From: Actinomycetota bacterium | GTDB taxonomy: Bacteria > Actinomycetota > Thermoleophilia > Gaiellales > Gaiellaceae | Reading direction: 5' to 3' | NCBI GenBank assembly: GCA_005884945.1 | Contig: VAYM01000142.1 | Coordinates: forward strand, 1-35,580 | Length of the DNA: 35,580 nucleotides | Shown: piece after piece, positions 1-35,580 of the stretch | How the letters are laid out: each line of letters starts with the position of its first letter | How positions within the stretch are numbered: position 1 is the first letter of the stretch | The notes under the pieces: generated by a model | The model's database searches: none | What the model was told of the DNA's origin: nothing | Seen by the model: the letters and a program-made list of their open reading frames with translations, nothing else | Program-made: the position numbers and the translations under genes

Positions 1-8
1 TCTGCGGC

Positions 9-1358
9 GTGAGATTGCGTCCGGGGCGCGAGCTGGCGATCGACCTCGGCACTGCGAACACGCTCGTGTTCGTTCGCGGCGAGGGAATCGTCGTCTTCGA
101 GCCGTCGGTCGTCGCGATCGACGAGCGCAGCGGCGACGTGCAGGCGGTCGGCGAGGAGGCGCGGCGGATGATCGGCCGGACGCCCGCGGCGATTCGCGCG
201 ATCCGACCCCTCCGTCACGGCGTGATCGCGGATTTCGACGTGACCGCGGCAATGCTCCGCTACTTCATCGGCCGCGTCGGAGGGGGAGCGTTCTCGCGCG
301 TCATGTTGTGCGTGCCCAGCGGGATCACGAAGGTCGAGCGCGACGCGGTCGAAGAGGCAACCCTTGCCGCGGGTGCGCGCACGGTGTCGCTGATCGAGGA
401 GCCGATGGCCGCGGCGATCGGGGCCGGGCTGCCGGTTGCCGAAGCGCAGGGCAGCATGGTCGTCGACATCGGCGGCGGCACGACCGAGGTGGCCGTCCTC
501 GCGCTCGGGGGGATCGTCGTCTGGGAGTCGCTTCGGCTCGGCGGCTACGAGATGGACGACGCACTCGTTCGCCACCTCGACACGAACGCGCGTCTCCTCA
601 TCGGGCCGGAGACCGCGGAGACCGCGAAGATCGCGTGCGGCTCCGCGTGGCCGCTCGACGGCGAGGTGAAGACCGACGTCGCCGGTCGTGACCGGATGAC
701 CGGTCTGCTCCGCCGGACGACCGTCGACTCCGGCGAGATCCGTCACGCGCTCGAGTCGACGATCGAGACGATCACGGACGCCGTTGTCCGGACGCTCGAG
801 TCGACGCCGCCGGAGCTCGCGGCCGACATCAGCAATCGCGGCATCGTCCTCGCCGGCGGGGGCGGTCTGCTTCGCGGGATGGACCGCCGGCTCGCGGCGG
901 AAACGAATGTTCCCGTCGTGCTCGCCGATGCGGAAGACGCCGGCGCCGCTCCCGTCGCTGATACGCGCGGACAGGTTCCCCCGTTCGAGGGTTCCGCGCC
1001 GTCCCGGAACCGCCGTAGGTTCGATCAATGCGCCTGGCCCCAGCGCTTCTCGCCGTCGTCATGGGCGGAGCCGTCGCCGCCGCGTCGCCGACCGCGTACG
1101 ACGGCCAGCGTGCGGCGCTCGCTCAGGCGGCGCTGCAGCACACGTTCTTCGACGGAAAGCAAGGCCTCTACCGGGACGTCGCGGGCCGGCCGGCGATCGC
1201 TGACGCCTGGCCGTACTCGCAGGCGCTCGCCGCGACGATCGCGCTGGCGCAGGTCCCGCATGCCGGCCGCCGGTACGTGCGCGTCGCTCGCGCACGCATC
1301 GCGGCCCTCGCGCGCTATGCGCGGGGGGACGGCGCGCGGCGAATATTCAGGGTCGTGA
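9..1358 (+). CDS. mreB: MreB/actin-like rod-shape protein, C-terminus disrupted
   Basis: Actin-fold ATPase of the MreB family, which forms membrane filaments guiding lateral wall synthesis. Visible are the phosphate-1 motif AIDLGTANTLVFV near residue 10, VCVPSGIT-like sequence near residue 100 (here LCVPSGITKVERDAV), phosphate-2 motif VVDIGGGTTEVAV near residue 150 and adenosine motif GIVLAGGGGLLRGMD near residue 280. Family similarity stops near residue 305 (about base 930). The usual last 25-35 residues with the DPL-CVALG-type motif are absent in all three frames, and the frame runs on as arginine- and serine-rich sequence 331 bases into the next gene. The functional end is therefore unknown; a short deletion removing the 3' end and stop is likely. 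The GTG start fits a GTGA overlap with an upstream gene outside the window. No mreC or mreD follows. Confidence 0.8.
   Translation: MRLRPGRELAIDLGTANTLVFVRGEGIVVFEPSVVAIDERSGDVQAVGEEARRMIGRTPAAIRAIRPLRHGVIADFDVTAAMLRYFIGRVGGGAFSRVMLCVPSGITKVERDAVEEATLAAGARTVSLIEEPMAAAIGAGLPVAEAQGSMVVDIGGGTTEVAVLALGGIVVWESLRLGGYEMDDALVRHLDTNARLLIGPETAETAKIACGSAWPLDGEVKTDVAGRDRMTGLLRRTTVDSGEIRHALESTIETITDAVVRTLESTPPELAADISNRGIVLAGGGGLLRGMDRRLAAETNVPVVLADAEDAGAAPVADTRGQVPPFEGSAPSRNRRRFDQCAWPQRFSPSSWAEPSPPRRRPRTTASVRRSLRRRCSTRSSTESKASTGTSRAGRRSLTPGRTRRRSPRRSRWRRSRMPAAGTCASLAHASRPSRAMRGGTARGEYSGS
990..1011. repeat. Short inverted repeat before the first GH76 gene
   Basis: GGTTCCG and CGGAACC form a perfect 7-bp stem with an 8-base loop, ending 16 bases before the ATG at 1028. 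No T-run follows, so it is a weak terminator candidate. It may be a remnant of the mreB 3' region or a leader hairpin of the next gene. Confidence 0.3.
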
Positions 1359-1999
1359 CGGGCGCGTGGGACAGCGATCCCTCACATCCCTGCGCCGGCG
1401 GTGTCTTCTGGACGACCGTCGCCGGCAACCACGACCGCAACACCGTCACGACGGCCACCGGCGCCCTCCTCGCGATGCGGCTCTACGGTGCGACGCACGC
1501 GTCCGGTTACCTCGTGTGGGCGCGTCGGATGCTCGCCTGGGCCGAGCAGTGCATGGCGTCGCCGAACGGACTGCTCTGGGACCACATCGACCTGCGCGGC
1601 AGAGTCGACCGGACGGAGTGGAGCTACAACCAGGGAACGGCGATCGGCGCCTACGTCCTCCTCTACCGGCTCGTGGGCGACCGGACCGCGCTCGCGCGCG
1701 CCGAGGAGCTCGCCGATGCGTCGCTGCGTTACTTCGACGAGAACCGGCTCCGTGCTGAGCCGCCCTTCTTCCTGGCGATCTTCTTCCGGAATCTGCTCTC
1801 GCTCGGCCAGGCCGCCCACGATCCGCGTTGTCGCGCCGCGGCGCAGGCGTACGCGGACGGCGTCTGGACGGACCGGCGCGACCCGCGCACCGGCCTCGTC
1901 GCCTTCCACGCGGGCGCGCCCGCACGGCTCCTCGAGCAGTCCGCGCTCGTCCAGCTGTACGCAGCGCTGGCGCAGCCCCACTCCGTGCCCGGCGCCTGA
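1028..1999 (+). CDS. GH76-like secreted glycoside hydrolase lacking the Asp-Asp motif
   Basis: A secreted (alpha/alpha)6-barrel protein resembling GH76 alpha-1,6-mannanases. An N-terminal signal peptide (MRLAPALLAVVMGGAVAAA) is clear. Barrel segments include WPYSQALAATIALA, GGVFWTTVAGNHDRNTVTT and EWSYNQGTAIGAYVLL; the last is a strong GH76-type motif. The catalytic Asp-Asp pair, present as FFDDNGWWAL in the second GH76 gene at 3903, is missing. The protein passes directly from ALARYA to RGDGARRIFRVV, so about 50 residues seem lost in frame near base 1320. The protein is thus either an inactive binding homologue, a deletion product, or an assembly collapse. The ATG start has only a weak upstream TAGG; the signal peptide supports it. 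The neighbours are a PIG-V-like mannosyltransferase and a second GH76 protein. Confidence 0.75.
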   Translation: MRLAPALLAVVMGGAVAAASPTAYDGQRAALAQAALQHTFFDGKQGLYRDVAGRPAIADAWPYSQALAATIALAQVPHAGRRYVRVARARIAALARYARGDGARRIFRVVTGAWDSDPSHPCAGGVFWTTVAGNHDRNTVTTATGALLAMRLYGATHASGYLVWARRMLAWAEQCMASPNGLLWDHIDLRGRVDRTEWSYNQGTAIGAYVLLYRLVGDRTALARAEELADASLRYFDENRLRAEPPFFLAIFFRNLLSLGQAAHDPRCRAAAQAYADGVWTDRRDPRTGLVAFHAGAPARLLEQSALVQLYAALAQPHSVPGA

Positions 2000-2016
2000 C
2001 GTCCGCGTGTTTAGGA

Positions 2017-2043
2017 GGCGCCGTTCCGTGCAACGGCGTCTTT
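2017..2043 (+). terminator. Likely intrinsic terminator after the first GH76 gene
   Basis: A stem CGCCGTT/AACGGCG with a 6-base loop, extended by a G-U and a G-C pair, is followed by TCTTT. It lies 18 bases after the stop of the first GH76 gene, so the following PIG-V gene may have its own promoter. Confidence 0.55.
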
Positions 2044-2101
2044 AGCCCAGGTTTTACCGATGTCATCCGTCCGGCAGGCGGCCGGACTCCACGAGGACCG
2101 A

Positions 2102-3298
2102 ATGGCCGTTTCACGAGACGTCGCGATCCAGCATGCGACGCATCGAATCGAGTCCCGCCCGAGGCCGACGCTCGTCGATCTCGAGCGGTTGCGTTCGTCC
2201 ACACGCGTGTGCGCATGGTTCGCGATCGGCGGCTGGTGGATCCTCTCGCGCGCGCTGGTCGTCGTCACCGCCGCGGTCGTTCAGTACACGCAGTGGCCTG
2301 CCGGTGCATGGAGGCCGGCGCTCGCGCACCGGCCGCTCGCACTCCTCACTGCCTGGGACGGCCGCTGGTATCGGATGGTCGCCGAGCGCGGGTACCTCGT
2401 CATCCCGCGACATCAGAGCGACACCGCCTTCTTCCCGCTCTATCCCGCGCTCCTGCGTGCGGGGCGCGCGGTCGGCCTGTCCGCCGACACGGCGGGCCTG
2501 CTGATCGCGAACCTCGCGCTGCTCGTCGCGCTCGTCGCGCTGTACGAGCTCGTGCGCGTGTGGACCGATGAACGGACGGCGCGGCGTGCGGCCGTGTACG
2601 CGGCGATCTTTCCGGTCGGCTACGTCTTCTCGATGGTGTATCCCGAAGCGGTCGTGCTCGCGGGGATGTCGGTGGCGGGCGTCCTCGCGGCACGCGGACG
2701 GTGGACCGGCGCCGCGGCCGCCGCCGCCGTCGCGGCATTGACGCGACCGGAAGGGCTGCTCCTCATTCTCCCGCTCGGAGTGCTCGCGGCCCGGACCTGG
2801 CGGGGCGCCGACGCATCGAGTCGTCGGCGGGCTCTGACTGCGGTGGCCGCTGCACCCGCCGCCCTCGCAGGCGTGTGCGCGTACGAGTGGCGGACGTTCG
2901 GCGACGCGTTCGCGTTCAGCACGGCGCAGCGCTCGTGGGGACGAGCGTTCGAGGCCGCGGGTCCAGTGCGCGCGGTCGAGGAGCTCGTTCGCTCCGTCGG
3001 GACGCCGAATGCGTGGTTGTTCCGCGACGCGGCCTTTTGCGTCGTGTACGTGATGCTGATCGTGATCGCGGCGCGGTTCGTTCCCACAGCCTGGACCGCC
3101 GCGGCGCTGCTGATCGTGCTGCTGCCGCTGTGGAGCGGGTCGTTCACGTCCGACGCGCGCTTCGGGCTCGTCGCGCCGCCGGTGTACGCGGGCCTTGCCC
3201 GGGTCGGCAGCCGTCGCGCGGCTGACGTCGCGTTGAGGGTTTGCAGCGTCGCGCTGCTCGTCGTCGCAACCGCAACGGTGCTGCTTCGGTGGCCGTGA
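2102..3298 (+). CDS. PIG-V/GT76-type membrane mannosyltransferase
   Basis: A polytopic membrane glycosyltransferase resembling PIG-V (GPI mannosyltransferase 2, family GT76), which transfers mannose from a polyprenyl-linked donor. Visible are the loop motif AWDGRWYRMVAERGY after the first membrane helix, then DTAFFPLYPALLRAGRA and a run of helices including AGLLIANLALLVALVALYEL and ARRAAVYAAIFPVGYVFSMV; this order is typical of bacterial PIG-V-like proteins. Several further helices follow to the C-terminus. The start at 2102 is preferred because GAGGA lies four bases upstream; the ATG at 2060 has no ribosome binding site and would add 14 residues. The stop overlaps the next start as GTGA. With GH76 (mannanase-like) proteins on both sides, a mannose-containing surface glycan is the likely target, but this is inferred from families only. 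Confidence 0.8.
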   Translation: MAVSRDVAIQHATHRIESRPRPTLVDLERLRSSTRVCAWFAIGGWWILSRALVVVTAAVVQYTQWPAGAWRPALAHRPLALLTAWDGRWYRMVAERGYLVIPRHQSDTAFFPLYPALLRAGRAVGLSADTAGLLIANLALLVALVALYELVRVWTDERTARRAAVYAAIFPVGYVFSMVYPEAVVLAGMSVAGVLAARGRWTGAAAAAAVAALTRPEGLLLILPLGVLAARTWRGADASSRRRALTAVAAAPAALAGVCAYEWRTFGDAFAFSTAQRSWGRAFEAAGPVRAVEELVRSVGTPNAWLFRDAAFCVVYVMLIVIAARFVPTAWTAAALLIVLLPLWSGSFTSDARFGLVAPPVYAGLARVGSRRAADVALRVCSVALLVVATATVLLRWP

Positions 3299-3909
3299 TC
3301 CGCCGCGTCCTCGTTCCTCTGGTCGGCGCCGCCTTCGCGGCCGGCGCGATCGCCGCTGCAGCGTTTGCGCTCGTCAAGGCACTGCCGCAGCCGACGAGAG
3401 GAGACCGTGTCGGCGTGAGGCTCCTCGAGCTTCTCCACCAGCGCGGCGGCCGAGGCAGCCGCATGACGATCGGCGGCATCTCGCTCACCTCTCGTTGCCG
3501 TCAGCTTCCGCAGCGGCGGAGCCTCGTCGAGCTCAGCGACGGGAACACGTTCGTCGTCAGCGGCTCGCACGTCCGCGCGTGGCACGCGCCCGCGACCGAG
3601 CTCGCCGGTATGGCGCAACGGCCGGCGCTCGTCCGTGCCGCGGAGGCGGATCTCGCCGGCAGCTACCAGCTCTATGCGTCGGAGCTGACGAGCCAGCTCG
3701 AGCGCGGGAAGCGGGTGACGGAACGCGTGGTCACGGTGGGCGGGCGGCGCGTGTACGAGATCGCGCTGGCGCGGGAACGTCCCCGCGTCGTGCTCGTCGT
3801 CGACAGCCGGACGTTGCGGCCGCTCGAGGCGCGTTTCGATTCGGCTGCGCTCGAAGCGTCGGCGGTGCTCGAGCCGCCCCAGATGGAGCGAGGTCTCGCG
3901 ACGTGCTGA
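3295..3909 (+). CDS. Membrane-anchored or secreted protein of unknown function
   Basis: A 204-residue protein beginning with a hydrophobic segment (VLVPLVGAAFAAGAIAAAAF) that serves as signal peptide or membrane anchor, followed by a soluble domain rich in predicted beta strands. The GTG start is chosen because it forms a GTGA overlap with the PIG-V stop. The ORF track start at 3241 lies 58 bases inside the PIG-V gene. The pattern of alternating strands and the phrase VVDSRTLRPLEARFDS recall RseB/LolA-fold proteins that read substrate-modified lipids or proteins, but this is a loose impression. Its stop overlaps the second GH76 start by seven bases, so the PIG-V, this gene and the GH76 gene are probably co-translated. 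A role in handling or sensing the glycan product is possible but unproven. Confidence 0.65.
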   Translation: MIRRVLVPLVGAAFAAGAIAAAAFALVKALPQPTRGDRVGVRLLELLHQRGGRGSRMTIGGISLTSRCRQLPQRRSLVELSDGNTFVVSGSHVRAWHAPATELAGMAQRPALVRAAEADLAGSYQLYASELTSQLERGKRVTERVVTVGGRRVYEIALARERPRVVLVVDSRTLRPLEARFDSAALEASAVLEPPQMERGLATC

Positions 3910-4949
3910 GGCTCGCACGTGTTGCTCTGGTCCTCGGGACGCTTGCGGCAGTCGCGCTCGCGCCTGCCTCCGCGCGGGCCTACGGCGACCGCGAGGCGTA
4001 CGTGCGCGCGAGCGACGGGCCGCGCGACGTCGCGACCCTCTGGGACGTCTTCCCGCTCTTCGAGGCCACGGACCTCGTCGCGATCGCCCGTCCGAGCCCT
4101 GCGCATCGCGCGGCGGTCGAAGCGATCGGGCGCGGCGCGGAGCGGTACTGGAACCCGACGTTCAAGCCGGTCGGCGGCTACTGGTATCGCCCGGAACAAC
4201 GGCCGAACGTCAACGTCTTCTTCGACGACAACGGCTGGTGGGCGCTCGCGTTCTTCGATGCCTACACGGCGACTCACGACCGCCGCTTCCTCAACGACGC
4301 GATCCGCGGCTGGCGCTTCATCGCCGTCGCCGGCTGGGCGCAGAACGACGGCGGCGGGATCTGGTGGGACACGAACCACGACTGGAAGACGTCCGAGCCG
4401 CTCGCTGCCGAGGTCCTCGTGGGCGCGGAGCTGTACCGGACAACACACAGCAAGGCGTACCTCAACGAGAGCCTCAAGCTCCTCGCGTGGGCGAACGCGC
4501 ACTCGTGGAACCGCACGCGCAACCTGTATCAACGAAACGAGCACGACGCGACCGTCATGAACTACGTCGAGGGGATGATGATCGGCGCGCACGCGACGCT
4601 CTGCCGTGCAGTTCGGCGGGTGTCGTATTGCCGGCGCGCGGAGCAGCTCGCCGCTGCGTCGGCCCTCGCGTTTCCGCCGAAGTTCTTCTGGGCCAACGAG
4701 ACCGACGCGATCTACTACCGCTGGCTGCTCACGCTATACGGCGTCGACGCGAATCCGCGGTGGTATCGCCTCGCCGACGCGTGGGCTCGCAAGGCGCTCG
4801 CGAATGCACGCGATAAGAACGGGCTCTTCACGCGCCGCTGGGACGGGACTCCGCCGCGGACCCCGCGGCTCTTGACGCCGGGCGGGACGCTGATGCTGCT
4901 CGCCGCAGTCGCGGCGGCACCAACGCCGGCGGGAACGTCTGGCGGGTAG
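3903..4949 (+). CDS. GH76-family secreted glycoside hydrolase
   Basis: A 348-residue secreted protein with a signal peptide ending near ASARAYG. The GH76 hallmark FFDDNGWWALAFFDAY carries the Asp-Asp pair that acts as nucleophile and acid/base in alpha-1,6-mannanases. Also visible are GGGIWWDTNHDWKTSEP and NYVEGMMIGAHATL, matching successive barrel helices. Known members hydrolyse alpha-1,6-mannan or act as cell-wall transglycosidases (Dcw1/Dfg5); substrate here is unknown. The start is GTG at 3903, overlapping the preceding gene by seven bases; the signal peptide begins exactly there. It is the intact counterpart of the gene at 1028. Its placement after a PIG-V-like transferase suggests trimming or attachment of the glycan made by that enzyme outside the membrane. 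Confidence 0.8.
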   Translation: MLRLARVALVLGTLAAVALAPASARAYGDREAYVRASDGPRDVATLWDVFPLFEATDLVAIARPSPAHRAAVEAIGRGAERYWNPTFKPVGGYWYRPEQRPNVNVFFDDNGWWALAFFDAYTATHDRRFLNDAIRGWRFIAVAGWAQNDGGGIWWDTNHDWKTSEPLAAEVLVGAELYRTTHSKAYLNESLKLLAWANAHSWNRTRNLYQRNEHDATVMNYVEGMMIGAHATLCRAVRRVSYCRRAEQLAAASALAFPPKFFWANETDAIYYRWLLTLYGVDANPRWYRLADAWARKALANARDKNGLFTRRWDGTPPRTPRLLTPGGTLMLLAAVAAAPTPAGTSGG

Positions 4950-4968
4950 AGCGCGTTTTCAGCTGAAC

Positions 4969-5295
4969 ATGGCAACGGAACTGGCACTCGCGGCGTATCG
5001 TGCGCGACCGGGGAAGGACGACGAGCTCTTGCAGATCCTGGGCGAAGACATCGCGACGTTGCGTGCGCGCGGTCACGTCACGGATCGGCCCGCGCCGGTC
5101 GTTCGGACAGGCGACGGCGAGCTGATGGTCGTCCTCGAGTGGTCGTCGGAGCACGCTGTCGACGAGGCGCACGCCGATCCGGAGGTGATGGCGATGTGGG
5201 AGCGGAAGGGCGAGCTCGCGGAGTACCTCCCACCGAATGCCCTCACCGGCGCGGGCGTACCCTTCGCGCGCTGGACGGTCGTCGCCGATCTCTAG
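4969..5295 (+). CDS. Small ABM/dimeric alpha-beta-barrel-like protein
   Basis: A 108-residue cytoplasmic protein. The N-terminus LALAAYRARPGKDDELLQIL, a central strand ELMVVLEWSSEHAVDEA and the helix DPEVMAMWERKGELAEYL fit the antibiotic-biosynthesis-monooxygenase/Dabb dimeric ferredoxin-like fold, whose members range from monooxygenases to simple binding proteins. No catalytic residues can be assigned. No good ribosome binding site precedes the ATG. It begins 19 bases after the GH76 gene and converges on dinB with a 19-base gap, so it may be read with the upstream operon. Confidence 0.65.
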   Translation: MATELALAAYRARPGKDDELLQILGEDIATLRARGHVTDRPAPVVRTGDGELMVVLEWSSEHAVDEAHADPEVMAMWERKGELAEYLPPNALTGAGVPFARWTVVADL

Positions 5296-5314
5296 GAGGG
5301 CGCTCTGCTCCGTC

Positions 5315-6511
5315 TCAGTCGGGCAGGAGCGGCACGACAAGGCCGGTGTCGCGGCCGAGCAGCACCGCGCGGGTGATCGCTGCGCTCCCGTAGCGGTCGC
5401 GAATCTCGTCGAGCGCCGCGTCGAGCGTTTCCCTGCTGCGCGAGTCGAACGGAAGCGGAAGCTGGAGGGCACGGCTGTCCTCGAGGTTCGCCACCGAGAT
5501 GCCGACGAGCGTGAGCCCGCGCCGCTCGATCGTCGGCGACGAGGCCGCGAAGAGCCAGCGCACGGTGGCGAGAATCGCGCTTGTCTCTGCGGTCGGGCGC
5601 GGCAGCGTGTACGACCGTGTCGCGCGCGAGAAGTCGTCGAAGCGCAGCCGAAGGACGACGGTACGCCCGGCCCGCCGCGCGGCGCGCATCCGGCGCGTCA
5701 CTCGCTCGACGAGTCCGACAACGATCGCGTCGACGGCCTCGTGCGTCCGTCGTGCGCGGCCGAGCGCGCACTGTGAGCCGATCGAGCCGCGCCGCCGGCC
5801 GACGCGAACGCGGCGCGGATCGCGGTTGTGCGCCAACGCGTGCAACTGTCGTCCCGACGCGCGTCCGAGCAGCTCGACGAGTGTCGGCTCGTCGAAGGAC
5901 GCGACCTGGCCGACGGTCCAGATCCCGCGGTCGTGCAGCTTCTCCGCCGTCACGTCGCCGACGCCCCAGAGGCGCTCGACCGGCAGCGGGTGCAGGAACG
6001 CCAGCTCGCCTTCCGGCGGCACGACGAGCAAGCCGTCGGGCTTCGCGATCCCGCTCGCCACCTTGGCGAGGAACTTCGTGCGCGCGACGCCGACCGAGAT
6101 GCGCAGGCCGACGCGTTCCCGCACCTCGCGACGGAGGCGCGCGGCGATCTCCGTCGCGGACCCGGCGATCCGGCGCATCCCGCGCACGTCGAGGAACGCC
6201 TCGTCGATCGACAGACCTTCCACGAGCGGCGACGCGTTCTCGAAGACGCGGAACAGAGCTTTGCTCGCATCCGCGTACGCCGCCATCCGCGGCGGGACGA
6301 CCACCGCGTGTGGGCAGAGCTCGAGCGCCAGCCGGCCGCCCATTGCCGTCCGCACGCCGTGTGCCTTCGCCTCGTAACTCGCGGCAAGCACGACTCCGGC
6401 GCCGACGATGACGGGGCGGCCACGCAGCGAGGGGTCGTCCCGCTGCTCCACGGAGGCGTAGAAGGCGTCGACGTCCGCGTGGAGGATGGTCGGCTCCTCG
6501 TGAACGAACAT
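5315..6511 (-). CDS. dinB: DNA polymerase IV (Y family)
   Basis: Error-prone translesion polymerase. The N-terminus TILHADVDAFYASVEQRDD carries the first metal-binding Asp and YASVEQ motif; PVIVGAGVVLAASYEAKAHG follows, and GLSIDEAFLDV near residue 100 carries the Asp-Glu pair. Then come FLAKVASGIAKPDG, the helix-hairpin-helix segment ERLWGVGDVTAEKL, and a little-finger domain. QLPLPF near the C-terminus is a plausible sliding-clamp-binding motif. The length of 398 residues is normal. The ORF track extends 62 residues upstream into the RidA gene; ATG at 6511 is chosen because homology begins just after it. This ATG sits within a perfect LexA box and nine bases from a good -10, implying a leaderless transcript repressed by LexA. 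Confidence 0.92.
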   Translation of the reverse strand: MFVHEEPTILHADVDAFYASVEQRDDPSLRGRPVIVGAGVVLAASYEAKAHGVRTAMGGRLALELCPHAVVVPPRMAAYADASKALFRVFENASPLVEGLSIDEAFLDVRGMRRIAGSATEIAARLRREVRERVGLRISVGVARTKFLAKVASGIAKPDGLLVVPPEGELAFLHPLPVERLWGVGDVTAEKLHDRGIWTVGQVASFDEPTLVELLGRASGRQLHALAHNRDPRRVRVGRRRGSIGSQCALGRARRTHEAVDAIVVGLVERVTRRMRAARRAGRTVVLRLRFDDFSRATRSYTLPRPTAETSAILATVRWLFAASSPTIERRGLTLVGISVANLEDSRALQLPLPFDSRSRETLDAALDEIRDRYGSAAITRAVLLGRDTGLVVPLLPD

Positions 6512-6519
6512 ATGTTCGT
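6504..6519. promoter_or_regulatory. LexA (SOS) box at the dinB start
   Basis: CGAACATATGTTCG matches the CGAAC-N4-GTTCG consensus used by LexA in Gram-positive bacteria and Actinobacteria at every specified position. With flanking A and T it is a perfect 16-bp palindrome. It lies immediately downstream of the predicted -10 and includes the dinB ATG, so bound LexA would block initiation. Confidence 0.88.
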
Positions 6520-6520
6520 G

Positions 6521-6548
6521 ATGATACGCCGCTAGCTGCAGCCGTCGA
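6521..6548 (-). promoter_or_regulatory. dinB promoter, leaderless
   Basis: On the minus strand TCGACG (-35, four of six) is followed after 16 bases by TATCAT (-10, five of six). Nine bases separate the -10 from the ATG, so transcription should start at or next to the start codon. The LexA box begins one base after the -10. Confidence 0.6.
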
Positions 6549-6590
6549 GGACGACGATGAGGGCCACGCGGAGCTCGCGCACCGGACCGG

Positions 6591-7004
6591 TCATTGCGTC
6601 TCCGGGATCGAAGCGACGCCTTCGATCTCCACGAGCTGCTCGGTGTAGCCGAGGAAGGAGACTCCGAGCAGCGTGCTCGGCGGACGGGCGGGTGCAAGCG
6701 CCGCTTCGACGACGCGCCAGACGCGCACGAGGTCCTCGCGCTCGCGCGCGGCGACGTAGACGGTCGTCTTCACGAGGCCGCTCGCGTCCGTGCCGGCCGC
6801 GGCGAGGGCGGTGAGGAGATTCGCAACCGCGACCCGCGCTTGCTCCTCGAAGTCGCCGGGGGCGACGACCCGTCCGTTCGAGTCGAGCGGACACGCGCCG
6901 GCGGTAAAGACGGTGCTACCCGGTGCGGCCACCGCCGCGTACTCGTACGGCGCCTCCGGATACAGCGCGCCGCTCGACACGAACGTCGGCTTCGATCCCG
7001 CCAC
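6591..7004 (-). CDS. RidA/YjgF-family protein, lacks the catalytic Arg
   Basis: A 137-residue member of the RidA/YjgF/UK114 family. It shows VFTAGACPLDSNGRVVAPGD, FEEQARVAVANLLTALAAAG and LVKTTVYVA, the strand-helix pattern of the family, and ends with LVEIEGVASI. RidA proper hydrolyses reactive enamines and imines using an Arg at E. coli position 105 in an ARSC-like motif. By eye the aligned segment here is RPPSTLLGV with Thr at that place, as in Rid subfamilies that lack deaminase activity. The GTG at 7004 is preferred, since the ORF track start adds 19 residues of unlikely sequence; AGAGG is too close to it to decide. It is transcribed towards dinB and diverges from the acetate kinase remnant. 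Confidence 0.8.
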   Translation of the reverse strand: MAGSKPTFVSSGALYPEAPYEYAAVAAPGSTVFTAGACPLDSNGRVVAPGDFEEQARVAVANLLTALAAAGTDASGLVKTTVYVAAREREDLVRVWRVVEAALAPARPPSTLLGVSFLGYTEQLVEIEGVASIPETQ

Positions 7005-7165
7005 GCCTCTATCTTGGCGGTTTCCGGACGATGCGCGCGAGCACTGTCTCGAGCGCCGCACGGAAACGTCGCGGGCTCACCGCCGCCGACTCGTCCGAGG
7101 GCGAGGTGGACTCATGCAGTTGTCCGGGGACTGCCCGTAAGTGAGGACTGTCAGACTCACGAGCC

Positions 7166-8133
7166 GTGACCGACGAACGCGTGCTCGTCGTCAACGCCGG
7201 CTCGACGAGCTTGAAGGTCGGCGTCGTGTCGCGCGACGGCTCGGTCGAGACGATCGCGTCCATCGCCGATGCGCCCGACGACGTGCTCGGAGTCGCGCAC
7301 CGCGTCGTGCACGGCGGCTCCCGCTTCCGAGCGCCGGTGATCATCGACGCCGCCGTCGAGAAGGAGCTGCACACCCTGGCGGAGCTGGCGCCGCTGCACA
7401 ACCGCAGTGCGATCGCAGCGATCGACGACGCGCGTCGAACGCTCCCGGCGCTGCGTCACGTCGCTGTCTTCGACACGGCGTTCCACGCGACGATCCCCGA
7501 CGACGCTCCGTTCAGTGGGCTGCGGAGAACGTCCCGGTCGAGCGGCTCGTCGTCTGCCACCTCGGCGGCGGCTGCTCCGTCACCGCGGTGCATGCCGGAC
7601 GTTCGGTCGACACGACGATGGGCTACAGCCCGCTCGACGGCGTGCCGATGGCGACCCGCTCGGGCTCGATCGATCCGGAGATCCCGCTGCATCTCCTGCG
7701 CGCGGGACTGCTCGAGCTCGAGGAGCTGGAACAGGCGCTCGAGCGCGAGTCGGGCCTGCTCGGTCTCTCGGGGCGCTCGGCGCGCTACGAGGAGCTGCAG
7801 GCCGCCGGCGATCCTGCGGCGCGCCTCGCGCTCGCGGTGTTCGCGCGTCGCGTTGCGGGCGCGGTGGCGGCGATGGCGGCGTCGGTCGACGGCCTCGACG
7901 CGCTCGTCTTCACCGCCGGCGTCGGCGAGAACTCACCGCGGGCGCGCGCCGACGTCTGCGGACGACTTCGGTTCCTGGGCGTCGAGCTCGATGAGGTGCG
8001 CAACGAGTCCGCGCTTCCCGATGCCGAGATCGCGCGAGACGGCTCGGCGGTGCGGGTCGTCGTCCTGCGCGCACGCGAGGACATCGTCGCCGCCCGCGCG
8101 GCGCGAGCTCTGCTTACCCCGCGCGGCGCGTAA
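7166..8133 (+). pseudogene. ackA: Acetate kinase, internal deletion with frameshift
   Basis: Acetate kinase interconverts acetyl phosphate and acetate with ATP. The N-terminal half starts at GTG 7166 with VLVVNAGSTSLKVGV, then AHRVVHGGSRF and VFDTAFHATIPDDAPFS. Near base 7513 the reading frame changes: the rest (VQWAAENVPVERLVVCHLGG, RSVDTTMGYSPLDGVPMATR, FTAGVGENSPRAR) continues in another frame to 8133. Joining the two halves shows that roughly 25-35 residues are missing, including the family's RRYGFHGTSH-type motif with a catalytic His. So this is a frame-changing deletion, not a single-base error. No active kinase is expected unless the junction is an assembly artefact. No pta gene is adjacent. 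The 3' end overlaps the Crp-type regulator gene by 20 bases on the opposite strand. Confidence 0.85.
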
Positions 8134-8767
8134 GCGTCTCGAGGTCGAGCACGATCGTCTTGCCGCGCCCGAGCGTCACCGTTCCCCTCGACTCCTCCTC
8201 GCGGAGGACGCGATTCACCGTTGCGCGCGAGGTGCCGGCAAGCCCGGCGAGGTCCTCCTGCGTCAGCGGCACCGTAACCGTCGCCGATCCGTTGCCGTAC
8301 ACACCCGCCAGGTCGCGCAGGCGTCGCAGCACACGCTTCTCGGCGCCGACGTAGAACGCCTCGACGATCAACTCGTCCATCCGCCGCACGGATGCGGCGA
8401 GGATGGCGACGAGCACGCGGTTGACGTACGGGTACTCGCGCCGCAGTTCGTCGAACTCGCGGCGGTACAGGGAATGCGTCTCCGCTGGCTCGAGCGCGGC
8501 GACGGTGGCCGATCGCGGGGAGTCGGACACGAGCGCGAGCTCGCCGAACGCCTCCCCCGGGCCGCGGATCGCAAGTGTCGCCGTCTCGCCGAGCGGCGTC
8601 GTCACGCGCACCGCGAAGCGACCTTTTGCGATCAGGTGGACCGAGTCGGCCGGATCTCCTTCGTGGAACACGACTTCGCCTCTGCCGAAGGTGCGCCGGC
8701 GAGCCATGGCCAGGACGCGGCGGACTTCCTCGGGCGGCAGATCGCCGAAGAGCTGCCAGTGCATCAT
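8114..8767 (-). CDS. Crp/Fnr-family transcription regulator
   Basis: A 217-residue regulator. The N-terminal cyclic-nucleotide-binding fold shows RRTFGRGEVVFHEGDPADSV, LIAKGRFAV and GPGEAFGELALVSDSPRSAT, close to the phosphate-binding cassette of cAMP-binding members (GE-AL---PRSAT). A dimerisation helix follows, then the winged helix TQEDLAGLAGTSRATVNRVL with its recognition helix. There are no Cys residues for an Fe-S cluster, so an Fnr role is unlikely; cAMP or a similar ligand is plausible. Two adjacent ATG codons (8767 and 8764) follow AGGAG by 10 and 13 bases. A 12-bp inverted repeat lies in its leader, and a Crp-like site lies in the divergent region, so it may control itself and the small gene at 9022. 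Confidence 0.87.
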   Translation of the reverse strand: MMHWQLFGDLPPEEVRRVLAMARRRTFGRGEVVFHEGDPADSVHLIAKGRFAVRVTTPLGETATLAIRGPGEAFGELALVSDSPRSATVAALEPAETHSLYRREFDELRREYPYVNRVLVAILAASVRRMDELIVEAFYVGAEKRVLRRLRDLAGVYGNGSATVTVPLTQEDLAGLAGTSRATVNRVLREEESRGTVTLGRGKTIVLDLETLTRRAG

Positions 8768-8813
8768 CGTGAGCGTACTCCTCTCCGGTGGCGGTTTGGC
8801 CTCTGTTTTCGAG

Positions 8814-8843
8814 CCGGGGGCGTCTGCCGCTAGACGCCCCCGG
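8814..8843. repeat. Perfect 12-bp inverted repeat in the crp-type gene leader
   Basis: CCGGGGGCGTCT and AGACGCCCCCGG flank a 6-base loop, 46 bases before the regulator's ATG. There is no T-run after it on the minus strand, so it is not a standard terminator for that gene. It could be an operator or a stable mRNA leader hairpin. Confidence 0.6.
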
Positions 8844-8922
8844 CCACCTGGCCCTCGCGCCGCAGTACCTGCAACGTTAAGGCGCGCGGCTCGCGACGTC
8901 GTTCACGGCGGTGACAGAAGCT

Positions 8923-8940
8923 GTGTGACGGCGGTTACAC
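8923..8940. promoter_or_regulatory. Crp-like operator
   Basis: GTGTGA-CGGCGG-TTACAC matches the Crp consensus TGTGA-N6-TCACA with one change. Its centre is about 64 bases before the likely transcription start of the 9022 gene, near a class I activator position. A second related copy, CACGGCGGTGACA, lies 23 bp upstream at 8904-8916. Confidence 0.5.
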
Positions 8941-8960
8941 GACGAGCGTCGCCGCGGCGA

Positions 8961-8989
8961 ACGACACGCGCGCGCCGCGCTCCTACAGT
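8961..8989 (+). promoter_or_regulatory. Promoter of the small gene at 9022
   Basis: ACGACA (-35, four of six) and TACAGT (-10, four of six) are 17 bases apart. The start of transcription would fall near 8996, about 26 bases before the ATG, leaving room for the GGAAGGAG ribosome binding site. Confidence 0.45.
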
Positions 8990-9021
8990 GGTCGCACGCG
9001 CAGTGCAAGGGAAGGAGCGAG

Positions 9022-9285
9022 ATGCGCCGGTTCGTCGAAAGCTCAACGGGATTCTTCGAAGAGCTCGATCGCCGTGCGAGCGCCGGGCTCGAGGTGTCAC
9101 TACTGTGGAGCCGGAGTGCGAGCAAGCTGGTCGTCTCCGTCGCCGACACGCTGACCGGCGAACGGTTCGAGCTCCCGGTCGCGCGTGAGGAAGCGCTCGA
9201 GGCGTTTCACCATCCGTTCGCGTACGCGGCGGATCACGGCATCTCGTGGGGCGTGTCCGGATGGAAGCTGGAGAGCCGCCGCTAG
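9022..9285 (+). CDS. Small protein of unknown function
   Basis: An 87-residue cytoplasmic protein with an excellent GGAAGGAG ribosome binding site six bases before its ATG, which makes it a secure gene despite its size. The middle (VSLLWSRSASKLVVSVADTL) looks like a beta hairpin, followed by TGERFELPVAREEALEAFHH, a pattern of small actinobacterial proteins with no assigned role. There is no signal peptide or membrane segment. It has its own promoter with a Crp-like site upstream and diverges from the Crp-type regulator, suggesting it belongs to that regulator's responses. Its last four bases overlap the convergent frameshifted gene. Confidence 0.75.
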   Translation: MRRFVESSTGFFEELDRRASAGLEVSLLWSRSASKLVVSVADTLTGERFELPVAREEALEAFHHPFAYAADHGISWGVSGWKLESRR

Positions 9286-10221
9286 GGCGTCGTGTCGTAC
9301 TCGCCGATCGCCGAGACCATCGCGGTCGCCGCCTTGTACATCGGAACCGCGTCGAGGCCGCGCTCGATCTTGAAGAACTCGCGCGCCGCGGGCGGGAGCG
9401 AGGCGAACGCGTAGCCGGAGCCGCCGCCGAGGACGGTTCCGTCCGCATCCATGACGACGGTCGAGAGCTCCGCGTTGCGGAGGATGAGGCTGGTGCTGTC
9501 GTTCGACACCTCCCCGTCGACCTCGCCGACGTACTCCGGGCGGAACGTAGATCTCCACGACGACCTCCAGCCGAGAGATCGGAGGAACGCCGCCGAAGAA
9601 GCTGAGGTCGTCGCCGAGCGCGAAGTCCTTCCCCGCCGGGATGCCCGAGAGATTGTTCGTCGCGGAGCCGACGAGCCGGTTGTCGGGACCGACGAAGTTG
9701 ACCAGTGTGTAGACGTCGAGCGCGTCCTGGTTCGGCGACGTGTTGCGAAGGATCACACCCCAGCTGATGCTGCCGCCGCCGTACTGCTCCTGCCGGATCG
9801 AGTAGCCGTCCTTGACGACGACGATCCGCGCGGGGATCACGGAGCCGACGACGAGAACCGTGCGCGACGCGCCGCCCGCGCGACCGCACGAGACGTTGAC
9901 GCGCGCGCGGCCCGGCTCGACGCCTCCGGAGATACGGAACTTCCACTTCGCCTGTCCGTTCGACACGCCGATCGGGCCGAGTTTCGGCTGGTACTGCCCG
10001 TCGGCGTAGCGCACGGCAAGCTGGCAAACAACCCCTGACGGACGGACGGAGACCCCCACGGTGATGAGGTCACGCTGCACCCAGCGCCGCGCAAGCGCCG
10101 TGAACTTCAGGCTCGTCGCGTGCGTCGGACTGAGCGTGCGCGCGCCTGCCGAGCCGACCGGGACGAGGAGGACAAGTCCGAGGGCGGCTGCGGCAAGGCG
10201 GCGCGAGCGGCGGTGACTCAC
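9282..10221 (-). pseudogene. Secreted protein with FxLYD-like domains, frameshifted
   Basis: The reading frame from GTG 10221 encodes a signal peptide (RRLAAAALGLVLLVPVGSAGA), a beta-rich domain and a segment ISWGVILRNTSPNQDALDVY with VNFVGPDNRLVGSATNN, which resembles an FxLYD-type beta sandwich. Near base 9540, after VVVEIYVPP, the frame is lost; the natural continuation EYVGEVDGEVSNDSTSLILR is in another frame and runs to the stop at 9282 with a second similar unit (VVMDADGTVLGGGSGYAF). A change of one base would restore a protein of about 312 residues. It may be a sequencing error or a real frameshift; the otherwise well-kept sequence favours an error or a recent event. Function is unknown; a cell-surface or lipoprotein-like role is likely from the export signal. 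Confidence 0.7.
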
Positions 10222-10271
10222 GTGGTCCGTGTCGGCGGCATGCGCGCGCCCCTCGTCCCTCGAACGAGTGA

Positions 10272-10838
10272 TCAGACGAGCGAGGCCAGAGCGGAAGGAA
10301 GCTCTTGCAAGGCGCCGATCACGACGTCTGCGTCCCTCAGGCGATCCCTGTCGTACGCGCCCGTCGTCAATGCCACACAGCGGGCGCCTGCCTCGTGAGC
10401 GGACGAGACGTCGAGCGGCGTGTCGCCGACGGCGACCGTGCGCTCGGCGGGCCAACCCCCTGCGCGTTCGCGCGCGAGCTCGAAGAGCGCAACTCGATCC
10501 TCGCGCTCGCACCCGAACGCACCCTCACCCTTCGGAAACAGGTCGGCCAGGCCGAGGCGGCGCAGGCGCGCTCGGGCGACTGCTTCCGGATTGCCGGTCA
10601 GCAGCGCGCGATGGGCCACGCGCCGGAGCGTTGCCGCTGCACCGTCGGGCATCTGCCAGTGGCTGGTATCCGCGTCGCGCAAGAGCTCGACGTAGCGATC
10701 GGGGAACAGCGCGCACCAGCGATCGAGCCCCGCGTCGATCTCCTCGTCGCTGAAACCGGCACCGCGAAGCGCGCGCCGCGTATGTGCGGTCGCCGTGTCA
10801 CCCGGCACGTCGGGACCGTCCGGCGCCGATCCCCACAC
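10272..10838 (-). CDS. HAD-family hydrolase, N-terminus missing
   Basis: A haloacid-dehalogenase-type phosphatase fragment of 188 residues. HAD motif II (ALLTGNPEAVARARL), the motif III region with Lys (FPKGEGAFGCE) and motif IV (VAVGDTPLDVSSAHEAG) are present, as in phosphoglycolate-phosphatase-like members. Motif I (DxDGT), which holds the nucleophile and normally occurs in the first 15 residues, is absent. The frame upstream of the GTG reads SNRDALLAVWG, which looks like cap-domain sequence of the same family, so the true N-terminus has been cut off where trpA now runs into it. As drawn it should be inactive. Its position after trpA suggests it was the last gene of the trp transcript. Confidence 0.75.
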   Translation of the reverse strand: MWGSAPDGPDVPGDTATAHTRRALRGAGFSDEEIDAGLDRWCALFPDRYVELLRDADTSHWQMPDGAAATLRRVAHRALLTGNPEAVARARLRRLGLADLFPKGEGAFGCEREDRVALFELARERAGGWPAERTVAVGDTPLDVSSAHEAGARCVALTTGAYDRDRLRDADVVIGALQELPSALASLV

Positions 10839-11566
10839 TGCGAGAAGCGCGTCGCGGTTCGACTCGCATCGAGCGCGTGGCGCAATGACGCAACATAGTT
10901 GCGGAGCGCGTCCGGTCCGTCCTCTGCGACCTGGACTGCGCGGGAGCCGACGACGATCCCGTCAGCGAGCGCGGCAGCGGCGCGCGCGTGGTCCGGCGTG
11001 GAGATCCCGAAGCCGGCGTAGAGCGGGACGCCGTCGCCGAACCGGCGTGCACGTTCGACGAGGCCGGCGAGCGCGGGGGAGACGTCGTCGCGTGCGCCCG
11101 TCGTGCCGGTCAGCGTCACGAGGTAGAGCCACCCGTCGGTCTGCTCGGCGGCAAGCCGGATGCGCTCGTCGGTCGACGTCGGCGCGACGAGCTGTACGCG
11201 TCGCAGCTCGGGTTGCTCCCCTGCGGGGAGGTCGGCGACGATCAGCGAGGTCGCGCCGGCGGTGCGCGCGTCGCTCGCGAACCGGTCCCAGCCGTATGCC
11301 TCGAGCAGCGACGCGTACGTCATCGGGACGAGCGGCGTCTCGGGCGCCAGCGCACGCGTCCGTGCGAGGCAGTCGAGACACGCGCGCGTGCGCATCCCGG
11401 CCGCGAGCGCGCGTTCGGCCGCGCGGCGAATCACGGGACCGTCAGCGAGCGGATCGCTGAACGGGAAGCCGAGCTCGACGATGTTCGCGCCGCCGTCCAC
11501 GGCCGCGCGTGCGAGCTCGGGCGTGTCGGCGCCGGCCATCAGGTAGATCACGAGCGCCTTTGTCAC
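10598..11566 (-). CDS. trpA: Tryptophan synthase alpha chain, 3' end fused out of frame into HAD gene
   Basis: TrpA cleaves indole-3-glycerol phosphate to indole and glyceraldehyde 3-phosphate. The TIM barrel starts at ALVIYLMAGADTPELARAAV; VELGFPFSDPLADGPVIRRA holds the catalytic Glu and Asp, followed by PMTYASLLEAYG and GFGISTPDHARAAAALADG, with phosphate-binding VGSRAV near the end. GTG at 11566, five bases after the trpB stop, is chosen. Family similarity stops near LRHALDA (about base 10866), close to the expected C-terminus. No stop follows; the frame continues about 90 residues across the HAD gene in a different frame to 10598. This means the trpA stop and HAD start were removed together. 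The barrel is nearly complete and may still work with an unnatural tail. Confidence 0.87.
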   Translation of the reverse strand: MTKALVIYLMAGADTPELARAAVDGGANIVELGFPFSDPLADGPVIRRAAERALAAGMRTRACLDCLARTRALAPETPLVPMTYASLLEAYGWDRFASDARTAGATSLIVADLPAGEQPELRRVQLVAPTSTDERIRLAAEQTDGWLYLVTLTGTTGARDDVSPALAGLVERARRFGDGVPLYAGFGISTPDHARAAAALADGIVVGSRAVQVAEDGPDALRNYVASLRHALDASRTATRFSQCGDRRRTVPTCRVTRRPHIRGARFAVPVSATRRSTRGSIAGARCSPIATSSSCATRIPATGRCPTVQRQRSGAWPIARC

Positions 11567-11571
11567 CGGTG

Positions 11572-12696
11572 TCAGCCGGCGCGATGCGCCAGGACTTCCT
11601 CGAGGTCTTTGTCGCCCCGTCCGCTCAGGCACACGAGGACGAGCTCCTCCTCGAGGTCGCGCGCGCGGGCCAGCGCATGCGCAGGCTCCAGCGCCGGGAT
11701 GATCCCCTCGCAGCGCGTGAGGTCGCGAAACGCGGCGAGCGCCTCCCCGTCCGTGGCGCGCACGTACTCCGCGCGGCCCGTGTCACGCAGGAACGCGTGC
11801 TCGGGGCCGACGCCGGGATAGTCGAGACCAGCCGAGATGGAGTGTGCGTCGACGATCTGGCCGTCGTCGTCCGCGAGGACGGACGAACGCGCGCCGTGCA
11901 GGACACCGGCGTGCCCGGTCCCGAGCGAGGCTGCCCCCGCCGCTTCGACGCCGACGAGACGGACATCGGTGTCGTCGACGAAGCCGGCGAACATGCCGAT
12001 CGCGTTCGACCCGCCGCCGACGCAGGCGACGACGACCCCGGGCAGGCGACCCTCCGCGTCGAGGAACTGCGACCGCGCTTCGCTCCCGATCACCGATTGC
12101 AGCTCGCGCACGATCTCCGGATACGGCGCCGGCCCGACGCACGAGCCGATCAGGTAGTGCGTCGTCTCCACGTTCGTGATCCAGTCGCGGATCGCCTCGC
12201 TCGTCGCCTCCTTCAAGGTCCGCGTGCCGAACTCGACCGGCCGAACCTCGGCGCCGAGGAGCTCCATGCGCTCGACGTTCGGACGCTGCCGGCGCATGTC
12301 TTCCTCGCCCATGTAGACCACGCACTCGTACCCGAAGCGCGCGCACACGGTCGCAGCGGCGACACCGTGCTGTCCCGCGCCGGTCTCGGCGACGATCCGC
12401 CGCTTGCCGAGCCTGCGAGCGAGCACCGCCTGGCCGAGCGCGTTGTTGAGCTTGTGCGCGCCGGTGTGCAGGAGGTCCTCGCGCTTCAAGTACAGCCGTC
12501 TGCCCGGGGCGAAGCGGTCGGCTCGCGTCAGGGGCGTCGGCCGCCCCGCGAACGTGCGGCCGAGCTCGTCGAGCTCGGAACGAAAGTCCGGGTCCGCCCG
12601 CGCCTCGCGCCAACCAGCCTCGAGCTCGTCGAGCGCCGGGACGAGCGTCTCCGGGACGTAGCGCCCGCCGTACGTGCCGTAGAGGCCGGTCGTCAT
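11572..12696 (-). CDS. trpB: Tryptophan synthase beta chain
   Basis: PLP enzyme joining indole and serine to give tryptophan. The 374-residue protein has [13 protein letters not shown] at the start, the PLP lysine in [20 protein letters not shown], the motif [14 protein letters not shown] with the catalytic Glu, the phosphate-binding [10 protein letters not shown], and [18 protein letters not shown] with SGRGDKDL at the end. The ORF track adds 29 residues; ATG 12696 is preferred because it forms an ATGA overlap with the trpCF stop and begins at the conserved N-terminus. It is of the TrpB1 class that pairs with TrpA. Confidence 0.96.
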
Positions 12697-13853
12697 CGTG
12701 CCGCCGCCACGAACGCGCGCACCTTCTCGTGATCCTTGATCCCAGGCTCGGTCTCCAGACGTGACGCGGCGTCGACCGCCCACGGCCGCGCTGCGCGGAT
12801 CGCCTCACGGACGTTGTCGGGACCGAGCCGCCCCGCCAGCATCACGCGGCCTTCCGTCGCGACCGCGCGCTGGAGGTGCAGCGGATCCTGCTCGTCCCAC
12901 GGCAGGTCGATCACCGTCACGACCGGCTCGCCGTCGCGCAACAGCACGGCTTCGCGCCCCCGGACGCGCCCCTCCTCGCGCTCGTAGAGCTGCGCGAGAT
13001 CGGCTTTCGTGTCTTTGACCTCGCCGACGAAGACGGCAACGCTGAGCCGGTCGTCCGGCACGTCGAGCACGTCGGGAGCGCGGCGCGGGCTCGCCTCGGC
13101 GAGGATGAACCCGAGCATGTCGGCGCCGGCCTCGACCGCGACGTCGACGTCCTGCTGTCGCGTGAGCCCGCACACCTTGACGAGCGGCCGCGACAGGAGC
13201 TCGGCGAGCTTCGCCGCGGGGTCCTCGGCCCGCATGAGCGCGGAACCGACGAGGATCGCGTTCGCTCCGGCGAGCTCAGCCTCGGCACCTTGCGCGCGCG
13301 TGTGAATGCCGCTTTCGGCGACGACGACCGCCTCGTGTCGCCCCATCCGCCCGACGAGGTCGAGCTGCGCGCGCCGGTCGACCTCGAACGTCGACAGGTC
13401 GCGTGCGTTCACGCCGATGACGCCGGCTTCGAGCGCCACGGCTCGATGAAGCTCGTCCGCGTCGTGCGTCTCGACGAGCGAATCGAGACCGAGCTCGCGG
13501 GCGTACGAGAGCATGGCGCGCGCCCGCGTGTCGTCGAGGTCGCGGAGCAGAAGCAGGACCGCGTCCGCGCCTGCGACCCTCGCCTGCAGGATCTGCAACT
13601 CCTCGCGGAAGAACCCCTTCGCGAGCAGCGGCACGGTCGTCGCCGCGCGCGCCGCTCGAAGATCGTCGAGCGAGCCGCCGAAACGCTCGTCGACGAGCAC
13701 CGAGACGGCCGACGCTCCTGCGCTCGAGAACTGCGCGGCCAGCTTCGCGGGATCGGCGTCCGGGCGCAGATCTCCCGCGGAGGGAGAGCGTCGCTTCACC
13801 TCGGCCACGGCGCTCAGGCCTGGTCCCGCCAGCGCGTCCCGGAAGCGGCCCAC
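12693..13853 (-). CDS. trpCF: Fused indole-3-glycerol phosphate synthase / phosphoribosylanthranilate isomerase
   Basis: Two consecutive barrels of tryptophan synthesis in one 386-residue chain. Residues 1-220 are Trp[15 protein letters not shown] holds the catalytic Lys, with [36 protein letters not shown] and [11 protein letters not shown] following. From about 223, [20 protein letters not shown] begins TrpF with its catalytic Cys; [15 protein letters not shown] and [14 protein letters not shown] lead to [20 protein letters not shown]. The TrpF part is compact at about 165 residues. Fusion of TrpC and TrpF is also known in E. coli, but here the order within the operon is different. The GTG start overlaps the trpD stop by one base. 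Confidence 0.94.
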
Positions 13854-14878
13854 TAGGCCCGCACCTCCGCGCCCGAGAACACGATCAGCTCCTCGAGGCG
13901 TGACGCCGCGGCACCGGAGTCGACCGTTTCGCGCGCGACCTCGAGCCCTTCGCGCAGGTCGGCTGCGTGTCCGCCGGCCGCGATCGCGCCCGCTGCGTTC
14001 AGGAGGATTGCGCTGCGGCGCCCGCCGTCCGCGCCTGCGAAGACGTCGCGGATCGCCTGCGCGTTCTCCTCCGGCGTGCCGCCGCGAAGCTCGTCGACAG
14101 GCGCATGTGGAATCCCGAGCTCGCCCTCGGGATCGAGCTGCCGCTCCCGCACGTCGCCGTCGACTACCTCGCAGACGAGATTCAGGCCCGCGGGAGACAG
14201 TTCGTCGATCCCACCCGCGCCGTGTACGACAAACGCGCGACGCGCGCCAAGCCGCGCGAGCACCTCCGCGATCGTCCGGACGAGCTCCGGCGAGTAGACG
14301 CCGACGACCTGCGCGCGTGCCCCTGCGGGATTCGTCAGCGGCCCGAGGACGTTGAAGACGGTTCGGGTCGCAAGCTCGCGTCGCACCGATGCCGCGTGAC
14401 GCATCGCCGGGTGGTGGGTCGGCGCAAAGAGGAATCCGAAGCCGAGCTCGTCGATCGACCGCGCGATGCGATCGGGCTCCTGCTCGAGCGTGAAGCCGAG
14501 CGCCTCGAGCACGTCGGCCGAGCCGGACGCGGACGACACAGCGCGGTTCCCGTGCTTCGCGACCGCAGCGCCTGCGGCCGCCGCGACGAGCGCCGCCGCA
14601 GTCGAGATGTTGATCGTGCGCGCGCCGTCGCCACCCGTGCCGGCGGTGTCGACGAGATCCGAGCGCCGCGGACGCACGGCGCGGACGTGGTCGCGCATCG
14701 CCTCCGCGCAGCCGGCGATCTCATCCGCGGTCTCGCCCTTCACGCGGAGCGCGATCAGAAAGCCGCCGATCTGCGCAGGCGTCGTCTCGCCGCGCATGAT
14801 CGCGCCCATCACGTCGCGCGCGTCCTCGCGGGTCAGGTCGTGCCCGTCGAGCAACCGTTGCAACGCCTTCTGGATCAC
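13853..14878 (-). CDS. trpD: Anthranilate phosphoribosyltransferase
   Basis: Transfers phosphoribose from PRPP to anthranilate. The 341-residue protein carries the N-terminal helical bundle (LTREDARDVMGAIMRGETTP), DTAGTGGDGARTINISTAAA for PRPP binding, AKHGNRAVSSASGSADVLEA for anthranilate and PRPP, FLFAPTHHPAMRHAASVRRE and FNVLGPLTNPAGA. GTG at 14878 overlaps the trpG stop as GTGA. Length and motifs are complete. Confidence 0.96.
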   Translation of the reverse strand: MIQKALQRLLDGHDLTREDARDVMGAIMRGETTPAQIGGFLIALRVKGETADEIAGCAEAMRDHVRAVRPRRSDLVDTAGTGGDGARTINISTAAALVAAAAGAAVAKHGNRAVSSASGSADVLEALGFTLEQEPDRIARSIDELGFGFLFAPTHHPAMRHAASVRRELATRTVFNVLGPLTNPAGARAQVVGVYSPELVRTIAEVLARLGARRAFVVHGAGGIDELSPAGLNLVCEVVDGDVRERQLDPEGELGIPHAPVDELRGGTPEENAQAIRDVFAGADGGRRSAILLNAAGAIAAGGHAADLREGLEVARETVDSGAAASRLEELIVFSGAEVRA

Positions 14879-15435
14879 CTGCGCTCCAGGAAGTTTCGCG
14901 CGATCTCGCGGCCGAGTGGCGTGAGGACGGATTCCGGGTGGAACTGCACGCCGTCAACCGGCAGCTCGCGGTGCCGGACGGCCATCACCTCGCCGTCGTC
15001 CGCCCGTGCCGAGACTTCGAGCTCGGCGGGCACCTCCCTCGCGGCGAGCGAGTGATAGCGGCCGACCTCGAGGTCGGCCGGCAGGCCGGCGAAGAGCCCG
15101 CGCCCGTCGTGCCGGACGCTGCATGCCTTGCCGTGGACGAGCTCGCGCGCCGGCCCGACCGCTCCGCCGAAGACCTCGACGATCGCCTGATGTCCGAGGC
15201 ACACCCCGAGCGTCGGCGTCGTGGACGCGAGTCGCTCCACGATCGCCTTCGTCGCGCCCGCGTCGCGCGGGAGGCCGGGACCGGGGGAGACGACGAGCTG
15301 AGCAGGTGCGAGTCGCTCCGCCTCCTCGGCGTCGATCCCGTCGTTGCGGCGGACGACGACCTCTGCGCCCAGCTCGCCGAAGAGGTGCGCGAGGTTGTAC
15401 GTGAACGAGTCGTAGTTGTCGATGAGGAGGATCAT
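14875..15435 (-). CDS. trpG: Anthranilate synthase glutamine amidotransferase
   Basis: Class I glutamine amidotransferase that supplies ammonia to TrpE. The 186-residue protein begins ILLIDNYDSFTYNLAHLFGE, has SPGPGLPRDAG (oxyanion region), the nucleophile Cys in LGVCLGHQAIVEVFGG, and the His-Glu pair in VQFHPESVLTP. ATG 15435 is preferred over the long ORF track start because it forms an ATGA overlap with trpE and matches the family N-terminus. Confidence 0.95.
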   Translation of the reverse strand: MILLIDNYDSFTYNLAHLFGELGAEVVVRRNDGIDAEEAERLAPAQLVVSPGPGLPRDAGATKAIVERLASTTPTLGVCLGHQAIVEVFGGAVGPARELVHGKACSVRHDGRGLFAGLPADLEVGRYHSLAAREVPAELEVSARADDGEVMAVRHRELPVDGVQFHPESVLTPLGREIARNFLERR

Positions 15436-16763
15436 CGTCCTTCCTTCTCCGCGAGCTCGATCGCCGCTTCCACCGCCGCGAGCTTGCGCAGGCACTCCTC
15501 GTGCTCGGCGGCGGGATCGGAGTCGGCGACGATGCCCGCGCCCGCCTGGAGATGCGCGACGCCGTCGACGAGCACGATCGTCCTGATCGCGATGCACGTG
15601 TCGAGACTTCCTTGTGGCGGGTCGGTTGATGGTTCGAACGTGTCGGCCGGTCGGTTCAGACGGACGCGCGGATGAACCGCGCGCCCTGAGGGCGGTGCCG
15701 CGAGCGGCGCCGCGGGGATCGCGTAGCCGACGGCACCCGCATATGGCCCGCGCCGCCGCCCTTCGAGCTCCGAGATGATCTGCATCGCTCGCACCTTCGG
15801 CGCGCCGGACACCGTCCCCGCGGGGAAGCACGCGCGCAGCAGGTCGAAATGCGCGACCCCGTCGCGGAGCTCGCCGTCGACCTGCGAGACGAGGTGCGTC
15901 ACGTGCGAGTAGCGCTCCGGCTCGCGGAACCGCTCGACGCGCACCGTTCCCGGCAGGCAGACGCGCGAGAGATCGTTGCGACCGAGATCGACGAGCATCA
16001 CGTGCTCGGCTCGGTCCTTGTCCGACGTGAGCAGACGTTCCGCATCCCCGTCGCCTCGCTCCGTCGTCCCCGCGATCGGATTGAGGCTCGCGCGGCGACC
16101 GTCCGCTTTGACGAGCGTTTCCGGGGACGATCCGACCAGCGCGATCCCGTCGAGCTCGAGCAGGAAGAGGTAGGGCGACGGGTTCACGCGACGCAGTGCG
16201 CGGTAGAGCTCGAGCGCGGAGGCCGGCGTCGGCCGTTCCGCGCGCTGCGAGACGACGATCTGGAACGCGTCACCCGCGCGGATGTGCTCCTGCGCGCGCC
16301 GGACGTTCTGCTCGTACGTCTCGCGGTCCGGAAACCGCTGCGTCCCGGCGGCTGCTCCGCTGCCGCGCGGGATCGGCGGCTCCGGCGACTCGAGCGCGCG
16401 CGCGACGTCGGCGGGATCGCCGCACACGACCTCCGCGGTGCCGAGCGCGTGGTCGAAGCGCACGAGCGTGTCGGCGACGAGGAACCGGCTCTCCGGCAGC
16501 CCAGATCCATCGGCGGGGAGCTGAACCGTCGGCTCGAGCGTCGCCGCGTAGTCGTACGCGAGGTAGCCCACGACGGGTGCGCCGCACGCTTCCGCTTCGT
16601 CGAACGAGCAGAGGCGCGTCCCGCACCCGACGAACGAGTGTCGTCCGAGCCGCCCGCGCTCCACCGACTCGAGCAGGAACGCGGCGCGCGCCATCGAGCG
16701 AAGCCGGAGGTACGCCCCGAGCGGAGTGATGAGGTCGGTCGCGATGTCTCTCGTTGCGTGCAT
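15432..16763 (-). CDS. trpE: Anthranilate synthase component I with an in-frame insertion
   Basis: Makes anthranilate from chorismate with TrpG. The N-terminal half holds FLLESVERGRLGRHSFVG, with the LLES-type element of the tryptophan feedback site. The catalytic half shows AGDAFQIVVSQR, NPSPYLFLLELDGIALVGSS, PIAGTTERG, EHVMLVDLGRNDL, FPAGTVSGAPKVRAMQII and LDTCIAIRTIVL. Between GPYAGAVGY and SLDTCIAIRT, where the family has only a few residues, there are about 39 residues rich in Pro and Arg; roughly 33 look extra. They sit between two active-site segments, so activity could be affected. ATG 16763 follows the attenuator; the only SD-like GGAGG lies 15 bases upstream, inside the terminator stem. 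Confidence 0.93.
   Translation of the reverse strand: MHATRDIATDLITPLGAYLRLRSMARAAFLLESVERGRLGRHSFVGCGTRLCSFDEAEACGAPVVGYLAYDYAATLEPTVQLPADGSGLPESRFLVADTLVRFDHALGTAEVVCGDPADVARALESPEPPIPRGSGAAAGTQRFPDRETYEQNVRRAQEHIRAGDAFQIVVSQRAERPTPASALELYRALRRVNPSPYLFLLELDGIALVGSSPETLVKADGRRASLNPIAGTTERGDGDAERLLTSDKDRAEHVMLVDLGRNDLSRVCLPGTVRVERFREPERYSHVTHLVSQVDGELRDGVAHFDLLRACFPAGTVSGAPKVRAMQIISELEGRRRGPYAGAVGYAIPAAPLAAPPSGRAVHPRVRLNRPADTFEPSTDPPQGSLDTCIAIRTIVLVDGVAHLQAGAGIVADSDPAAEHEECLRKLAAVEAAIELAEKEGR
15611..15722. other. In-frame insertion inside trpE
   Basis: This segment interrupts the conserved block before the LDTCIAIRT motif. It contains a perfect stem GCGCGG/CCGCGC around a 5-base loop (15666-15682), a second imperfect hairpin near the AAPLAAPP codons, and two direct copies of GGTCGGTT. 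The length is compatible with the frame. It looks like a small palindromic repeat element or a tandem rearrangement; no second copy was found in this window. Confidence 0.5.
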
Positions 16764-16766
16764 GGT

Positions 16767-16795
16767 CAGACGAAACGACCTCCAGTCGGAGGTCG
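16767..16795 (-). terminator. trp attenuator terminator
   Basis: CGACCTCC-GACT-GGAGGTCG forms a perfect 8-bp stem with a 4-base loop, followed on the minus strand by TTTCGTCT, 12 bases before the trpE ATG. It lies 30 bases after the leader peptide stop. Its 3' arm also contains the only SD-like GGAGG before trpE. Confidence 0.75.
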
Positions 16796-16798
16796 GGA

Positions 16799-16855
16799 CG
16801 AGCGGAGCGGGCTGTGCGCCAGAGTCAGTCCCGGCGCAGGCTCCCGCCCCGCTCG
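16799..16855 (-). promoter_or_regulatory. trp leader competing hairpin
   Basis: Segments 16842-16855 and 16799-16812 can pair over 13 bp with one G-U, enclosing the leader stop codon. The first segment begins right after the Trp codons. Alternative pairings are also possible: CGGGAC with GTCCCG at the base of the terminator, and the Trp codons TGGTGGTC with GACCTCC. This is the layout expected for ribosome-controlled attenuation, but which pairing is the antiterminator needs folding. Confidence 0.55.
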
Positions 16856-16893
16856 CAGCGCCAGGACCACCAGGTGCGAGTGGCGGGAGTCAT
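16825..16893 (-). CDS. trpL: trp leader peptide
   Basis: A 22-residue reading frame, too short for the ORF track, with three Trp codons in four (TWWSW at residues 7-11). It starts eight bases after a good -10, so its mRNA is probably leaderless. When charged tRNA-Trp is scarce a ribosome should stall on these codons and favour an antiterminator; otherwise the hairpin at 16776-16795 ends transcription before trpE. Such leader peptides are known from enteric bacteria and from Streptomyces and Corynebacterium trp operons. Confidence 0.85.
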   Translation of the reverse strand: MTPATRTWWSWRCERGGSLRRD

Positions 16894-16901
16894 CGGCCCT
16901 C

Positions 16902-16930
16902 AGGGTAGGCGCAGCGCCGGGCGAGGTCAA
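16902..16930 (-). promoter_or_regulatory. trp operon promoter
   Basis: TTGACC (-35, five of six) and TACCCT (-10, T-A---T) are separated by exactly 17 bases on the minus strand. Transcription should start about eight bases later, at the trpL ATG. It lies back to back with the thiolase promoter region. Confidence 0.75.
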
Positions 16931-16949
16931 ACCGAGCACGGAGGGCCGT

Positions 16950-16958
16950 TGGTACGCT
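16950..16958 (+). promoter_or_regulatory. Possible extended -10 for the thiolase gene
   Basis: TGGTACGCT fits an extended -10 (TGN-TANNNT) six bases before the GTG at 16965, which would give a leaderless mRNA. No convincing -35 is present at the right spacing. Confidence 0.35.
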
Positions 16959-16964
16959 CGAATC

Positions 16965-18116
16965 GTGGGTCGCTCGGTCATCGTCTCCGCCGTCCGCACG
17001 CCGTTCGCGAAGCTCGGCGGCGCGCTCTCGCACTACGAGGCGACCGAGCTGGGCGCGTTCGCGATTCGCGCGGCGTTGGAGCGGATCGGCCTCGAGCCGC
17101 AGGAGGTCGAGTACGTGCTCATGGGCCAGGTGCTGCAGGGTGGCGCGGGGCAGGCGCCGGCGCGCCAGGCGTCGATCGGCGCCGGGCTGCCGATCGAGGT
17201 CGGCTCGGACACGATCAACAAGGTCTGCGCGTCTTCGATCCGCGCCGTCGAGATCGCCGACCAGATGATCCGCGCGGGCGACCACGACGTGATCGTCGCC
17301 GGTGGGATGGAGTCGATGACGAACGCGCCGTACGCGTTGAAGAAGGCGCGGTTCGGGTACCGCCTCGGTGACGGGACGCTCATCGACCTGATGACGCACG
17401 ACGGTCTCGTCTCCACGTTCGACAAGCGCCACATGGTCGAGCAGGCGTCCTTCGTGTCCCGCGAGCTCGGCATCGCGCGCGAGGACCAGGACCGGTGGGC
17501 CCTGCGCTCGCACGAACGCGCGGTCAAGGCGATCGACGACGGCAAGTTCCGCGAGGAGATCGTTCCCGTCGGCGCGCTCACGACGGACGAGGGGCCGCGG
17601 CGCGACACCTCCTACGAGAAGCTCGCGAAGCTGAAACCGGTGTTCGACCCCGAGGGGTCGACGACCCCGGGGAACGCCCCGAGCGTCAACGACGGCGCGG
17701 GCGCGCTCGTGATCACGAGCGAGGACTTCGCGCGGCGGCGCGGCCTCGAGCCGCTCGCGACGATCGTTGCCCAAGCGTACGTCGCGGGCGAGTTCGCATA
17801 CCTCGCGCGGATGCCGGCCACGGCAGGGAAGCAAGCGCTCGCCAAGGCGGGCAAGACGATCGACGATGTCGAGCGCGTGGAGCTGAACGAGGCGTTCTCG
17901 TCCGTCGTCCTCAACAGCGCGAAGATGCTCGACGTCGACCCCGAGCGCGTGAACGTGAACGGCGGCGCCGTCGCGCTCGGGCACCCGATCGGCGCGTCGG
18001 GCGCCCGGATCCTTGGGACGATGATCTACGAGCTTCGCCGGAACGGCGGCGGGCTGGGCCTCGCCGCGATCTGCTCCGGCGGCGGCCAGGGAGACGCGCT
18101 GCTGCTGGAGGTCTGA
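16965..18116 (+). CDS. Acetyl-CoA acetyltransferase (thiolase)
   Basis: Thiolase that joins or splits acetyl-CoA units (acetoacetyl-CoA and related 3-ketoacyl-CoA). The 383-residue protein has IVSAVRTPFAKLGGAL at the start, the nucleophile Cys in NKVCASSIRAVEIA near residue 90, VAGGMESMTNAPY, NEAFSS, the catalytic His in GHPIGASGARI and the second Cys in CSGGGQGDALLLEV. GTG at 16965 starts the family N-terminus; the ORF track's long extension is antisense to trpE. Downstream genes for 3-hydroxyacyl-CoA dehydrogenase and acyl-CoA dehydrogenase suggest a shared route of short-chain acyl-CoA metabolism. Confidence 0.94.
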   Translation: MGRSVIVSAVRTPFAKLGGALSHYEATELGAFAIRAALERIGLEPQEVEYVLMGQVLQGGAGQAPARQASIGAGLPIEVGSDTINKVCASSIRAVEIADQMIRAGDHDVIVAGGMESMTNAPYALKKARFGYRLGDGTLIDLMTHDGLVSTFDKRHMVEQASFVSRELGIAREDQDRWALRSHERAVKAIDDGKFREEIVPVGALTTDEGPRRDTSYEKLAKLKPVFDPEGSTTPGNAPSVNDGAGALVITSEDFARRRGLEPLATIVAQAYVAGEFAYLARMPATAGKQALAKAGKTIDDVERVELNEAFSSVVLNSAKMLDVDPERVNVNGGAVALGHPIGASGARILGTMIYELRRNGGGLGLAAICSGGGQGDALLLEV

Positions 18117-18174
18117 CCCGGGACCCGAACGGTCCCGGCCGGTGTATCAGTCGCGTCGACCGAAGGAGGACGCG

Positions 18175-19107
18175 ATGCTTCGTCTCCCGCTCTGCTGCGC
18201 GCTCACCGCGCTCGTCGTCGTGCCCGCAGCATTCGCCGGCGGCCCTTCGCCCGGCGTAACGCAGGACGCTTCCCAGGGTGTCCAGCTGCCGGAAGGGGAC
18301 GTCTCGTACGTGGCCGAGCCCGACGGCGCGGGAACCACGCTCCTCGCCGTTCGCGAACGCGACGGCGGCGTCTTGCGCCAGGCCTCGCTCGCCGCGAGCT
18401 GGGGAATCCCACTCGTCGCCATGGACGGCACGACGGGCGGCCTGAGCGCCGACGGGCGGACGCTCGTGCTCGGCGACGCGTCACAGTACAACGGCCCGCT
18501 GCGCTCGAGCAGCCGTTTCCTCGTCGTCGACACCGCGACGCTCCGAACGCGTGCTGAGGTGAGGCTGCGCGGCGACTACGGATACGACGCGCTTTCGCCA
18601 GACGGCACGACGCTGTACCTGATCCAGCACGTGTCGAGTCGCGACATCTTCCGTTACGTCGTTCGCGCATACGACCTCGCGCACGGACGCCTGCTCCCAG
18701 GACGCATCGCCGACCGCACGCAGCGCGGCTGGGTGATGCAGGGCTTCCCGCTTGAGCGCGTGACGAGCCCTGACGGCCGGATGGCGTACACGTTCTACGC
18801 GAACCCCGGCGGGTACCCGTTCATCCACGCGCTCGACACCGTTCACGGCACCGCGCACTGCATCGGCGTTCCGTGGCGGGCACAGCAGAACGGCCTGTCG
18901 AAGCTGCAGATGACGCTCGCCCGGAACCAACTCCGGCTCGGTTGGCCGGGCGGGCGCACGTTCATCTCCGTCGACACGACCACGTACCGGCTCGCGCGAC
19001 CGGCGACGGCCGGCGGCGACTTTCCGTGGTGGGCGGTCGCAGTCGGAGGCAGCATCCTGCTCGCGGCCGTCGGCGGCGGGATCGTGCGGCGCGGCAACAA
19101 CACCTGA
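18175..19107 (+). CDS. Secreted beta-propeller-like protein with C-terminal membrane segment
   Basis: A 310-residue exported protein. The ATG at 18175 is set by GAAGGAGG six bases upstream; the ORF track start at 18142 adds 11 residues. The signal peptide is LPLCCALTALVVVPAAFAGG. Repeated short patterns such as GGLSADGRTLVLGDAS, DALSPDGTTLYLIQ and RVTSPDGRMAYTFYA look like blades of a WD40/YVTN-type propeller. The C-terminus has a membrane helix (WWAVAVGGSILLAAVGGGI) followed by RRGNN, so the propeller would be anchored outside the cell. Its function is unknown. A strong terminator follows. Confidence 0.75.
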   Translation: MLRLPLCCALTALVVVPAAFAGGPSPGVTQDASQGVQLPEGDVSYVAEPDGAGTTLLAVRERDGGVLRQASLAASWGIPLVAMDGTTGGLSADGRTLVLGDASQYNGPLRSSSRFLVVDTATLRTRAEVRLRGDYGYDALSPDGTTLYLIQHVSSRDIFRYVVRAYDLAHGRLLPGRIADRTQRGWVMQGFPLERVTSPDGRMAYTFYANPGGYPFIHALDTVHGTAHCIGVPWRAQQNGLSKLQMTLARNQLRLGWPGGRTFISVDTTTYRLARPATAGGDFPWWAVAVGGSILLAAVGGGIVRRGNNT

Positions 19108-19114
19108 CGGCAGG

Positions 19115-19143
19115 GGGCCGGCGGCTTCGCCGCCGGCCCTTTT
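19115..19143 (+). terminator. Strong intrinsic terminator
   Basis: GGGCCGGCGGC-TTC-GCCGCCGGCCC is a perfect 11-bp GC stem with a 3-base loop followed by TTTT. It begins eight bases after the propeller gene stop. Confidence 0.88.
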
Positions 19144-19158
19144 GTCTACGCTGACGCC

Positions 19159-19422
19159 GTGGAGGATCAGCGCGTCAAGCGCGTCGTGCGCACGCTCTGG
19201 CTCGGTCTCCTCGCCGCCGCGATCACGGACGCGCTCCGCAACGAACGGACGCAGGGCGAGCTCTTCGGGTTCGTCCCGTACGACTTCCGGGCCCCCACAG
19301 TCGAGCGCCTCCGCGCGCGGATGTGGAACCCGGAGCTCGATCGCCTCCTGACGCCGCACACGTTCGGCGTCGGCTGGACGGTGAACCTCGGCCGCGTCGC
19401 GCGGCTGGCGCACCTCACGTGA
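19159..19422 (+). CDS. Small DUF5808-like protein
   Basis: An 87-residue protein. [20 protein letters not shown] is followed by [20 protein letters not shown] and VNLGRVARL, a pattern like the DUF5808 domain (NP-DPR-F-P---G-GWTLNF) of actinobacterial proteins. A short hydrophobic stretch [15 protein letters not shown] may touch the membrane. The GTG start is 15 bases after the terminator T-run. The stop overlaps the next start as GTGA, which ties it translationally to the dehydrogenase. Its role is unknown. Confidence 0.65.
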
Positions 19423-20249
19423 GGTTCGAGCATGTTCTCGTCGTCGGCGCCGGGCAGATGGGCGGCGGCATCGCGCAGGTCGTCGCCGCGTCCGGCCGTC
19501 GCGTGTCGTTGCACGACGCGGCTCCCGGCGCCGTCGAACGCGGTCTTGCTGCGATGCGCAAGTCGCTGTCGAAGCTCGTGGAGAAAGGCGGCGCCGATCC
19601 GGACGAAGTCATCGGGCGGATCGAAGCGGTAGACGCCGTCGTACCCGCCGAGCTGATGATCGAGGCGGTCGTCGAGGACGCAGACGTCAAGCGCGAGATC
19701 TTCCGGCGGGCCGACGCGGTGTTCCCCGCAGAGGCCGTGCTCGCGTCGAACACGTCGTCGATTCCGATCGCGTCGCTCGCCGCGGCGACCCGGCGCTCCG
19801 ATCGCGTCATCGGCATGCACTTCTTCAATCCGGTTCCTGTCCTGCAGCTCGTCGAGATCATCCGGGCGCGGGATACGTCCGACGAGACCGCAGAGGCAAT
19901 AACGGCGCTCGCGCGCGACCTCGGAAAGACGCCCGCCGTCGCGAACGACGTTCCCGGCTTCGTCTCGAACCGCATCCTGATGCCGTTCCTCAACGAGGCC
20001 GTGTGTGCGCTACAGGACGGCGTCGCCGAGGCTGAGGCGATCGACACGATCGCGCGGCTCGGGTTCGCGCATCCACTCGGCCCGCTCGCGCTCGCCGATC
20101 TGATCGGCCTCGACACCTGCGTGGCGATCATGGAGGTGCTGCAGGAAGGGCTCGGCGACGACCGTTACGCGCCGGCGCCGCTCCTCCGAGAGTACGTCGC
20201 CGCAGGCCGGCTCGGGCGCAAGAGCGGCCGCGGCTTCTACGACTACTGA
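19419..20249 (+). CDS. 3-hydroxybutyryl-CoA (3-hydroxyacyl-CoA) dehydrogenase
   Basis: NAD(P)-dependent oxidation or reduction between 3-hydroxyacyl-CoA and 3-ketoacyl-CoA. The 276-residue protein has a Rossmann start [20 protein letters not shown], the substrate motif [17 protein letters not shown] with Ser and Asn, the catalytic His-Glu region [17 protein letters not shown], and a C-terminal helical domain with [17 protein letters not shown] and [18 protein letters not shown] at 19419 forms a GTGA overlap with the preceding gene. It works with the thiolase at 16965 and probably feeds or drains acetoacetyl-CoA. Confidence 0.93.
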
Positions 20250-20320
20250 GCTGAATCGCCCATCCGGGCGCAGGTTTGCGCCGCCTGAGGGGTCTTACGG
20301 ACAGAGGCTCAAGTGACATG

Positions 20321-20344
20321 GGTGAAGTGCCGACACCCTTCACC
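20321..20344 (+). repeat. Leader hairpin before the REC-HD-GYP gene
   Basis: GGTGAAG and CTTCACC form a perfect 7-bp stem with a 10-base loop, ending 27 bases before the preferred TTG start. It lies in the 122 bases between two genes together with another hairpin (GGCGCA/TGCGCC). It is not a recognisable riboswitch. Confidence 0.4.
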
Positions 20345-20371
20345 AGGTTCGGGCAAGGGAGGTCCACCGTC

Positions 20372-21448
20372 TTGCGCATCCTGCTCGTCGACGACGATCC
20401 CGGGCTACTGAAGCTCCTGCGAACGACGTTCGAGGTTGCGGACGTCGACGTCGCCGTCGCCGAGGACGCCGAACGTGCGCGGCGGCAAGTCCGCAAGCAG
20501 CACCCGAGCGTGATCGTCCTCGACGTGAAGATGCCGGGCACGAACGGGCTCGAGCTCTGCCGCGAGCTCAAGAACGACCCGAAGACACGCGACATCCCGA
20601 TCGTGCTCCTGACGGGCTCGGACGACGATCCGGACGGAGCAGCGAAGGCGGCGGGCGCCGACGCGGTCATGCTCAAGCCGTTCAGCCCGCTCGAGCTCCT
20701 GTCGGTCGCCGAGCGGCTCGCCGGCGGCTTGTACGGCGTTCCGTTCCGCGCGACGAGGAAACGCGACCGCCGCCCGGACGCAGAGCTGCTCCTCTACGCG
20801 CGCGACCTGCGGCACATGCTCGAGCTCGAGCGCGGGCAGCGCCGTCTGCTGCAGAGCGCGTACATGGAGACCGTCTCGGCACTCGCGAGCGCGCTCGAGT
20901 CGAAGGACACGGGGACGCGCGCCCACTCGCAGCGCGTCCAGAGTTACGCGTCCGCCCTCGCCGAGCGCGTCGGCGACGGTGCCGTCACGAGGGATGCGAG
21001 CGCGCCGTATGGATTCCTGCTCCACGACGTCGGCAAGATCGGGATCCCGGACGGGATCCTCCAGAAGCCTGGTCCGCTGAGCGTTGCCGAGCGCCGGCGC
21101 ATGCAGACGCACACGGTGCTGGGCGAGGCGATGCTCTCGAGCGTCGCATTCCTGCAGGGCGAAGGTCTCCGCGTCGTGCGCTCTCACCACGAGCGTTGGG
21201 ACGGACGCGGCTATCCCGACGGACTGGCGCGTGACGAGATTCCCGCGGGCGCGCGGATCTTCGCCGTCGCGGACGCGCTCGACGCGATGACGAGCCACCG
21301 GCCGTACCGGCGAGCGATGGGCTGGGACGTCGCGCGGAGAGAGATCGTCGAGCAGTCCGGCCGGCAGTTCGATCCGCTGATCGTCGAGGCCTTCGTCTCG
21401 ATCGAGCCTGAGCTGCGCGAGATCCGGCGAGAGCTCGCAGCCGCCTAG
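20372..21448 (+). CDS. Response regulator with HD-GYP phosphodiesterase domain
   Basis: A receiver domain controls an HD-GYP c-di-GMP phosphodiesterase. The REC domain has ILLVDDDPG, phospho-acceptor Asp in VIVLDVKMPGTNG, Thr in LLTGSDD and Lys in VMLKPFSP. The HD-GYP domain has H--R (AHSQRV), LLHDVGKIGIPDGILQKPG, THTVLGEAML, SHHERWDGRGYPDGL and RIFAVADALDAMTSHRPYR, so all metal and substrate residues seem present. TTG at 20372 is preferred because GGGAGG lies nine bases upstream and translation begins at the conserved LRILLVDD. The ATG at 20318 would add 18 residues without a good ribosome binding site. No histidine kinase is adjacent. Confidence 0.93.
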   Translation: MRILLVDDDPGLLKLLRTTFEVADVDVAVAEDAERARRQVRKQHPSVIVLDVKMPGTNGLELCRELKNDPKTRDIPIVLLTGSDDDPDGAAKAAGADAVMLKPFSPLELLSVAERLAGGLYGVPFRATRKRDRRPDAELLLYARDLRHMLELERGQRRLLQSAYMETVSALASALESKDTGTRAHSQRVQSYASALAERVGDGAVTRDASAPYGFLLHDVGKIGIPDGILQKPGPLSVAERRRMQTHTVLGEAMLSSVAFLQGEGLRVVRSHHERWDGRGYPDGLARDEIPAGARIFAVADALDAMTSHRPYRRAMGWDVARREIVEQSGRQFDPLIVEAFVSIEPELREIRRELAAA

Positions 21449-21485
21449 ACCCCCGCGGTCCGCGCCGCGCGTATCATCGCCGGCG

Positions 21486-22652
21486 GTGGACTTCCAGCTG
21501 ACGCCCGATCAGCGCGAGATCCAGGCGCTGACGCGTGACGTGGCGCGCTCCGAGATCGAGCCGTACGCGGCGGAGTGGGACCGCGACCACCGGTTCCCGC
21601 GCGAGCTCTATCCCAAGCTCGCCGAGCTCGGGCTCATGGGGGTCTGCATTCCGGAGGAGTACGGCGGCGCGGGAGCGGACTTCCTCTCGTACATCCTCGT
21701 GCTCGAGGAGTTGTCGCGCGCGGACGCGGGCGTCGGCGTGACGGTGGCGGTGCACACGAGCGCGGTGACGCTGCCGATCCTGATGTTCGGGACCGACGAG
21801 CAGCGCTCGCGATTCGTGCCGCCGCTCGCACGCGGCGAGCTGATCGGGGCGTTCGCGCTGACGGAGGCGGAGTCCGGGTCGGATGCCGGCTCGCTTCGCA
21901 CCGCGGCGACGCCCGACGGGGACGGCTGGCGCTTGAGCGGTGCGAAGCAGTTCATCTCGACGGCCGAGCACGCCGGGACGTTCGTCCTCTTCGCGCGGAC
22001 CGATCGCGGCACGCCGGGCGCAGACGGTGTCAGCGCGTTCATCCTCGACGCTGATCACGTCCGGGTGACTGGTCGCGAGGAGAAGCTCGGCCTCAACTCG
22101 TCGGTGACGAATTCGATCGCCCTCGACGACGTGCTCGTCGCGCGCGACCGTTTGCTCCACGAGGAGAACCGCGGCTTCCGCGTAGCGATGGCGACGCTCG
22201 ACGGCGGTCGAATCGGAATCGGCGCGCAGGCGCTCGGGATCGCACAGGCCGCGTACGACGCAGCGCGCGAGTACGCGCTGGAGCGGCGGCAGTTCGGCCG
22301 GCCGATCGCGGAGTTCCAGGCGGTGCAGTGGAAGCTCGCGGACATGGCGACGGAGATCGACGCGGCCAGGCTGCTCGTGTATCGCGCCGCGTGGCTGAAG
22401 CAGCAGGGCGAGCCGCACGGCGAGGCAGGCGCGAAAGCGAAGCTGTTCGCGTCGGAGGTCGCCCGCCGGCAGACTGCCGAGGCGATCCAGATCTTCGGCG
22501 GGTACGGCTTCACGAAGGAGTTCCCGGTCGAGCGCTACTTCCGGGACGCGAAGGTGACCGAGATCTACGAAGGGACGAGCGAGATCCAGCGGCTCGTGAT
22601 CGCGCGGTCGATACTCGGTCTGGCGGAGCGCTCGGTGCCGGTGCCCTCTTGA
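21486..22652 (+). CDS. Acyl-CoA dehydrogenase
   Basis: FAD enzyme introducing the alpha-beta double bond in acyl-CoA, passing electrons to ETF. The 388-residue protein has CIPEEYGGAGADFLSYILVL, the FAD-binding GAFALTEAESGSDAGSL, AKQFISTAEHAGTFVLFAR, RRQFGRPIAEFQAVQWKLAD and QIFGGYGFTKEFPVERYFRD. The catalytic Glu lies in EIYEGTSEIQRL, the short-chain position, so butyryl-CoA or similar substrates are plausible. The GTG start lies 37 bases after the HD-GYP gene stop. Confidence 0.94.
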   Translation: MDFQLTPDQREIQALTRDVARSEIEPYAAEWDRDHRFPRELYPKLAELGLMGVCIPEEYGGAGADFLSYILVLEELSRADAGVGVTVAVHTSAVTLPILMFGTDEQRSRFVPPLARGELIGAFALTEAESGSDAGSLRTAATPDGDGWRLSGAKQFISTAEHAGTFVLFARTDRGTPGADGVSAFILDADHVRVTGREEKLGLNSSVTNSIALDDVLVARDRLLHEENRGFRVAMATLDGGRIGIGAQALGIAQAAYDAAREYALERRQFGRPIAEFQAVQWKLADMATEIDAARLLVYRAAWLKQQGEPHGEAGAKAKLFASEVARRQTAEAIQIFGGYGFTKEFPVERYFRDAKVTEIYEGTSEIQRLVIARSILGLAERSVPVPS

Positions 22653-22669
22653 TGTACACGCGCGCGCGT

Positions 22670-22700
22670 CCCCACCCGGGTGGGGGTGAACACCCACCAC
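22670..22700. repeat. GC palindrome after the acyl-CoA dehydrogenase gene
   Basis: CCCCACCCGGGTGGGG is a perfect 16-bp palindrome starting 17 bases after the stop codon, and its right half also pairs imperfectly with CACCCACCACC just downstream. It may act as a terminator or mRNA end, though no T-run follows. Confidence 0.45.
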
Positions 22701-22723
22701 CCACTGCGTTCGACGATACCGGC

Positions 22724-22749
22724 TTTCGGCATACCTGTCTGTGCCGAAA
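22724..22749. repeat. Inverted repeat upstream of the adenosyltransferase gene
   Basis: TTTCGGCA and TGCCGAAA form a perfect 8-bp inverted repeat with a 10-base spacer, 43 bases before the GTG at 22792. A third partial copy TGCCGA follows at about 22753. The spacing of about two helical turns fits a dimeric operator; a cobalamin riboswitch would not fit in this 139-base gap. Confidence 0.45.
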
Positions 22750-22791
22750 CTGTGCCGACTTTCGCGCGCCCGCTGGATCGCGCGCCCGCAC

Positions 22792-23370
22792 GTGAGCGCA
22801 CGCAAGCGCGACGAGCCTGTTCGCCTCACGCGCATCTACACGCGCGGCGGCGACCGCGGCGAGACCTCGCTCGGCGACGGCTCTCGCGTCTCGAAGCTCG
22901 ACCGGCGCATCGCCGCGTTCGGCACCGTCGACGAGCTCAACTCACAGATCGGTTTCGTGCTTGCGGGCGACATCCCGGGCGACTTCCGACCCTGGCTCGA
23001 GCGCGTGCAGAACGACCTCTTCGACGTGGGCGCCGACCTCTCCGTCCCGTTCGCCGCCGGCGACCGGCTGCGCATCACGCAGTCCGCCGTGGACGAGCTC
23101 GAGCGTCTCTGCGACGAGCTCAACGCACCGCTCTCGCCGCTGAAGAGCTTTGTCCTCCCCGGCGGGACGGAAACGGCGGCGCGCCTTCACGTCGCACGCG
23201 CCGTCTGCAGGCGAGCCGAACGCGAGGCGCTCGCCGCGAACGCCGAGCACGGCGTCAACCCGCTCGCGCTGACGTACCTGAACCGGCTCTCGGACCTGCT
23301 CTTCATCGCCGCGCGCGCGGCGAACGCGGGCGCCGGCCGCGACGAGCCGCTCTGGCGCCCCGGCGGCTAG
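22792..23370 (+). CDS. Cob(I)alamin adenosyltransferase, PduO type
   Basis: Transfers the adenosyl group of ATP to cob(I)alamin to make adenosylcobalamin. The 192-residue protein has the ATP-binding N-terminus RIYTRGGDRGETSLGDGSRV, AAFGTVDELNSQIGFV, QNDLFDVGADLSVP, FVLPGGTETAARLHVARAVC, RRAER and NRLSDLLFIAARAAN, all typical of the family. GTG at 22792 places the conserved TRIYTRGGDRG near residue 13; the ORF track start at 22741 adds 17 residues and sits inside an inverted repeat. The cofactor serves mutases acting on methylmalonyl- or isobutyryl-CoA, which would fit the acyl-CoA genes upstream, but no mutase is in the window. Its end overlaps the convergent giant gene by four bases. Confidence 0.92.
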   Translation: MSARKRDEPVRLTRIYTRGGDRGETSLGDGSRVSKLDRRIAAFGTVDELNSQIGFVLAGDIPGDFRPWLERVQNDLFDVGADLSVPFAAGDRLRITQSAVDELERLCDELNAPLSPLKSFVLPGGTETAARLHVARAVCRRAEREALAANAEHGVNPLALTYLNRLSDLLFIAARAANAGAGRDEPLWRPGG

Positions 23371-26300
23371 GCCTTCCTCAGGAGCCGCGAAACGACCGCG
23401 GCGAGCACGGAATTCGGAATCGACCGGGGCAGCGCGATCGTCGCCCCGGCCTTCGCAGCCTTCGCCAGCGTCTTCGGGCTGCGCGAGAGCGCGACCATCC
23501 GCAGCCCGGGGAACACGGTGTGCAGGTCGCGGACGAACTGCACACCGAACTGATCGGCGTCCACGACCATCACCTGCACGCCGTTGCTGCCCGCGCCGGC
23601 CGCGTCGAACGCGCTGTCCTCGCCGGTCGTCTTGACGATCTTCGCGCTCTTCGTCCTCAGTGCGAGCTTCGGCGTGACGGCGGAGCCGGCGATCACGACC
23701 TGTACGGGACCGCCGCGGCCTCGGCCCGCGAAGAGCCGCACCCTGACGGTCCGCGTCACCGATTCGTGTCCGGAGACCGCCGTCCAGCGGATCGAGTAAA
23801 TGCCCGGCTGCCGCACCTGGGCGGGGAACCGGAGCCTGACGATCGTGCGTCCAGCCTTCATCGCGAAGCCCCACGTCGAGAGCTTCAGCAGTTGCGGGCT
23901 GTACAGAACTGCGGATACGCGCGCCTTGCGCGTGAGCAGGACGCGCGCCCCGAGCGTCCGCTTCGTCGCCCGCAGCTTCTTCGTGCTGACGACGCGGAAG
24001 ACGAGCTTCGTGAAGCCGGTCGTCCCCGGCGCGACCGTGACGTCGATCGCCGAGCCCGGAGCGGCAAGCACGAGGTTCGTCGGCCCGGTCACCGTACCCG
24101 GTCGGCCGACGCCGCCCCGCGTCACGTTCCCGAGCTTCAGGCCGGCGGCCTCGAGTGCCGATCGAGCCGCGTCGAGCGTCTTGCCGGTGAGCGCGGGCAC
24201 GCGCCTCAGCGTCGCGGTCGGCGGGCTCGTGTTCCCGGCGATGTCGGTTTCGTCGAGCGTGAACGTTCGCGAGTCGCTCGCCGTCCACGGGCCCACGTCC
24301 CCGCTCGTGCGGTCGACGCCGAAGTTCCCGACGCCGGCGCCGTTCGCGAGCACACGCACGAAGTCGTATGTGCCGCTGTTGTCGGTGCCCGGCGTCCAGG
24401 TGAGCGTCAGGTCGCCGCCGATCAGGAAGCCGAGCACGTTCGACGGCGCGGACGGCGCCTGCACGTCGCGCAGCACGCTGAACTCCGTGAGATGCAGCGT
24501 CCGCAGGAGGAAGCTCGTGCTGCTCGCCGTGAAGCCGTCGTCCCAGCCGTCGGGCAGCAGGTCGGTCGGCATGCGCCGAAGACCGCGCCAGGCGCCGTTC
24601 TCGAACGTGGCCGGCACGAGGCCCTTGCCGGACGCGCGCAGCAGGATCTCAATCGGCTTGAGGAAGCGGTGGACGGGCTGGCCGCTCAGTGCCCAGAAGG
24701 CGGTCACATTGACGACCTCGGAGCCGGGCGCGTAGCCGTTCGCGAGCGACGGCGCGCGCGTCGTCTCGAGCCGGATCACGATCCAGTCGTCGCCGTTCGG
24801 CGCCCACGCGCCCGCCGGCATCGTCACCGTGGCGAAGCCGTCCGCGGAGGTCACCGACGTCGACGAGCTCGAGCTCGACCCGCCCTCGACCGGCGGCGGC
24901 GTCCCGCCGGAGCTCGGCGTGAAGACGGTGAAGCTCACGCGGAAGGACGAGGACTTCCCGGTCGGGTCGGAGAGCCGGCCCGAGAGCGTGTGGAGGCCGG
25001 TCGCGAGCGGGCCGGTGTTGTAGAGGATGTGCGTTCCGGAGACGACCGGCGCCACCGTGCCCGCACCGTCGAGCCCCACGTTCGTCGGCGTCGCGGGCTC
25101 GTTCGTGACGAGCTCGATCGAGCTCGCGGAGCTGACGGTCGACCCGTCCGCGGGCATCGAGGAGACGAGGACCGGCGCGGTGTTGTCGACGCGGATGTTG
25201 GGGCGTGTGTCCTGCGACGTGTTGCCGACCGAGTCGGTCACGACCGCGCGCAGGTCGTAGAGGCCGTCCGCGACCGCCGTCGTGTCGAATGCGACGCTCC
25301 ATGGCGCAGCCGTGTCGATGCCGATCTGCTTCCACGAGTTCGCGCCGGCCGGGCTCGCGAGGAACGTCACCTGCGTCGCGCCGCTTCCGGTCACCGTCGC
25401 GTTCAGCGTCACCGTTCCGGCGAGCGTCGCGCCCGGGTCGGCGAGCGCGATCGTCGGCGCGGTCGCGTCGACGTGGACGGTCACCGTCGCGCCGGTGAAC
25501 GTGTTGCCGGCACGGTCGGTGATCACCGGCTGCAGGTCGTAGTCGCCCGTGGTCAGACCTGTCGTGTTCCAGCTCCCGTCGAACGGAGCGCTGGTCGAAG
25601 TCGAGACCGTCGAGAAGGAGCCGCCGCCGGTCGGACGCATCTCGTACCTCACGGACGCGACGCCCGAGCCGGAGTCGGAAGCAGACACGTGCAACGGCAC
25701 GGCCGAGCCGCCGACGGTCGCGCCCGCCGCCGGCGCCGTCAGCGAGCCGGTCGGCGGCGTGTTGTCCACTCGCCGGTTCGCGATCACGGCGCTCGTGCCC
25801 GTGTTGCCGATCCCGTCGGTCGCAACCACGCGGAGGTCGTAGAGGCCGTCGGCAAGCGTCGTCGTGTCGAGTTGTGCCGAGAACGGTGCGGCGGTGTCCG
25901 TCGCGATCGTCGTCCACGTCCCGCTACCCGCGTCCGCGCGCTGGAAGTCGACCGACACCGTGTCCGGGTCGGAGGTCGCAGTCAGCGTCACGGTGCCGCT
26001 GAGGCTCGCGCCCGGATCGCTCAGCGTCGGGACGGGCGAGCGGTTGTCGACCGTGATCGTGCGGACGGCGGACGTCGTGCTGTTGCCGGCCATCCACGTC
26101 GTGGAGTACGGCGCCGTGGTGTCCGTGTCGAGCGGCGAGCCGTTCACGAGGAACTGCACGGATGCGATCGGCGACGTGACGTCTGCCGCCGAGGCCGTGA
26201 TCCCGAGGTTGCCGGAGACGACCGCGCCCTGCGTCGGCGAGCCGACGACCGCGACGTTCGGCGGCGTGTTGTCGACGATCTTGTCCGCGAGCGTCGTGGC

Positions 26301-29300
26301 GGTCGTGTTGTTCGCGTTGTCGGTGACGAGGATCTGCAGGTCGTAGTGACCGTCCGGAACGGCCGTCGTGGCCCAGTTCACCGTGTAGGGGGCCGGCCCC
26401 GTCGTGTCGGTGCCGATCGTCGTCCACGTCGTCGAGCCGTGATCGGCGTACTGGAACGCGACCGACTTGATGCCGGCGCCGGTGTCGGCCGGGCTCGCGC
26501 TGAGCGTCACCGTGCCGCGCAGGTAGTCCGCCGCCGAGCAGGACGGACAGGCAGGCGGCGTCGCGTCGATGAGCACCGTCGCGCTCTTGACCTGCTCGAC
26601 GTTGCCGACGTTGTCGGCCGAGAAGTACGCGATCGTGTGCGCGCCGTCGTTCGACCCGTCGGACGGCGCCGGGATCGTCACCGTCGAGCCGACCGTGTAC
26701 GGGCCGCCGTCGACGCTGTACTCAGTCACGTTCACGCCCGACCCGGCGTCGGTCGCCGTCAGGTGGACCGTGACGTCGGACGCCTGCCAGCCGGAGGGCG
26801 CGTCGTCGGTCGTCACCGGCTTCGTGTTGTCGATCGTGTCGCCGACCGGTGCCGAGGTCGTCGTGTTGCCCGCGTGGTCGGTGACGATCACGTGGAGCAT
26901 CAGGTTGCCGTCCGGCATGGAGGCCGTGTTCAGCGTCGCGCCGGTGTTCGCCCACGTCGAGCCGCCGTTCGTCGAGTACTCGTAGGTGACGGAGGCGACG
27001 CCCGAGCCGTCGGTCCCGTTCGGGTCGTCGGTGACCGACGTCAGGTGGATCGTGCCGCGCACGAAGCCGCCCGCGGTGCTCGGGTCGTTCATCGTCGCGG
27101 TCGGCGGCGTGTTGTCGACCAACCGGCCGGTGACCGGAATCGACGTCGCCTGGTTTCCTGCGACGTCCACCGCAACGGTCTGGAAGTCGTAGTGGCCGTC
27201 CGGCAGGGTCGTCGTGTCCAAAGACGCCGAGTACGGAGCGGAGGCGTCGGTGCCGATCGTCGTCCACGTGCTGCTGCCGGCAGCCGCGACCTGGAAGTCG
27301 ACGTGGTCGACGCCGGAGCCGCTGTCCGCCGCGGAGCCGGTCAGCGTCACGGTCTGGCGCAGGTTCGCACCCGGATCGTCCTGGCTCGTCGTCGGCGGCG
27401 TGTTGTCGATCCGTACGTTCGTCACCGGTGCGGAGCCGGTCACGTTGCCGGCGACGTCGGTCACGACGACCCGGAGCTGGTAGACGCCGTCCGTGATCCC
27501 GACGGTGTTCCAGTTGATCGTGTCGAAGGGTGCCGAGGCCAGCGTGCCGATCGTCGCCCACGTCGTCCCGTCCGCCGAGTACTCGTAGCTGACGGACGCG
27601 ATTCCGGACGCGTAGCCGTTCGAGGTCGGGTCGCTCTCGGAGGACGTCAACGGTACGACGCCGCGCACGTTCGCGCCGGGGTTGTTGAGCGTTCCCGCCG
27701 GAAGCGTCGTGTCGCGATGCCACGACCACGTCGACGGCGTCTGATCCGTGTTGCCGGCCGGGTCGGTGGCGCGAACCTGTGCGGTGTGGAGCCCGTCGGT
27801 GAGGCCCGGGAACGTGTGCGGGCTCGTGCATGCGCCCCAGGCGCCGCCGTCGATCCGGCACTCGAACGTCGAGCCGGGCTCGCTCGAGACGAACGCAAAC
27901 GTCGCGGGCGCGTTGCTCGGATCGGCCGGATAGCTCGTGACGAGCGTGTCCGGCGGCGTCGTGTCGATGCTGACGTTCTCGATCGTCGACGCGGGGTGGC
28001 CGGCGTTGTCCGTCGCGACCGCCTCGAGCGCGTGGTTGCCGTCGCTCGGGACGTTCCAGCTGACGTTGTACGGCGCGGTCGTGTCGACGCCGAGCGAGGT
28101 GAACGTCCCGGTTGCGCAGTCGACGCTCGTGTTCGAGCACTCGAAGAACTCGACGGACGCGACGCCGCTGCCGCCGTCCGTTGCCGTGGCGCCGAACGTC
28201 GTCGGGCTCGGGAAGGACGCGTTGATGCTTGCCGGCGGCGCGGTGATCGTCACCGACGGCGGGATGCTGTCGACCAGGATGTTCGAGTTGACGACGTGTG
28301 CGGAGTTCCCCGCGTCGTCCGTGGCGCTCGCGCGCACGTCGTACCGGCCGTCTCCCGCGGGCAGCGCGGTCGTGTTCCAGGACGACGGCGTCGGCGTCCA
28401 CGTCGCGTCGCTGTGGAGCTTGTACTCGAACGTGACGGGCGGGCTTGCCGGCGAGGCGTCACTCGCGCTCGCGGTGAGCGGGACGATGCCGCTGACGAAG
28501 GCGCCGCCGGCCGGGCTCGAGAAGGTCAGGGACGGCGGCGTGTTGTCGACGCGCGCCGTGATCGGCGCGGAGGTGGTGGAGTTGCCGGCCGCATCCGTCG
28601 CCGTCACGCGCAGGTCGTAGAGGCCGTCGATCACGGCGGTCGTGTCCCACAGCGCGGTCTGGCTCGAGAACGCACCGCCGTGCGGCGCGATCTCGTAGGA
28701 GACGCTCGCGACACCGGAGCCGCCGTCGCTCGTGTTCGACGTGAGCGTGACCAAGCCGTGCACCGGATTGCCGGGGTTCGTCATCGTCGCGCTCGGGGCT
28801 ATGTTGTCGATGCGGCGGTTCGTCACCGGGACCGGCGCCGTCACCGAGTAGGGGGCCGTCGTGTCGCTTGCGATCGTCGTCCAGGAGCCGCCGCCCGAGG
28901 GCTTGCGCTGGAACGCGACGCTCGCGACGCCCGCGCCGCCCGTGTCTGAGGCGGAGGCGCTGAGCGTGATCGTCTGGCGCAGGTTCGTGCCCGGATCGCC
29001 GATCGAGCTCGTCGGCGCGGCAGTGTCCGACTTGACGACGCTTCCGCTCGTCGCCACGGCCACGTTGCCCGCGTCGTCCGCGACGCTGTACCGGTAGACG
29101 GCGCAGTGGCCGGACGCGACCGTGTCGGGGCTCGAGACGGCTGACCACCCGCCGAAGCCGCTGCACGTGTCGGTAGCGAGTGTGCCCGTCTGGCGCTCGA
29201 GCACTCCGGTGGATGCATCGACGTCCGGGTCGGGGCCGTTGTTCGTCGTGATCGTGACGGCGCCGCTCGCGTAGCCGTTCACGTACGAGACCGTGACGCC

Positions 29301-32300
29301 CGATGGCGCGGTGCGGTCGATCGAGATCGTCCTGACCTCGGCGCCGGTGTTCCCCGCTTGGTCGGTCGCGACGGCGCGGATCGCCTTCGGCCCGTCGAAG
29401 GCCGGCGTCGTCCACGAGCCGCTGTACGGAGCGGTCGGGTCGGTCGCGAAGACGCTCCACGTGCCCGTGGAGCAGTTTGCGCTCGCGTTCGAGCACTCGT
29501 AGAAGACGACGGACGCGACGTCGCTGTCCGGCGTCGACGCCGTGACCGTGTACGTCGTCGGATCCGACGCATTGATGTACTGGATCGGCGCCGTGATCGT
29601 GACGCTCGGCGCGGTCAGGTCGATCGTCCAGGTGGCCGACGCGGGCGACGGGTCGATCGAGCCCGCGCCGTTCTTCGCGCGGGCGCTGAACGTGTGCGTG
29701 CCGGCGAGGAGCGTGCCGAGCGTGTCCGGGCTGGAGCACGCCGACCACGATCCGCCGTCGAGCTTGCACTCGAACGTCGCCGGGCTCTGATCGGCGCTGA
29801 ACGTGAACGTCGGCGTCGGGTTGTTCGACGGATCAGCCGGGCCGGAGTCGATCGTCGTGTTCGGGACGGTGGAGTCGACCGTCCACGTGTAGCTCGCGGG
29901 CGTCGCATCCGTGTTGCCGGCGGCGTCGGTCGCGCGCACGTCGAACGTGTGCGACCCGTCCACGAGGCCGGAGAGCGAGTGCGGGCTCGTGCACGGCGCC
30001 CACGACCCGCCGTCGACGCGGCACTCGAATGTCGAGCCGGTCTCGGACGACGAGAACTGGAACGACGGCGCCGTGTCGTTGTCCGGGTTCGGCGGCTGGA
30101 CGTCGATCGTCGTCTGCGGCGCCGTCAGGTCGACCGTCCACGTGCGGCTCGCCGGTGTCGCGTCCGTGTTGCCCGCCTGGTCGGTCGCGCGGACGTCGAA
30201 CGTGTGGCTCCCCTCGGCGAGCGCGGGCGCGATCGTGTGCGGGCTGGAGCAGGGCGCCCACGAGCCGCCGTCGATCCGGCACTCGAAGGTCGAGCCGCTC
30301 TCGGTCGAGGTGAAGGAGAAGCTCGGGGCCGTGTCGTTCGACGGATTCGTCGGTGCGGACGTGATCGAAGTGTCCGGCGCGGCCGTGTCGACCGTCCAGG
30401 TGTAGGACGCGGGGCTCGCGTCGGTGTTGCCCGCGGCGTCCGTGGCGCGGACAGCGAACGTGTGCGGGCCGTCGGCGAGGCCGGAGAGCGAGTGCGGGCT
30501 CGCGCACGGCGCCCACGAGCCGCCGTCGACGCGGCACTCGAACGTCGAGCCGGTCTCCGTCGACGCGAAGGAGAAGCTCGGCGCCGTATTGCTGGACGGG
30601 TCGGCCGGATGCGCGGTGATCGACGTGTCCGGTGCGGTCGTGTCGACCGTCCACGTGTCGCTTGCGGGGCTCGCGTCGGTGTTGCCGGCCGGGTCGGTGG
30701 CGCGGACGTCGAACGTGTGGCTCCCTTCGCCGAGTGCGGGGGCGATCGTGTCCGGGCTCGAGCAGGACGACCACGAGCCGCCGTCGACGCGGCATTCGAA
30801 CGTCGAACCGGTCTCGCTGGAGCTGAACAGGAACACCGGCGACGTCGCGTTGGACGGGTTCGCCGGATGCGCGTCGATCGCGGTGTCGGGCGCCGTGTTG
30901 TCCACCTCGCGGCTCGTCACCACGGCGGAGGCGGCGCTGTTCCCGGCGAGGTCGGTCGTCACGACGCGCAAGTCGTAGAGACCGTCCGCGACGGCGGTCG
31001 TGTCCCAACTCGCCGTGTACGGGGCGGTCGTGTCGGTCCCTATCGTCGTCCACGTGCCGGCGCCGCCGGGCGACCGCTGGAAGACGACCTGCTGGACGTC
31101 CGACTCGGCGTCGCTCGCGCTCGCGCTGAGGCTCACCGTCGCATGGAGCGGCGAGCCGGGATTCGTGAGCGTGCTCGTCGGCGCGCCCGAGTCGACCTTC
31201 GCCGTCACCTGCACGGCCGCGGATTGGTTGCCGACGTTGTCGGACTCGACGAACGTGTAGCGGTAGCAATGGCCGTTCGAGACGGCGGTGTCGGGGCTCG
31301 TGAAGGTGCCGGCGTCCGGCGTGAAGCCGCTGCAGCTCCCGTTCGCGAGCGTGCCGGTCTCGCGCGTGACCGTGCGCGACGAGGCGTCGAGGCCGGAGCC
31401 GCCGCCGTTGTCGGTGCCGTCGGCGAGCGAGAACGTGACCGAGCCGCCGGAGTAGTACGGCGCGCCTGCCCCCGTCAGCGTGATCGTCTGGCCGCTCGGC
31501 GCTGTGGTGTCGTCCTTCAGCGTGATCGTGTCGGTGCCGTCGTTTCCGGCCGCGTCCGTCGCAGTCACCGTCTGCGCGCCCGGCTCGGCCGCGCCGGACG
31601 ACCATGTGTAGGCCGCCGGAGACGAGTACGGAGCCGACGTGTCGGCGCCGCCGGTCGAGCCGCTCCACCCGGACGTTCCGGACACGTCTGGGAAAGCGAC
31701 CTGCGCGACGGCCGTGTCCGTATCGAACGCGGTCGAGTTGAGGCGGAACGAGCCGGACCCGGTCGACCGGAAGAACTGCGTCTTCGTGCCGGCGTCGTAG
31801 TACTGGTTCCCGCTGCCGGTCAACTCGGTGGGCGCGGTGACAGCCGCGGTCGGCGCCGCGGTGTCGACCTTCGCGACGGCGCTGACGCCCGCGGAGACGT
31901 TGCCGACGCGGTCCGCGATCGCGAACGTGTAGCGGTAGCAGTGGCCGCCCGTGACGGACGTGTCGGGGCTCGTGTACGTGCCTGCGTCGGCGCTGAACGT
32001 GCCGCAGCTGTCGCCGTTCAGCGTCGAGCTCTCGCGAGTCACCGTCCGCGTCGAGGTGTCGAGGCCGGACTCGGAGTCGGCGCCGTCGGTGAGCGAGAAC
32101 GAGACCGACGCCGCCCTGTAGTACGGCGAGTTCGGACCGGTGAGCGTGATCCCCTGACCCGTCGGCGCGGTCGAGTCGGCGGCGATCGCGATCGTCGCGC
32201 TGCCGGGGATGCCCGCCGCGTTCGTCGCCGTGATCGAGCGTGCGCCCGGCGCCGTCGCGCCGCTCGTCCACGTGTAGTCGACCGGCGAGCCGAACGGCGA

Positions 32301-35300
32301 GGACGTGTCCGCACCGCCCGTCGAGCCGTTCCAGCCCGAGACGGCCGACACGTTCGGGAACGAGACGTTGTCGATGCCGCTCTCGGCATCCGAGGCACTC
32401 GCGTTGAGCGTGAACGATCCGGAGCCCGACGGCCGGAACCACTGCGTCTGCGTCGCGGAGTCGTAGTACTGGCTGCCGGCGCCGGCCACTTCGGTCGGCA
32501 CGGCGACGGACACGCCCGGCGCGTCGGTGTCGACCTTCCCCACGGTCTGGACCGGCGCGGAGACGTTGCCGACGTTGTCCGCGATCGTCAACGTGTAGCG
32601 GTAGCAGTGCGCGCTCGACACCGCGGTGTCGGGGCTGCTGAACGTCCCGGCGTCGGCCGTGAAGCCGGAGCACGTGCCGTTCGCGAGCGTTCCGGTCTCC
32701 CGTGTGACGGCGCGCGACGAGGCGTCGAGGCCGGAGCCCGCCGTCGGCGCGGCCGGGTCGGCGGCGATCGCGATCGCCTCGGAGCTCGAGTTGCCCGCCT
32801 CGTCCGTCGCCGTGACGTTCTCGGCGCCGGGCGCGCTCGCACCCGAGGTCCACGAGTAGCTCGCGGGCGACGCGTACGGGCTGGACGGATCGGTCCCGCC
32901 CGTCGAGCCGCTCCAGCCGGACGTCGCGGAGACGTCCGGGAAGGCGACGCCCGTCACGCCTGTGTCCGAGTCGGACGCGGTCGCGTTGAGCGTGAACGTG
33001 CCGGAGCCTGCCGGCCGGAAGTACTGCGTCTTCGTCCCGGCGTCGTAGTACTGGTTCGCACCGCCTGCGACCTCGGTCGGCCCCGTCACCGACACGTTCG
33101 GCCCGGCGGTGTCGACCTTGGCCGTCGTCGTCACTGTCGACGAGACGTTGCCGACGTTGTCCGCGACGGTGAACGAGTAGCGGTAGCAGTGGCCGCCGGA
33201 GACGGTCGAGTCCGGGCTCGAGTACGTGCCGGGGTCGGCGGTGAACGTGCCGCAGGAATCGCCGCTCAGCGGCGCCGACTCGCGCGTCACCGTGCGCGAC
33301 GACGTGTCGACACCGGAGCCGCTGCCGTCGTTGCCGTCGCCGAGCGAGAACGTCACCGCGCCGCCGAAGTACGGAGCGGTCGCGCCGGTGAGCGCGATCG
33401 TCTGGCCGGTTGGCGCGGACGAGTCCGGCGTCAGCGCGAACGGCGCGCTCGACGTCGCGCCGGCGCCGTTCGTCGCGACGACGTCGTGCGAGGCGGCGTC
33501 GTTCGTCGAGGCGTTCCACGTGTAGTCCATCCGGTACGGCGCGGACGCGGTCGTCCCGCCGCCGGTCACGCCTGCGACGGACGGGAAGGCGACGCCCGTG
33601 ACGCCCGTCTCCGCGTCGCTCGTCGCAGCCGTCACGCGGAACGTGCCGCTGCCGCCCGGCTTGTAGAAGAGGCTCGTCCCCGAGACGTACTGACCTGCGC
33701 TCGCAGGATTCTGCGCGAGCGTCAGCGTCGGGCCCGTCGGCGGCGTGCCGTCGAGCAGGATCGGTTGTGTGCCGACGGCCTCCTCGTTCCCGAGGTTGTC
33801 GTACGCGCGGAACTTGATCGTCGTCGTCGTGTTGACGTTGATCGCGCCGAGATAGTCGGATCCGTTGACGGGGCTCGGATCGCTGCCGTCCGTCGTGTAA
33901 CGGATCGTCTGCACGCCGGTGCCCGTGCCGTCGTCGGCGGACAGGGTCACAACTACGGGCGAGGAGGTGTAGTACGTGCCGTTGAGGCAGGTCGCCCCGT
34001 TGCACTGGATCGTCGTCGCCGGCGCGCTCGTGTCGTTCGTGAACGTCAGCGCCGGAGCGGCCGCGGTGTTCCCGGCACCATCGGCCGCGGTCACGACCTC
34101 GGTCGGCGTTGAGCTGGTGCCCGCGTTCCAGCTGAACGTGCTCGAGTCGTACGGCCCGCCGGCGGGTGTGGAGACGGTCGACGCCGTGTGCGACCAGCCG
34201 CTCGTCGTTCCGCCGAGCGCGGCGGTCGCGCTCGAAGCGGGGGCCGACTCGGCGTCGGACACCGCGTTCGTCAGCTTGAAGCTGCCCGCCGCGGAGCCGC
34301 GGTAGAAGACGGTGTTGCCGACCTTGTTCGCGTTGCCGGTCACAGACCAGAGCGTCAGCGAGCTCGTCTTGCCGCCGCTGAGCGTGACGTTCGTCCAGGA
34401 GCCGGAGTACGAGCCGCATGTCCCGTTCGAGAGGTTCGCGACGTCGCGTTGCACCTGGCTCGACCCGGACGCGAGCCCGGAACCGGAGTCCGAGCCGCTG
34501 TTCAACGTCACCGTTACGGACAGGCTCGTGTAGTAGCCGGCGGTCACTGTCGGGGCAGTGACCGCCGGCGCGCTCGAGTCGTCAGTGAAGGTCAGCGCCG
34601 TCGCGGCGGTCGTGTTCCCCGCCGCGTCCGCACCGGTCACGACCTCCGTCGGCGACGAATTCGTGCCTGCGTTCCAGCTGAAGGTGTTCGAGTCGTAGGG
34701 CCCGCCGGCCGGCGTGGACACCGTCGAAGGCGTGTGCGACCAGCCGCTCGTCGTCCCGCCGAGCGCCGCCGTCGCGCTCGACGCCGGGCCGGACTCCGCG
34801 TCCGACACCGCGTTCCTCACCTTGAAGCTGCCGGCGGCGGCACCGCGGTAGTAGACGGTCGTCCCGCTCATGTACGCACCGCCCGACACGGCCGAGAGCG
34901 ACAGCGAGTTCGCCGGCCCGGCCGTATCGACTTTCGCGACGTTCGACGCGGTCGAAGCGCTCTGGTTGCCGACCCGGTCGGAGAGCAGCTCGCGGTACTC
35001 GTAGCAGTGGCCGCTGAGGACGTTGGTGTCGTTCCCGCCGACGAGCGCGATCGTCGACCACGAGCCGCTGAAGCTTCCGCACGCGCCGTTCGCGAGGTTT
35101 GCGACGTCGCGCTGGACGATGCTCGTCGTCGCGTCGACGCCGGACCCCGAATCCGTTCCGCCCGCAGGCGTCACCGGAACCGAGAGTGTCGTGTAGTAGC
35201 CGGCCGTCACGCTCGGCGCGGTCACGGACGGCGGCGTCGTGTCCGCAACGACGGTGAACGGCGTCGAGGCCGAGGTAAGAGCCCAGCCGTTCGTCGCGGT

Positions 35301-35580
35301 CACGTCCTGGCTACCGGACGGAGCGGCCGCGGCCGCGCTGAACGTGTAGGCGCCGGTGTACGGCGAGCTCGAGTCGGCGCCGCCGCCGGTCCAGCCGGAG
35401 CCGAGCCCGCTCGCGAAGGTGAGGTGGTCGATACCGGACTCCGCGTCGGACGACGTGCCGGTGACGGTGAAGCCGCCCGCGGCGCCCTGGCGGACGTACA
35501 CGGTCGACCCCGTTGCGCTTGCGTTCGCGAACGAGCCGAACGAGAGCGACGGCGCGGACGGCGCGGTCGTGTCGTTGACC
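23367..35580 (-). CDS. Giant secreted Ig-repeat protein, 5' end outside window
   Basis: One uninterrupted frame gives at least 4,070 residues; the frame is still open at the right edge, where repeat sequence (VNDTTAPSAPSLSF) continues, so the true start and export signal lie beyond. Nearly all of it is Ig-like units ending DNTPP or VDTAAP, with SGVASVSYE, DGLYDLRVVATDAAGN and similar strand motifs. In order: N-terminal units with GGPYDSNTFSWNAGT; a chitobiase-C-like unit (IRYTTDGSDPS); four 194-224-residue double units with paired Cys; five tandem 85-residue units with FECRVDGGSW; many 85-90-residue Ig units; a ZU5-like region (HLTEFSVLRD); PASTA; a FlgD-like Ig unit; and a receiver-like tail. 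Pairs of conserved Cys suggest disulfides outside the cell. No LPxTG or C-terminal membrane helix is seen. An adhesin or fibre is likely. Confidence 0.88.
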   Translation of the reverse strand, partial: VNDTTAPSAPSLSFGSFANASATGSTVYVRQGAAGGFTVTGTSSDAESGIDHLTFASGLGSGWTGGGADSSSPYTGAYTFSAAAAAPSGSQDVTATNGWALTSASTPFTVVADTTPPSVTAPSVTAGYYTTLSVPVTPAGGTDSGSGVDATTSIVQRDVANLANGACGSFSGSWSTIALVGGNDTNVLSGHCYEYRELLSDRVGNQSASTASNVAKVDTAGPANSLSLSAVSGGAYMSGTTVYYRGAAAGSFKVRNAVSDAESGPASSATAALGGTTSGWSHTPSTVSTPAGGPYDSNTFSWNAGTNSSPTEVVTGADAAGNTTAATALTFTDDSSAPAVTAPTVTAGYYTSLSVTVTLNSGSDSGSGLASGSSQVQRDVANLSNGTCGSYSGSWTNVTLSGGKTSSLTLWSVTGNANKVGNTVFYRGSAAGSFKLTNAVSDAESAPASSATAALGGTTSGWSHTASTVSTPAGGPYDSSTFSWNAGTSSTPTEVVTAADGAGNTAAAPALTFTNDTSAPATTIQCNGATCLNGTYYTSSPVVVTLSADDGTGTGVQTIRYTTDGSDPSPVNGSDYLGAINVNTTTTIKFRAYDNLGNEEAVGTQPILLDGTPPTGPTLTLAQNPASAGQYVSGTSLFYKPGGSGTFRVTAATSDAETGVTGVAFPSVAGVTGGGTTASAPYRMDYTWNASTNDAASHDVVATNGAGATSSAPFALTPDSSAPTGQTIALTGATAPYFGGAVTFSLGDGNDGSGSGVDTSSRTVTRESAPLSGDSCGTFTADPGTYSSPDSTVSGGHCYRYSFTVADNVGNVSSTVTTTAKVDTAGPNVSVTGPTEVAGGANQYYDAGTKTQYFRPAGSGTFTLNATASDSDTGVTGVAFPDVSATSGWSGSTGGTDPSSPYASPASYSWTSGASAPGAENVTATDEAGNSSSEAIAIAADPAAPTAGSGLDASSRAVTRETGTLANGTCSGFTADAGTFSSPDTAVSSAHCYRYTLTIADNVGNVSAPVQTVGKVDTDAPGVSVAVPTEVAGAGSQYYDSATQTQWFRPSGSGSFTLNASASDAESGIDNVSFPNVSAVSGWNGSTGGADTSSPFGSPVDYTWTSGATAPGARSITATNAAGIPGSATIAIAADSTAPTGQGITLTGPNSPYYRAASVSFSLTDGADSESGLDTSTRTVTRESSTLNGDSCGTFSADAGTYTSPDTSVTGGHCYRYTFAIADRVGNVSAGVSAVAKVDTAAPTAAVTAPTELTGSGNQYYDAGTKTQFFRSTGSGSFRLNSTAFDTDTAVAQVAFPDVSGTSGWSGSTGGADTSAPYSSPAAYTWSSGAAEPGAQTVTATDAAGNDGTDTITLKDDTTAPSGQTITLTGAGAPYYSGGSVTFSLADGTDNGGGSGLDASSRTVTRETGTLANGSCSGFTPDAGTFTSPDTAVSNGHCYRYTFVESDNVGNQSAAVQVTAKVDSGAPTSTLTNPGSPLHATVSLSASASDAESDVQQVVFQRSPGGAGTWTTIGTDTTAPYTASWDTTAVADGLYDLRVVTTDLAGNSAASAVVTSREVDNTAPDTAIDAHPANPSNATSPVFLFSSSETGSTFECRVDGGSWSSCSSPDTIAPALGEGSHTFDVRATDPAGNTDASPASDTWTVDTTAPDTSITAHPADPSSNTAPSFSFASTETGSTFECRVDGGSWAPCASPHSLSGLADGPHTFAVRATDAAGNTDASPASYTWTVDTAAPDTSITSAPTNPSNDTAPSFSFTSTESGSTFECRIDGGSWAPCSSPHTIAPALAEGSHTFDVRATDQAGNTDATPASRTWTVDLTAPQTTIDVQPPNPDNDTAPSFQFSSSETGSTFECRVDGGSWAPCTSPHSLSGLVDGSHTFDVRATDAAGNTDATPASYTWTVDSTVPNTTIDSGPADPSNNPTPTFTFSADQSPATFECKLDGGSWSACSSPDTLGTLLAGTHTFSARAKNGAGSIDPSPASATWTIDLTAPSVTITAPIQYINASDPTTYTVTASTPDSDVASVVFYECSNASANCSTGTWSVFATDPTAPYSGSWTTPAFDGPKAIRAVATDQAGNTGAEVRTISIDRTAPSGVTVSYVNGYASGAVTITTNNGPDPDVDASTGVLERQTGTLATDTCSGFGGWSAVSSPDTVASGHCAVYRYSVADDAGNVAVATSGSVVKSDTAAPTSSIGDPGTNLRQTITLSASASDTGGAGVASVAFQRKPSGGGSWTTIASDTTAPYSVTAPVPVTNRRIDNIAPSATMTNPGNPVHGLVTLTSNTSDGGSGVASVSYEIAPHGGAFSSQTALWDTTAVIDGLYDLRVTATDAAGNSTTSAPITARVDNTPPSLTFSSPAGGAFVSGIVPLTASASDASPASPPVTFEYKLHSDATWTPTPSSWNTTALPAGDGRYDVRASATDDAGNSAHVVNSNILVDSIPPSVTITAPPASINASFPSPTTFGATATDGGSGVASVEFFECSNTSVDCATGTFTSLGVDTTAPYNVSWNVPSDGNHALEAVATDNAGHPASTIENVSIDTTPPDTLVTSYPADPSNAPATFAFVSSEPGSTFECRIDGGAWGACTSPHTFPGLTDGLHTAQVRATDPAGNTDQTPSTWSWHRDTTLPAGTLNNPGANVRGVVPLTSSESDPTSNGYASGIASVSYEYSADGTTWATIGTLASAPFDTINWNTVGITDGVYQLRVVVTDVAGNVTGSAPVTNVRIDNTPPTTSQDDPGANLRQTVTLTGSAADSGSGVDHVDFQVAAAGSSTWTTIGTDASAPYSASLDTTTLPDGHYDFQTVAVDVAGNQATSIPVTGRLVDNTPPTATMNDPSTAGGFVRGTIHLTSVTDDPNGTDGSGVASVTYEYSTNGGSTWANTGATLNTASMPDGNLMLHVIVTDHAGNTTTSAPVGDTIDNTKPVTTDDAPSGWQASDVTVHLTATDAGSGVNVTEYSVDGGPYTVGSTVTIPAPSDGSNDGAHTIAYFSADNVGNVEQVKSATVLIDATPPACPSCSAADYLRGTVTLSASPADTGAGIKSVAFQYADHGSTTWTTIGTDTTGPAPYTVNWATTAVPDGHYDLQILVTDNANNTTATTLADKIVDNTPPNVAVVGSPTQGAVVSGNLGITASAADVTSPIASVQFLVNGSPLDTDTTAPYSTTWMAGNSTTSAVRTITVDNRSPVPTLSDPGASLSGTVTLTATSDPDTVSVDFQRADAGSGTWTTIATDTAAPFSAQLDTTTLADGLYDLRVVATDGIGNTGTSAVIANRRVDNTPPTGSLTAPAAGATVGGSAVPLHVSASDSGSGVASVRYEMRPTGGGSFSTVSTSTSAPFDGSWNTTGLTTGDYDLQPVITDRAGNTFTGATVTVHVDATAPTIALADPGATLAGTVTLNATVTGSGATQVTFLASPAGANSWKQIGIDTAAPWSVAFDTTAVADGLYDLRAVVTDSVGNTSQDTRPNIRVDNTAPVLVSSMPADGSTVSSASSIELVTNEPATPTNVGLDGAGTVAPVVSGTHILYNTGPLATGLHTLSGRLSDPTGKSSSFRVSFTVFTPSSGGTPPPVEGGSSSSSSTSVTSADGFATVTMPAGAWAPNGDDWIVIRLETTRAPSLANGYAPGSEVVNVTAFWALSGQPVHRFLKPIEILLRASGKGLVPATFENGAWRGLRRMPTDLLPDGWDDGFTASSTSFLLRTLHLTEFSVLRDVQAPSAPSNVLGFLIGGDLTLTWTPGTDNSGTYDFVRVLANGAGVGNFGVDRTSGDVGPWTASDSRTFTLDETDIAGNTSPPTATLRRVPALTGKTLDAARSALEAAGLKLGNVTRGGVGRPGTVTGPTNLVLAAPGSAIDVTVAPGTTGFTKLVFRVVSTKKLRATKRTLGARVLLTRKARVSAVLYSPQLLKLSTWGFAMKAGRTIVRLRFPAQVRQPGIYSIRWTAVSGHESVTRTVRVRLFAGRGRGGPVQVVIAGSAVTPKLALRTKSAKIVKTTGEDSAFDAAGAGSNGVQVMVVDADQFGVQFVRDLHTVFPGLRMVALSRSPKTLAKAAKAGATIALPRSIPNSVLAAVVSRLLRKA
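23370..23579 (-). other. Receiver-like C-terminal domain of the giant protein
   Basis: The last 70 residues read VQVMVVDADQFGVQFVRDLH, then PGLRMVALSRSP, AGATIALPRS and a final helix. This is the beta1-alpha1 and beta4-alpha4-beta5-alpha5 outline of a response-regulator receiver, with the acidic VDAD, a Ser in place of Thr and Arg-Ser in place of Lys-Pro. The segment that should carry the phospho-acceptor Asp is absent. Phosphorylation is therefore not expected. Confidence 0.55.
24030..24201 (-). other. PASTA domain of the giant protein
   Basis: VPALTGKTLDAARSALEAAG with LKLGNVT and a final AIDVTVAPG follows the PASTA pattern (VP-L-G---A---L---G) found in extracellular parts of serine/threonine kinases and penicillin-binding proteins, where it binds muropeptides or wall. 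It may hold the giant protein to peptidoglycan. Confidence 0.75.
29610..30900 (-). repeat. Five tandem 85/86-residue Ig units
   Basis: Five copies carry FECR(V/I)DGGSW with two Cys, and HTFDVRATDAAGNTD. Measured at the ECR codons the spacings are 258, 255, 258 and 255 bases. Copies 1 and 3 have IAPAL and copies 2 and 4 have LSGL, so the array is a duplicated 513-base dimer plus one divergent fifth copy. A sixth single copy lies apart near 27700-27960. Confidence 0.8.
31200..33440 (-). repeat. Four double-domain units in the giant gene
   Basis: Each unit joins a Cys-containing module (SSRTVTRE, GHCYRYTF) to a module with NQYYDAGTKTQ and SGWSGSTGG. Measured at the CYRY codons the spacings are 582, 666 and 672 bases. 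The short one has lost 28-30 residues in frame near 32750, where DPAAPTAGSGLDASS skips the usual TGQTITLTG segment. Confidence 0.75.
33770..33990 (-). other. Chitobiase C-terminal-like module in the giant protein
   Basis: GTYYTSSPVVVTLSADDGTG, QTIRYTTDGSDPSPVNGS and TTTTIKFRAYDNLGNEE match the small beta module (CHB_HEX_C type) found at the ends of chitobiases and in large surface proteins. It is a structural or carbohydrate-associated unit, and no catalytic domain accompanies it here. Confidence 0.65.

Follow-up and report, generated by a model that had tools for sequence, protein, structure and literature searches.

An apparent trpA–HAD gene fusion in a Gaiellaceae metagenome-assembled genome is probably a collapsed assembly gap

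The available text of PMC7111523 documents unmarked local assembly errors for IDBA-UD, and describes local assembly and scaffolding errors of this type in which consensus is joined without read support, giving broken or incorrect protein-coding genes in public metagenome-assembled genomes (MAGs). That text describes no characteristic size for the lost segment, whereas the losses reported below cluster at 53–104 bp. IDBA-UD assembly, with scaffolding errors corrected afterwards, was also used in a grassland-soil study (PMC6784897) whose sample names have the same form as those of two relatives considered here. The stretches fetched from G005 (contig C63) and G008 (contig C99) are identical to VAXU01000156.1 and VAXG01000077.1, and VAXU01 and VAXG01 are soil MAGs with the sample names 14_0927_12_40cm and 14_1009_16_30cm respectively. 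Judging from these names, the G005 and G008 MAGs apparently come from that study and were assembled with IDBA-UD, a reading that covers these two relatives only.

The locus itself is best compared with the intact trpA–HAD pair of relatives G004–G009, in which the gene for a HAD-superfamily hydrolase starts at or near the trpA stop codon. The window (the whole stretch of DNA analysed, 35,580 nucleotides, equal to the complete contig C165) is like this pair in its gene order and TrpA C-terminus, but differs from it in having no trpA stop, no HAD start and no DVDGT motif. The genome to which it belongs, G000, comprises 2.86 Mb in 198 contigs and is 85.7% complete. The features at the junction are as follows.

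10865..11575, minus strand: trpA (tryptophan synthase alpha), whose body runs intact to LRHALDA but which has no stop codon of its own; Pfam PF00290 at 1.2e-59, TIGR00262 above its cut-off
10856..10876, minus strand: junction of GCGCTCGATGCG with AGTCGAACC, at which the window lacks 66 bp found in G005 and 69 bp found in G004 and G006
10598..10864, minus strand: apparent TrpA tail of 88 codons, which translations and coding-frame segmentation assign to HAD gene DNA in the wrong frame
10272..10864, minus strand: HAD-superfamily hydrolase gene with neither start codon nor DVDGT motif and about 22 residues short at the N-terminus; intact in G004–G009

Translation of the window gives a minus-strand trpA frame spanning about 11575 to 10598–10600, where a TGA closes it. 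The TrpA body ends in '...NYVASLRHALDA' near 10865, at residue 237 of this translation; TIGR00262 scores 175 bits against a cut-off of 102, placing residues 6–230 on model positions 10–247 of 256, so that the protein qualifies as TrpA along its whole body. The Pfam Trp_syntA domain covers residues 6–233 only of the extended frame, and the 88-residue tail has no similarity to TrpA. Coding-frame segmentation of the window puts the frame switch at 10865/10866, and the break point on the minus strand lies at about 10864/10865. The HAD frame, which terminates at 10272, can be identified no further upstream than 'ESNRDALLAVWG' at about 10864, its first recognisable residues being '(E)SNRDALLAVWGSAPDGPDVPGDTATAHTRRAL', that is, '(E)SNRDALLAVWG'. 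The remaining HAD domain is above the cut-offs of Pfam PF13242, PF00702, PF12710 and PF13419. Because the best-placed of the Pfam HAD models aligns only from position 43 onward, the DxDG(T) nucleophile motif expected at the N-terminus is absent from the assembled sequence of the window, and the protein as assembled does not qualify as a functional HAD hydrolase. We found no second copy of the trpA/HAD region elsewhere in the genome. The original prediction, that trpA lacks its stop and the HAD gene its DxDGT segment at the same point, is thus borne out, coordinates included, by frame translations, Pfam and the relatives.

In all seven of the same-genus relatives in which the junction could be read, trpA stops at this point and the HAD gene follows at once ('LVLFDVDGTL...'), so that stop, start and FDVDGTLLLTHDEVYVEA fall exactly at the break point of the window. 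The relatives' TrpA proteins terminate there too, in LRSALDA*, LRQAIDAT*, LREAVDSVVTN* or a similar sequence, and their HAD genes start at the trpA stop or a few bases from it, with '..LVLFDVDGTLLLTHDEVYVEANRDAL..' and a nucleophile segment reading FDVDGTLLL; in the intact G006 homologue the HAD models align from position 1–3. The window is shortest by comparison with G003 (87 bp, from a weaker match), is 75–78 bp short of G007, G008 and G009, and differs by the 66 bp given above from G005, its nearest relative. As the HAD start nearly touches the trpA stop, one missing segment takes out both, as the original prediction had it. A natural trpA–HAD fusion or a programmed frameshift was considered and rejected, since in the relatives trpA is terminated, the HAD gene has a start of its own and there are 66–78 bp of additional sequence. 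The corresponding locus of G002 (L033 on contig C72, HAD gene at about 8340) retains the trpA stop and DVDGT and has lost another 143 bp of the HAD gene, directly after FDVDGTL. Elsewhere in the window TrpC and TrpF form one open frame (12693–13853, minus strand; Pfam IGPS and PRAI); unlike the trpA/HAD junction this fusion looks genuine, because several relatives share the continuous frame.

Two further losses are found in the same contig.

7166..8088, plus strand: acetate kinase gene (ackA), 70 bp missing, frame change at about 7507–7520; PF00871 in both halves, in two frames
9282..10260, minus strand: conserved protein of unassigned family, 62 bp missing, frame change at about 9545–9550; G006 homologue intact in one frame

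The ackA spacing is 78 in two relatives and 8 in the window. Together with trpA/HAD, the breaks in ackA (about 7510) and in the conserved protein (about 9548) place three losses within 3.4 kb, and all three were found by coding-frame segmentation without help from the relatives. The contig also carries a very long repetitive open frame (about 23370–35570, minus strand), whose internal repeats align with one another at about 30–35% identity and whose homologues in G009 and G008 run to 2312 and 3133 residues before contig ends cut them off.

The segmentation, written for this analysis, was run on about 963 kb of the MAG and flagged 23 strong same-strand breaks (17 in 705 kb and 6 in 258 kb); one more, in a glycoside hydrolase, was picked up with a looser setting. 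Not every flagged site is genuine, at least one being a normal metG start, and we set aside metG with an upstream start (L067 of G008) and position 6491 of L234 in G000, which looks normal. The measured set likewise leaves out the G000 flags in L086, L088, L095, L103 and L113, at L054:4208 and at L234:1091. Losses measured against relatives are listed below, with gene names read from the sequence where there was no Pfam or NCBIfam result.

acetate kinase, 70 bp; conserved protein, 62 bp; trpA/HAD, 66 bp
enoyl-CoA hydratase, 80 bp
adenine deaminase, 83 bp
winged-helix protein, 56 bp (44 bp against other homologues)
MFS transporter, 76 bp
glycosyltransferases, 98 and 74 bp
UbiA, 86 bp
ammonia-lyase, 68 bp
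glycoside hydrolase, 98 bp
LivH-type permease, 53 bp (from match coordinates)
TrkA-type protein, 104 bp (from match coordinates)
regulator, about 85 bp (from match coordinates)

These 15 losses in unrelated genes range from 53 to 104 bp with a mean of 77 and an SD of 15 (in order 53, 56, 62, 66, 68, 70, 74, 76, 80, 83, about 85, 86, 98, 98 and 104 bp). A sixteenth, of about 119 bp in a reductase-like gene, aligns poorly and was kept out of the statistics; it and the losses of 53, about 85 and 104 bp were the last four measured, at a time when the size band was already known. At most of the sites the relatives agree on one spacing, for example 99 nt in nine loci for UbiA and 81 in four for enoyl-CoA hydratase. 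The breaks demonstrated in the sampled sequence include none in a universally essential gene. A count of internal stops proved uninformative as a measure of genome decay, because the segmentation runs through stops between neighbouring genes in the same frame. The genome also includes contigs of just 276–379 bases (L045, L079, L105 and L239), a length not usual in a MAG. They are possibly remnants of scaffold splitting, and at least two of them read as N.

The pattern of loss tracks the assembly and not the gene. The missing sequence is kept at conserved length in close relatives, and the signature recurs in unrelated genes of the same assembly, while G008, of the same genus, has no genuine break in 266 kb, its single flag being a normal metG start. 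In G005 four flags occur in 129 kb and the losses, where measured, come to 113 and 67 bp; G002 gives two flags in 126 kb in addition to its HAD gene, with a measured loss of 143 bp. In G007 a DUF488-like gene (L024, 16643, plus strand) has an apparent small frameshift with no obvious missing segment.

Marked gaps provide further insight. The single N-run inside readable sampled sequence of G000 consists of 32 N in an xdhC-like gene (contig C177; L098, 3917–3948). The corresponding interval is 120 nt in 13 homologous loci and 129 in one, as against 33 in G000, leaving this gap 87 bp short; in G002 a run of 171 N in a cytochrome c gene is 120–159 bp short. Marked gaps are therefore wrong-sized in the same direction, with only one such run in G000, and since the N-runs fall short of their homologous loci by about the unmarked loss, scaffold gaps in these assemblies are under-sized by roughly the length missing at unmarked joins.

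Losses of comparable size affect many unrelated genes in this draft genome, and one of its scaffold gaps, marked with N, is too short to the same extent. On these sequence comparisons we propose, with a probability of roughly 0.9, that the trpA/HAD junction is an artefact in which the assembly collapsed a gap, and not a real feature. Two assembled pieces, one ending with the last codons of trpA and the other picking up the HAD gene about 22 codons after its start, would have been joined end to end, skipping about 66–70 bp of unassembled sequence with no Ns inserted. The simplest reading is that all losses, marked and unmarked, are joins across unassembled sequence, with Ns omitted wherever the gap estimate came out at zero or below; the assembler step responsible is our inference, as is the expectation that the genes would prove intact in the reads. 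Less readily accommodated are that the unmarked joins carry no N when one gap carries 32, and that the losses keep clear of sizes under about 50 bp.

A real deletion of about 66 bp in the lineage, removing the trpA stop and HAD start to leave an extended TrpA and a dead phosphatase gene, would fit a junction that is clean, with both flanks conserved coding sequence right up to the break and possibly about 2 bp of microhomology, and could be tolerated, as TrpA is complete except for its stop. We nevertheless regard it as very improbable, as it needs dozens of independent losses of 53–104 bp in unrelated genes, three of them within 3.4 kb, none of which is seen in relative G008, and it would make the match to the deficit of the marked scaffold gap a matter of chance. 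That the junction is real as one of dozens of such deletions, in a lineage-wide wave driven by an unknown process, seems less credible still. We give equally little weight to a deletion arising in library preparation, by polymerase jumping on structured GC-rich templates, or to a minority strain picked by the assembler, in spite of the GC-rich genome and the little or no shared sequence at the junctions; library deletions are expected in a minority of molecules, and would not shorten the marked N gap too.

A collapsed gap thus remains our preferred explanation, and the narrow size band together with the N-gap shortfall offers a way to spot such collapses without reads. For annotation, apparent fusions, truncations and lost catalytic motifs involving about 50–140 bp in this MAG should not be taken as pseudogenes or new fusions, a caution that extends to some degree to G002 and G005. 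The single missing segment of the original prediction stands, and the biology it implied does not, the loss being the assembly's: a TrpA with a 90-residue foreign tail and a dead phosphatase in the cell, which it had offered conditionally, find no support given the same-size losses in unrelated genes and an N gap equally short. Most likely, to judge from the relatives, the living organism has a normally terminated trpA and a HAD gene complete with start and DVDGT motif, as they do.
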